A stretch of DNA of 64,000 nt from Dictyophora rubrovolvata. Its lineage: Eukaryota; Basidiomycota; Agaricomycetes; Phallales; Phallaceae. Below are positions 1 to 64,000 of the stretch, piece by piece; within the stretch, counting starts at the first letter, position 1, and every line of letters starts with the position of its first letter. The stretch lies in the NCBI GenBank assembly GCA_029959195.1, contig CP114121.1, positions 1,674,001 through 1,738,000 on the forward strand, in the 5' to 3' direction. The translations under genes were made by a program, and so were the position numbers. The notes under the pieces are model-generated. The model worked only from the letters and a program-made list of their open reading frames with translations, did no database searches and was not told the DNA's origin.

Positions 1-430
1 TGTTCATGTTTGCAATTGATTGAATATGGTTATAAGGATATGAACACTTGGACAAGGCTGAGAGAGGCAGCTGCAGAAAAAGAAAGGAAGGAGCGTGAGG
101 AAAGGGAGCAACTGGCTCGAATGGAACAGGAAAGAGCGGAAAGGGAAGAACGAGAACGGCTGGAAAAAGAGGCCAAAGAACGTAGAGACCGTGAAAGAGC
201 CGCCGCCAAGCTGCAGAAGGCTACTCGTGGAATGCGAGGTAAATCATTTTTTTTCAGCTGCAAATACACTTTCTCACTCTATTTCATCTCACTTGTCTCA
301 TTTTATTTCTCTCTTTCTTTGGTCAGGAGTTTCCCGGGGGCGCGTACAAGTTAACGCAGCCTCCGGAAGAGGTGGCGCATCAGCGATTCCTGCACTAAGA
401 ACAGGGGCTGCTACTGGCAGGCGAGTTTGA
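1..430 (+). CDS. 3' end of a charged coiled-coil protein with an IQ-like motif (5' end outside window)
   Basis: Two exons are visible: up to 238, and 327-430, with the stop TGA at 428-430. The intron at 239-326 has GT-AG borders and keeps phase. The readable protein end is a long highly charged helix of Glu/Lys/Arg repeats, then AAAKLQKATRGMRG, which resembles a calmodulin-binding IQ motif, then a Gly/Arg-rich tail ending in RRV. I do not recognise the family. The true start lies upstream of the window; the first Met visible (base 10) need not be the start, because an intron acceptor could lie near base 27. The IQ match is partial, since the last basic position becomes Val after splicing. Confidence 0.55.
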
Positions 431-663
431 TCAGGATAATTATGAATTTCTCCTTTATAAATATGCATACCCTATACCAAACGGAAATCCTTGTCGCTCC
501 TGTATTTACTTAGAACTGTGAAATTATGTAAAACTCCAATCTAATGATCGCGTGCGTGACGCGTGAACTGAACTGAACAAGTTGGTAGTGGACCTTTGTC
601 CGTCTTCCACTAACTCCAAGACATATCTGTCGCATACTGCATACCTTTTGCCTTTCCTTTTGC

Positions 664-3567
664 ATGGAGGTTTCCAGCGTTTCAAGCGTCTCACTGAAAT
701 ATCGAGTAGCAAAATGCACAGGTCATAGTGGTGCTTATGTGGCAGAAGTACGTAGTCTATTTTTGTCGAATGGCAATCGATGAAGTGTCAAGCTTTGACG
801 ATGTAGAATATTCTCGTGAATAATCCCTCGGATGAGACTTCAAGATGGAGCGGTAGTACTACATCTGAGAACGTTCGACAGTGGATTCTGCTTGAGCTCG
901 CAGAGCTTAGCTTGGTTCGCAGTATTACCTTCGGCAAATTTCACAAAAGTAGTATTTATTTTCTCTTTGCGTGAATATTTTTTTAATCTCTCTTCTTTTG
1001 AAAGAGCATTTATGTGATATGAAAGAGTTCAAGGTACGTTTCTCTTTCTGCGTCACTGTAATATGTTATCTTTCCAGTCTAAAATTACAGATCTATGTTG
1101 GCCGTTCAATGGACAATTTATCTCTGGCTCTGCATGAATGCTTAATGAATGACCCCACGCCGGAGACTTTCGAATTTCGACGTATCAATCGTTCTGGATT
1201 ACTTGTCCCGATTCGCTATATTAAAATTGTTCCAGTTTCGTAAGTACCCCACCCGAGAGTCTTTGAACACCACTCATATACATCCTCAAGTGCTCATAGT
1301 ACAGGCTTCAATACATCAATATGGCATGTCGCACTTTCTGGAGTCAGCGAACCCCAAATTGTAAGACATACACAAGACGCTTATACTCGAGTAAGTTCCT
1401 CCAACGTGTTCTCGTCGTATTCACTCACTGTTTGCAGTACATGAAAGGGCAAACTATACGACATATCCTAAAATTCTTAAGGCAACAACGCCATCTTACT
1501 GCATTTGATGCTTTGCTACGTCGGGCTGATCAACCGCTAGAGCACCCCATTATAAGCCGGCTGTATGATGAAATCATACTAGGTAACTGGAGCACGGTAG
1601 AGTCTTTGATTGCAACCGTAGCATCTGAAGGCCTTTTCGACCAAAACGTTGCTCAACACGATCCTAAAGCTGTCTGGCGACGTCTAAGTGGCTCAGGAAC
1701 GACAACGGACTTACCTTCAGCACGAGGCGGACATCAGATGTCTATTGATGTTGAAGCTCGAAATATTTATCTTTTTGGAGGATGGAACGGGCACCATGAT
1801 TTGGATGATTTATGGAGTTATTCCATTGATGAACAACGATGGAGACTGTTGAGTTCCCATACTGCCGAAGTTGGCGGTCCCAGTCCGCGTAGTTGTCATA
1901 AGATGGTTTTCGATCCGCTTACTGGTTACCTATATATCCTGGGTAGGGTTGGAGACACAGATGGTTCTGCAACAACAGGCGTGGCAGCTTCGTCTCAGCC
2001 TACTCAAGCGTCAACGTCAACTCAAAGCAGAGAAGTGTCAACCCCAACCGACAACCCTAAACAATTCCCTTCTGATTTTTACCGCTACTCGACGCGTGGA
2101 CCAAACTCTGGTCAGTGGACGTTGTTAAGTGAGGATACAGCAGTAAGTAACCAATGACTATAATTTGTCCCGAACTGAAATACATGTTAGACAGAGGATG
2201 GTCCTCGCTTAATATACGATCATCAAATTGCAATCGATTCAGAGAAGCAGACATTATACGTGTCGGGAGGTCGAGTTGTGGATCCTGGTACAATGAGCTT
2301 TTCAGATTTTTTCGAATACCACATAATAACTGGTAAATGGACACGAATTCAGTATGTAATTGCCCCTTTTCCTAATCAATTTTTCGCTGACTTGGTTCGC
2401 ATAGAGATGAAATGAGGTGCCGTAGATACGGTCATAGCATGGTTTTTGACACCGTTCGACGCCGTCTCATTTTCCTAGCGGGAAAGACTGGCGAAACATT
2501 CCTAACCGACATGTATATGTACGACGTAGATTCACGGACATTTATAGATGTTACTAGTGATTTCACTGCTCAGGGGGGTCCGGATCCTTCATTTTGTCAA
2601 CGAACTGTAGTAAATCAAGAATCAGGTTTATTATTCACGTGAGTGTTCTTGGTATTTGGAAGTGATGAGTAGTGATGTCTTTCCAAGGCTACCTGGATTC
2701 CTGAAGCCCAAGTCGCAAAAGAATTCCAATGATGGTGCTTTGCAGTCCGCATTTTGGATATACAAACCTGATTCAGCGGGGTGGACAAAAGTGTCAGGAT
2801 TTCGTCCATCCCTCTCAGAAACCGATTGGCAGACCAACGATGAAACGTTTGAACCACCCCCTCGATTTGCTCATGAAATGGTTTATGACCCAGTACGAAA
2901 TACAATATACGTTCACGGAGGAAATTCCGGACACAAAGAAAGCCAGCGGTTGGATGATTTTTGGAGTATGAATCTTATCCAGTACGTTTACATCAGCGGT
3001 TTACAAGATCACTCAATGACTTTCACCAGTCCTACAAGAGACGAGCTTGTCCGAAAGGCGACTTATATTATTCGTAGGCAGCAGTCAGTGGCAAATAACT
3101 ATCTTTTGGGCTTTTCATAGCATTTCAATCATTATTGTAGATTCAAGGAGCTGTGCGAGGTTCAGTCTCCCGTGCAAGCTTTGACCTTTTTGCAGCAGGA
3201 AGTTTATTCGATGGTTGATCATTCGTCGAACGAAGAAACTGAAACTTTTAGAGCGTTACATTCGCATTTATTCGACAGGACCCATTCACCTTGCATGAAC
3301 CGTTCCACCATAGGGCTCGAGGAAGGCGATACGACTGGCCACATCAGTGATTATGAACAGATTACCGAGCAATCGGAAGAAGATACCCCATCATTACATC
3401 AAGACGTTACTCTGGAAGAAGACGGATATAGAGAATTGGACGAAATGCATTTCGGGCAAAGGACCAAAGTGTTTGAAAGTCTTTTGAGTCTGGTTAATTC
3501 AAACGCGAAGCAACCAGAGACAGATCTCATCGATATTATGGAAGAAATAGACATGTTATGTCCATAG
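664..3567 (+). CDS. MKLN1: Muskelin-like kelch protein (CTLH/GID ubiquitin ligase-associated)
   Basis: Eleven exons: 664-747, 807-948, 1005-1033, 1091-1239, 1291-1390, 1438-2142, 2191-2351, 2405-2638, 2688-2981, 3030-3083, 3141-3567. All introns are GT-AG, giving 792 aa. The N-terminal discoidin-like domain (about residues 10-155) has the muskelin landmarks ENILVNNPSDETSRW, ITFGKFHK and FNTSIWHVALSG. A LisH/CTLH region follows (about 165-235), then six kelch-type blades (for example RGGHQMSIDVEARNIYLFGG) and the conserved muskelin C-terminus with LTFLQQEVY. Muskelin links the CTLH (GID) E3 ligase to substrates and cytoskeletal traffic; that role is taken from the animal family. The start was chosen because this ATG opens the frame matching the family N-terminus directly upstream of the first intron. 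At 792 aa it is slightly longer than the animal protein (about 735 aa). Confidence 0.9.
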
Positions 3568-3651
3568 GTTTTCGAGCTGTCACTCAAATCAACTATTGAT
3601 TCTTTCAACCCACGATGCCTAGCATAGCGTTACCAAGTCATGTATGTATTA

Positions 3652-4273
3652 CTAGGCATCTAAATTAATAGAACTTCCGAACTTGGTATAGAGCTCGATT
3701 TTTAGAGTTTTCATAGTTACTTCGCATTCGTCTACTTTCTTTTGTATTTCGTCGAGTTCGGATGAGATACTTTTCTGATCCTGTTCAAGTTGTTCCTGGG
3801 CTTTGATCAGTGGGAGATGTAAGAATGTTTCGCCAACACGATATCTAGATTTAGGGTCACTTCAATCGTTAAGGATAGAGGTTAAAAACAAACTGCCTCA
3901 CAACACTAATTCGTCCTCATCGACCAATTCTAATTCCGTACTAAGATCATCCAGTACTTCTTTATCTTGCTAGGATAACGATAAGCATTAAATACGTTAA
4001 ATGACACGCAAGAGGCATATAAAAACCTTCAATTTTTGATATATATCTTCAATTCCGCGTAACCGAGCATTGAGTTTTGAAAATTTATTGATTTTCTGTT
4101 GATCTTCTGCATTAGATTATCAATGAGCGAACGGCTTTTCACAAGTAAAGAAGACTTGCACTCAACCCCAAGTCACTTCAGGTGCGTCATCAGATTCCTC
4201 CTCGGGAGCTAGCTGAACAAAATAAGTATCCATCATCGTTTTTCACGAAGTAGAATAATCGTACCATACGCAT
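3652..4273 (-). CDS. PFD4: Prefoldin subunit 4
   Basis: Five exons on the minus strand: 4265-4273, 4167-4212, 4027-4106, 3902-3969, 3652-3844, giving 131 aa. The protein starts MRM and has the classic beta-prefoldin signature WEDQQKINKFSKLNARL, then IEDIYQKLK, ELELVDEDELVLYRVGETF, and a C-terminal coiled coil ending INLDA. Prefoldin is the cytosolic hexameric co-chaperone that passes unfolded actin and tubulin to CCT/TRiC; subunit 4 is one of its four beta subunits. Length matches the family (about 130 aa). The first exon is only 9 bases (MRM) if this ATG is used. One donor (after 4167, GTTGAG) is weak but needed to keep the conserved frame. The 3' end faces the muskelin gene 84 bases away. 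Confidence 0.93.
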
Positions 4274-4497
4274 GTTGAGTGGGGGACGACGGTGACAATC
4301 GGTGTTTGAAATAAGACTCAAGCCGCTGCAATGAATCGTGGAAGCGACAGTTGCACTACGGTTGAACGACGACATGTAAGTCTTCAAATTTCGAAATTTC
4401 GGTGTTCGTGGAAACTATTTACAATCATAACTTTGACATATTACGTGCGGCATAAAAGAAAAATTGGGTGCATGTTCGAGAAAATGGAGACACCGGA

Positions 4498-5465
4498 TTA
4501 TTTTTCATTTAAATTCCGAAGTAAATCAATCTACACACAATTGTCAAGTTAATTTCAAACAAACAAGGCGGTCGACTAACTACTTACCTTGTGCGAAGTG
4601 ATCGTACGCAGTTCTCCCGGTACCGCAACTTTACCTGTAACCGCACCAACAGTTTGCTGAATTGTGCGACCAGCACGGCCTTTCGTTGCTATATAATGTT
4701 TGATCTATGATTGTGGTTACACAACACTGCTCGTAATCTTCTTGGGCACAACTCACTTCGCTAGGAATCACCTCGATAGCGCAAACCCGTGGATCATTAA
4801 TATCTCCTTTATGAACTCCATCCCCCAAATCACCGAAATAACCAGCTACCCTTGATCAAAAAATGCTTTACTACACGGCTCTTCGGGGGGTCGCTAGTAG
4901 GAACATGACTATACTTACTGGTTGCTCCAATATTTCTTTAAAAAGTTCTTGTCCTTGATTATCCTCGCATGTCCAGCGATGCTCGCCCAGTTAGTCGTGG
5001 ACTGCTCACAGAACGACACGTTGACATGGTCATCATTTTGAATTTCTCCCTACAGACCGGCAAGTAAGTTCCCATTCTATTAGTTTGTTTTCGACAGAGC
5101 TCACGAGTTTTCCTGAAACGTCATTGGCTATAAAGACAAACGACAAGATATCCGTATTTTTGTCGTCATCTGGTGGTTTGCGCTCATGTGTCAGAAATGA
5201 GAGCACTACTTAAAACCTCAGAATACATACCCGCTCTAGCTAAAGCCATTGCACGTGAGTGCAGTTGTCCTTCTGGAGATCGAGTAGTTAGCATAGCCGT
5301 TCGAACGCTGTCTACCAGCTCGCGTAAATCTATTAAAGGTGTAATAAGAATGCGCTGGATCTCCTCGGCCGCGCAAAGGTTCTTACCGCGAATTTTTACT
5401 TGAGTGGTGACATCGTGATTCTCCGCCTTAGCAGTATAGGGATCAAGCTCAGTATGTGTAGACAT
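4498..5465 (-). CDS. bli-3: Bli-3-like pyridoxamine-5'-phosphate-oxidase-fold flavoprotein
   Basis: Seven exons: 5387-5465, 5231-5329, 5105-5169, 4919-5049, 4757-4850, 4588-4704, 4498-4530, giving 205 aa. The protein has the split-barrel FMN-binding pattern of the general-stress/Bli-3 family: VRTAMLTTRSPEGQLHSRAM near residue 45, then HVNVSFCEQS, AGYFGDLGDGVHKGDINDPR and a C-terminal helix with TGKVAVPGELRTIT. In Neurospora bli-3 is induced by blue light; whether this one is, is unknown. The enzyme activity of the family is unproven, and flavin or heme binding is inferred from the fold. The last coding exon is 33 bases. A palindromic TGACGTCA lies 70 bases upstream of the start. Confidence 0.87.
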
Positions 5466-5534
5466 GATTATTGTCTGTCAGTAATAAGTGAGCAAAGTAT
5501 TTAAGGTAACACTCCATTACAAAGTAGTCATGCT

Positions 5535-5542
5535 TGACGTCA
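5535..5542. promoter_or_regulatory. TGACGTCA palindrome (CRE/ATF-type site)
   Basis: A perfect 8-base cAMP-response-element palindrome sits 70 bases upstream of the Bli-3-like start codon and just past the ataxin-3 stop. ATF/CREB bZIP factors bind this sequence in fungi, for example in stress responses. Use here is inferred from position. The same octamer also occurs at 5853-5860 inside the ataxin-3 coding region, so chance occurrence must be considered. Confidence 0.4.
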
Positions 5543-5591
5543 GAAGTCGCAAAATTTGTTTACATGCAATGGTTCATCCATGAAACCCACG

Positions 5592-7263
5592 CTACTTCCC
5601 ACCACCAAACCTGGCCAATCTCCTTTTTCTAAGCTCCTCCGCATCGACTTCAACTGCTTGTGGTTCGGCTGTTGTACGGTCATCCGATGTCACAGCTTCG
5701 ACCGTCATTGTTGGAAGGCAAGAAGTACTAGCAAGTGGTTTAGGAGATGGAGGTGGAATAATAAAGCCTTCCGGTAGTGCTTCCAATGATGCCTTTAGAG
5801 CAGCTTGAAGCTCAGAATCCTCGTCGTCATAGACCCGATCATTCCATGTACCTGACGTCAGTTCCAACGCATTGTCCGGGGTGAAAGGTTCTGCCGATTC
5901 CGTCTTGCTATTTTCGATAGCACGGCGTATTGCCTCCTCTTCTTCTTCTTCGCCAGCTGTACGCCGCCTTCCTGTATTCGGTTCCCCGTTAAAGCCCCGA
6001 TTCTCCTCATATGTTTCCCTTAAAGCCATTTCTTGTTCCCTTTGCATCCGTTCTATGATAGCTTTGCTTCGAGCTTGATTACGTGCCATAGTTGTTGCAA
6101 TGTCATCCTCTTCGTCGGGGGCATCTGGGAAAGCACGAGGTACTGTGGAGATGGTGGAACGTTCTGCTGGCAAATTGATGGTCGCAGACGATGGGGAGGT
6201 AGAGCTGTAATCAACGTTTTGACAGGCTAGGGACGCCTGTAAAGCAGCTTGAAGTTCCCAATCTTCGTCTTCGAAGCCAGGGGTGTTTTGTGGGTCTTTT
6301 TCAGTACGAGAGCCAGAAGGTCCTGCAGCTATGTTTGCTGATGTCGGCTGGGGAATTGTCATAGCAATTTCATCTGCTTCTGTATGTGGCAATATAACTC
6401 CGGGTCTTTCGTCGAGTGGTCGTACAGCAAAAACAGAATAACCTGGGCGAGAAGTTTAACAACATTTATTGAAGATGTAGAAGTGTCGCGTGGAATCAAA
6501 CCTTCATTTTCAGCTTGAGAAAGTACCATTCCTAGATATAATTTGCTGACCCATTCTGGGGCTGGTAAAAATGAATTCAAGTTGAACCAATGTCCGTTGT
6601 CTAAATCGTTTAGATTGCCGAATCGTCGTAATGCAAACCAATGCTGTTGATGATTTAAAATGAATGCCATTTGGGCCCTGGAGGGGGGTCAGTAATATTC
6701 CTCAACGGTATCAAAGTATCAAGACGAACGCACTGTGGCCTATCTTGTTCGTCTCGCAAAGCTGGATTTCGCCACCGCACAAGACTATGTGTATAAAGTT
6801 AGATTTTATTTGCAGCCTAGTTAAAATGACGCCTACGTGAATCCCCAGACTCGAAGGGCACCTTCTAAGACATCTACTGAGAAAAAACCTAAAGTTGCCC
6901 TTGAGAACTGAATGAAATAACAAACCGATCATAAAGCTTTACCAGTATCATCCATGTTATGACTGCTCGGTCCGATGTCTTCATTGACGGTCCCTTCTAA
7001 CTGATCTAAATGATCAGCAAATTGTGCAAGATCAGGTGCTTGAAACTGAAAGATGAGATATAAAGAAAGTTATCAATACAGCAAAATCAACAAAGTGTCC
7101 ATACATAATCTCCCTCTAGAGCATCCTCGATGAATAAGTGGTACGTATTTTACACTGAAGACCTACGCAAAACCGCATTGAGAGCATGTTGAGCACATAA
7201 TTGAGATCCGTGTTGTTGTTTTTCGTGGTAGATGAAGGGTAAAAGTGGCTCCAGACCAGCCAT
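5592..7263 (-). CDS. ATXN3: Ataxin-3-type (Josephin) deubiquitinase with three UIMs
   Basis: Seven exons: 7167-7263, 7105-7115, 6943-7045, 6837-6888, 6734-6784, 6502-6677, 5592-6442, giving 446 aa. The Josephin domain (about residues 1-185) keeps the catalytic Cys in GSQLCAQHALNAVL, the catalytic His in QQHWFALRRFG and the Asn in HWFNLNS, followed by EGYSVFAVRP. The C-terminal half has three ubiquitin-interacting motifs: ELQAALQASL (about 220-237), EEEAIRRAIENSK (about 330-346) and ELQAALKASL (about 370-388). The family trims ubiquitin chains in protein quality control. Exon 2 is only 11 bases; it is required to keep QGDY after the active-site helix. The end GGGK follows a basic segment. A polyglutamine tract, as in human ATXN3, is absent. 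Confidence 0.92.
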
Positions 7264-7370
7264 GCAGCGTGTATCGCGGTTGCGAGCAAACAAACGCGTC
7301 ACCGCTGCTTAGTCAGCGCTATCTTATATAGGCTTTTCGCGCAACGCCAAATTGTCCACTACATACTTTC

Positions 7371-8459
7371 ATGGGTCGCTGTAGACGGGAGGATGGCAGA
7401 CAGCCCTTCATGCCATATACCCTCTTTCTTTACATTCTGCTGACCTTTGCGAGAGCATCCGCTCAAGACGCTAATATATGTGACTCCGCTATCACCGTTG
7501 ACGGAGTTCGCTACGATTTACAACAACTTGCTGGCCAACATTCAGCGAAGTACACGGAGAATACGCCTCCTACTCAAAATGAACATGTCATTACTTTTGA
7601 TTTATGCAAAGACCTTGAAACGTCATCGTCCAACATTCCCGAGTCTGATCAGGTAAGACTTTCCTGTGTTTTTGGTATCGTCGTTACGCGCTGTACTGAG
7701 TACTTACAGTGTCCAACAGGGACTCGAGTGTGCTATACAAAGATTAACAAAAAAGAAAACGAAAACGATAGAGTAGTTGAAGTTGTCCCTATCGCTCAGA
7801 GTTCTGCACTGGATCCTATGTACTCGCTACTTAATGGTGCGTGTACCGGAATGCTTCGCGCGATAGCCGTAATCTCCTAACCATGCATGCTATGAGCAGC
7901 TCCCGAGGCACTCTCAGTTCATCTACATAACCGACTGTTCTCTGTTGAAGGAAAAGCTGCTCCCCAAATGTTCAATCTCACCCTCATTTGCAATAAGGAC
8001 ACTTCAGACCCGTCTTTTTTGTCTTACCAAAACGGTACAGCAACTGTGGAGTGGGGAACTCCTGCCGGCTGCAAAGCTTCTGAGACCGAAAAGCCCGATG
8101 AAAGTGGTGCGCCGGAGTCGAGTACCGGAAGTGGCATTAGCTGGTTCTTTATCTTGTATGTTCATTCATTTTAAAAAACCCCGAAAGCAAGTCAAACTCT
8201 CTGTCAGATTTTTACTCTGTTTTTTCGGATATTTCGCCATTGGAGCATATTACAACTATAATCATTTTGGAGCTAGTGGCTGGGATCTTATTCCGTAAGT
8301 GAATCGTCATTTTTTGGTCTTCCTTCACTCGAGCATTCTTTTAGCCATCGAGACTTCTGGCGTGAAGTACCGTATCTATTTCGAGACTTCATTGACCACT
8401 TATGCGCCACTTTTCGACCAGGCTATCAAAGCTCCAGGCGAGGATACGTAGCAGTTTAG
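7371..8459 (+). CDS. ATG27: Autophagy-related protein 27 (Atg27)
   Basis: Five exons: 7371-7652, 7710-7836, 7900-8155, 8208-8294, 8345-8459, giving 288 aa. A second Met at 7410 may be the true start, because it sits directly before a good signal peptide (LFLYILLTFARASAQ). The luminal part is the mannose-6-phosphate-receptor-like fold with ICDSAITVDGVRYDL, then CPTGTRVCYTKINKKE and LTLICNKD. A transmembrane segment (WFFILYLFLLCFFGYFAIGA) precedes a short tail ending RRGYVAV, a YxxPhi-type sorting signal. Atg27 is a type I membrane protein that cycles between Golgi, endosome and vacuole and supports Atg9 traffic. All splice junctions hold phase. The start codons of this gene and the divergent ataxin-3 gene are only 107 bases apart. 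Confidence 0.9.
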
Positions 8460-8537
8460 GATCAGCGTACACTAAGATTGATTAGTATTTAGTTTCATAT
8501 TATAGCATTTTTGCATCGAAATAAAATGAGTGATGCT

Positions 8538-9154
8538 CTATGACCACGAGTCGTCTCGTTTTACGATTACATCTTTGAGAACATTGTCAGCTCCTACGGG
8601 TACGTTTCTCGTAGATGCATATTCCATTGTTCTAAAGATAGGTGTTTGACACTCGGTCAGAATTGAGAATAATTAACAGGGCTTACGCAGGGTGTCGTAA
8701 TCTGTAAATGGCGGGCCTAAGAGCACTGGATGTGGTAAGCTGGTCTTCAGCAGCATTTACCGATTGTTCCAAGTGTTTAGAATTGATACGGTTCCACGTT
8801 TCGGAGGACGTTCTGTATTGTTGGATATAACGCGTGATATATGACCCATCTTCGTCGAAAAGTGGTATGATGGTATAAAGGCCCAAAGCTATGGCCCCGG
8901 TAAACGCAAGTCCTCTCCAAAATGGTGTGTTAAAGGCTATTCAGCAAGAGAGCATGTCCTGTCATAAGCTTTGCAGTCGCTGGGTTTATGTGGAACTCAC
9001 ATTCTTCCGGATATGCGGCGGAGTCGTTCTGGTGCTGGTGATGATCGGAATGCGAATCTGTTGATGAATATCTCGTTAAGGCTAAAATATGGTTTTTTTT
9101 GCCTTTGAGGCCCAGGCCAAACAATATCCGCTGACGGGCCAATGTTGTCAACAT
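8538..9154 (-). CDS. Mitochondrial complex I accessory subunit (NUO 17.8 kDa type)
   Basis: Three exons: 9001-9154, 8687-8936, 8538-8631, giving 165 aa. The N-terminus is a basic presequence (MLTTLARQRILFGLGLKG) followed by a His-rich stretch, a single membrane segment (RGLAFTGAIALGLYTIIPL) and a helical matrix or intermembrane part with SSETWNRINSKHLEQSV and RPAIYRLRHPA, then NVPVGADNV. This layout matches the Neurospora NADH-ubiquinone oxidoreductase 17.8 kDa subunit, from memory of that family. Its role is structural within respiratory complex I. The gene is convergent with ATG27, the stops being 78 bases apart, and divergent from RAX2. Confidence 0.75.
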
Positions 9155-9941
9155 CGTTCCGGTGTGTGTGACTAAATCAAACTGTCACGGGTGTGTTGCA
9201 GCTGACGTAAAGCTGCAGGCGTTAAACGTTAATGTTAAGGTGCTCAATCACGCGCACGGCTTGCAACCTCGCTCATGCACTCGCAACGTTCAACCTTTAA
9301 CCACGACTTTTAACAACATCATTAGCAATGGTATAATATTTGTATGATTGCTCTCACCATCGGGCTGGTTGGCGGTTAGCCATTGAAGCCAGGATGTCAC
9401 TTTCGACTCTTATACCACTCTTTTGGCATCAAAGGCCCTTTTAAAATTCTTCCTCAGTCGTCCCCCGAATTTCCTGTGATGCAATGAATATTGTCGTGAC
9501 GTTTGTTCACCGCGAAGCTCAACAAGCGTCCCATGTGCACCAACCTTTCGTGAGCGGATGCGCGATCACTAAATGAGCGTGTAGAAACACTTGTTATTCC
9601 GACATAACTATCCTACAAGAAATTATCCCCGTTTTATAAACTGCAAATTTTTATTCCATGTGATGAAAAGCAACTTTTTTTAAGATGAGCAAAACCGAAA
9701 CATCGCGATATGCGCAAGTCGTTGCATCATGTTGTGGGCGCGTGTGGACCCAAACAAAACTCAAACAAACCACTCGTTTCCCAGATACTTTAAATAAAAA
9801 AAGTCGCTGAGAACCTTCTTTCAACCCGCTACAAGCAGTTCACTCAAGCGCGTTCGTTCCTTTTCAGAGACCACAAGGGTCACTGTCATTTTTCAAACCC
9901 CCGCTTTCATGCAAATTATCGACAAGTAACACAAAACCAAT
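9155..9941. other. Divergent intergenic region upstream of RAX2 and the complex I subunit
   Basis: About 790 bases separate the two start codons. I see no convincing coding potential. A TTTAAATAAAA element at 9789-9799 could be a TATA-like core element for RAX2, followed by pyrimidine-rich sequence up to the ATG. No repeat or RNA gene was recognised. Confidence 0.5.
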
Positions 9942-12900
9942 ATGATCTCAAAACTTCAACGACTCAGTATATTACATGTCCTTTTCACGATCAATGGTGT
10001 CTTTGCACAACTCCCCCTAATTGACTTCGACCGTATGGGAACGGTAGGCATCGCTGGCGCGTTTTCCGGATTGGGTTTCGCGAATAGTTCAGGTTTTTCG
10101 TTCGATCCGGCGGCATCGACGCTTTTGTCACGCTCAACTGACGGTCCTCTAATTCCTGTCGCGTCTACTAATACAGGGGGTAGAATAGTAGCTGGTTGCG
10201 TCCTCAATGATAATTTTTATTTTGCCGGTTCCTTCTCTTCCATAGACAAAACTTCCGTTAGCAACGTGGCCTCCTACAACCCGACCACCAACTCGTTCTC
10301 AAACTTGAATGGCGGACTGGATCATGAAGTCGACGCTCTACACTGTGATCAATCCACTGGTCAAGTCTGGGCTGGGGGTGCTTTTCATGCACCCGTATCC
10401 ATGTCAAGCAATACGGCCTTCAAAGGCGGTGTCGCCATTTTTGATACCAAAAAGAACCAATGGTTGCCAGCGCCATTCGGCGGTTTGAACGGTGCTGCTG
10501 CTATGGTACGGTCAATTGTACCAAGTTCTTCAGGCTCAAGTCTTTACTTCGGTGGATCCTTTTTTACCGAGTTCAAATCCAACACAACCGCTTTCAATGG
10601 CACGAATAATCCTAATGTCCCTTTTTCCATCGGTGCAACACCATTTTCATCTTCATTAGTCCCGATACCCTTGAATCCTCCAACTACTCAGATTACCGCC
10701 TCTCCTAGCACATCCCAGCCAGGTTTTTCCAATATATCCAATACTCTTTGTCCTTCCGGACCTGATGGTCCCGGGAATAGCTGGTTAGCTCGCGACAATT
10801 CAAATGCTCTGATCACGGTGCAAACCTTTCAGTTTTCAACAGCAAGCGGTATCCGACTCGGTAATACGTTTGTTCAGGGTCGAAGTACTACAGCGTTCAG
10901 GTAGGTGCTTTTCATCCCCCTTCAGAAAAATGGGGATAGAGCCTTAGCACTTTCTATAGCGCCGTTACGCTTCCAAACAACCAACCCCTGACGTTCAACT
11001 TTGTTGATCCTGTCACCTTACGAAACTTATCATGTTCCTCGTCTTGCCCTTTAGGCACCAACTCTTCTATTCTTTATCAGGACTTTCTTTTTGATGGTGT
11101 TTCGATAGAAATAACTGGGATTCAACTTACCCTGACCGAGTGGATTGGGTCAGGGCCTGGCCTTCATATCTTCCAGCTGCTGTCCAGTGGTGCATCCGCT
11201 TCCGCTGTAGAAAGCACCAATAAACCTTCATGCTTTGCGCCCGTTGACTCCACTGTTCAGCTCAACGGTCAGTGGAACCAAACAGATGTCCCTACCACCA
11301 TAGCCGCGACCATACAACCTGTACTAGTATCCAATGTAGCTGTTGGAACATCTTCCATGAAATCTCCCAGTATCACTTGGATGCCCTATGTTTCTGCTCC
11401 TGGAACCTACGATATCAATCTCCTTATTCCTGGTTGTTTAGATTTGCAAGATTGCCCAAGTCGTACCTCCGTGAAAGTAACTGTATTCCCTGGAGTGGGG
11501 TTACAACCAGCGACTACCGTTGTCCGTCAAGACGTGCAGACTGATACGACAGCCGGAATTTATCGAGGTCCGGTTATTCCCTCCCTACCCAACCTTACAA
11601 TCAGCATCCAGATGGAATTAGCGGACTCACCTGTCGGTACTGGTCAAAATGGCCAATTTCAATTAATTGCCGACCGGGTGCAATTAGTCCTCGTCTCAGT
11701 AAATTTCACCGCCTCTGCTGGATCTGGTTCAGGATTCTCTCTTACGGACTCGGGAAATGGATTTGGTTTTTTCGAATGGATTCTCAGCAATACGAACACC
11801 GTTGATGCTACCGGGCTACTTCCTAACAACACGGAGACTCCTGCTGACGCGCTTGGTCTTCAGCTTTTTTCTGCGTTAGGAGGCGGTTTATCAGAAAACA
11901 GTAGTTCTATTAACGTAGTTGCAACAGACTCGACTGGAGTAATTTTTATTGGTGGTGATTTCCAAACATCATCCGGAATGGCCAACATTGCCACATTTCA
12001 AGATAATACATTATCTTCATTGTCAAACAGTGGCTTAAATGGTGGAGTTACTTCTCTTGTCGCATCCGGTGGGTTGTTATATGTCGGTGGTTCATTTACC
12101 GATACGGCGTCATCCTCTGGAAATGGTGCTATTCAAGGCGTAGTCAGTTATGATATCCAAAACAACAAGTGGATGCCTCTTCTCGCTGGCGTTAATGGCG
12201 TCGTTAACTCCCTCAATCTGGTCAATCAAAGGCTGGACGTGGCAGGTAATTTCACCTTCATTCCAGCAGCGCCAAAATCTACGGACGGTTTCAACGCAGG
12301 AGGTATAGCGAGTTGGGATATTCAAAACGGTCGTTGGATCAATCCTGGTAGTTTTTTGGAAGGCGCTATGACACTTGTTTCGAATGGCTCTGTGTCAAGG
12401 ACCGAGTACACTGCAGGGTCTGTTTCCGCGTCGAGCGAGTTTGGTTCAGATGGTCTTGTCATGGTTTCAAACGCAAACCAGAAGAACTCTCAGCCCACGT
12501 TGACGCCATTAGCTGTCCTTTTAGCTTCTGATTTACAGGCATCTGAATCTGAATCTATTTTGCAACGCCGAGACCTTCATTTATGGCGCCGCCAGACACC
12601 GCCAGCCCCGACTTTGAACATTACATCTCCAGCTGTTCTCGCAGGTGCGTTTTGGACAAACTCCACCTCCTCAGCAGAGACTACGATTATCGGTGGAACC
12701 TTCACGACTTCAATCGAAGCTTCTGCGTTGAGCAATCTTGCGTTTTATGATGCCAGTCATACCGCTATTGCCGGAACCCGTGGTGGCCAGATAAACGGCA
12801 CCGTTCAAGCCTTACAAGTGATCGATAACACGCTGTACGTTGGTGGACAGTTCACGTTATCGTCCGGTGGTGCAAATGGTTTTGCTATATATGATCTTGC

Positions 12901-14469
12901 GCAGCAACAATGGGATACGTCTTTCCAAGCCTTAGAAGGTATTTATACTTCATCATAGCGTGACGCGCCTTGACATTCTAACTTAGGCTCAATCGTCGAT
13001 GTTGCATCCATTACAACACCACCATTTGAGTCGAACGTGGTGATAGTGGCTGGAACATTTTCTTCTGCTGGTAGTCTGCCTTGTCAGAGTGTTTGCCAAT
13101 TTGATACATCTGCAAAGCAATGGAATCAACTTGGTTCAGGCATTGATGGACAAGTGACCACGGTTACTTATACGGTGTGTACTTCGTGTCCGGTGATTTT
13201 TTTTCCTAGCTCATTCTCATGTTAATAATAGAGTAATCCAAACCTCTTGGTCGCTGCAGGCTCTATTCAACTTCCGAATGGAACGCCGGCTAATGTAGCA
13301 GCCTTTAGTTTCACAAACAACACTTGGTCCTCTGTTGGAGATGCTTCTCAGATACCTGGTCCTGTCACAGCTTTTGCGGTTGACAATGGCAATGCAAGCA
13401 GTATATTTGCTGCAGGAATGTTAGTAATTTTACGTCGATTCAATCTTTTACATGCGTATTGAGCTAATTTAGATCATCTCAAAACGCGGAACCATTCCTG
13501 GTGTTTTGGAACGGGAAGAAGTGGAATAATTTGGGTATGGGTTTTTGGATCTATTAACATATACATTATCTTATTGGTGCTCTCAGACCCCTCGTTCGCC
13601 AACGGAACTACGTTTTCGCAGCTCGCTGTAGTGCCTTTGCAAGACACACACTCTGCTAACGGGATTATTGAAACGGATCGGGTTCTGCTTATCTCGGGCT
13701 CTCTCAATATGAGCAATTTCGGAAATGCTTCTTCGGTCGTATTCGATGGTGAAAACTATATCCCTTACTTTGTTTCCTCATCGTTCGTTGGTGGAGGTAG
13801 CTTCATCTCGCAATTGTTCCATTCGTTGAGTAATTTCAGCTTCGCACAAAAACGTGAGTGAACAAACTCAATTTTCAATGTGAACTTTTTTGGCTGACCA
13901 TACTCATTAGATTTCTTATCTGTCGGACTGGTTATCTTAATCTCGATCGGTATCTCGACGGCGATTGTTTTCTTATTGCTGCTGATTGGTATTATCTGGA
14001 CGTTGTTCTCTCGCCACGAACCGGAGACTTTCGCAAGTAAATATGACCCGGGCGATTACGACGATGACAGTTTGCATAGACCGTCCTCTTTGTTAGAACA
14101 TATCAATGCTGCTACGCGCAGTGCCATAATTGGGGCAGGCTTGGAGAGCCCTCACAGCGGCGAGGGTAAAAGTGAAGAACAGCCGAGATCACCAATTACA
14201 GATGAAAATGAGCAGGCGGCCTTCCCTCGAGGTGTTGGAGACGTTTCTCGGCCGGCTCATGTGCGATACTCATTTGATGGCGAGGGTGAGGGTGAATTGC
14301 GAGTCTCTTCAGGAAATCAGGTCGTTGTTCTGGATGACCGAGATGCTGAGTGAGTGTTAAGCAAGAATATTTCGTTTCTAAATGTTCATACTGTGTTATC
14401 AGATGGTGGTATGCGCGTGATCCAAACACAGGTCGTGAAGGGGTTATACCCGCCTCGTATTTATACTGA
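9942..14469 (+). CDS. RAX2: Rax2-type cortical polarity marker with a C-terminal SH3 domain
   Basis: Eight exons: 9942-10900, 10960-12938, 12987-13174, 13232-13419, 13473-13534, 13587-13853, 13911-14349, 14403-14469, giving 1382 aa. A signal peptide (LHVLFTINGVFAQLP) opens a very long extracellular region with repeated kelch/propeller-like units (FYFAGSFSS, LYVGGSFTD, LYVGGQFTL) and many N-glycosylation sites, typical of Rax2. One transmembrane helix lies at about residues 1216-1240 (VGLVILISIGISTAIVFLLL). The cytoplasmic tail ends in an SH3 domain: VRYSFDGEGEGEL, VVVLDDRDAEWWYAR, then TGREGVIPASYLY. In yeast Rax2 marks old division sites with Rax1 and Bud8/9. The last exon is needed to complete the SH3; reading through the intron would stop at 14353 and lose the WWYAR core. 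The SH3 is the unusual part. Confidence 0.92.
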
Positions 14470-14942
14470 GTCTTTTATCTCTCTTTCTTTCTCTTTTGTT
14501 TTTGTCTTTCCCAAGACCTTGCGTGGTTGCTGCTTGTTTCTTTGATGCGATTTTATATTCCACCATCATGATACTGTTCTCGTTTTGTTTTCTGTTTAGG
14601 CAAGACACTAATGAAAACATTTTGTTACTTTGCGCTGCTATATGAAAGGAGCTGAGTGTTCTTTTGTACTGTGAGATTTAAACATTTTTAGCGAGCACAA
14701 TGGTGCCTGATTTGACAGCGTGAGATTCAAACTGATATGGATTCGGATTGGATTTTAAGCATGTAATCGCACCAAATTTCCCTGATGTATACTTCGAAAT
14801 GGATATCATCATTTTATGCTCGTCATATGGTCACAACGCTTCTTGGGGCAGGTGACGCTGACCGTAATAGAAAGTTATATGTACGCGATGTATCCGTGAC
14901 GTCAAGTAGTAGTTCGAGTCATTTAGCTTCACATCATCCACC
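14470..14942. other. Intergenic region between RAX2 and the aminotransferase gene
   Basis: About 470 bases without a gene. It starts with a pyrimidine-rich stretch probably belonging to the RAX2 3' UTR and ends in the aminotransferase promoter, which contains a TGACGTCA palindrome listed separately. Nothing else was recognised. Confidence 0.5.
14897..14904. promoter_or_regulatory. TGACGTCA palindrome upstream of the aminotransferase
   Basis: A perfect CRE/ATF octamer lies 38 bases before the aminotransferase ATG. ATF/CREB-type or CPC1/Gcn4-like bZIP factors recognise TGACGTCA or the related TGACTCA. A link to amino-acid or stress control is plausible but inferred from position only. Confidence 0.4.
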
Positions 14943-16554
14943 ATGACATCTTCCATCTTACAATTCGGTCAACGGCACATCGCTAAAGGTGTCACTCGGG
15001 CTGCGAATGCAATTATTGTGGACGGTAAAGGTTCGCGAGTGCTGCTTCAGGATGGGAGAACGATGCTCGACTTCACATGTGGGATTGGAGTCACCAGCCT
15101 TGGTTCGTTTTGTTTGTTTTTCGAAATCTTTTCGCTATAACTCTATCTTTTAGGTCATTGTCATCCGAGAGTAAGCAAGGCTGCAGCTGAGCAATGTTCT
15201 AAAGTCGTTCATGTCCAGGTAAGAAATCGCATCGGCTCATACTAACTCATTCTTCACGTTATATTTATGGGAACACAGTGCAGTATTGCTTTTCACGACC
15301 CATATCTTAAATTGATTGAAAAACTGCTACCCGTCATGCCCAGCCCTTCTCTGGACACTTTCTTTTTTTGGAACTCGGGTTCTGAAGCTGTAGAGGCAGC
15401 CATCAAATTAGCTCGAACCGCTACGGGAAGGCAGAACATCATATGTATGCAAGGTTGGTCACTCTCCCTTTAATAATACATAATGCTCTTGTAACTTAGG
15501 ACCATAAGGTGGCTATCATGGTCGAACTTATGGCGCTATGGCTGTCACGAGGAGCAAGACGGTTTACAGTCAAGGGGTCCATCCGTTAGTGGTAGGTAAC
15601 ATCGGCTACATAGTGATCGTACCGATTGGTCAATGAATTTATCTATAGCCCGGTGTCTTTACAATACCCTTTCCGTACTGGCATCAATTCTCCTCTACGC
15701 CCTCAGTATCTGAAGAAGAACTGACTCGCAGAGCGCTTTGGCAACTGGACCTGGTTCTGTCCCAGCAGACACGACCTGAAGATACCGCAGCTATAATTAT
15801 TGAGCCTATTCTAGGAGAAGGCGGATATGTACCAGCACCTACAGCGTTCTTACAAGGGTTACGAAAAGTTTGCGACAAACATGGTATCTTGCTTATTATA
15901 GACGAGGTGCAAAGCGGTTTCGGTAGAGCAGGAAAATACTTTGCCATCGAACACAGCGGTGTCCGACCCGATATTATGGTGATGGCGAAAGGGATAGCAA
16001 ACGGTTTTCCTTTGAGTGGAATTGTCAGCAAGAAAGAATTAATGGACAAACAAGGTCCCGGATCGATTGGTGGTACATATGCTGGCAATGCTGTCGCATG
16101 CGCGGCTGGAGTAGCATGTGCAGACGTAATGCGAGACGAAAATATCCTTACTAACGTGGACGCAAGGTTCGTATTAAAAAAGGTATAGTGTGTGTGTAAC
16201 ACCCAACATTGTTTTAGATCCACGGAACTTTTCAAAGCCCTGAACGAGTTAAAGACAACCCCAGAAACAGGAAAGTACATTGCGGATGTTCGCGGAAAGG
16301 GACTAATGGTTGCACTCGAATTCACTTCACCCGGAAAGTCTGAAAACGATCCTGGTGCCAATGCAGGAGACATTCCGGGATTGGCAAGCAAGGTTGCGGC
16401 AATATGTCAGCAGAAGGGATTACTCATCCTAACAACATCTGTTTTCGAAACTATCCGATTTATTCCGGCCCTGAATATTACCAAAGAGGAGTTGACTGAA
16501 GGGGTAAATATTTTCAAACAAGCCGTGCTGGAAGCTGTTGAAAAGAAACAGTGA
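14943..16554 (+). CDS. Class III PLP aminotransferase (4-aminobutyrate/acetylornithine type)
   Basis: Six exons: 14943-15102, 15154-15218, 15279-15453, 15509-15591, 15649-16166, 16218-16554, giving 445 aa. Class III landmarks are in order: GHCHPRV, FWNSGSEAVEAAIKLAR, GGYHGRTYGAMAVT, then EPILGEGGY, LLIIDEVQSGFGRAGKYFA with the PLP-contacting Asp, and MAKGIANGFPLS with the Schiff-base Lys. These enzymes move an omega-amino group to 2-oxoglutarate. Among subfamilies the sequence looks closest to the GabT/PuuE type, but beta-alanine, ornithine or other omega-amino acids cannot be excluded from sequence alone. No clear mitochondrial presequence is seen (MTSSILQFGQRHIAKG), so it may be cytosolic. 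Confidence 0.88.
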
Positions 16555-16759
16555 AACAGTGACGACGCCGGTGATGTAAATGCTTTTTAGAATATCCCTG
16601 ATTACATAAACGTGATTCCTACTACGAATTGTAACTGCGGATGCAGATGACCCGGGCTATGCGCCACGCCCGCTGTCACTTCCTTCTTGCCAGTGCCTCA
16701 GAACCTTTAAGAGAACACGCAATTGGTCAGCATTTTATGCTGAAGCATTGAGTACTGTC

Positions 16760-18784
<2,025 letters not shown>

Positions 18785-19203
18785 AACCTATTTCATTGTT
18801 TCGTTCAGGAGGATATTTTCGAGACTACGACTATGTAAAAAAAATCTAAGTAACGAGTGTAAAAGACGAGTGTCGTATCTGTTGTATTGTTACAGTAATT
18901 ATATTCGCTTCACAACTCATATCGGATTCGCACTGGCATGTCTTTAAGGCCATATGTACTTCCACTTGCCATCGATGAGGCACTGCCACGAAGCCCACGA
19001 AAGATCCCCTTGATGTGCCCAATAATTATCGGGGATCTCGACCTTCACCGGTGGACCCTAGTGGACCCTCGGATGCATCCCAGATCTCGTGACTGGCCTC
19101 GGTCATCCTCCATCACGCATACACGTGATAGAGGTAATTACGAGGGATTACCGGTACCAACGACCATACAGACCGTTGCGATACATATATACTCGGATCT
19201 TCC
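18785..19203. other. Intergenic region before the RPEL gene, with an E-box
   Basis: About 420 bases with no coding signal found. A CACGTG palindrome at 19122-19127 lies about 80 bases upstream of the RPEL gene start and could bind a bHLH factor. A weak TATA-like ATATATACT follows near 19185. Confidence 0.4.
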
Positions 19204-19676
19204 ATGTCATCCACCGGAGATATGACGACAAACAACGTATCTGAACAGCATTCAGACGTTCGCAAAAAGCTCGAGAGAAAGCTGAGTCTTCGACCAGAGA
19301 AACAAGACTTGGTGGACAGGAATATACTTAAAGGTTTGTGTTTACGGTGGCGTCCCTTTGCTCTTTATTCGTTGATTATGAATTCGACATACACTTGCAG
19401 GAAGTAACATTGCGCCAGCATTACAAAGCGCGCAAGCTGAGCTGGAGAGGTCTCAGTTGGAGGTAAGTCGTGTCTTTTGCCAGAGTATTTTTGGTTCCGC
19501 ATACGATCTGATCATACCATGTAGGATAGGCTGGAACGCGCGATTCGCGAGCGTCCTAAACCAGAAGATCTCGTCAAAGAAGGTATTCTCAAAGGTGAGT
19601 CAGTTATAGATTATCTTGAGTTTCTCATAAATTATGCTTCGCTATTACAGAAGACGAGGCGCCCTTGTCGTCCTAA
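19204..19676 (+). CDS. Small RPEL-repeat protein
   Basis: Four exons: 19204-19333, 19401-19462, 19525-19594, 19651-19676, giving 95 aa. Two RPEL-type motifs are visible: KLSLRPEKQDLVDRNIL (about residues 26-44) and RERPKPEDLVKEGIL (about residues 71-86). RPEL motifs bind G-actin in animal MRTF and Phactr proteins. Fungal proteins of this size consist of little more than the repeats. A role in sensing or buffering monomeric actin is an inference. The second motif keeps RPxPxxLVxxxIL, so both may be functional. Confidence 0.78.
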
Positions 19677-19717
19677 TTGTACACTAAAAAGAATGTTCAA
19701 GGTGTTGAAAATGAAGC

Positions 19718-19742
19718 GGGGGGGGGGGGGGGGGGGGGGGGG
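19718..19742. repeat. 25-base poly-G homopolymer
   Basis: An uninterrupted G tract of 25 bases lies between the convergent ends of the RPEL and DUF1279 genes and is followed by a short GT repeat. Such long G runs are rare, can form quadruplexes, and are common sites of sequencing-length error, so the exact length is uncertain. Confidence 0.9.
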
Positions 19743-19810
19743 TGTGTGTAAGATAAAGTTTCTAATTGTCTGTAAATTTATGCTCTCGTCATTTAAATTG
19801 TGATATTTCA

Positions 19811-20440
19811 TCAACGATCGGATGAATTTGAGTCCCTTGAGTTTCGCCTGACTCTGTCGCGAATTTCCCGAGTCGCTCTGCGCGCTCCGTCTGTCCCTGT
19901 CCATCCTCGTTTCCCAAGCCAATTGACGAAGCGAGGTGTGAAGGCCGCGGTCAAACCGATGCGAACCGGGAGGAAGAGTGTTTTATGTACTGTATAGGCA
20001 AGGACGAGCATGGCATATAGTCCCTCTGAACCGGTGGTGGGAGCGTCAGACGCGTCTGGGTTTTCTGGGGCCTCTCTTCCGATCACGTCGAAAACGAATG
20101 CTTTGGCTGACGCCGCTGCCTGCGAGACATATTCCGCGCCGAGAAGATTAATTGCGGCAAATGCGACACCAAAGTCGAGGGTAGATAGAACCACATATAC
20201 ACCCAACGCATACCATCCGTATGTTTTTACGAGTGTCTTGAGACGGCCTGACAGGGTTGTTGATTTACTGGCATCGTCTGGCCGTGTGGGTGAGGGCGAC
20301 GACAACAATCGCACCCGTATGGGCGACGGAGATGGCGAAAACAGTGGATTTCGGCCTCGTGGACCGTGAGCGACACGAGTTATGGGCAGTATTGGTCGTG
20401 AAAAGGCAGACCTGGTGAAAAATCGAAAAATACGAAGCAT
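19811..20440 (-). CDS. Mitochondrial DUF1279 (FAM210-type) protein
   Basis: A single uninterrupted 209-aa frame, unusual in this intron-rich window. The N-terminus (MLRIFRFFTRSAFSRPILP) is a basic mitochondrial presequence. The DUF1279 domain starts near residue 66 with LKTLVKTYGWYALGVYVVLS, then LDFGVAFAAINLLG, and ends with a second hydrophobic helix and RFVNWLGKRGW. Family members (human FAM210A/B, yeast Nat2) are inner mitochondrial membrane proteins linked to mitochondrial translation; the exact function is unsettled. It is divergent from SPE2, with 200 bases between start codons. Confidence 0.87.
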   Translation of the reverse strand: MLRIFRFFTRSAFSRPILPITRVAHGPRGRNPLFSPSPSPIRVRLLSSPSPTRPDDASKSTTLSGRLKTLVKTYGWYALGVYVVLSTLDFGVAFAAINLLGAEYVSQAAASAKAFVFDVIGREAPENPDASDAPTTGSEGLYAMLVLAYTVHKTLFLPVRIGLTAAFTPRFVNWLGKRGWTGTDGARRATREIRDRVRRNSRDSNSSDR

Positions 20441-20606
20441 GGAGAGTTGTCGTCAGTCTTTCGGCAATTACGTAAAAATACGCAGAAAAAAAGTGTGTGA
20501 CATCTTTGTGTGACTTTGCAGTCAGGCTTCGAAAATAAAAAGGGCCGAGTGGATCCTTCTAAATCGAAATTTTCTTGTTTCCCTTCGTCCCCCCCCTCCC
20601 CATCAC

Positions 20607-20657
20607 ATGCAACAAGGCCCATCCTTCGTCCCAGAGCACCATGTCGGATATCGCTAG
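20607..20657 (+). promoter_or_regulatory. Upstream ORF overlapping the SPE2 start codon
   Basis: An ATG 34 bases before the SPE2 start opens a 16-codon frame (begins MQQGPSFVPEHH) that reads through the SPE2 ATG in another frame and stops at 20655-20657. If it lies in the mRNA, ribosomes that start here cannot begin at SPE2 without leaky scanning. AdoMetDC genes of animals and plants are controlled by polyamines through upstream ORFs, but this peptide does not resemble those. Its presence in the transcript is not shown. Confidence 0.45.
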
Positions 20658-22060
20658 CATCCCTTCTCCAGATTCAGTTGTGAACGACGACACCGACCCT
20701 CAACAATTCAGCAGCAGCAACAACGTCTGTCCGTTCGAGGGTCCAGAGAAGCTACTCGAAATTTGGTTTCTCCCCAGTGCAGGTTCTCCCAGTCCTGCAG
20801 ATACCCCGAATGGCAAGACCGGTCTCCGTTCCATAGACAGGTCTATTTGGGAAGAGGTGCTCGATATTGTCAAGTGTAAAGTTTTGAATGTTATCCAAGG
20901 TAATCAAGTCGATGCATATCTCCTCAGGTGGTCCTCCCAACTTCTTTGTCCGTGAAAGTATCGGGGCTCACTTGACCTTCGCTTTACATTGCCTTTCTAG
21001 TGAATCATCTTTGTTTGTATTCCCCCACAAGCTCATACTCAAAACATGTGGGACCACACTCAATCTTTTTGGTCTCCCGAGAATATTGGAGATAGCTTCC
21101 ATCTATTGCGGTTTCAATGCTGTTTATCGATGCTTTTATTCTCGCAAATCGTTCATGTTTCCAGATCGTCAACAAGGCCCTCACAAAGAGTGGCGCAACG
21201 AAGTCGAATACCTCGATAACATTTTCGGTTCCGGTCGAGGCGCCGCATATACTGTCGGAAAAGTCAACGGTGATCACTGGCAGCTTTATCTCACGAACCC
21301 TGATGACAGCTGTGATAACTCGTGCAGTTCTGAAAATGAATCTCTCCACGAAGACGAGCCCCATAGCCGTGGCGGTGCGGAAGTGGATCAAGATTATACC
21401 CTGGAAATTCTCATGACCAAACTATCTTCCGAGGCACGTTCGGCGTTCCATTATGACTCCAATAGTACATTAGAAGATGCTGCTTCTCAAGGACTGTCCA
21501 CGTCTGTCAACCTCGGCATAGAAGCCTTATTCCCTCCGCATATGACTACCTTAGACTCATTCGCTTTCATGCCGTGCGGTTACAGCGCCAATGCTCTCGT
21601 CCGACTTCACGAGGATCAGGAAGGCTACTATACAATTCATGTCACCCCCGAAGAAGGATGGAGTTTTGCCAGCTTTGAATGCAATGTCCCCGTTTCTCAC
21701 CAGCCCAGCTCCAATGGCTGCTTCCCGGATTTACGTACGCTGATTCAACGTGTTGTTCAAATTTTTCAGCCGGGAAATTTATCGCTTACCTTGTTTATTA
21801 CATCAAGCCGCGACAATGAGTCATTTGACGAACACAGGTTCTTCGACGGTCATGCGAATGGACACGCGAATGGGGTCGTAAATGGAATCAACGGTAAAGC
21901 AAATGGCGACGCCTACGTACGGACTGTCCAGGCGCCTGTTGATTCCGCCCAGAAGGCATTTAAGGATGCTCTCTTACCTAAAGGATATAAACGAACGGAC
22001 AAAATCAATTATGAATTCGGGGGGTATGACTTGGCCTTCGCAAGTTTTGAACTTCGTTGA
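20641..22060 (+). CDS. SPE2: S-adenosylmethionine decarboxylase proenzyme
   Basis: Two exons, 20641-20927 and 21001-22060, giving 448 aa. The proenzyme self-cleaves at the Ser of YLLSESSLFVFPHKLILKTC to form the pyruvoyl cofactor; this motif is reconstructed exactly across the intron. Other landmarks are EKLLEIWF near the N-terminus, FYSRKSFMFPD, the putrescine/substrate region VEYLDNIF, and PCGYSANAL and YTIHVTPEEGWSFASFE. It makes decarboxylated AdoMet, the aminopropyl donor for spermidine and spermine. The protein is longer than the human enzyme (334 aa) because of an acidic insertion (about residues 218-240) and a Gly/Asn/Ala-rich insertion near residue 380. A possible regulatory upstream ORF is listed separately. 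Confidence 0.95.
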
Positions 22061-22381
22061 CGCCCTTCATTGAATTTGCTCATTTCTCGAATGATGCACT
22101 TGTACGTAACATCAAAAGTTTTCTAGTTGCTATTTTTGTAAATTGCATGTTACCCCGTCAATTATCTCAATTCGATTAGAGTTTACTTTCTGATTAGAAA
22201 ACTGGCATATTGATAACTACATGTGTATTCCAAAGCAGATGGCATTGTCGTCAACCATCGAAGTGAAGAAAGAAAAAAAAGTACACCCAGATCTTTGGAG
22301 AAGAAAGGAACAATAAAAAGGACAGCTAATCAAAAGGTACCTAGATAACTTAGCAAAAACAATATATATATAATATATGTC
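22061..22381. other. Convergent 3' region between SPE2 and the RhoGAP gene
   Basis: About 320 A/T-rich bases between two stop codons, including an alternating TA tract near 22362-22376. No gene or RNA was recognised. It probably holds both polyadenylation regions. Confidence 0.5.
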
Positions 22382-25300
22382 CTATGCCATGTCAGGTTCA
22401 CGGAATACGCTAGGTGCGTTTTCAATCAACCATTCGATTGCCAGTGCTTTACCTGCCATATCGGCGAATTCGCGATTGGGGTCACTAGATCGCATCAGCG
22501 TCGCTATATTTCAAAAAGAAGCGACACGACAGTCAGTTATGAGATATTTATATACATATCTGGTCTGAAGGAGAACTCACGTCCAAATACAACGCCCAAG
22601 TTTCTCGCGTTCATCAAGTTCTCATCGGAATGTTTTTGAACGCTAGCAAATGATTGTCAATTTAGTTTACCTTCTTATCATCTTGAAAAGAAAAAGGAAA
22701 ACAAATCACCGGTAAAGATGAAGCATGAGATACCGTAGGGTATGGAAATGTTCGCTAGGTAGCTGGTATACCAGACTGGTAAGGGAGTCGGCACGTATGA
22801 GGGGATCTCTCAAAATCGCTGCCTGAACGACCGCTTCATGGAGCGCATGAGTTAGCAACGGATTCGGTAACTGTCGGAAGTACGACTTGAGAACTGAAGT
22901 GACACTTGATATATCATTGTTGTACGTTTCCGGATTCTGCAAGTCAAACACATTATAGTGCCCTCGCTCGAAGAGTTGTGTAATGGCCTTGGACTGGGAA
23001 CTGCCACCATTTTTACGATAGATACCTTCGTAACCCAGAGCTGAATATCATTGGAAAAAAAATAAGGTGAGAAAGAGTTTTTTTTTTTGTCATAGTCATC
23101 GACGCTGGAAAACGTACCGGAAGCCTCAACGGCCAAGATACATTTCTCAACAATAATAGGAACATCACGGTGCTCACTGACAGAATCAGTTCTGACTTGC
23201 TCAATTAACTCACGTCCAAAAACAGTAGGCACTATTTAGTTGTGAACACAAAATTGAACACGGAAATTAAAAAAAAAGAACTGAACTTATTAAAGAGTGC
23301 TCAGCCGCGGAAGAATCCGCAGTACAAATAGAAGTGATGTGTCCGACACATCGACTGTGGCAAGCAATGTTACAGGCTAAATTAAAACTTTAATTCACAT
23401 ATCGTTTTGACTGATGAAATCCTAAACAACGTACCAGTACATCTTAATTGGGCACCCCACATCTTATCGCCGCATTGATCACACCTTGATCGAAGCACGG
23501 TATAGTGCTGGAAGTTGTGCTTGGTATTATTATTCGTCGTCTCCCTATCAGACATAAGCACATCCGATATAGCCTTCAAATGATCTTTACTGGTCTTAGA
23601 TTTCTTTTTCTTCTCGTTGGGAGTGAATTTCGAAATATCATCCTGAAGAGGTGACAAGTGTGGGGTAGGAGATGTGAGCATTTGAGGCGATGTAGGTGTA
23701 GAGGAGACGACGACGACGGCAGGTGCGCTGTCTTTTGGAGCGGGTGGGTTCAAAGAATCCGTACGAGTTGGCTGAGGTCGGGTCAATCGATCATTCGACT
23801 CTAACTGACGAGCCATTTGAGCATTGAGTTCAACCAGCTCTTCGTTACGAGCATTTAAAGCCGTTGTTTCCTCTAGACAAATATTTCTCTCCTCTTTTAA
23901 TTGATTAATCTCTCTAATGAGTCCTTCGCGTTGTTGTACGAGTGGCTCTACTTCACGCTTATACTGGGACTTCAGAGTATCAAATCGCTTCGTGAGACCA
24001 CGCTGTAACGTCGTTCCTTCCGCAGGAGTAGCCGAACTGACAATTAATTTTCAAATAATTAGTGAAAGTGATGGACAGGCGACGAAAAAAATATTCTTAC
24101 GTCTTCGCGGAAACCAGTTCTTCCACTTCTGCGACCGTCAAATCGCGTTCCGCTTTGAGCTTAGAAATATGACGTTCAAGGCCGTGCAGGTCCTCATTCA
24201 TGTCTCGTGATATCTGTTTGACCACGTCCCGCTTACGTTCTTCAGCTAGCAGTTCTGTTAATTGAGCGGTCTGGCCGGATAATTGTACTTTCAGTCTCTT
24301 CACTTCGGCCTCGGCCTCTCGACGAGCTACTACTTCCAAGTCATATTCCTCTTGAGCAACTGTAAGACCTTCAATAAATTGCTGGCTCGCTCTCTGTAAA
24401 TTACATCCATTTTAGAAATCATTGGCACGGATTGCCGAAAAGAACATTAAACTCACGCGAATACCATCAAAGTGCCCTTCCATTTCCCGCAGTTTTTCGC
24501 CACAAGACCGTAGAGTCATGTCCAGTGTCTCTACGAAGTCACGGTCAAATTTAAGAACGGTCTCTCCTGACTCTATAGCGGCATCAAGAGTTTCACGAAT
24601 GCGTTTAGAAACAAGATGTAATGACTCGGCCTTGACGGGTGTCATCTGTTGGATATCTGAAGTGGAAGTGGCCTGGGTGATTGTAACGACAGGATTCGGA
24701 TTTGAAACAGACCGCGACGGAGCAACAACGTCCAAGGTGGACGGAGATGCTGCATTTACACTTGCACTTCGTAGCCTTGCGCGAATTGGGGAAGATGGCA
24801 TGCCCGCTGGAATTTGACCAGCTGAACCAGGACGAGACTTGCCGGAAGTTTGTCCTGCTTTCATAGAATCACCGGCGCTCTTTCTTGTTTCTGGACTATC
24901 TGGTGTTATGTAGTCATCCAAATCATATGTGAGATCCGAATCTAATGTGTCCGGAAGAACAATCGCTTCCGGGGCAACCTTGCGATTAGGGGTGCCACGT
25001 ACTAACGATTCGTTCCTTCTAGGAAGAGTTGGAGGGGATGACATAGTGCTGCCATTTGGAATGCTAGACTCGGCGGCTGGGTATTGTAGTGCAGTTGTGT
25101 AAGACGACGACGAAACTCTTTTGACGTCTGATTTGGGTGTATATGGGGGTGGAGCAACGGCAATCGTGTTAGATGGACCCATACTGAGCAGATCTCCGAA
25201 ACTGTCTGAATCAGAGAAGGACATGGGAGGTAAAGCTAGAGGAAGAGTAATCGTATCGTCATGAGGTTGTTCATCGTCAGTTATTTCGTCATCTCGGCCA

Positions 25301-26763
25301 TCAGAAGTTACTTCCTGCGGCAAACTGGGCAGATCTCTCATAGGGGTGCCAGCTCGAGTGCGGTCTGAAAGCATGGAGTTGCGATTGCGAAACGAGCCCG
25401 CTACGCTAGGACTAGCTCGGCCCGAGACGCTGATAAGATCATTTAATGCCTGTTGTCGTCCATTTTCTGAACTACGCCTCCGATGAGCGAATGGGTCGGG
25501 CAGGGGTCGAGTACTGATTGGAGGAGGATGCGGGGATATATGAGAAGTAATGTTATCACCATTTCGGGGGGTTTCGGTGCGTAGGTGAGAGGAGGAGGAT
25601 AAAGAACGAGACAGTTCTGCACGATCTTGATATCCTTCGGAAGGTGGTAGTTCTAAAGGACTGGTGGCTTCAATTTGGTTGGGACTATTCGGCCTATTGG
25701 AAGGAGACCGTAAATCTTTTGAGTTGAGAAGGACATTGAGAGGTCGAACGCCATCATCAAAGGATCGCCGCCGAGACTTGTTTTCAAGTGGAAGGGGTAG
25801 AGTTCCACCGCGCATAAGCATATTGTGTGAAGAACGGATCGGAGGGGTGGCGAAAGCTGTCTGTGAACGCTGGGGAGTGTGTGGTAACGGTGCTGGAAGT
25901 TCTCTTGTCGTCTGGACAGGTGGAGTTGGTAATTGCCGAAGATAAGTTTCGCTGAACTGACGGAGTGTAGCGGGTTGGGCAGATATACGTTTGGCTGCCC
26001 GTGAGATAGCCGACTCGGGAGGAGATGTAGTAGTAGGAGGGGCTGGAGGAGTTTCTGGAGAGGGTGTCTTTGAGATTTTGTTAGGATTTTTGAAAGAAGG
26101 AATGAGTAAGTGAAATATAGCTAACATCGTTATCCTTCAAATTCGAGACCGAGGGCTGCTCACGCAAGCGATCCCTATCTCGTGCAGAGCCTTCTTTGGC
26201 TTTGCGCTGCTTCCGACGAGCAACACGTTCATTGTGGCACTCCATACAGTAAATGCCTTGGGTTGTCTTTGCGAATACGAGTTCGCCGATATGACGCCCA
26301 CAGGTTTTGCAAGCAAAACAAGCAGCATGGTAAGATTCGTCGCCAGCCATTATAGCTTCGTGAGAGATGGGTTTCTTGCATACGGCACAGTTATATGAGC
26401 AATCAGAGCAAACGGGCGAGCCGTCTGAAAGTAGAAGAATGTTGGTGTCCGGAGAAACGCGATTATTACACTTGGCGCATTTGAAGCTGAAGAAGGATTT
26501 ATATAAAGGCAGAATATAATGGCGATTGACGTACCATTGTACGTGCCAGTATGAATCACTTAATTTTTATCAAAGGAAAGAGAAAAAAATGGCATTGAGA
26601 AGCGGTACAAATGCCGTTGGACTTGGTAGTAAATTAACACATACCCAAAGGAGACCACGATTCCATCGCCATCATCTACAGAACCTTCACAACCGCCACA
26701 TCGCTTGTGATCATAATTATTAGTGGGTATATTGGGGTAGGGAATAGAGTCCACTGAAGCCAT
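22382..26763 (-). CDS. LIM-LIM-coiled coil-C1-RhoGAP protein (Rga-type)
   Basis: Eleven exons: 26645-26763, 26535-26558, 26126-26486, 24457-26067, 24101-24393, 23435-24036, 23287-23376, 23118-23231, 22710-23040, 22581-22642, 22382-22503, giving 1242 aa. Two LIM domains open the protein (CGGC...CFKCAKC...CSDC; CAVC...CFACKTC...CMEC, about residues 21-130). A long Ser/Pro-rich disordered part, a coiled coil (about 750-890), a C1 zinc finger (HNFQHYTVLRSRCDQCGDKM, then CNIACHSRCVGH, about 975-1025) and a C-terminal RhoGAP domain follow. The RhoGAP keeps the arginine finger in GYEGIYRKNGG. It should switch off Rho/Cdc42-type GTPases at polarity sites. Rga1/Rga2 of yeast share LIM plus RhoGAP; the C1 domain suggests lipid recruitment. 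Exon 2 is 24 bases. Confidence 0.92.
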
Positions 26764-27519
26764 TGACAACCAGCGTCGAGCCCGAGTGTATGTAAGTCGT
26801 CTGTTGTATTGACAGGAACGTGTAAGCGCCCAGAGAGAGCAGTTTCGGATTGGAGCCCGAGACGCCCAATTTAATAACGGCTCCGGAACTGAGAATTACG
26901 TAAAGGCAACCCATCGGCTCATCGACATCGATCGAGACGGAATCCAGGACTGCCGATTGACGGTTATTGATAGCCATTCGCTCGGTAAACAGACATGATT
27001 TGGGGTTGGAGGAAGGGCAGACGTGTCTTGGTTGGTTACATAATTGACGTAGAGGAAGCATTTCGAACCCTAGAAAAAAAGATCCTTTGACACCATATTA
27101 AAACCTGGAAGCAAGAAACAGGGTCAATCAAGTTCAACTAACTCAGATGACGAGAAGGTCTACATACTATGTATGTATGTGGCATGTCTGCACTAAACAC
27201 ACTGCTTTGATTGCGCTGAATAGATTGACTGCCATTACAGGCCATTACCTAATCTAACTGGATTTGGCACGTGACGAGGAGCAGAAACTATTCAAGCAGC
27301 GGGTAAAAGGTAAAGGGGGGGTGGGGGATCGTAGTGGATCGCACCTGCCGGAATTATCCAAACAACTCCTTTTGTCTCATGAGGTGTTTGCGAACAAAAA
27401 AGAGCTCGCGTTAGGTAAGAAGTGCAGGAAAGAAAAATGACGTGGTGGACATTCAATTTCTGACGACCAACTTGAACTCACTCAGCCCTTGACATTGTAC
27501 TCATCATCTCGTTCATCAT
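26764..27519. other. Divergent intergenic region between the RhoGAP and Zn2Cys6 genes
   Basis: About 755 bases. An antisense open frame (26720-27061) has no family features and I do not call it. A GTATGTATGTATGT microsatellite (about 27165-27180) and a purine-rich G run near 27315-27328 are present. Otherwise nothing was recognised. Confidence 0.45.
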
Positions 27520-28520
27520 ATGACTCCCACCACTCCAGAAGGTACCACTCGTCGACGAACCACCAGAGGTACGTGCCCTTCGTAAAATGACCCCGACTCC
27601 CCGTTCTCAACTTGAAAAGCCTGCGATCAATGTAGAAAAACCAAAAGCCGTTGCGAACATCCCCATCAATCAGAGGAACCTTGCAGGAACTGCGTGCTAT
27701 CTGGAACAGGTAGTTAATTTTCTTACTCAATATGTGCTACCCCTTGGCTCACATTCATCTATAGAATGCACGTTTTTAGGTAAACCGCGTTACAAGCATC
27801 GTTTTTGAGCCTGTATTCACCATGTATTTTTTCTCTAGAGCCAAGTCACAAGCGGGGCCCTCCAAAGGGGTATGCAAGGCTGCTCAATCAAATTTAGAAG
27901 CCTTTCTGCTTACCTTTCACTGTTTCAGGTATCTCAGTGCCCTTGAACAGCGATTACATGACGCAGAGGCTTTGCTCGGGGTCATTATCTCTTCTCCAGA
28001 TCCTCGAGCAACTACAATGGTTCAAGATCTTTCGAAAGATTCCCTGGCCGCTGCTATAATTGCTCGCGTAACGAATAGCACGTTCGGTCCGATTGGTCGA
28101 AATGCGCTACAGCATCGTGACAGTAATACCAATACAAGGCGGCGTTCAATTGATCTGCGCAACCAGCAGATGACCGAACAAGAAACTCCAGTCATCGATG
28201 GCAATGGTATTGAAACCTTCTTATCAGCGCCGTTTCCTGTTTGTCCTAATACTTACTTAGGGCATTTGGTATTTACTACGCCAAGTCATACATGGCAAGA
28301 TTATCTCAATCTGCGCCTATCATTGGAATCTCGAATTCGCAATCAAGATCAACTCAAGCCCTTCTCTCAAGACTCTCTCGTGGCACCTCAGCTCTCTCGT
28401 AACTTTCTTTTTCAGCACACCCGCATATACTCATCTAACAAACATCATAGACATCCCCGGGACAAAATTACCTTCGCTGGATACACCCTTTCACTTTCAA
28501 GTCTGTTCTACTACTATTGA
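27520..28520 (+). CDS. Zn2Cys6 transcription factor, apparently truncated after its linker
   Basis: Five exons: 27520-27568, 27620-27709, 27765-27779, 27839-27869, 27929-28520, giving about 258 aa. The binuclear zinc cluster is rebuilt across two introns: CDQCRKTKSRCEHP, then CRNCVLSGTECTF. It is followed by the linker KRGPPKGYLSALEQRL and the conserved region DAEALLGVIISSPDPRA, FGPIGR and TPSHTWQDYLNLRL seen in basidiomycete factors. The roughly 400-500 residue fungal-specific regulatory domain normally found downstream is not visible; the frame ends at SSLFYYY and the next 3 kb contain repeats and a Helitron. It may be a short factor or one cut by rearrangement. A splice from near 28498 into the 28601 frame is possible but weak. 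Confidence 0.72.
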
Positions 28521-28600
28521 TTCCTCACATATGAATATGGATACTTGCGGTATGGGAATTTTCTCTCTCGAAAACCGAAATTAATTGAACTTAAGTGGTA

Positions 28601-29146
28601 ATGTCTTCGTCTCCAACAAACAATGAAAAATTAATCGCCAGCGGCGAACTCGAACAAAATATGCTCCCTCAGCCTCAGAGTGCTGAAACTACTCTTGTCG
28701 ACATTCCTTCGGATATGGAATGTAGTAAAAATGTCTACAACCGCGATTTTTTGGCACGTTCGCTCGGACTAGAAACAAATTTCTCTTCAATGGTGGAATC
28801 TTCTCTAACCACTGCCCAGCCGGTGTCTGAGTCGCCCCTTGAGCTCAACAAAACTCGAGTTCGGTGGACCAAAGCAGATGAAGTGGATACGGCCTCGTGG
28901 ACTCGACTGGTAGTGGAAGGAGCGGAGTCTACCCTGTTCGAAAATGTGTCTGCAGCAGGGTCGGATGTTCAAATGCACACGGAGTTGGTATGTGACATTA
29001 ATGGTTTCAGAGCATCTAAAATTCTGACGGTAAGGCATTTCAGACAACACAGAATACCTGTGTTAGTACACAGGGATAATTTTGACGTCCGGCGTCAACT
29101 CGAATTGCGACACTTCAAGTGCAATTTTTTATTGAAAAGTTACTAA
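28601..29146 (+). CDS. Uncharacterised ORF, possible 3' exon of the adjacent Zn2Cys6 gene
   Basis: An open frame of 181 codons from this ATG (MSSSPTNNEKL) to a stop at 29144-29146. It has no family signature that I recognise, is polar and low-complexity in places, and includes VRWTKADEVD. It could be the 3' part of the Zn2Cys6 gene through an intron of about 93 bases ending near 28592 (donor GTCTGT, weak), giving an in-phase junction. It could equally be decayed sequence. Confidence 0.3.
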   Translation: MSSSPTNNEKLIASGELEQNMLPQPQSAETTLVDIPSDMECSKNVYNRDFLARSLGLETNFSSMVESSLTTAQPVSESPLELNKTRVRWTKADEVDTASWTRLVVEGAESTLFENVSAAGSDVQMHTELVCDINGFRASKILTVRHFRQHRIPVLVHRDNFDVRRQLELRHFKCNFLLKSY

Positions 29147-29538
29147 CCCCTCGTTCTATTATCCCCATTTACTAAAGTTCGTACTATAGAAAAGAGTCAT
29201 TGAATGTATTTTAGTCCTAGGAACAAAGTTGTAGCATTAGTTTAATATTTATACTAGTAGACGGACTCGGCTTTAATTTTCGGTGACTTTTTCGTTATGC
29301 ATTCCGTCAGCTCGACTTTCCTTAAATCTAGATTCAAAAGAACACTATAAATTCCGGAAAGGTAATACCGTCGAGTACCCGGCTTACGGAAAAGGAACGC
29401 TAAAATCAAGCTTGTAAATTTAGACGTTGCACGGCTTCGGGGTTAGCGAACTGATCTGGCCCGGGCGCTGGCGCTGAGAGAACCTGACCCTAAATAGTCG
29501 AATGGAGTGGGGTATATATGTCTAAAAATGGGGTTCAC

Positions 29539-29631
29539 AGTGCTTTGTGCACACTCGACAATCGGGCGTGTAAGATTTGATGGGACCGGTGCAGGGTTAT
29601 CCCAAATAAGAAGGAGAGTCTGTCACGCAAA
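29539..29631 (+). repeat. Left arm of a ~90-base inverted repeat (copy at 30180-30262)
   Basis: The segment containing GATGGGACCGGTGCAGGG and CCCAAATAAGAAGGAGAGTC reappears inverted at 30180-30262, with about 70 matching bases and one 10-base gap. The arms are about 550 bases apart. This is typical of terminal or subterminal repeats of a non-autonomous DNA element. No target-site duplication was identified. Confidence 0.75.
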
Positions 29632-29721
29632 GCTGGAGGCTGTATGTGTCTTGAAAGGTTTTCGTGTTGGATTCCTGTACATAAATAGTTTAAGAAGCTT
29701 ATGATGAGTTCTGAGAGCCTG

Positions 29722-29754
29722 GGTTCGGCACAAGCCCCGGAAAGCTCCGCTTTA
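29722..29754 (+). repeat. Left copy of a second inverted repeat with hairpin (copy at 30423-30456)
   Basis: GGTTCGGCACAAG plus a following AAAGC...GCTTT hairpin is repeated in inverted orientation at 30423-30456. The two copies lie about 670 bases apart. The pair is interleaved with, not nested inside, the 29539/30180 inverted repeat. Confidence 0.7.
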
Positions 29755-30179
29755 TTCTACAAAGGGGGAGCTCGAGTCGGAGTGTGAAGGGAGTAGAGCC
29801 GCCGTCCCACAAGCGCTCAATATGATGCAAGCGACACCCGATAAAGAACGCAGAACAAGTCCTAGGCATAGAAACAGAAAATTAGAACATACCTAAATAT
29901 ATTGTGCAATTTCTTTACTTGAAATTTCATTGGAGCTCACTTATAAAATTCTACAATAAACATTCCGTTGCCTGGCTCGGAGTTCGGCGGTAGGCCGAGT
30001 GGAGCCGTGTTTTATTGGCTGCCGGCCGAATGGCTGGATGGTTAACCAGCCAATCGTGGGCAACACTAATGTCAGTCAATGACACTTTCATCCAGCTTTC
30101 GTCCAGCCTCGAATTTATTCCCTAAGTACGTAATAATCGCTACATCGTAATTATCACTACTCTGTATTTATTCTTTGTT

Positions 30180-30262
30180 TTTGCGTGACAGACTCTCCTT
30201 CTTATTTGGGACGCCCCTGCACCGGTCCCATCAGTCTTTTTACCGAGTGTGCACAAGGCACT
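30180..30262 (-). repeat. Right arm of the ~90-base inverted repeat (copy of 29539-29631)
   Basis: The reverse complement of this segment matches 29539-29631, apart from a 10-base gap and scattered mismatches. The best-conserved part reads GACTCTCCTTCTTATTTGGG on this strand. Confidence 0.75.
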
Positions 30263-30422
30263 AATCTCCCCTAAAAATGCTACATATCGGAATGACCCTG
30301 CGCTTCTCACCTGGGTTCACCGACCTTGCACCGACCCCGTAGAATTTGCTTCCACCTTACGCTTATTTGCATTTGTTTGTATGTATATATAAAACGTTTC
30401 CAACTCCGCTAATTGCGGCTCC

Positions 30423-30456
30423 GTAAAGCTCCGCTTTACAGGACTTGTGCCGAACC
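30423..30456 (-). repeat. Right copy of the hairpin-containing inverted repeat (copy of 29722-29754)
   Basis: It carries the perfect hairpin GTAAAGCTCCGCTTTAC followed by CTTGTGCCGAACC, the inverse of the left copy. A second small hairpin, CCGCTAATTGCGG, lies just upstream at 30406-30418. It ends about 10 bases before the Helitron helicase remnant. Confidence 0.7.
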
Positions 30457-30466
30457 TAACAAGAGC

Positions 30467-31155
30467 CTAGTGATGGCATTCTCGCTGGCATGACGCAATC
30501 AACGAAGACTTAAGATAAAACAAGTCAGGATACCGCTGCGCGTTCAGATGGTTCGGCGGTACTAAATAAGAGATCTTTGTATATGACATTCGTATAGAAT
30601 CAGAGTTTTGTTGAGCATGAAAAAGGAGTTTGATACTGCAGCAATTTCGAACGCGTGATATGGCCGTGTAGAGCTGACCGTGTGCGAAGACATCAGTTTG
30701 GACATCTAGAACAACCTGATCAAGCGTTAAACCCAAACAACTATGGAAAGTTGATGTGTATGCAAGCCCGAGCGGGAATTGTAAGCGTTGGACTGTCCAC
30801 GAAGTTCTTGGTGGTGAGAAGTCGAAGTGGATGCGAGGAATGTAGTGGAATGAGGACATTTCGGCGGTTTTGGTGTTGATGATCCGTAATTTTTACGACT
30901 TTTTGCCCGAGTTCTCGTATAATGGCTTTGGCATTTTTTACTAAACCTGTAAAGATGGAAAGATTGCACATGATGATGTAGACAGCGCCTTTATGATGAG
31001 ATCGTGAGGTGGAACACTGGGCGCTTTCAACATTGACAGGTAATCGGGAGTTGGTTCTGGTTGATCCATAACGGTGTCGTCGTTCTCTTTGACAGAGTCA
31101 GCACTGAAGTAGGTAACTTGTTTAAACGAAGTGTTTAGTGGGAGGAGTAATCTGC
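30467..31155 (-). mobile_element. Decayed Helitron (rolling-circle DNA transposon) helicase fragment
   Basis: Read on the minus strand, three frames in succession match the end of the Pif1-like helicase of fungal Helitrons: TYFSADSVKENDD, then CNLSIFTGLVKNAKAIIREL, then RLQFPLGLAYTSTFHSCLGL and FAHGQLYTAISRVRN. Two frame changes separate them, and the normally invariant KSQGxT segment reads HSCLGLT, so it is not functional. No Rep (HUH) nuclease domain or 5' part is present; this is a 3' fragment of about 230 codons. Its terminus would lie toward 30400, where the hairpins sit. Confidence 0.8.
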
Positions 31156-31755
31156 ATTAAAGTGAATCGCCTTCGTCGCCCGGCAGTAGACCCAAAGCTA
31201 ACCAATTGAATTCATCAACATATAAATTTAGTGGGGAGAGGAAAGCGTGTTTCCATACATATGTTGAATGAATGAAGCGGAAAAGAAACAAACCGAGCCA
31301 GTTGTAAAAATGATGGGCAGGAACGGAGACTTTCTATTTTCTTCGTTTAATGGAAAAACCTGGATAAAAAAGTAAATTGCGAACGATAAGCGAGCAGAAA
31401 AAATAGTTCACTGCAAGAGTATCAATTAGTAAATCAATCTTGCTGTTGTCGCAATCTGAAGGCATGGGAGTAGTCCGTGTTATACTCGCAATTTTGTCGA
31501 CGATAAGATATTGGAATAGTGGGTGTGTAAAAAACGTAACGCAAAATATGAAATCTAAAATCAATTTATAAAAGGGAGTTTGTTTAAAACAAATCTGTAA
31601 ATAAGACTGTCGTTTTACATAAAGTCATAGCAGGAGCTGATACGTACAATATTATCGAGTTGTCCTATATTAAATATGTATAATGAAGCTAGGTTAACAA
31701 TTACAGCTACATAAATGCAGACTCGGGGATAGTACAGACGCGGTATACAAGAATA
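31156..31755. other. A/T-rich spacer between Helitron fragment and ELL gene
   Basis: About 600 bases with no recognisable gene. One small minus-strand frame (31334-31564) is hydrophobic but has no supporting features. The right end probably includes the ELL 3' UTR. Confidence 0.4.
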
Positions 31756-34159
31756 TCATCTCATGAAATCAATATTTAATGCTTTACGAATATTTTCCAT
31801 CTCCTTTCTGATTCTACGATATTCATTGCAAAGCTCTGTTAGTTCTTGGGAATCCATGAGGTCCGGTGATTCATCGGCACTAACACCATCCGTATCCAAA
31901 GCCAGCACATTCTCAATCTTGGCCTTTTGCTCATAGAACTTGGAGGTAATAAGCAGATATTGGGCGTAGTGGGCGCCGTATTCGCGGCGAAGGCCTTCTT
32001 TGTCAGTGGGCAGGGCCGTCAAAGAAGGCTTAGATACTTTGGAAGGATTCGATTTTACAGTTGAGGTTGCACTTGGGATCGAGGAACGAACGGTATTGGC
32101 GCGTTTCGGCGGCGGGGGATCGTCATTTTCTTCAGATGAATCCGAGGAAAACGAAGGAGTCGGTCTTCGCCTATGCTTGATCGGAGCCGATGATTTCTCA
32201 CTTTTGAGACGTTCAACGGTTTCCTCTTCGTTGGCTCGATCTCGGATACGTCTCTCTTTTTCTCTGACGATGTCCTTCTCAACAAACCTTCTCTCTCTTT
32301 CTCTCTCTCTGTCTCTGCCGCTCTCTCTGTCTCTACCGCCCTCCCTGTCTCTGCCGTCCTCCTTCTCTCTAATCTTCTCCTTCTCTTTGGATTTCTCCTT
32401 CCCTTTCTCCCGTTCCCTTTCTCGTTCATGCTCTCGTTCACGAACACGAGCCTTATCAGACTTTGATTCTCGATCTTTCACCTGCTTAACATCCGACTCT
32501 GGTTTAACAAGTTTGCCGGTGCTGGCACGAGAGGAAGGTAAGCCTGTTGTGGCCTTCATTCCCTGATGATCTCGGTTCTGCTTGGGAGACGACATGCCAG
32601 GAGCTTCCTTCTCCACAGGAGCCGCTCTTTTCAGGACTACAGAAGTATCTTTCTTCCGAATTTCAGCTTTGGATATCTCGGGAGGACCAGTGACCCTGCG
32701 TTTTTTGGACTCCTTTGAGGGAAGTTCACCTTCTTCCATATCAGAAGTCGGCTCGACATCCATTTCGATCATTTTTCTCTTTCGAAGAGAACCATCAGCA
32801 ACAGTTGAATGTTTTAAGTGTGTCTCTTCCTTTACACTAGTAGATGTAGCACGTGGTTTCGAAAAAGCATCATCCTCCAGCTTTCTGGAATTCTTTAGCG
32901 AGGGTTGAGAGAAAGAAGTCGTTGTTGCTGTTACTGTCGATGTTGCCTCAGATTTTAATTTAACCTTAGTTTCCTCGGTACTGGGAGTCGGAGGCAGCTT
33001 GCGGGGCTTTAAATCGCCATCGCTCTCTACTTTGGGTTTAGAGGTAGATGGTGTCTTTATCTTGGGCATACTAGGTTTCGCTGAAATCTTTTTGCCCCTG
33101 TTGGGATAAATACCGCCTCCGGCCGTTATAGCTCTGACGGAAGCCAAGGCACTTGGATCCACCCTAGTCGAAAAATGCTCCCACACCGGATGTTGAGATG
33201 ATATTCCGGAGCTAATTCGTGCCCTACGTGAAGCTTGGGTACGCTGATCTGGATTGTAGTCCGGAAATGCGAACGGCCTGACTTCTAACCAGGACTCGGA
33301 TTTCAGATCCCATAGCCAACGACTAGAATCAGAATTCCTAGGTCCTGGGATTTCCTGAGCAACGTGATCGAAAACTTTTCTGACTTCGTTTTCGCTATCG
33401 GATGATCGAGAAGCGGTCAAAAATTCGGAGATAACGACTTCCTTAGGACGAGCAGCCGCAGCGATGAAATGTATTAGTCGGGATCTTAATGTATTGAAAT
33501 CCGGCTCTTTGACGCCTGATGTCGTGGGTGTTGAAGCAGGTAGACGGGAGAATGGGGAGCTGACAGAGGTGGATCCAATATGTCTGGCGGCTGAAACATC
33601 GTATTGTGACGAAACGGCTCTATTGGTTATTGCTTGTTTTGCCAGAGACTTTTTGCCTTTAGGCGCAGTGATGGGGGCATCTAGTCTGACTATACCACGT
33701 CCACTCTTCTTTGTCTGTTCAGCCTCGGTGGCTTTTCGCAGATCAGAAGCAGCGTCATTTAGTCCCCGAGGAATAGTAAGCTTTCCAACAACAGTGGCTG
33801 AAAGAAATAAGCCAGCAAGTGGTTTGGCGGAAGAAGGAGTCCTTCTACAAATCTCCCGAATGGCAGTCTCCTTGCCCGAGTTAAAGGCTGTTGCGGCATC
33901 CCCAATATACATTTTCTGCAAAGCGATAAAAAAGAAGTGAAATAAACTTTTGAGAGAATTCAATAACCTTTTTATCAAAATCGATTTCGAGCGGAAATTG
34001 AGTAGCTGATTGTGAGGCAAGCTTGTTGATCGACGCTTGTCTGGTGAACATGGCTTCGACTTGTTTCTGAGTTAATGTTATGGATAAAGCAATAGTCGCT
34101 TTATCGCCGAGCGACGGAATGCCACGAAATGGGATTGCATCTGATGTTGGTAGAGGCAT
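31756..34159 (-). CDS. ELL: RNA polymerase II elongation factor ELL-like protein
   Basis: Two exons, 33968-34159 and 31756-33915, giving 783 aa from the MPLPTSD start. The N-terminal ELL domain carries KKMYIGDAATAFNSGKE and a winged-helix-like LRSRLIHFIAAAARPKEVV. A long basic, low-complexity middle follows with RE/RD/KE dipeptide runs (DNA 32280-32460), then the C-terminal occludin/ELL homology domain: LRREYGAHYAQYLLITSKFY and LTELCNEYRRIRKEMENI. ELL raises the elongation rate of Pol II and in fission yeast works with Eaf1. The start is uncertain: the frame stays open upstream to 34225, where an intron acceptor (GATTGCAG) could feed an extra exon. The RE-rich stretch makes a spurious plus-strand ORF. 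Confidence 0.78.
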
Positions 34160-34379
34160 AAAAATTGTAAGAGACAAAGGTGATATGGTGACAGCGTGTC
34201 GCCGAGCGTTCGGCTGGCACTGCAATCATGTAAGAAGTGTGCCATGTACGCTGTCGATGTTGATCACAGGCTTTGTACATAAACATTATCACTCGCTTCC
34301 TTGCAATTTTTTTGGAAGCTCGATTATTCTTTATCTCCAAAGGTATTACACAAATGTACAAGCAGTCACAACTACAGCA

Positions 34380-36382
34380 TCATGCTACAAATCTTACGCC
34401 GTTATCAGTCCTACTGCCTGAACTTTTCTTCCCTTTTGTTTTCGATTTTGCACTGGTGACTGTTTTTTTAGAAGGCCCCGCTTGGTCCGTAGAATCACCA
34501 GCGTCTTCTAGTGCTCGCTTTCGAGTAGTCTTCCTCGCAGTAGTGGGTTTCTTAGAACTCTCTTCAGGTCCTTCCCACTCGTCAAATGTTGCACCCCTGA
34601 TGGGTATTTCTTCGATGAATATCCACATAGACTTCATTACACGTTCATTCGTTCGGATATCCTTGTGTATATTTCTGACATGCCTCCTCAATGCCCAAAT
34701 TTGGTCAGCTCGTTCGATCCATGAACATTTCTGCATCTTAGCTAGTAAAACGCCTGCTCATATGGATGAGATATTGGTCAGAGAACTAGTGAACTTGAAA
34801 AAAAGTACCGATCATAACGAATTCTACCGGGGCGAGACGTTCTTTGATTTCCGTGAAACCTCGTTGATATTCCTCTGTTATGGCTATTTTAATGAAAGGG
34901 AGTTAGGAAGATACCATGTATAGCAAATTATAAACCATACATATGTTCGTGTAGCTTTGCAAAACTCCTCGCATTTGATTCTCGAATGCTTTACTGGGTA
35001 CAGGTGACGAAAGAAACCACTTTTCCAGTTTGCTATTTGACGGGAATACATATCGTGGCAGGGTCCAACCTGGTGATAGCATAGATGAACGTTTCCTTGT
35101 CAATCGTTTCTCCGAGAGGCTGGCTTACAACAAAAGCATAGCTGCGCCATCCCCATGAAATCTCTTCCTGTATAGGTAAAATTATCAGTCGAGAGATAGA
35201 CACAATTATATATAAACAACCTCTGGCTACATTCCATCTGAGACTCTGTTGTAAACCATCCTCAACGTCAATGAACTTCTGTTGCAGTTCGCGGATCCAG
35301 TCGGTAATTGGGGATGAATAGGCTTGTAGCCTCTCCGCTGGCGTTAAAGACATGCCTATAAAACAGGATTAGTCAGGCAATTTGCTAGTAGTGGATGATA
35401 CATGCCTAGCTGTACACGTTGAAATAGGCTGCGTTGGAAACATGAATAAAAAAATGACCATGATATCTAGATAGACATACTCTCGTTCATCACCAGGTGT
35501 CAAATTTGTATACTCGACTGTTGCAAGAATAACCTCAGTCGCTTTGAAGAATAGAAAGCTCAAAAGACTCACTGCATGTTATCTGCTTATGCTTAAACTT
35601 CTTTCGAAAACTATCCGGTAATAGAGCACGGGTAGTTTGGGAGTTACCTCGGGTGTACCAGTAACTTTTCTTTGAATCGAATGAATATACGTAAAAATAT
35701 TATTCAGGAAAACGTACTTTTGTTTTTGAATCTCGGTCTTCCACAGAGAATCAATAACATCGGGAAGAAAGAAAAACAATAACAACACTTACGAGGAATC
35801 TGTATTGCGTAGTGATGTTATCGACATGAGCAAATCAATTAATAATTGACAACGGAGTTACCTGCCCTATATCATTGCTAGTTACAAGAGCTTGTCATGA
35901 ATAATATAATGTTGCATACCATCCATGAATCTGGAGATCGACGTGAGACGTTGTTTGCCATCGACGCAAACGCGCATTTCCGATCCGTCTGTGGGATCTA
36001 CACGGACCGCAAAAATAACGGGTGGGATATAAAAATTTCGAAAAATGGAATCTATTAAGAAAGATTTTTTCGTGTCCGGCCATACTATGTCTAGCGGCAG
36101 AGTAGTAAAACAAAAGGAGTATTCACATAAGATCACGCTAACCTCTTTGATATGGTGCATCCAGGTCAATTAACCCCTGGTGCATGAAAACTAAGATGTG
36201 TCAACTACAGGAAATGAACACAAAGCTGATGAGGGAATTAACACACGGTGCAAATCTTCTATCGACCATTGTTTTGGATTAGGAGGCTCTAAAGGGCGAT
36301 GTACATTGAATTGATCTTTTCCAGAAGGCTGGTAGTTGTCGTCCTCTTCTGAAAAGAGCTCATCATCATCGTCGCTTGACAT
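34380..36382 (-). CDS. DUF262 (ParB-like/GmrS-N) domain protein with microexons
   Basis: Fourteen exons: 36247-36382, 36143-36190, 35920-36090, 35862-35866, 35793-35799, 35718-35737, 35573-35669, 35481-35517, 35406-35428, 35221-35355, 35129-35167, 34941-35069, 34809-34883, 34380-34753, giving 431 aa. After an acidic N-terminus, the DUF262 domain reads LDAPYQRDIVWPDTKKSFL, FYIPPVIFAV, then the motif VDGKQRLTSISRFMDG and FQRVQLGMSLTPAERLQA. A basic tail with RKTTRKR and KSKTKGKK may be a nuclear signal. In bacteria DUF262 is the nucleotide-dependent half of GmrSD-type restriction systems; the role in fungi is unknown. Exons of 5, 7, 20 and 23 bases are needed to keep DGQIPHRDSKTKKSYWY in frame. 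The intron at 35356-35405 appears to be GC-AG. Confidence 0.85.
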
Positions 36383-36431
36383 TGTACACTGTCCGACGTG
36401 ATTGAGAGAAAGGCACGCGTTTACTTACATA
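36383..36431. promoter_or_regulatory. Very short divergent promoter between DUF262 gene and MDM31
   Basis: Only 49 bases separate the DUF262 start codon from the first ATG of MDM31 (114 bases if the downstream MDM31 ATG is used). Both promoters and both 5' UTRs must overlap here or extend into the neighbouring gene. Confidence 0.55.
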
Positions 36432-38919
36432 ATGCTTTTACGCGAACCTGGATCGGCCGCGAATACTGTATTGTCCCGCCGTCGAAAAAGGCTCGTATGA
36501 GAGTCACCAAAAATCCCTTGCCTTCTGGTTTATTTCCTAATCTTCCGCATTATCACAAACAGTCTGCTTTTGATAGATATTCCGCCATTCGAAAGTACTT
36601 TCTTACTTCTCATCATGTCACACGATCACCAAGCTCTCTTTCTCCTGCTTTCCGAGCATTGCATAACTCAAAAACCCGCGACCATCTTTCTCAATATCAA
36701 ACACATATAAAAATATGTTGCCGTCAATTCAAAATTTCTTCCCAAATCCACTCGGATTCATCAAAAAAAGACCATAGTCCTGCGGAACCTCTTCATAATC
36801 CTCATCTCGAAAATTATCCCAAGTTTTTTCGTCGGCTCGCCCTTCTCGTCCCTCACCTGCATAGACCAAACAAAGACGATCTTCTCAAGGTTACCACGAG
36901 TTTCTGGGGACGAATTCGGGTTCGTTTTAAGTGGTTTACGATCAAGTCTTTTCGACGATGGAACGCGGACGACATATCTGCCTTTTTCACGTGGTTTCTT
37001 ATGACCCAGACAGTATGGATACTAGTGGGAACGTGTGTATAGGCTTTCTTCTCATCTGGAGGGATATTGAGTTTCTATTATAGCACAACTTTCTTTTCCG
37101 TCATATTTGCAACCGCTAATAGCTTAAGGTTGCAAGGTATGCGTATATCACCGAGGTTGTGGTCCTAAATCTTATCCCTTTTAGAGTACATTGCCAAGGC
37201 TATCAGCAACTACCTGACTGCAGAAACGGGTATTGTTATTGCGTTTGAATCTGCAATTGTTCCAAAATGGAAAGACTCCCGTATTTCATTCAAAAATGTT
37301 TATATATCTCGAAGGCCGAACGGAATTACAATGGATGCCTTGACAAAGAAAATAAACCCCAATGTTCATAAAACCGCGGCAAGACTAGACGTCGGAAACC
37401 ATCCCGCGTATCATGATGAAGTAGAAGACGACGAGAGTGCGATATCAATTCTGAATGAGCCATCGGCGGTCAACTATTCCTTGTTTGATTTAGACGTGGA
37501 TACCGTTGATGTGACACTCTCTTTATGGCATTGGCTTGACGGAAAAGGACTCGTTAAAGACGTCATAGTTAAAGGCGTACGCGGAGTCTTGGGTTTGTTT
37601 CGTTCTTTGGCGCGTAAAGACCGTTTTCATGTTTTATGTTCTTTTCCAGATCGGCGCGCTGTTCAATGGGACCCTTCACTCAATCCGGTTGAATTCCGTC
37701 ATAAACATCAGCCTGGAGATTTCCAGTTAGAGTCTCTACAGTTGGAGGATGTCCTAATCACCGTTTACCAACCCGCTCGCTTCCGACCATATACAGCGTC
37801 CATCTTCCGTGGAGAATTCAAACGTTTACGGAAGCAATGGCTGTTCTATGATTTCCTTTCGGCAGAAAACATTGTCGGGCAGTTCGATAACTGTCTGTTC
37901 AGTTTACACAAGCCCCAAAGTATAAGCAGAACAACAGAGGAAGATTTAAAGGATGGGCAATGGAAGCGAATGGTATGTTGTTCGTTTGTTAACAATAAAG
38001 CAAATAACAGAAGTGCACTTTAGTCCAGGTTCAGGATTGACGGCGTGAATATAGATCATATGCAAGCTATGAGCGTCCCTGATGGTCCCATATCTTGGCT
38101 CACTGCTGGAAAATTGGATGCTGTTGTAGATATCAAATTTCCTTCGGATCCGACGGATGCCGATTTTAATGCATTAATATCGGAAATTGCTACGAACATA
38201 TCACACGCCGCATCCTCCCAAGTCGCGAGTATAGCCTCCTCTGTTACGGAGCGTATTCCCGGTCAAAGAGCTCTCGCAAAACCTCCCATAAGTGCGCCAG
38301 TTGAGGAAAACGAGTTTCCCAAAAACTTGGTCATTGATATCGATGTACGCTTCCGGGACCTCAAGGCGGCAGTACCCCTGTTTACAAGCGAGTTGTCCTA
38401 TGTAAACAATGCATTAATACGACCGATTGTCGCTTTCATCAAGTGAGTCTTTCCATCCACTAGAATTATGGTATATTTATTTCACTGCAGCGCAAATCGT
38501 ACTTTGGTTCCCATTCAATGTCATATCCTAAAGGACTTGGACGCTTTTGATGGCTCGTGGACGGTACGTGGGGCTTTTTCCCAGTGTTTTATGATATGAT
38601 TCATCACTTATAGATGTGGGAAAGTATGTCTCGTTTTTTCTTTTGTAGAATTTCTAATAACATCTCCGCTTCATCAGCCGGACTAATGGACGATATTTCA
38701 TATAAGGTGCCGTTAATCGAGATAGTGAACTGAGGCTTTGATTAACTCGACTTTTAGACATACAACGCCCTCGCTCATCATGTGTCAAATGTAAATCTCA
38801 ATCGACGTTTCAGAAGTGTGGGTCTGTGGAGTCTTCAGATGACTGGTAATGCGGCTTTGGCGACTTTAAGGAGAATTGTCGATTCAGGTCGGGTTCAGGA
38901 ACTCTATCAATCCTTCTGA
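36432..38919 (+). CDS. MDM31: Mitochondrial inner-membrane morphology protein Mdm31/Mdm32
   Basis: Preferred model: nine exons, 36432-36494, 36563-37032, 37084-37136, 37185-37972, 38024-38442, 38491-38563, 38614-38623, 38678-38706, 38758-38919, giving about 688 aa. The first intron has GTATGA...ACAG borders and a CTAAT branch site. If it is retained, the next in-frame ATG at 36497 gives 689 aa with another N-terminus. A membrane segment (FFTWFLMTQTVWILVG, then FFSVIFATANSL) leads into the Mdm31 core: IAKAISNYLTAETGIVIAFE, VDTVDVTLSLWHWLDGKGLV and SGLWSLQM-like SVGLWSLQMTG. The family organises mitochondrial shape, mtDNA and lipid transport. One exon is 10 bases (38614-38623). Confidence 0.9.
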
Positions 38920-39008
38920 CGCAACATTTGCGAAATGTACCTAATCATTTGGCGTGCAATAAACATGCTCATATTTTGAAACTAGCGAAACATATCATCC
39001 CACACGAA

Positions 39009-39908
39009 CTAATAAGCTGTCAACTTTTTGGCAGCTAATTGTAAATGCCCGCTGTATTCGTCGTAGGGGACTTTAGGCACGGGAATCTCCGGCCATAAGT
39101 CGGGAGTAAGGAATGCATATGTTTTGGTAATCTATAATTGACTCGTCAACTTGGAGAGTAGCTGTACGGAGTGATACTTACGGCGGCGAATGTGGCTTTC
39201 AAGAAGTTACCCATTGTTGCAGTGCTACCTTTCGATTGTGTGTAGCAATCTTCTACACCCGCAAGCTGGAGGAGACGCTTTGAGGCAGGGGCAGCGACGA
39301 TACCGGTACCTCGTGGCGCAGGAATCAATCGGCACATAACTGAACCGACTTTACCACTGACTTTGCTAGGAACTGTATGCGGGTTACCGAGAGCTGCGCC
39401 CCAATAACCTCTTCGAACTGGAATAACCGATAGTTTGGCCAGAATAATGGCACCACGGATAGCAGTTGCAACTTCTTTGGCACATTTTACGCCTAAACCC
39501 ACGTGTCCGTCAAAGTCACCAATGGCAACGAAGGCCTTGAAGCGGGTACGTTGACCTGCACGGGTTTGTTTTTGAACGGGCATAATTTTCATGACTTCGT
39601 CCTTAAGTTTTGGCAAGAAGGCATCGATAATTTGGTATTCCTTGATAGCGAAGGAGAAGAGATATAGTTCTTCCATGGACTTAATCTTGCCATCTTTCAC
39701 GAGGCGGCCCAACTTGGTTACAGGGACCCTTGAGTAAAGAAAATAGAAATGGGTTGGTTAATAAAAAATATTGTATGAAAAAGACAAGAAATCACCATTC
39801 TTTTTCCTCATCCTTGCGACCTCCCCGACGTGGTCCACGACGACCACGGCCACGATCACCGCCGCGTCCACGTCCAAATCCGCCACGTCCGCGTCCCGTA
39901 TCAGCCAT
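39009..39908 (-). CDS. RPS2: 40S ribosomal protein uS5 (RPS2)
   Basis: Three exons: 39796-39908, 39182-39728, 39009-39131, giving 260 aa, the usual length. The N-terminal RGG-rich tail ([13 protein letters not shown]) is typical of eukaryotic uS5 and is a target of arginine methylation. The S5 core follows: [74 protein letters not shown]. It is a core protein of the small ribosomal subunit near the mRNA entry channel. It is convergent with MDM31 (stops 90 bases apart) and divergent from the BI-1 gene. Confidence 0.97.
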
Positions 39909-40257
39909 TTTGATGTATTATGGGGAAAAAAAAGGAAAACTAAAGAAAAACCATCTAATTAGTAAGGGCTCCATGAAGTACATCCATAACAGACGTCTGC
40001 AATCCATCCACTCAAGACGTTCAAATATCCCAGAAGTTGCAAATAACGACGATATTATACCCAAAAAATCAGATGTGTTGAAACAACGGAACTTACATGC
40101 CTTGAGAAAAAGCCTTGACACAAGTTACAAAACCACGAAACTTCGGGTAGGAGTGCGTCTTTGAGCTGACAAAGCTTCTAATTAGGTAATGGCTGACGTA
40201 AGTGACGAGATCCGGCTGCGCCGCAACTCGCAACTCTCTTGAACCTTCTTCATCATT
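39909..40257. other. Divergent promoter region RPS2 / BI-1 family gene
   Basis: About 350 bases between start codons. A TGACGTAA near-CRE element at 40194-40201 lies 57 bases before the BI-1 family start. Purine-rich sequence (GGGGAAAAAAAAGG) is next to the RPS2 start. Small open frames here have no coding features. Confidence 0.45.
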
Positions 40258-41580
40258 ATGTCTACCCAAGCTCCTCCTCGCTACCAAGAACCGTCCAGTG
40301 AACCATTACTTGGCAGGCCTGGTCCTAGCTCCGGTATCTACAATCAACCCGATGTGTAGGTCTTGATTTTACTCGGGCTGAAAGTTTCAACTGATGATGG
40401 TATTTCAGTGACGATATTCCAGATGACTTCAAAGTGTGTAACCACTCATATATGGTTAATACTGACTTTAAGCAATATTTCATTTAGTATGGTGTTTCCG
40501 TATCCGAAAGCTCCCCGGAAATCCGCGCCGCCTTTGTGAGAAAGATATATACTATACTCTGTATGTCGACGTTCCCGCTTGTCTTTCCTCATACTAAAGC
40601 CGTTCCAAAGTTTGCCAGATTGTAAGATTTCAGGATACCTCAATCATCAATTTCTAATTACAACTATAAGCTCGCCACCACGGTTGTCAGTGGCTTTTTC
40701 TCTAAGAATGATAATGCGATCTCCTGGGTTCAAAACAAGTACGTAAAAGCTTGATGATTTGTATTTACCTAGAATTCAAATTTATTAGTACCTGGTCCCT
40801 CCTGCTATCATTCGTCGGGACGTTGATTAATTTGGGGTTGCTCTTTTGGAAGAGACATAGTCATCCTTACAACTTCGTTTTACTTTCCACGTTCACCGTT
40901 CTTGAGGCTCTGACTCTGGGCGTTGTTGTTGCGTTTTATGATACCATGGTGGTTTTACAGGCCTTGTAGGCAATTTGTGCCTGTCCTTTTTTCCTGCCCA
41001 TTCACTTGTATCGTATTAGAATCATTACTCTGGGTATATTTTTGGGCTTGACACTTTTCACTTTCCAATCCAAGGTTTGTCCATCACAATCCATTCTTCA
41101 AATTCTGTAATGGCTAATATATAATAAAGTGGGATTTCTCTGGAATGGGACCTTTCTTGTTTGGTGGACTGATCGCACTTGTTATGACGGGGGTTGTCGG
41201 AATGTTCTTCCCCTTTTCTAGGACAATGGATCTCATTTATGGCGTCGGAGGCTCCCTGCTGTTTAGTGGATATATCGTTTTTGACGTTCGTAGCCTTTGA
41301 GTTGACTCATCCATCCGCGCTAAAATTCTTTAAAAGACATATAATATCATTAACCGCCTCTCGCCTGATGAATTCATAGTCGGGGCTGTCAGTCTTTATC
41401 TTGAGTATGTCTTTCACCCATATATGTACATATTGCATGTGATCGCTAATCATCGTCAACTTTTAATCTAGCTTTATCAATCTCTGTGAGCTTCAGTTCA
41501 ATTATACCTGCATTTGTGACTAATTCGCCTTCTCAGTCTTGAGCATCCTGCGCGTTTTGAACAACGTCCAGGACAGGTGA
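40258..41580 (+). CDS. BXI1: Bax inhibitor-1 family (TMBIM/BXI1) membrane protein
   Basis: Eleven exons: 40258-40355, 40409-40433, 40488-40560, 40611-40621, 40671-40738, 40789-40965, 41020-41074, 41130-41285, 41337-41404, 41472-41485, 41537-41580, giving 262 aa. After a Pro-rich cytosolic N-terminus comes AFVRKIYTILFCQILATTVV, the first helix of the family, then further hydrophobic helices (WSLLLSFVGTLINLGLLFW, LGIFLGLTLFTFQSK) and the hallmark SGYIVFDTYNIINRLSPDEF, ending SILRVLNNVQDR. The family controls ER calcium leak and cell-death and unfolded-protein responses. Exons of 11 and 14 bases are required: without the 11-base exon FCQI is lost and the frame shifts. Confidence 0.92.
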
Positions 41581-41645
41581 TTTTACCTAATCTAATTCTT
41601 CGGTATTTGCGCTCGCGATTGCCCACTGGCTATTCATTTTTCAAA

Positions 41646-42755
41646 TTATGTCTGCATGTTCTGTTCCAAATACTCTATAAACTTGAGTACAATGCTCTTT
41701 TCTGTAAATTCTACGGCGCTTCGTTCAGCGGCTCCTTGAGTCATAGCCTTTTTGTGCATGTTAACAAATGCTCTTTTCAATCGTTGTAGCTCCGAAAAGG
41801 TGATAGCCCGTGCCGGTAGTAAGATCGCATACCGACCGGTTGAAAGTGAGATGGGTATCGTTCCACCAATGCCAGCTAATGCTGTTTGTTCGGAGGCAAT
41901 TGAAGAAACTACGGCGGCAGCCGTGCTTTCCAAAATCTGCAAAGAGTCAGCAGCTGCTCGAGGGGCCTGACCGATCGTCAATATGATATCGATAACAAAA
42001 AGGTCGCTTATACTGACCGCACGCGTTCCGACATTCGCGGGCTTTATATCACCACGTATAATTACAAGCCATATTTGATCTTTAGGTAGCTCGGGTTCGT
42101 CCCACGCAACCGTGAATAGTGGCGAATCCCACCGAACCATGGACGACGGTTCCTCGTAACGCATGATGAGGTTTTCTAATCTACGTGATTGAGTGAGGAA
42201 GACTGTTGTTAGACTTGATCGAATAGACTGACGTATCTGGGGTATATGTGAGGTTTGTATCGCGCTCTTTGTTCCATTTAGCACATTGATTTGGCGTCGC
42301 CACGATAAATAACTTGATGCCGATAAGCACCAATGACTAATCTGCGCGGGATGAACGCACAGTACAAATCCTGAAGCCCGCCTCTTTGGCAGCGCAATAC
42401 AGCTGGTACCGAAATCCCTTTATATAGTTGAGGCTATCCAAGATAACGATTGTCAAAGGATTCATATGGCGCTGCACGGCTGAAAACAAAGCGGCTCGTG
42501 CGGGTTTTTCTGCGCGGGTATCTATATACGAATACACAAAAAAAATACTTTCGATGAATAAAATAAAAAGAAGGCTCGCGTACCATTGTAAACACTGCGA
42601 GGAAGATTGAGTGAATCATCTGATATTACGACGATCTTGAGACCTAATTGTGAGTTCTCAGGTAGTCGAAGCTGTGCCTCAAGATGGTCCGTGAGTTGAT
42701 GAACACGCCTTGTTTTTCCTGAACACGGATATCCGGTGACTGTTATTAATGCCAT
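41646..42755 (-). CDS. KTI12: Elongator-associated P-loop protein Kti12
   Basis: Four exons: 42584-42755, 42361-42521, 42233-42312, 41646-42180, giving 315 aa. The start MALITVTGYPCSGKT puts the P-loop at once at the N-terminus, as in the family. Then come VVISDDSLNLPRSVYN, TIVILDSLNYIKGFRYQLYC and LENLIMRYEEPSSMVRWDSP, all conserved Kti12 blocks. Kti12 is a tRNA-binding ATPase that assists Elongator in wobble-uridine modification. An upstream in-frame Met (42794) is less likely because it precedes the conserved start by 13 residues. The stop lies 65 bases from the convergent BI-1 gene stop. Confidence 0.93.
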
Positions 42756-43191
42756 AAAGGAATGAAAGCAGGAATGGTGTTTGGTGTGACACACCGTGAC
42801 TACATCACTGCTTCCATATTTCCAGGTATTGTTTTTTTTTTGGCTATTTTATCATGATATTCTTCGAAGATTTTCGCCTGTATTTCAATGATTTAATAGT
42901 GTGCAACTAATCGGACGTAGGCTAACAAAGGGAAATAGCATGGCCATCCGTCATAAATCACGTGCAAAAGTGTACGCGAGCCTAGGACAATAAGGACGTC
43001 AGGCGTCTATTTGCACAAGAGGAAACAATGCACTGTTATTGTCCGCGTCCCACTATTTGTTCAAAAGAATGGTCTTCTTCGTCGTTTCTCAGCGCCCCCA
43101 TCTGCGTTCTCTCTTTCTTTTATCACATCTCTCTCTCATTTTCTTTTTTCTTAAATATCGTCGCCGGCACGACTAATTCACTGCTCTCTTT
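42756..43191. other. Divergent promoter region KTI12 / PRM1
   Basis: About 435 bases. It contains a CACGTG E-box at 42959-42964 and a long C/T-rich stretch (about 43085-43150) just upstream of PRM1, common in fungal 5' regions. No gene was seen. Confidence 0.45.
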
Positions 43192-46100
43192 ATGTCTTCA
43201 AGAATCCCAACTCCCCCACCAAATTACGAACAGCCAAATGCCCCTCAGACTGCATTGAAACCGTATCTCACTCTTCCCTATTTAATAAGGCAAGATACAT
43301 ACCCTGTTTATATCGTCGTCTTACTGAATAATTTTCCAGCTTGTCATGGCTAGCCTATCCAATTCTTTCTCTGCTTTTCGTAGCCTTTCGTCTTCAACTC
43401 TCCCTTGCATCGGCACAAGATGCAATTGTTAATGCCAAAGATGACTTATTATCAAGCTGCCAAGCCGCGCAGCACGCTGCCACCGCTGCAGCCAGTCTGC
43501 CGAGATTTATGGCTATCGGTACCAACAAACAAATCGTCGACGCTGTCAATAGCACGATGAACGGTGCTAGAGAAGCACTGATCCTTTCCCTGACCATTAT
43601 GGAAGCCATCATTAACTTCATTGTGGATACTTATCGATCCACTTTCCTTTGTTTCCTTGAATTAGTCATTCAAGGCGGTTTAGCAATCCTGATTGGTGCC
43701 GTTCAGGAGGTATGAAAGTCATTTGTTTTCTGTGTTATTATTTTTTTGACGCTTCTTTTTCAGCTTCAATCCTTCATTCAAAGTACTCTAAACGGAATAC
43801 GCTCCGGTATTCAAAGCGACGTCGCTACCGCCAATTCAGCGATCTCTGCGGCAATTAATGGAATCAACAAAATTTTACCATTCGGTGCAAGCATCCATGT
43901 ACCTCAATTTAGCATTCCCAGTCTCGATGCTTTAAATAATGTCACGCTTCCCACCGATTTTGAAAACACCTTAATAAAGCTTAATTCCTCCCTCCCTTCG
44001 CTTAGCGATCTTCGTAGCAGTATCGACGATTTGTAAGATGCCTCTTAACGTATTTTTATATGCCATTGCTGACATGCATAATATCGTAGGATCGATACGC
44101 CGTTTGAATTGGTCAAGAAGGAAATAAATGAGACATTTTTCGGACTCACTTTTAACGAGTCGATTCTTCCGGTTCCTCAGCTGGATACATTGTCATTCTG
44201 CAGTCAGGTCAACACCGGAGTAATTGACAACCTTGGTCAAGAACTGGTTCACGTTGCAAGGATTGGCGTTATTTTACTCATCGTTCTGGCTCTCTTACTT
44301 CTGGCCGGCAATTGTCTCCTGGAGTGGTATAAATGGAGATGTCTTCTTCGCCATCTCGAAAGAACAAGACGCGCATGGATGACAGATCCAACCGTTTACC
44401 ATCTCGATAGCAATTCAGATCCCGTACTTCAGATGACAGACCACAATCTCTTGACCCTACACGCCGTTTCAACCCACCCTCTTCTTTCCCGTTTGGCTAG
44501 CCGTTTGGCGATTGTGTTCCGTCTTTCTCAGACACGTTACACACATCTTCAATTCTTCTTCCATTACGTATTTCATCCGCCTGCCCTTGCTTGCTTTCTC
44601 ATTGGCTTTTTTGGCCTACTTTCTGTGGAACTGCAACTTCTGGCTCTCGGACCGGTTCAAGCCAAATTTTCAAGTCAAGTCGCAAGCACTGTTGCCGATT
44701 TCAGTAGTACGATAGCTACTTCCATGAATGCCTCGATGCAAAACCAATCGGCGACATATGCAAACGAAATCAACGGACACATCTTGGTTGTGCAAAGTAG
44801 TATCAATGACGGTCTTTTCGGCTGGGTCAATACGACTACCACCACTCTCAATACCACGATTGCCACTTTTTACTCCGATATACAGAATGCTGTTACGACC
44901 GTGTTCGGTGGTACCATACTGGACCAGCCGATACAAGACTTTGTTCACTGCCTTCTCGGCACTAAAGTTGCCGCAATTGAGGACGCTCTCACTTTCCTTC
45001 ACAATAATCTGCAAGTCAACTTTCCTATCGTGAACGAGTCTGTTCTCGTTCTTTCCCCTGACCAAGTGAACGAAGTAGCGCAACCTATCTCGGAAGCTGC
45101 TGTTGGAGGAGGGTCGGGAAATAATGAAGGTCTTGTTGGACGCTTGGTTGATACGTACGTGTCTAGCTTGGAGAAAGAGCGGATAATGTTTGGCATTTTT
45201 CTCGGATTGTGGCTTTTCGTCGTTTTCATGGCATCATGCATCATTTTATGGCATTCGTATGGAAAGGCCTGGGCAGAATCGCGAAAACGTAAACGGTGGG
45301 AGAGCGAACAACGTGATCAAGTCGTTCCATTCGTTTACCCTTGGCAGCCCAGCGAAACCGAGAAACGCGACACCGTTTTAGCAAGCCACCACCCTGCAGG
45401 AAGCGTAGGAAATCTTCCCAGTTTCGGGCCGTTGAATTCTCCCGAAAAAGTTGGATTTTTCACTAGGTTAACTAAATCTGCTGGTGTCTTCACCCACCGG
45501 ACGTTGAAACGAACACCATCAGATGCGACTTCCATGCAGGAAGAAAACAACACGCGGGGATTGCAAGAACGGTTAAGCAAACTCAGACATAAGTCAATCG
45601 GTCAAGAAATGATTGTTGCGGACGAAGAAGCGGTTTTAAAGAGACAGACCTATGTCCCGAGTCACCAAACGGAGTATTTCGAGGTTGAAGTCCGCGAAGA
45701 AAAAGGTCGTCCCTGGTGGCAGCGCCTCTTGCAACGTCGCAATTCTGAAGATAGTTTCCAAAGTGAAGGCGTGGTGAAAACCGTTGTTGAGCCTGCTATA
45801 ACCTTGCCACAAGCGGGGAGTTCTCCGCGCAGACTGAATCCTCAGTTGACAATTCAAACTAACATCGGCATGCCTGCCTCTCAGCGCCGTAAACTTCCGA
45901 TCGTAGTTCAGGGCGAAGAAGACCCACTGGCAACGACGCAACAAGTTTTGCGCGAAGTAATCGAACCGTCAGTGGAACAGCGTCGCTCTCGTCCTTTGGT
46001 TACCAAACCTCTGTCTACGATCGAACTGTCAAAGCCAGTCAATAATTCCTCCAGACTATCCTTTACTGTAAAGGCACCCCAGAATCCGAATTCGAATTTA

Positions 46101-46352
46101 CCAATTCATCATGGATTCGTACGACCTATTCCAGCCGGGACCCCAAGTTCCCCTTCGCCTCCTTCGTCTCCCTATGACTACACGACACTCGCACCTTCTG
46201 CGCCCCCTCATCGTGTTCGAGCATCATCACAAACAATATCAGAAAATCCTTTTGCGACATGCTTTGACGATGAATGCGATACTAGTATAGGAATCCCATT
46301 CCGCCAAGCGAACCCTTTTGCAGATGCAGTAGGGACACCGCGCGCGGTGTAA
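43192..46352 (+). CDS. PRM1: Plasma membrane fusion protein Prm1
   Basis: Four exons: 43192-43289, 43340-43709, 43764-44032, 44090-46352, giving 999 aa. The N-terminus ([30 protein letters not shown]) enters the first membrane segment. Further segments lie near [56 protein letters not shown] and [19 protein letters not shown], with extracellular loops rich in Asn-glycosylation sites between them. The last about 370 residues are a disordered cytosolic tail. Prm1 stabilises membrane fusion when mating cells or hyphae merge. The first intron (43290-43339) must start with GC: AAG/GCAAGA is the standard GC-donor consensus. Confidence 0.9.
43290..43339 (+). other. GC-AG intron in PRM1
   Basis: The junction AATAAG/GCAAGA...TTCCAG/C gives the family-conforming sequence across the first membrane segment. 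The only nearby GT donor gives the wrong phase. The donor matches the classic GC-AG consensus. Confidence 0.75.
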
Positions 46353-46587
46353 TGTTTGAATTGGACATTATTTCATTTTGTTGAATCATGTGTATTATAT
46401 CAAATCCCCTTCATTTTGTAGCGATAATGCTGTGAAGTTATATATATCCTTAATTAATCTCACTCTTAATAGGCATTTGCAAGTGTGTGTTCTATCACGG
46501 GAGCTAAATATGACAATATCAAAACAGGTTTACATATGCGGAAGAAACAAAATGGTATGGGGATCAAGAGTAATGGAAGGTGGGGGA

Positions 46588-47558
46588 CTACACACTCATT
46601 TTCATGGGGATCGAAGGGTAAGGATTATATCCCTCTACAACAAAGTCGCTTGCCTCAAACCCATCTATGTCAGTGACATCTCTTGCCCAATGGAGTTTAG
46701 GAAAAGGCCTAGGCTGCCTACTGAGTTGTGTTTGAAGAGCTTCTAAATGATCTTGGTAAACATGCGCGTCGCCAATTTGCATAATCAGTTCATGCGCATC
46801 GGTATCTGTGACCCTTGCAATCATATGTGTTAACAGAGCATAAGATGCTATGTTGAAAGGGATTCCGAGCCCCAAATCGGCAGAGCGTTGGTACATTAAA
46901 CATGACAGTTTCGGTTTTGATGTAGGATCCGTGGGGGGTGGGGGGTGGACATAAAACTGACAAAACATGTGACAGGGTGGCAACGCCATTAACGGGAGAT
47001 CTAGAAGAAGGAAAAGAAAGTCAAATTATGTGCAGAGTATGACTAGCAAAACGACAAACCAGCAGGATTCCAAGCACTTAGAATGATCCGTCGGTCGGTT
47101 GGGTCTTTTCTGATTTTGTGAATGACCTCTTTTAACTGATCAACACCCTCTCCGGTGTAATCCTTATCACAGGTGTCATATTTGGCACCAAAATGTCTCC
47201 ACTGAAATCCGTAAATAGGTCCAAGATCGCCTTCGCGTCTGTGGTTTAATCCACGCTTGTCTAGGAAGTCTCGCGACCCATTGCCATCCCAGATTTTGAC
47301 ACCCTTTTCTGAAAGGAGTTTGCTATCGGTGGAGCCTTTGACAAACCAAAGCAATTCCTCTACAATGCCACGTAAAAAAACGCGTTTGGTGGTCAGCAAA
47401 GGTACTATCGAATTTGCCAGCGAAAACCGAAGCGAAGGTGGTGCAAATAGCGAGATGGTGCCTGTTCCAGTGCGATCATGACGGTGAGCCCCTTTATCCA
47501 AAATATCACGAATCAGATTCAGATACTGCTGTTCCTCGTGTAGTGTTAAGGAGGTCAT
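46588..47558 (-). CDS. CDC21: Thymidylate synthase
   Basis: Two exons, 47060-47558 and 46588-47000, giving 303 aa. Key residues are visible: [57 protein letters not shown], and the catalytic Cys in [14 protein letters not shown], followed by [18 protein letters not shown] and [10 protein letters not shown]. It converts dUMP to dTMP using methylene-tetrahydrofolate. The ATG at 47556-47558 ([13 protein letters not shown]) is preferred, as it matches the family length. A small insertion rich in Pro ([13 protein letters not shown]) lies after the active site. The promoter is shared with the GH16 gene over 215 bases. Confidence 0.96.
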
Positions 47559-47652
47559 GGTTTGGGAAATCCTAGTTAGCAATTAAGGGTGTTGTTGACG
47601 CGTAGTTTATCCTTGTGGACGTCTGTTTTGGCTCCTTTAGCTTTTTGCTTCA

Positions 47653-47672
47653 ATTCATTCATTCATTCATTC
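47653..47672 (+). repeat. (ATTC)5 microsatellite
   Basis: Five tandem ATTC units in the short divergent promoter between thymidylate synthase and the GH16 gene. It is probably length-variable between strains. Confidence 0.85.
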
Positions 47673-47773
47673 AGCTAACAAAATAAATCAGCCTTTTTCG
47701 TTGAATAAAATGCGGAGTCCCTGTTCCATGACGGCTATTCATTATATTCCCTCTTTTTTGTCTTTGGGCTAGC

Positions 47774-49251
47774 ATGGTACTCCAGAGCAGCAAGATCGTT
47801 CTTTCTTTCATACTGCTCAGCATAGCTCCAGCCTTTGGACATGACAGATCTTATAATCTGAGGGATTACTACGTCGGCAAAGATTTCTTGGAACAGTTCT
47901 TCTTTTCCGATTTCAATGATCCAACCCACGGTCGTGTCGTTAGTCTCCCAGTGGAAAGCTCTAAAGGGCTCTTGCTTACGCTAACCATTGTAGAATTATG
48001 TGTCTAAGGATGAAGCGCTGTCTAAAGGACTCGTCTCTTGTAAGAAGTGATCTCGCATACTAACCCGCAGATTTAATTTCGAGTCTCATCAATAGTCACC
48101 GACTCCAAGTTCGTCATGCAAGCTGATCATACTCATGTTGTTCCATCGAGTGCACGTGGTCGTGATAGCATTCGAATCCAATCTAATACTTCCCATGAAG
48201 ACGCAGTTATCATCTTGGATCTTAACCATATGCCCGCTGGTATGTATACACTGAACACTTCTGAAAACACTCGTGACTTTAACTTGACAGGCTGCTCCAC
48301 TTGGCCAGCATTTTGGACTATAAGCAGCACAGGTCCATGGCCCCAAGGGGGTGAAATCGACAGTAAGCTCTAAATCTGATTTTTAAACAAGTTGCTTCAT
48401 AATGCTGTCATGCTGTATATCTTTAGTTATTGAAGGTAGGCATTTTGGGGACCGGTAGAACTTGAGTTGAAACAGTCATTAGGTGTCAACCTTAATACAC
48501 GGAACCTTGCTTCGTTACATACCACGCCGGACTGTACAATGCCAGAGGACCGATTTATGCTAGGGTAGGTCCAGTCCATATCTCCCATTTGAATACTGCT
48601 TATCTTTATGTTTGCTAGGTGGGCTACTTCTACTAACTGTGATACTAATGTCAACTTCAATCAAGGTTGCGGCGTGAATTTCACAGCTGCATCTTACGGT
48701 TATCCTTTCAATGATCACGATGGTGGCTGGTAGGTTGTCCGCTTTGACAATACTAAACCCCTTCCTCATTCACGTATTTCTCATTCGAAGGTATGTGTTA
48801 CATCGCTCGTCTGACTGGGGTATTCGGATATACTTTTGGTCCCGATACGATTTCACGGTACCTTCGGAAATTAGAGAACCTAGAGAAAGAATTCATCCAA
48901 GCTTCGATTGGGGGATACCTCAAGCGGTCTTCCCATTCACTGAGAAGTGCAGTCCTGACCATTTTAACGCCCACCAAATTATTTTCGATTTGACTTTTTG
49001 TGTGAGTACTCAACAAGGTATTCTAGATAAAGTCTTCTAAATTGCATTAGGGCGACTTTGCTGGAGCTTTATATCCTACGTCTGGGTGTCCCGGAGTATG
49101 CGAAGACTGTACGAAATACAATTTCTTTCAAACACCTCGATTGCACGACGCTAAAATACTCATAGTTGTGAACCAACATCCCGAAAAATTTACAGATGCA
49201 TACTGGGAAATAAACTCGTTGCTCGTGTACATACCCGACACTGAATACTAA
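47774..49251 (+). CDS. Secreted GH16-family beta-glucanase
   Basis: Ten exons: 47774-47938, 47994-48039, 48096-48239, 48291-48362, 48427-48435, 48483-48564, 48619-48729, 48791-49001, 49051-49108, 49166-49251, giving 327 aa. A signal peptide (VLSFILLSIAPAFG) leads to YNLRDYYVGKDF and FNDPTHGRVNYV, then GCSTWPAFWTIS and the GH16 catalytic motif GGEIDIIEG, later NFNQGCGVNF, IPQAVFPF and a C-terminal DAYWEINSLLVY. The subfamily cleaves beta-1,3(4)-glucans, so a role in wall remodelling or substrate feeding is likely. The second catalytic Glu is encoded by a 9-base exon (48427-48435). All Cys pairs typical of the secreted fungal subfamily seem kept. Confidence 0.9.
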
Positions 49252-49439
49252 TCGAGGGTTTCTCTAAACCGCGGACAATTTTACCTGTTCTTTTCCTTTC
49301 CGTTCCTTTCCGTTCTTTTCTGTCTGTTCTTTGTACTTTCTTAATGCGGAGAAAGGGGGTATATAAGAGCTCAACTACCATAAATTACATAGCGACATAA
49401 CCTTACTGGATATCCAACGAAAAATTTTTTGGGCATTTT

Positions 49440-51773
49440 TTATTCGGGTGACAGCCTGTTAATATCAAGAGAGTCAAGCTCGGATCTCTTTACACGAACG
49501 CGACTTCCAACTGGTTTTTGTTCAATTGGAGTGGTAATCGATTTGTATGCAGCCAGCTCATTTTGTAAAGATGCTGTAGCTGTCGCAAGGGCCCCTAGTT
49601 CCCGAGTCGATTGAAGAAGTTCCTTTAATGGTCGATTCAGCGAAATAGTTACACAAGCTACAGAGACCCATACATGTTTTGTTTCTGCCAACTCTGTACG
49701 GATCCTGTCCACGTAGTATATCCTTTGTTGAGGATTTTTATGACTCAGGATCTGTAGTCAAGGTTAGCTCTTGACAATGGATGATATAGATATTATGCAA
49801 ACCTCTACGTTGAATCGTGATAAACGTTCCGCTTCAGCCTCTGCTAGTTCGTTCCTCTGGATCAAGGCAATAACCTCTGATAACAGGTCGGCATGAGCTT
49901 CTTTATACCGCAATGCGTCTTCCAAATCATCCGATAGACTATCAACATTTAGATTGCGAGGTTTCCAATAACCGATGTTTGGTCACCCACCGTGCAATTT
50001 CTCCTTCGAGGTGGGATTCATTCTTTTGGCTTTGAGAAAGGAGTTGTGTTAAGCGTTGAATATTCTGTGTATTCCTTTTCAAAGTGGTTTCCAGCGATGT
50101 CACTTGTGCTTGTTGTTCGGTCACCCGTGAGCTAAGGGCCGCACATTTGGTTTGGCTTTCCGTTACCTGATTCATCGTGAGAGATAATTCTTCTAATATT
50201 CGACCTTTATCTGCCGATACTCCGGCTAGATCTTGCATCAGGCGACTCTGTTGTATAAGCAAGTGATGCTGTAGTTCTGAAAGTTTTGATACTTCGATAT
50301 CGGATATGATATATGAGTTAAGGATGTTGTCGCCGTGTGCTTGATAAAGCTCCCTAAGAGGAATTAAGACGTCTATTTCAGCCTGCTTCAAACGGATTTT
50401 CTCTCGAAGGCCCGCAGTTTCAATATCGGTTATGTCAATTGTCAACGCCATAGCGCGCAACTCGTCCAGATCACCGTAGGTATTGAAGGACGATCCCTCA
50501 GATTCTAAATCTTCCACAAGGGTTTTCATAGCGACCTTCTCTTCTGCCAGCTGCCTGCAAAGATCGGATATATGTTCAATAACTGTATCACGATCCGCCA
50601 AACGACGTTCCAAACGAAAAAGCCGAAACTGGGCAGCCAGATATGTATCTTTGAGCTGATCGTGTTTGCTCAACGGAACGGAGCGTTTCACCAAGTCACT
50701 ATAGGCCTCCGTAATGCGTAATACCAAATGCCGAACATTAGATAATTCTTCATGTGTCAGTTGCAAATCCGATCGAAGCTTTTCCTCGTTTCTTGTTGCC
50801 GATTCGAGTTTCCGTTGCGAAGTTTCTAGTTGTTCTTCAGTCGCGCGGAGCTGAGATTGAGCCGCTTCTCGCGATGCATCTTGCTGTTTGGTTTGAATGG
50901 AGGACTTCTTGATCTCATTCTCGAACTTCGTCGTCAGGTTGTGAAGGTCGATTTTGTGTTTAGCTTCCATTTGTCGTATAGTTTTCTTCAGCTGATCGAT
51001 TTCTTGGTATTGTGAACGATATTTAGTTTTCTCCTGGTCCGCAATTTCTAGTTTGGATCTCAAGGATCTGATTTCCGTTTTATCGTGGTTCGCTATTTTC
51101 ATCATATCCTTTATTTTACGTTCTGCAGCATCCAACTGCTTTTGCAACTCCACGGAAGTTCCCACATGATTTGGAAACTCCTTTCGACACCGACATGACT
51201 CTCGTTCCGCAGTATGCTAAAAGAGATGAAATGAACAAGTCAAGTTTGATGGTACATAATACTCAAACTTAACAGGTTTCCATTCAGGCATTGCCGCGTG
51301 AATGTCCTTTTTAGCCTTTCATGTCGTTCAGTGCTTCAATTATTCGTAAGGAGGAAAGACGATTGCCTACACCGGCATAATTACATACTGCGTGAATTCC
51401 TTTCGAGGGGCTGCCGACTTCCGCTTGCAGAGCAGCATTAATTTCAGCGAGAGAAACTAGCTGCCGATCTTGCTCAGCTAACTTGTCCTCGTATTTACGC
51501 AATGTCTTTTTATGTTCATCCAATATTTCCTGGTTCCTTGTTTTCAAAATTCCTATCTACACTTGTATAAGTCATAGATCCTCGAAGAATGTTGATTCGT
51601 ACTTGTTCTAGCAGGTATGAAGTCGTGTTAGAGGCACCAGAGCTTTCGGTTGCATCTAAGAAAGCCGAAATAGGTCCAAGACTCCCTTCAGTAAAACACG
51701 CCATGAGCAAATCTGAAGGACTGGGTTCATTAGCCAAACTCTTACTATTCCTCTCCTTTGCAAGCCCTTCCAT
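49440..51773 (-). CDS. Uncharacterised long coiled-coil protein
   Basis: Six exons: 51603-51773, 51389-51556, 51274-51315, 49991-51216, 49803-49938, 49440-49751, giving 684 aa. Except for a short N-terminal part (LLMACFTEGSLGPISAFL), nearly the whole protein is predicted coiled coil by heptad pattern, with a small Cys-rich patch (ESCRCRKEF) near residue 130 and a non-coiled end (ETKHVWVSVACVTISLN). I do not recognise an orthologue. Its architecture resembles centrosomal, spindle-pole or tethering proteins, but many families look alike at this level. The exon joins are supported by phase and by continuity of the coil. It is convergent with the GH16 gene. Confidence 0.72.
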
Positions 51774-52195
51774 CCTGATTTGGTATATGAAATCGTCCCT
51801 GAAGATGTTTCGACTTTCAAGTATTAGCACGACTTGAGAGGAGTCGCGGTATTTACAAGCTGGGGAAGACAAATAAGCTACAAGTCCAGCTTGTCGCGAC
51901 GCGACCTGTGTGCCAGCATTGCCGAGAAACCTCGGCCACGTGATCGGATATAATATTGAATACGCGTCACACGCGTCACATCACTTTTGTATTAATAATC
52001 AGTGTAGGCTACCAATCCAAATGGATCCGCATATCTATAATTGTCCACGGGAGATTATTTATTGAGAATACAATATTGACATTTACATGGTATTTTAATG
52101 ATGATACCTTTTTGGCATGAATCTTATATGCTTCGAGTTTGTGCTCAATACCGTCCAGGCGAGAGAATAGCTGCTAAACCCCCCGTGAAAACACG
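51774..52195. other. Spacer between PPR gene 3' end and coiled-coil gene start
   Basis: About 420 bases on the minus-strand tandem pair. It includes a repeated ACGCGTCACACGCGTCACAT stretch near 51962-51981 (two copies of ACGCGTCAC) and otherwise A/T-rich sequence. No gene was seen. Confidence 0.45.
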
Positions 52196-54081
52196 CTAAC
52201 TGGTATTTATTTGTCGTGAAATGATTTCAGAGTCATTACTTGAACCGTCTGAGCTGAACTCCTCCCATTGCTGAGAATCTTCTTTTGCAATAGTCGCTGC
52301 TGAGCTGGAGAGGTTGTCTCTATGGTCAATTAACTTTTGAAGGTCGGGATCCATCCTATAACCGCATTCCAACATCTCGTCGTGAGCGATCTTCCATCGC
52401 TTATCGCCAAAATAAACGCATTTTCGAATCGTCGCTGCGTAAACATTTCGTGGAGGCTTGAAACCCAGCATTTTCATTTCTTCGAGGTAGAAGAAGGCTT
52501 CTTCGTAAGGTTTGCCGGTGAGACAAAGGAGGATCATACGCTCGAATGTTTTAGCATTGGGTGCTAACCCAAGCTCCCGCATGTCGGATAAGACCTTCTC
52601 TCCCAAATCCCTGTGCTTGAAATTGATGCACCCGCTGAGCAGGATATTGAAAGTCTCAATGGTCGGCTTGGCTGCGAAATTGGGAATAGCTTTATAGATA
52701 CCAATAGACCGTTGCAAGTCTTTTGCGTAGACAGTTGCTAAAAGAACAACGTTGATTGAATGAATATCAACCGTTTTACTGTCTTCGTGTACTTTTTCCA
52801 GGAGTGACCATGCCTCGTCTATCCTGTCAATGTCGGAGCCTATGCAGTTGACCAGCGGCTCCAGAGTCTCTTGGTTAAAGTCAATACGAAGAGAACGTAT
52901 CATGTTTATGACTTCAAATGCTTCGCGGAACATCTTGTGGTGACAATAGGCTTCGAGAACTGGTGCGAGATGATATTCCTGTAACGGCACCTGCATTCGC
53001 CGCAAGGCTTTCAAAGCATCCACAGCTAATTCTACAAGTCCATGCTGTCCTGCAGTGTTGAGAGTTTCAATACATTGCCCTTCGTCGGGGGTGACCTGGA
53101 ACTCTTTCAGTTGGTTCCACGCAGCTAGCGTGCCTTCTTCCTACAAACAAAAAACAGTCACCGGATCCGATTTTAAAAAAGTTCTTCATTAACGCACGAA
53201 ATGCACGGCTGTCGAAGCCGAAAGAATATTCATCCAGTCCGAGGCTTGCAATGAACGTGGTACTGTTGATTCGAAAACATAGGCAATTTCGAGAGCAAGC
53301 CGGGGATGCCCTAAGCTGGCAGCGAGGTCTATGACTATCTGAACAGTTTTGAGATTGAGGGGAATTCCGCGGTGAGTCATATCCGCAAAAGCGTGCATGC
53401 ACATCTCAAGGTTATGGGAATTAGCATAGTGCCGCATTATATAGTAATAGGTATCCATATCCGGAGCGATCCCGACACGCTGCATGGCGTCCAGAAGGCC
53501 ATTGACACTGAAATTCTCATTGAAAAGCTGAGCCTACAAAAGACATTGATCATTAGCACTAGACGAAAAATAAATAAATGACTGGCTATTCACAGAAAGT
53601 ACGATGTTAAAGAGCTCTACGTCTGGAGAAAGCCCAAAATTTCGCATATCTTCTAAGAGAGAAATAGTCTCTTCTCCCAGGTACTTATTCGCACAGGTAT
53701 GTACCAGATTTTTATAGAAGGTGATGTCTGGTCGATTCCCAGACTCCTTCATCTGTTTGCAAATTTCGAATGCACGAACAACATCACCGAGCCGGACACA
53801 ACGAGCAAGCTCGACTCGCAACTGCCCCGTAGGAGTTTGTGCTAAGAATGGCGGCCTTTTGTACGCCGAAGGAGGCGTTGCATATAGCTTCGATGAGGAT
53901 TGTCTAGACCGGGGGGATTGTTGTGGAAGCGGGGGTTCCGCAGCGGAGGTGAAAAGAGCATGATCAAGCCCTTATATAAAACAAATGTCAATGGGAGATC
54001 TCTAAACGCGTTTGCAGACGTACTATGACAGCATGTCCGGGGAACCAGCGACCGCGCACACTGGCCAAGACGGAAGGACAT
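52196..54081 (-). CDS. Mitochondrial pentatricopeptide-repeat (PPR) protein
   Basis: Four exons: 54024-54081, 53594-53970, 53198-53533, 52196-53140, giving 571 aa. The N-terminus is rich in Arg/Ser with few acids (MSFRLGQCARSLVPRTCC), fitting a mitochondrial presequence. About eight or more PPR units follow, for example RPDITFYKNLVHTCANKY, SPDVELFNIVLSAQLFNE, KPTIETFNILLSGCINFK and APNAKTFERMILLCLTGK. PPR proteins bind single-stranded organelle RNA and act in mRNA stability or translation; the RNA target cannot be read here. It ends in an acidic Ser-rich tail. The start codon lies 51 bases from that of the divergent SNU23 gene. Confidence 0.85.
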
Positions 54082-54132
54082 GAAAGATGTCGCTTACATA
54101 ACTCCGCTTATAGCTGTTGGTGGATTGCCACG
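54082..54132. promoter_or_regulatory. 51-base divergent promoter PPR gene / SNU23
   Basis: Only 51 bases separate the two opposing start codons, so the two transcripts must share or overlap their 5' regions. No TATA box was seen; the stretch reads roughly TTACATAACTCCGCTTATAG in its middle. Confidence 0.6.
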
Positions 54133-54974
54133 ATGAGCGGTCAACAGGCAAAGGTTCAGGACGTTAGTGCACGGAAGACATGGGATAGAGAAGGCTTGTT
54201 CAGTTTTCTAATGCTGTTTGCACCAACTAACTCAAACTTTAATTAGAATATGCCGCCAGGGCGAAGGCCAAGGATGAAGAAGAACGCGAAATCATGCAGA
54301 AGAAAGACGAAATGATACGTCAAGGTGGGGTCTCACCCTCGCGGCCGATTAAGTCTATTCACGTATGATTCACTGTACAATCACTGTACAATCAGGCAAA
54401 AAACCCCGTGCCCGTGTAAAAGAGGAGCTCCCGAAACCTACAGAGCTCATGAAACAGCGCGGCAACGATCTAGAATTAGACAAGAACTTGGGGAAGACAA
54501 TGATCGTTCAGAATCCCGGTGCTAGGGGCCCAGGTCAACCGGGGTTTTATTGCGAGATTTGCAGTCGGAATCACAAAGACACTGCCGGATACCTAGATCA
54601 CTTGAACAGCCGTCAGCGTACGTTCTATCCCAAGTTTCATGTAGATAGCCCTGAAACGATCTTGCATAGACCTTCGTCGCCTTGGGCAGTCGACAAAAAT
54701 AGAACGATCCACAGTCGAACAAGTCCGGGCTCGCATCGCATTCTTACGTGAGCAGACTAAGGCCGCTTCGCAATCCAAAGCCTTCGACTTCGATATGCGG
54801 CTAAAGGAAATTCAAGCCAAGGAAGATCAAATCCGTTTGGAAAAGAAAATGGCCAAAAAGACCGCGAAAGACGCAGCGCGCATGGAAATTGCCAAGGATA
54901 CAATAGTTCAGGCTGAAGAAAATGAAATGGCCAGCTTAATGGGCTTCTCAGGATTTGGCTCGTCAAAGAAGTAA
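54133..54974 (+). CDS. SNU23: U4/U6.U5 tri-snRNP zinc-finger protein Snu23 (ZMAT2)
   Basis: Four exons: 54133-54193, 54247-54324, 54396-54617, 54670-54974, giving 221 aa. Family blocks are in order: KTWDREEYAARAKAKDEEER, LPKPTELMKQR, LGKTMIVQNP, and the U1-type C2H2 zinc finger FYCEICSRNHKDTAGYLDHL, then a charged helix. Snu23 joins the precursor spliceosome and is released on activation; it affects 5' splice-site choice. The first intron (54194-54246) needs a GC donor (AAG/GCTTGT) to rebuild REEYAA. Notably, a splicing factor carries one of the non-canonical introns of this window. Confidence 0.9.
54194..54246 (+). other. Probable GC-AG intron in SNU23
   Basis: GAGAAG/GCTTGT...AATTAG/AA is the only junction that gives the conserved WDREEYAARAKAK. 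The GT eight bases downstream of the exon end gives the wrong frame. The donor is weaker than usual beyond GC. Confidence 0.6.
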
Positions 54975-55150
54975 CATGCATCGTTTGTGTAAAATGGAAA
55001 TGATGTAAGATTACATTCACCAAGATATATGTACGCTTATTCTAATTACCCAGCGGTACATGACAGCGCACTGTATACATGAATGCGACAGGGTATTTGA
55101 GGTAATGAAAAAGCAGGCACACACCGCGTGTCATTGAATGAAAGTCAAGT

Positions 55151-55845
55151 CTAATTAGCGTCGCCTTTGCAGTTTTGCCAGCTGTCGTCCAACTTGTCTA
55201 GCATACCCTGGACTTCGCATATAACTCCCTTCCGCTGCGATCGTGCCTCTTCCCATGTTCCTTCAGGCGTTAGAGCGTCTAGTCGCAACAAGCTTTGCAG
55301 AAGAAGCTCCCCCAAGCGCATGTGCTCTTTCTTCAACTCTGCAAGCGGGGCAGGTGACGATTTAGTGCGAACGAGAAATTGATTCAATAAAGGGACGAGG
55401 GATCGAATTTTATGCAGTTCTTCCTGTATCTGTTGGATAAGGTCCGACTCGGCTGGCTTCAATGAAGACGGCTTGGGGGTTGATGACAATGCATCCTTGG
55501 TAGACGGCCGATCTGTTGAACCAACCATATGAATGGTGGATCCTTCTTTAATACCATATATGGAGACTGGTCCAGAAAAATGTTATCACGGTATATAGTA
55601 ATGAAGGTAACTGAAATACTTGGACAAGCATCGTCCTTCATTATTGCGCCTCCGTAAATGAGTTTGATATGCTCCACTGGTATATGACAGAATTCCCCAA
55701 GTGACTGTCGAATTGCACCTAGTTTTGGATCGGGTGAAGGGAGAGCAACATGTAACCTGTCGAAGACGCAAATTCAGCCAAGAACCTTGAAGAGGGTTTG
55801 AAACCGTCTGAACCTTTCTTTACCCCATTTTACATGGATACTCAT
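55151..55845 (-). CDS. BAG1: Bag1-type Hsp70 nucleotide-exchange cochaperone (Ubl + BAG)
   Basis: Three exons: 55814-55845, 55626-55756, 55151-55566, giving 192 aa. The N-terminal ubiquitin-like domain reads MSIHVKWGKERLHVALPSP, then LGAIRQSLGEFCHIPVEHIK and LIYGGAIMKDD, and YGIKEGSTIHMVGS. A Ser/Pro linker joins the C-terminal BAG domain: IQQIQEELHKIRSLVPLLNQ, KKEHMRLGELLLQSLLRLDA, KGVICEVQGMLDKLDDSW. Bag proteins trigger ADP release from Hsp70; the Ubl can dock to the proteasome. Length and order fit fungal Bag1 (Snl1/Bag101 type without a membrane anchor). It is convergent with SNU23 and divergent from PBS2. Confidence 0.9.
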
Positions 55846-56098
55846 AATATTACGAATTTTTTATGTTGTAAAATTCGTCTATCTTTGGTGATGAAAAGCT
55901 CTGCGAAGAGGGGAAGAACAAGAATGAACTGTAGAGAGTATTTTACCATTTCACCATAACATAATCGGCACGCGTTCCACTCACCGTTGCACCACTGGCA
56001 CAGCTCAAGGCAGACGTGACGGTCACAGACCTGATAACAGTCACAGCGCTATGTATGTGTAAGTCGGTTGGCTTCTCCTCCTCCTCCTTCTCAACGTC

Positions 56099-57988
56099 AT
56101 GGAGCAACCAGCCTCACCCACAGCGTCGACGGCGACCGAGTCGGCATCATCGCTTCCATCTACCTCGCAGTCTCAAAAGCTGCCAACCTCTTTTTCTCGC
56201 CCCGCTAGTCGCGGTGTGGGTGCATTGGCTAGAAGCCCTATCCTTACCCCGGGTTCCGGAAATGTAACTCGTATACCACCAACTCTTCAGGCCAGAATGG
56301 CTGCAGTGCGTATACATTTCACAGTCTTTTAGACCATATTCTTCACTCTGTATAGATTGCGGCACGTAATGCCAAATCACCAACATCTTCGCCAGTGGAT
56401 CAGGTCGCTGGCACATTGAAACAAACAAGGCTCGATTCTCCTCCTATCCGTCGTCCTCCGCCTCCTCCATCTTTGGCCGCCAAACGGAAACCCTTTGGCT
56501 TGACATTGGCTGATATAGGCAGCGCTGGGGACAACGTCGCCGCGGCTGGTCTGGGTGCTGGACGACCCATGAGTTTGGAGGATCCCTTTGAATCCCCCGC
56601 TGGGCGGAAAACAATTTCGCAGAACGGATGTGGCACACCTTTTTCTAATTTTTCCAGAATTGTGTACGTATAATATTTGTTTATGTATCCTAGGACTTTT
56701 TCCCCCCTCGACTGACGACCATATTTGATGTCCGCAGCGACCCCTCAGGTGCGCTCAAGTTCGGAGGAAAGGCAGTCCTTCATGCCTCCGGCGTTGATTT
56801 CTCCAATGGCTCATCATTCGCTATCAACATGGGTGAATTAGAACTCCGAGAAGAGCTGGGAAGAGGTAATTATGGAACAGTGAAGAAGGTGCGCCATATA
56901 CCCACGAATGTTTTGATGGCTATGAAGGTATGTGCTCCCATGCTATGCCTCTTCTTTTAACTCTAATCTGGAGCATTCAGGAAATACGTCTCGAGTTAGA
57001 TGACTCCAGATTAAATGCGATAATCATGGAATTGGATATTCTGCATCGAGCAACGTCGTCTCAGATCGTAGAGTTTTACGGTGCATTCTTCATCGAAACC
57101 TGCGTCTACTATTGTATGGAATACATGGACGCTGGGAGTTTAGACAAACTGGTTGACGGAGGTGTCGAAGAAGATGTTCTGGCCCGTATCACTCATAATA
57201 TAGTAAAAGGGCTGAAGTTCCTAAAGGATTCCCTGCAAATTATTCACAGAGGTAAGCATGTTTCTTCTAGTATCGAGCTCTTCACTTCATTTCATTCCCG
57301 TCTCATGTGTTAGACGTTAAACCTACCAATGTCCTCGTGAATCGACGAGGTGATGTGAAACTGTGCGACTTCGGTGTGTCAGGTCAACTCGAGAAGAGTT
57401 TGGCGAAGACAAATATTGGCTGTCAAAGCTATATGGCGGTGCGTGACCAGCGCCACGGCATTTTACATGCGTGCATACTCATTTTATGTTCAGCCGGAGC
57501 GTATAAAAGGCGAATCACAAGATAATGCGGGAACATATACGGTGTCTTCCGATGTTTGGTCGCTAGGATTAACGATCTTGGAACTTGCCATGGGCACATA
57601 TCCTTATCCTCCAGAGACGTACTCAAACGTATTTGCTCAACTTCAAGCCATTGTTCATGGTCCACCACCGGAGATGCCCGATAGGTATAGTGATACCGCC
57701 CGTGAATTTGTCAGTTCATGGTGAGTACCATGTGACTTACTTGGGATCAAACTCTGACCCTTTGATTAGTATGATGAAAGAACCTGAGGCTCGAGCCACG
57801 TATGCTGAATTGTTGGTTAGTTTATTCTTCTTGTGTCTGTTGTTATTGCATGTAACTCATTTACCCATCAGGAACATCCGTTTTTGGTCGAAGACCGAAC
57901 TCGGACGGTCGAAATGGTCGGCTGGGTAGCACGAGCTCTCAAGCGTCGTGAAAAAGCACAAGTAATAGCAGCTGAACAAGGGACATGA
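56099..57988 (+). CDS. PBS2: MAP kinase kinase of the Pbs2 (HOG) type
   Basis: Eight exons: 56099-56305, 56356-56663, 56738-56927, 56981-57251, 57314-57438, 57494-57720, 57770-57815, 57872-57988, giving 496 aa. A Ser/Pro-rich N-terminal half (about 200 residues) has a docking-like Pro run (RRPPPPPSL). The kinase domain shows [12 protein letters not shown], the AMKEIR lysine, [28 protein letters not shown] and [13 protein letters not shown]. The SLAKT activation site matches Pbs2 Ser/Thr phosphorylation sites. Pbs2 relays Ssk2/Ste11 signals to Hog1 under osmotic or oxidative stress. RPPPPPS-type Pro stretches bind the SH3 of Sho1 in yeast, but a classical PxxPxR-type site was not checked. Confidence 0.92.
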
Positions 57989-58507
57989 GCTCTGTCATTG
58001 TTCATGGTTGTCTATCGTCTGTTGAATGTTATGACTTTCTACGCAATGTTTCATCCGATGGCCCAGGCATGTGGTATTCGATATTTACGACCCTTCCACT
58101 GCCTCGGCACGCTGTAATCCATTTTTCCCTCTGTATACCTGACGTCGCATGCTACACACGAATTATGCGTCGTCTGTTTCAATCCTCTTCTGACTTAACG
58201 AACTGTATGGTTTATCTTTCTCTTCAGGCATGATATATCCGCCCATTTTTGACCACTGACACCATCCTACGCTATTTTATCTAGCCTAGCATACTATAAG
58301 TGTATACTATAGTTACATTATAACATTCATATGAAGGTTGCAGCCTATACTCCCAATTAATCACTATCAGTTTGAAAAAGAACCATAGTCAAATGAATTC
58401 AAACTCCGATTTGTTATCTAACAGTTGTGGACTTGCCACCATTAAGAACTGTTTTATTGTGGACGTCATCGACATTTTACGCAGGCTCTCGCTGAACACA
58501 CACGCTC
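57989..58507. other. Intergenic region between PBS2 and ESA1
   Basis: About 520 bases with no coding or RNA gene found. A/T-rich TATAAGTGTATACTATAGTT near 58295-58315 is partly palindromic. GGACGTCATCG near 58462 is a CRE-like half-match. Confidence 0.4.
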
Positions 58508-60249
<1,742 letters not shown>

Positions 60250-60828
60250 TTTATTCAATAACCTCTACGCTTGTAAATCACTTGTATCTTTATTATTGTC
60301 AAACCGTTCTTACATTAATCATTGTAATTTCACAACATTTGGAGACAAATACTTATAGCAATATGTTATATATGTAAAAGAGAAAAAGCACCTGAGCCTT
60401 AAGGGAGAACGGTCGTCAGAGTCAGCGCAGTCGGAACTAATATGATATCATTCACGTAGTTATCCAATTATCCACACCCATTATCGGAACATGACGAGCA
60501 GACAGGTGTTTAAATAGCCCAATCAGTGTGTAAAGAGCCAGACTTATGTTGAAGGATCGAGGGCATAATTAGCTCGCAATGTGTGGTATCTTCAAAGGAA
60601 TCAGGAGAAAGGAAGGTAAAGTGCCTTCCTCTGTGCTGCTTGTAAGCCCACAACGGTGCCGAGATTACCGACAAGGAGCGTTCTTTTAGAGGTGATGACA
60701 CTCCCAGCAAAAGATCAGCTGAAAGTGCCTTCGGAAACTACTATGTGTCAGGTATTGTATTCCTTCTCGACAGTCAACGATCGCGCCCTTTTCCTTAAAA
60801 GGACAGTCGGCCCTCTCTCTGAAAATGA
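60250..60828. other. Convergent spacer between ESA1 and the small membrane protein gene
   Basis: About 580 bases. Several small open frames occur (for example 60656-60862 plus strand and 60510-60710 minus strand), but none shows family features or good splice context. It may hold an unrecognised non-coding RNA; I see no specific sign of one. Confidence 0.4.
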
Positions 60829-61365
60829 TCATGGTTCGAATGATGAGCATGGAATTCTATAGGTGGAGAGATCACACCGACCTTCGTTATTAGTAGTGGC
60901 GCTGCTAACATCAGGATTTGTACTCTCTCCTGATAAACGTGAGTCCACTTGCTTGGTGGGTGAAGATTGATCTGATGCGCTATCAAAGAGCATTTGCATT
61001 GATGACAGGAATTCGTCCCCGCCGAACAATTCTTGAGATGGAAGATCATGGTGATCATGAGTTGTATCAATTCCCAACGTCCGGGCCACAAGATAAGAGA
61101 TAATATCCTAATTTTGAGTTTAGATATTCAATGGTCATTTAATACTATTTCGGGGAAATTTACATACGAGAGATATGAGGAAGACCCAGGGTAATATGAG
61201 CAAAAACGCTGACATACGCAAAGCTGACGATATTCCTGATACCCATGAGGATGGCGGAGGATCCACCAAGTACGCTAAGACATCGAAGATGAAATACCAG
61301 AAAAAGAGTATTGCTTCGTTTATATTTTTGGCAGATAGGTTCGGGAAAAGGCGAGTCAGAGACAT
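60829..61365 (-). CDS. Small two-helix membrane protein of unknown function
   Basis: Two exons, 61168-61365 and 60829-61107, giving 158 aa. The intron (61108-61167) has GT-AG borders and keeps phase. The N-terminus (MSLTRLFPNLSAKNINEAI) is amphipathic, then two hydrophobic segments follow: ILFFWYFIFDVLAYLVD and SAFLLILPWVFLISLDIISY, the second formed across the splice. The remaining 85 residues are soluble, with a His/Asp patch (THDHHDL) and a Ser/Thr-rich end. I recognise no family. Continuity of the second helix through the junction supports the model. Another C-terminal splice form is possible because an in-frame alternative around 60900 also stays open. Confidence 0.6.
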
Positions 61366-62412
61366 GCCCGTGTGCTGGCAAATATGGCTTTGCCTTTAGT
61401 CGCGATAGCCCGGGCGCTAAGTGCCAAGCTTTTTGCGTCATTAATTCATTGCGCTCAGGCTGCAATGTCTAAATGCCAACTTCTGAGAATTTCAACCCTC
61501 TCTTCTAAAGTGTTTATAATATCCGAGATTCTCGGTTCCTTCCAGGGTTTTTATTTAGACGATGTCACCTGCTCGGGTCAAGTTTCACGCTTCACGTGTA
61601 TGAACAGAAAAATACGCGAAAAGGAGCCAACAGGAACAACAAGATTTGGCAGCAATTAAGTCGTCTTTAGAACACGACGATCCCCTGAAAGGAACACTCT
61701 GCGTCGACGTTCGGGTCTCGTTGAAGATTTGAGCCGTGATGATGTGGAAATCTTGAGAAATGCAGAGTATATCTTCAACAAGTTCCGAAGCGTCACGACA
61801 TTAAAGTAGACGAACGTGTAAAGCGAGTGCCAAACACATGCCCTTAGCTTTATTTCTCAAGTACCGATTCGTACTAAATAAGTTTATGAATTTCAATAAT
61901 AAAAGACGACGACTCATTCAGTTCATAAATATGGCTCGTGCTCATGCGTGGTTTTGGCATATCTTATGTTTCCTACTTCTCTAATTTGTTTAGAGAAACT
62001 TGCGTGTTCACAGCCCCTGGAGTTTGTATTAACTGTCTGTCCTAACAGACGAATGACAATGATACGGTTTAGAGGTCTAGCGTAAAGGTTGTCGGTAGAA
62101 GCAGCGGGAGTTATGAAGTACTCATGTGTCCCTCGCTTTAGCAACTATTATGGAATCTGAACTTGCCTAACAACACAGGTATTCTTCTACTACCATTAGA
62201 GCGTGGCGGACTCATGCGCGAACAAAGCCGCTAGAGCACACTTGCACCACCTTAAGCTCTTGCCAACGATTACACTGCCCATATTTTGTTATTTTTTGGG
62301 GATAACCCGGAATGTAAGAACAGCGAATTCCTATGTATACAAATGATACACCAGAAAGAACCGAATAAAACAATAAAGAAATGAAAAGAAGAGATAGCTT
62401 GTTGAAAATACA
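61366..62412. other. 1 kb region with an unresolved plus-strand exon candidate
   Basis: About 1,050 bases between the small membrane protein start and the CSL gene end. A plus-strand frame ending at 61807-61809 reads SGLVEDLSRDDVEILRNAEY and onward and looks gene-like, with a possible acceptor at 61670. A candidate start ATG is at 61562, but I could not find a clean in-phase first exon and do not call a gene. The remainder (61810-62412) shows nothing recognisable. Confidence 0.3.
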
Positions 62413-64000
62413 TCATGGGTATAAAACGTTTGAAGGGAACACAACCCCATCTCCACGCACAAGTAAGATTTGTGTCCGTTTTGGTAGCGGGTTTTCCGGT
62501 GGCAGACATGTAAGTACCTGTTTGTAAAAAGAGAGAGGGAAAAGGAAAGAACCATGAGAAGTATGTTCAAGCTCGCGATCCCAAAAAAAATAATCTTACC
62601 TCAGTGCACCTAATTTCTACATGGGGTGACGGTTCCGAGCCAAAGAATACCGTAACTGGATCCGCCTTTGAGAAGTTCTCTCCATAGACTGTCAGCGATT
62701 TCGAAGCTAATGGGTTCGGCTTCGTCATCGCAGCTCTCGATGCGGCACAGCTGGTTTTAGGTGCTTCGGCGGCCCGATCGGGCATGAGATACTTGACGAC
62801 GCCAGGTATAGGCGTAACTGGCTTGGAAGGAGTCGGGAAAGAAACAGATGACAAAGCAGGCGCGTGTGGCGAGTCGAATAGCACAGGGGGAACGTAGAAA
62901 TTATAGCGCACTTGGTCTGAGGTAAAAAAAAAAAAAATGTCAAAGGTCAGCCAAACTCTCCCCCTCCAATAAAAACGATTCGATTTTTCTTACCTGTGCC
63001 AACTATAGTCCAAACACTCGTCTCACCAATGTCAACCTGCCAGACAGCTCCAGATGACGCACCGCCATCATTTGAATGAGAAGCTCGACCCGATGACGTC
63101 GAGCTTTGTGAATTCTGCCGCCGACGACCACCTTTGGGGGTTTTGGGAATCGGACCTGTCGTGCTACTGACACTATTCCGCTTCCCACGTTTCACTCGAC
63201 CACCATCCGATGACGGGGGATAATCAGAGTCCGGTGGAGATGGTGGAATATTGTTACCACCAAAGTAGTCTCCGTTCAGTCCTGGTGGGGGAGTTGATAG
63301 TAAAGGCGAGTCTGGAAGACCCGGGGGGCTCGAATCCGGAGAGCTACTAGTGATTGTCCAAGTTCGACCTTCAACCGGTCTATAAGTGTTCACTTTTTCT
63401 CCCATACAAGAAAGGAATGAACCAGTTGTGCCTGGAGATCCGGGAGGCGGTGGTACACTTTTGGCCGCATCATAAACTTCAAATGCAATTTTGTGCAGTT
63501 GAGAGACAGGGTCACCGCAGACCTCGCCGGGAGGGCAGTAACTGTCCGGAACACCTTTGGCACCCTCCTGAAGACCACCTCCAACGACAACGGTTGCATG
63601 ATCCACTTTCCGGATAATCAACACTGGGCTTACGACACCGGAAGTTAAACATTGTAAGACTACTGTTTGATTGTAGTAGACGGGGATCTGGGAGCCGTTA
63701 TTTGTGAAGGGAATGGCATTAGGCGGGGGCGAAGGGTAATCGGGTTGAGGAGGTGGGGGAGGGGGTACATCAATACCGCCCGAAGGTTTGTTGACGTCCA
63801 CAATGTAAATAACAAAGGGATCTACATCATGATGAAGTTGATTGTCAATGCCTTTTAGAAAGTCGTTAGAGAGAGATATAAGCTTACCCCAGCTAGCGGT
63901 TCGGGCGACGAATGAAGGAGTAGCATTGCGATGACGGGCATCAATACCAGGTAGGGCCGCACCATCAGATCCTTTGAATGACGATCCTGAGCCAGAAACG
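62413..64000 (-). CDS. CSL (CBF1/RBP-J kappa) family transcription factor, 5' end outside window
   Basis: Three exons are visible: 62994 to beyond 64000, 62600-62916, 62413-62517. The visible protein includes the beta-trefoil domain with SQIPVYYNQTVVLQCLTSG, VVSPVLIIRKVDHATV and DPVSQLHKIAFEVYD, a long Pro/Ser-rich insertion, and the C-terminal Rel-like/TIG domain (SLTVYGENFSKADPVTVFFG, then ILLVRGDGVVFPSNVLYP at the end). Fungal CSL proteins (cbf11, cbf12 in fission yeast) bind GTG(G/A)GAA-type DNA and act in cell adhesion, lipid metabolism and cell division; no Notch pathway exists in fungi. The N-terminal Rel homology part lies to the right of the window. Basic clusters such as GRVKRGKRN sit in the insertion. 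Confidence 0.88.

Follow-up and report, generated by a model that had tools for sequence, protein, structure and literature searches.

A Rax2 orthologue of Dictyophora rubrovolvata with a C-terminal SH3 domain close in sequence to the third SH3 domain of Sla1

According to the first-pass annotation of this locus, the yeast Rax2 protein has a short tail only, and it is not known to carry an SH3 domain. Membrane proteins that carry an SH3 domain are already known, among them Fus1 and Sho1. Fus1 of yeast and Talaromyces sits in the plasma membrane and combines a membrane region with an SH3 domain, the latter C-terminal in yeast; no Rax2 ectodomain is mentioned for it (PMC10315666), whereas the protein considered here has Rax2 domains. 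Sho1 of yeast is likewise membrane-anchored with a cytoplasmic SH3 domain, but it was reported to have four membrane helices (PMC4411306) against one in Rax2.

Yeast sla1 mutants were reported to form Rax2 patches poorly, and the Rax2 patch signal was lowered in 11 yeast endocytosis mutants (PMC3764181); the patch defect is therefore not special to Sla1. For the third SH3 domain of Sla1 (SH3-3), a Kd of 16 uM was reported with the proline-rich region of Las17, and Las17 is inhibited by the first and second SH3 domains of yeast Sla1 but not by the third (PMC12081870).

Here we describe the Rax2 gene found in a window of 64,000 nucleotides (the whole stretch of DNA analysed, C5:1674001-1738000) of the D. 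rubrovolvata genome, an assembly of 11 contigs and 28.2 Mb. Its product agrees with the Rax2 family in the three Pfam domains, the one C-terminal membrane helix and the signal-like start, and differs from it in the C-terminal SH3 domain. No description of an SH3 domain on any Rax2 appeared among the matches listed in the literature searched, subscription papers lying largely outside that search, and the combination may well be common among fungi and already catalogued in domain databases. What is new here is the type to which the SH3 domain belongs, namely its resemblance to Sla1 SH3-3.

Gene model and domain architecture of Rax2

The Rax2 gene occupies positions 9942 to 14469 of the window on the forward strand and consists of eight coding exons (9942-10900, 10960-12938, 12987-13174, 13232-13419, 13473-13534, 13587-13853, 13911-14349 and 14403-14469), which together encode 1382 amino acids. 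The spliced frame is kept throughout and closes with a single terminal stop; the seven introns are all of the GT-AG type, measure 48-59 bases each and leave no internal stop codon. For the third intron, one of the four acceptors tested preserved the reading frame. At the 3' end, the exon 7 (13911-14349), intron (14350-14402) and exon 8 (to 14469) boundaries proposed by the first-pass annotation proved right.

Searches of the 11-contig genome found no second Rax2, and no relative turned up when the viral_contigs set was scanned with the translations of exons 2 and 7. Scanning genome_contigs, a set that includes no relatives of this genome, with exon 2 gave 14 pattern-matching stretches, among which a single one from a bacterial assembly, 26% identical and not evidently a fungal Rax2, resembled the exon 2 region; this stretch (L036:10001-10999, from a metagenome assembly assigned to Oscillochloris) may be a bacterial propeller or a contaminant. 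Downstream of Rax2 on the same strand, at 14942-16554, lie frames resembling what we take to be an intron-split pyridoxal-phosphate aminotransferase.

The spliced protein matched the Pfam family Rax2 (PF12768) with an E value of 2.4e-73 and 247.1 bits (cut-off 28.8), and Rax2_2 and Rax2_3 (listed as PF20842 and PF20843) with 80 and 57.9 bits (cut-offs 27 and 27). Rax2_2 spans residues 248-388 and Rax2_3 residues 402-564, and the best of five stretches matching the Rax2 propeller covers residues 962-1206; a PDB search with this propeller returned no match at E 0.01. Residues 1-1216 contain 23 N-glycosylation motifs (N-x-S/T). By hydropathy alone there are just two hydrophobic stretches, a signal-like one at residues 9-27 (peak 1.62) and one within residues 1211-1251, which holds the single membrane helix (13913-14008, residues 1216-1247; Kyte-Doolittle peak of 2.96 within residues 1214-1251). 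The helix is followed by a tail of 135 residues, inferred from the expected topology to be cytoplasmic, which begins with a linker of 82 residues (14009-14254; 16 acidic, 8 basic, one PxxP) and ends with the SH3 domain (14255-14466, residues 1330-1382), split by the last intron and recognized by Pfam SH3_1 and by PDB matches. The gene encodes a Rax2 orthologue with a signal-peptide-like start, a long ectodomain, beta-propeller domains, one helix and an SH3 tail. Spliced model, Pfam, PDB and hydropathy thus all agree with the earlier proposal of a Rax2 gene whose membrane helix is followed by a complete SH3 domain.

An SH3_1 profile search, which that annotation had called for, gave a match at residues 1333-1378 (14264-14454) with E 5e-10 and 39.3 bits, far above chance and above the family cut-off of 22.9, covering profile positions 3-48 of 48. 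SH3_9 (30.1 bits, cut-off 30) and SH3_2 (23.4 bits, cut-off 21.8) passed narrowly, by 0.1 and 1.6 bits. Compared with PDB chains, the 54-residue domain matched 191 distinct SH3 sequences at E <= 0.001, the best at 1e-9. In the groove, W1362 corresponds to the Trp of Sla1 SH3-3 in the alignment, the Pro of the PASY motif to its Pro, and Y1380 to its aromatic residue. We regard it as almost certain that the SH3 domain is real and translated.

Relationship of the SH3 domain to Sla1 SH3-3

The D. rubrovolvata genome contains at least 31 SH3 matches, a lower bound given that the scans score the best candidates only. When the genome was searched with the 54-residue domain, ten matches were obtained at E <= 1. 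Rax2 itself was recovered as two pieces and was followed directly by the third SH3 of the genome's own Sla1 (1.5e-8, 49% identity, 39.6 bits), the next-ranked of the matches listed reaching 22.8 bits. This own Sla1 SH3-3 (L006, C10:689386-689529) lies in a gene with two further SH3 domains, PH_SLA1 and SHD1, and the gene is identified as Sla1 because PH_SLA1 and SHD1 are present. The 30 SH3 matches having a locus, including the second half of the Rax2 SH3 (L035), were compared, and 16 SH3s chosen from the set used for the tree below entered a pairwise table. In this table the own and yeast Sla1 SH3-3 domains scored highest against the Rax2 SH3 (117 and 111), ahead of Sorbs1 (93) and L010 (82).

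The PDB comparison depended on whether chains or domains were ranked. By whole chain, the best match was a Sorbs1 chain with two SH3 domains (1e-9), and Grb2 chains (1.2e-8 to 1.4e-8) stood level with the chains of yeast Sla1 (1z9z, 1.1e-8; 9hdb, 1.4e-8; 2jt4, 1.9e-8), the last of which is Sla1 SH3-3 (PMC3770644). By single domain, Sla1 gave 1.2e-8, whereas the best-ranked Sorbs1 chain reached 4.7e-5 with the better of its two domains and Grb2 0.013 with its better one. Of the own-genome matches listed, Sla1 SH3-3 comes nearest to the Rax2 SH3, and in the PDB it ranks with the nearest; in both domains the groove Trp and the last aromatic residue are 18 residues apart.

A tree of 28 rows was computed, including 22 of the at least 31 genome SH3 matches; L025, L026, L027, L029, L030, L031, L033 and L034 were left out as incomplete or odd, and L035 as the second half of the Rax2 domain. 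The Rax2 SH3, the own and yeast Sla1 SH3-3, L011 and L020 grouped at 89/84, under the 95/80 mark, in an alignment of 55 columns that left 14 of 25 inner branches open. The Rax2 SH3 branch is long (1.02, against 0.26 for the own and 0.49 for the yeast Sla1 SH3-3). By sequence closeness, the Rax2 SH3 is of the Sla1 third-SH3 type; it differs from Sla1 SH3-3 in sitting on a membrane protein, in being interrupted by an intron, and in having Tyr1380 where the yeast domain has Phe409.

Three frames elsewhere in the genome (L019, C4:2040940; L023, C1:1814346; L024, C1:1821358) combine a membrane-like helix with a C-terminal SH3 domain of a different clade, and L023 and L024, 7 kb apart, may be duplicates. 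We take these three to be Fus1-like. A Fus1 identity of the present protein does not fit its Rax2 domains; its SH3 falls outside the clade of the three frames.

Predicted ligands and role of the SH3 domain

The first-pass annotation had proposed that the SH3 domain recruits proline-rich partners. The aligned groove Trp, Pro and aromatic residue are indeed present, while the binding itself stands as a prediction; PxxP binding by the Rax2 SH3 is one that we consider quite likely. Concerning the ligands, the domain would be expected to bind proline-rich partners of the Sla1 kind, such as WASP/Las17 or other endocytic-actin proteins, and in this way to connect the landmark patch with actin assembly nearby and with endocytic recycling. 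These processes help to build the Rax2 patch in yeast, where Sla1 acts in trans; here the link would be made in cis, within Rax2. A coupling of the landmark to Sla1-type proline-rich ligands is favoured because the domain is closest to Sla1 SH3-3 and because yeast sla1 mutants form poor Rax2 patches. That this is a Rax2 orthologue with a Sla1-SH3-3-type SH3 whose predicted role is to couple the landmark to actin and endocytosis through proline-rich ligands is a reading to which we give nearly even weight, and the prediction that the SH3 is linked to the endocytic-actin machinery specifically is put forward tentatively, as the best supported of the possible roles. At 49% identity, the sequence does not reveal the specificity of an SH3. 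The effect of a lone SH3-3-like domain may also be weak, because the third SH3 of yeast Sla1 does not inhibit Las17. Among possible partners, the own genome contains a WH1 (WASP-type) match, close downstream of which lies a 353-residue frame with 26% Pro and 45 overlapping PxxP.

Alternatively, the SH3 may bind polarity or signalling proteins (the Cdc42 module, a formin, PAK kinases) in place of endocytic-actin proteins and make Rax2 a scaffold like Fus1. With its C-terminal SH3, Fus1 was reported to serve at the plasma membrane as a scaffold on which signalling and polarity proteins assemble (PMC10315666), and the own genome has at least two more single-pass frames ending in an SH3 (L019 and L023), possibly a third (L024). 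However, the SH3 domains of these frames form a clade of their own (99/98), apart from that of Rax2, which is nearest to Sla1 SH3-3. We consider this alternative possible but unlikely. Binding within the tail is a further alternative, in which the SH3 would be autoinhibitory or self-associating through a proline motif, either of the same tail or of an adjacent Rax2 molecule; the linker does offer one PxxP, but a lone minimal motif within an acidic linker is weak, and we judge such binding improbable.

Ubiquitin is another ligand known for this kind of domain. Phe409 of yeast Sla1 SH3-3 is needed for ubiquitin binding, and its change to Tyr abolishes binding, while CD2AP and CIN85 still bind through their third SH3 after the same change; moreover, a Tyr-bearing SH3, read by us as Nck SH3-3, was reported to bind ubiquitin (PMC3770644). 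The own Sla1 SH3-3 likewise has Tyr at the Phe409 position, in a PASY motif. Ubiquitin binding by the Rax2 SH3 is set low because Tyr1380 replaces Phe409, and it seems unlikely.

The first-pass annotation had further suggested that recruitment by the SH3 would bypass Rax1/Bud-type adaptors. Rax2 would be expected to localise to growth poles or old division sites in a Rax1-dependent manner. To look for Rax1, the own genome was searched with the RGS family, which gave two matches, in a scan that would miss a divergent or intron-split Rax1. Judging from their letters, we take both to be other RGS proteins, one FlbA-like and one of the PX-RGS type.

Returning to the predicted coupling to Sla1-type ligands, the SH3 tail suggests that Rax2 could hold on to the machinery of actin and endocytosis without an intermediary. 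The readout from landmark to actin is usually explained, from work in yeast, via chains of adaptors. With a Sla1-like SH3 on the landmark, one link of such a chain could be tested directly, since it would involve a domain of 54 residues and few candidate ligands, and the finding could bear on the poor Rax2 patches of yeast sla1 mutants. As to its origin, the cytoplasmic end of Rax2 may have acquired a copy of Sla1 SH3-3 by an ancient graft, lineage-wide, so that the landmark, which in yeast depends on Sla1 in trans, would itself dock WASP-type actin nucleators. The long branch of the Rax2 SH3 would fit an old event, provided that rates are alike. This graft is a speculative scenario, which we think rather unlikely to hold in full; if true, an inherited mark on the cell surface would directly seed actin and endocytosis where growth occurs next.

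The last intron and the reading of the domain

The last intron (14350-14402, forward strand, GTGAGTGT...TTATCAG) has 53 bases and lies in phase 2 in the Glu codon directly before the Trp-Trp pair, and the last exon (14403-14469) supplies the second half of the SH3 and the TGA stop. If the intron were a switch, spliced transcripts would give Rax2 with its SH3 and retained ones a truncated tail, and the link would be regulated. The intron bisects the SH3, and its retention would stop translation at the next codon (TGA, 14351-14353) and truncate the domain. In a simple pattern search, the branch-point pattern YTRAY was present in five of the seven introns and had no match in the last one. Its absence is a weak point of the predicted last intron. 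However, the first intron is also without YTRAY, and in length and end signals the last intron resembles the remaining six.

The exon ends of seven SH3 matches besides Rax2 were compared for intron position by reading the letters. Introns just before Trp-Trp also occur in the genes of L028, L032 and L039: that of the first SH3 of Sla1 (L028, C10:688089-688178) matches the Rax2 intron in both codon, namely Glu before Trp-Trp, and phase, and those of L032 and L039 are in phase 1. Sla1 SH3-3, though closest to the Rax2 SH3 in sequence, has no intron at that site, and we draw no conclusion on the origin of the domain from these positions. The last intron needs no special role, because other SH3 genes of the genome have an intron there, and a regulated switch appears very improbable to us. 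That a neighbouring SH3 gene was falsely fused to Rax2 is hardly credible: the SH3 depends on one predicted splice, but a single exon of 146 open codons runs without a stop from the helix into the first SH3 half, and because the last exon encodes only the second half of the SH3, no independent gene exists there that could have been fused.

The domain is easily overlooked without splicing, even if it is common in related fungi. Exon 7 read unspliced matched no Pfam family at E <= 0.01, and plain ORF calling misses the SH3 for this reason, as the first-pass annotation had anticipated. In the whole-genome profile scan, the unspliced stretch of 29 codons at 14368-14454, which runs from the last part of the intron through most of exon 8, still scored 18.8 bits against SH3_1 (E 0.04), below the family cut-off.
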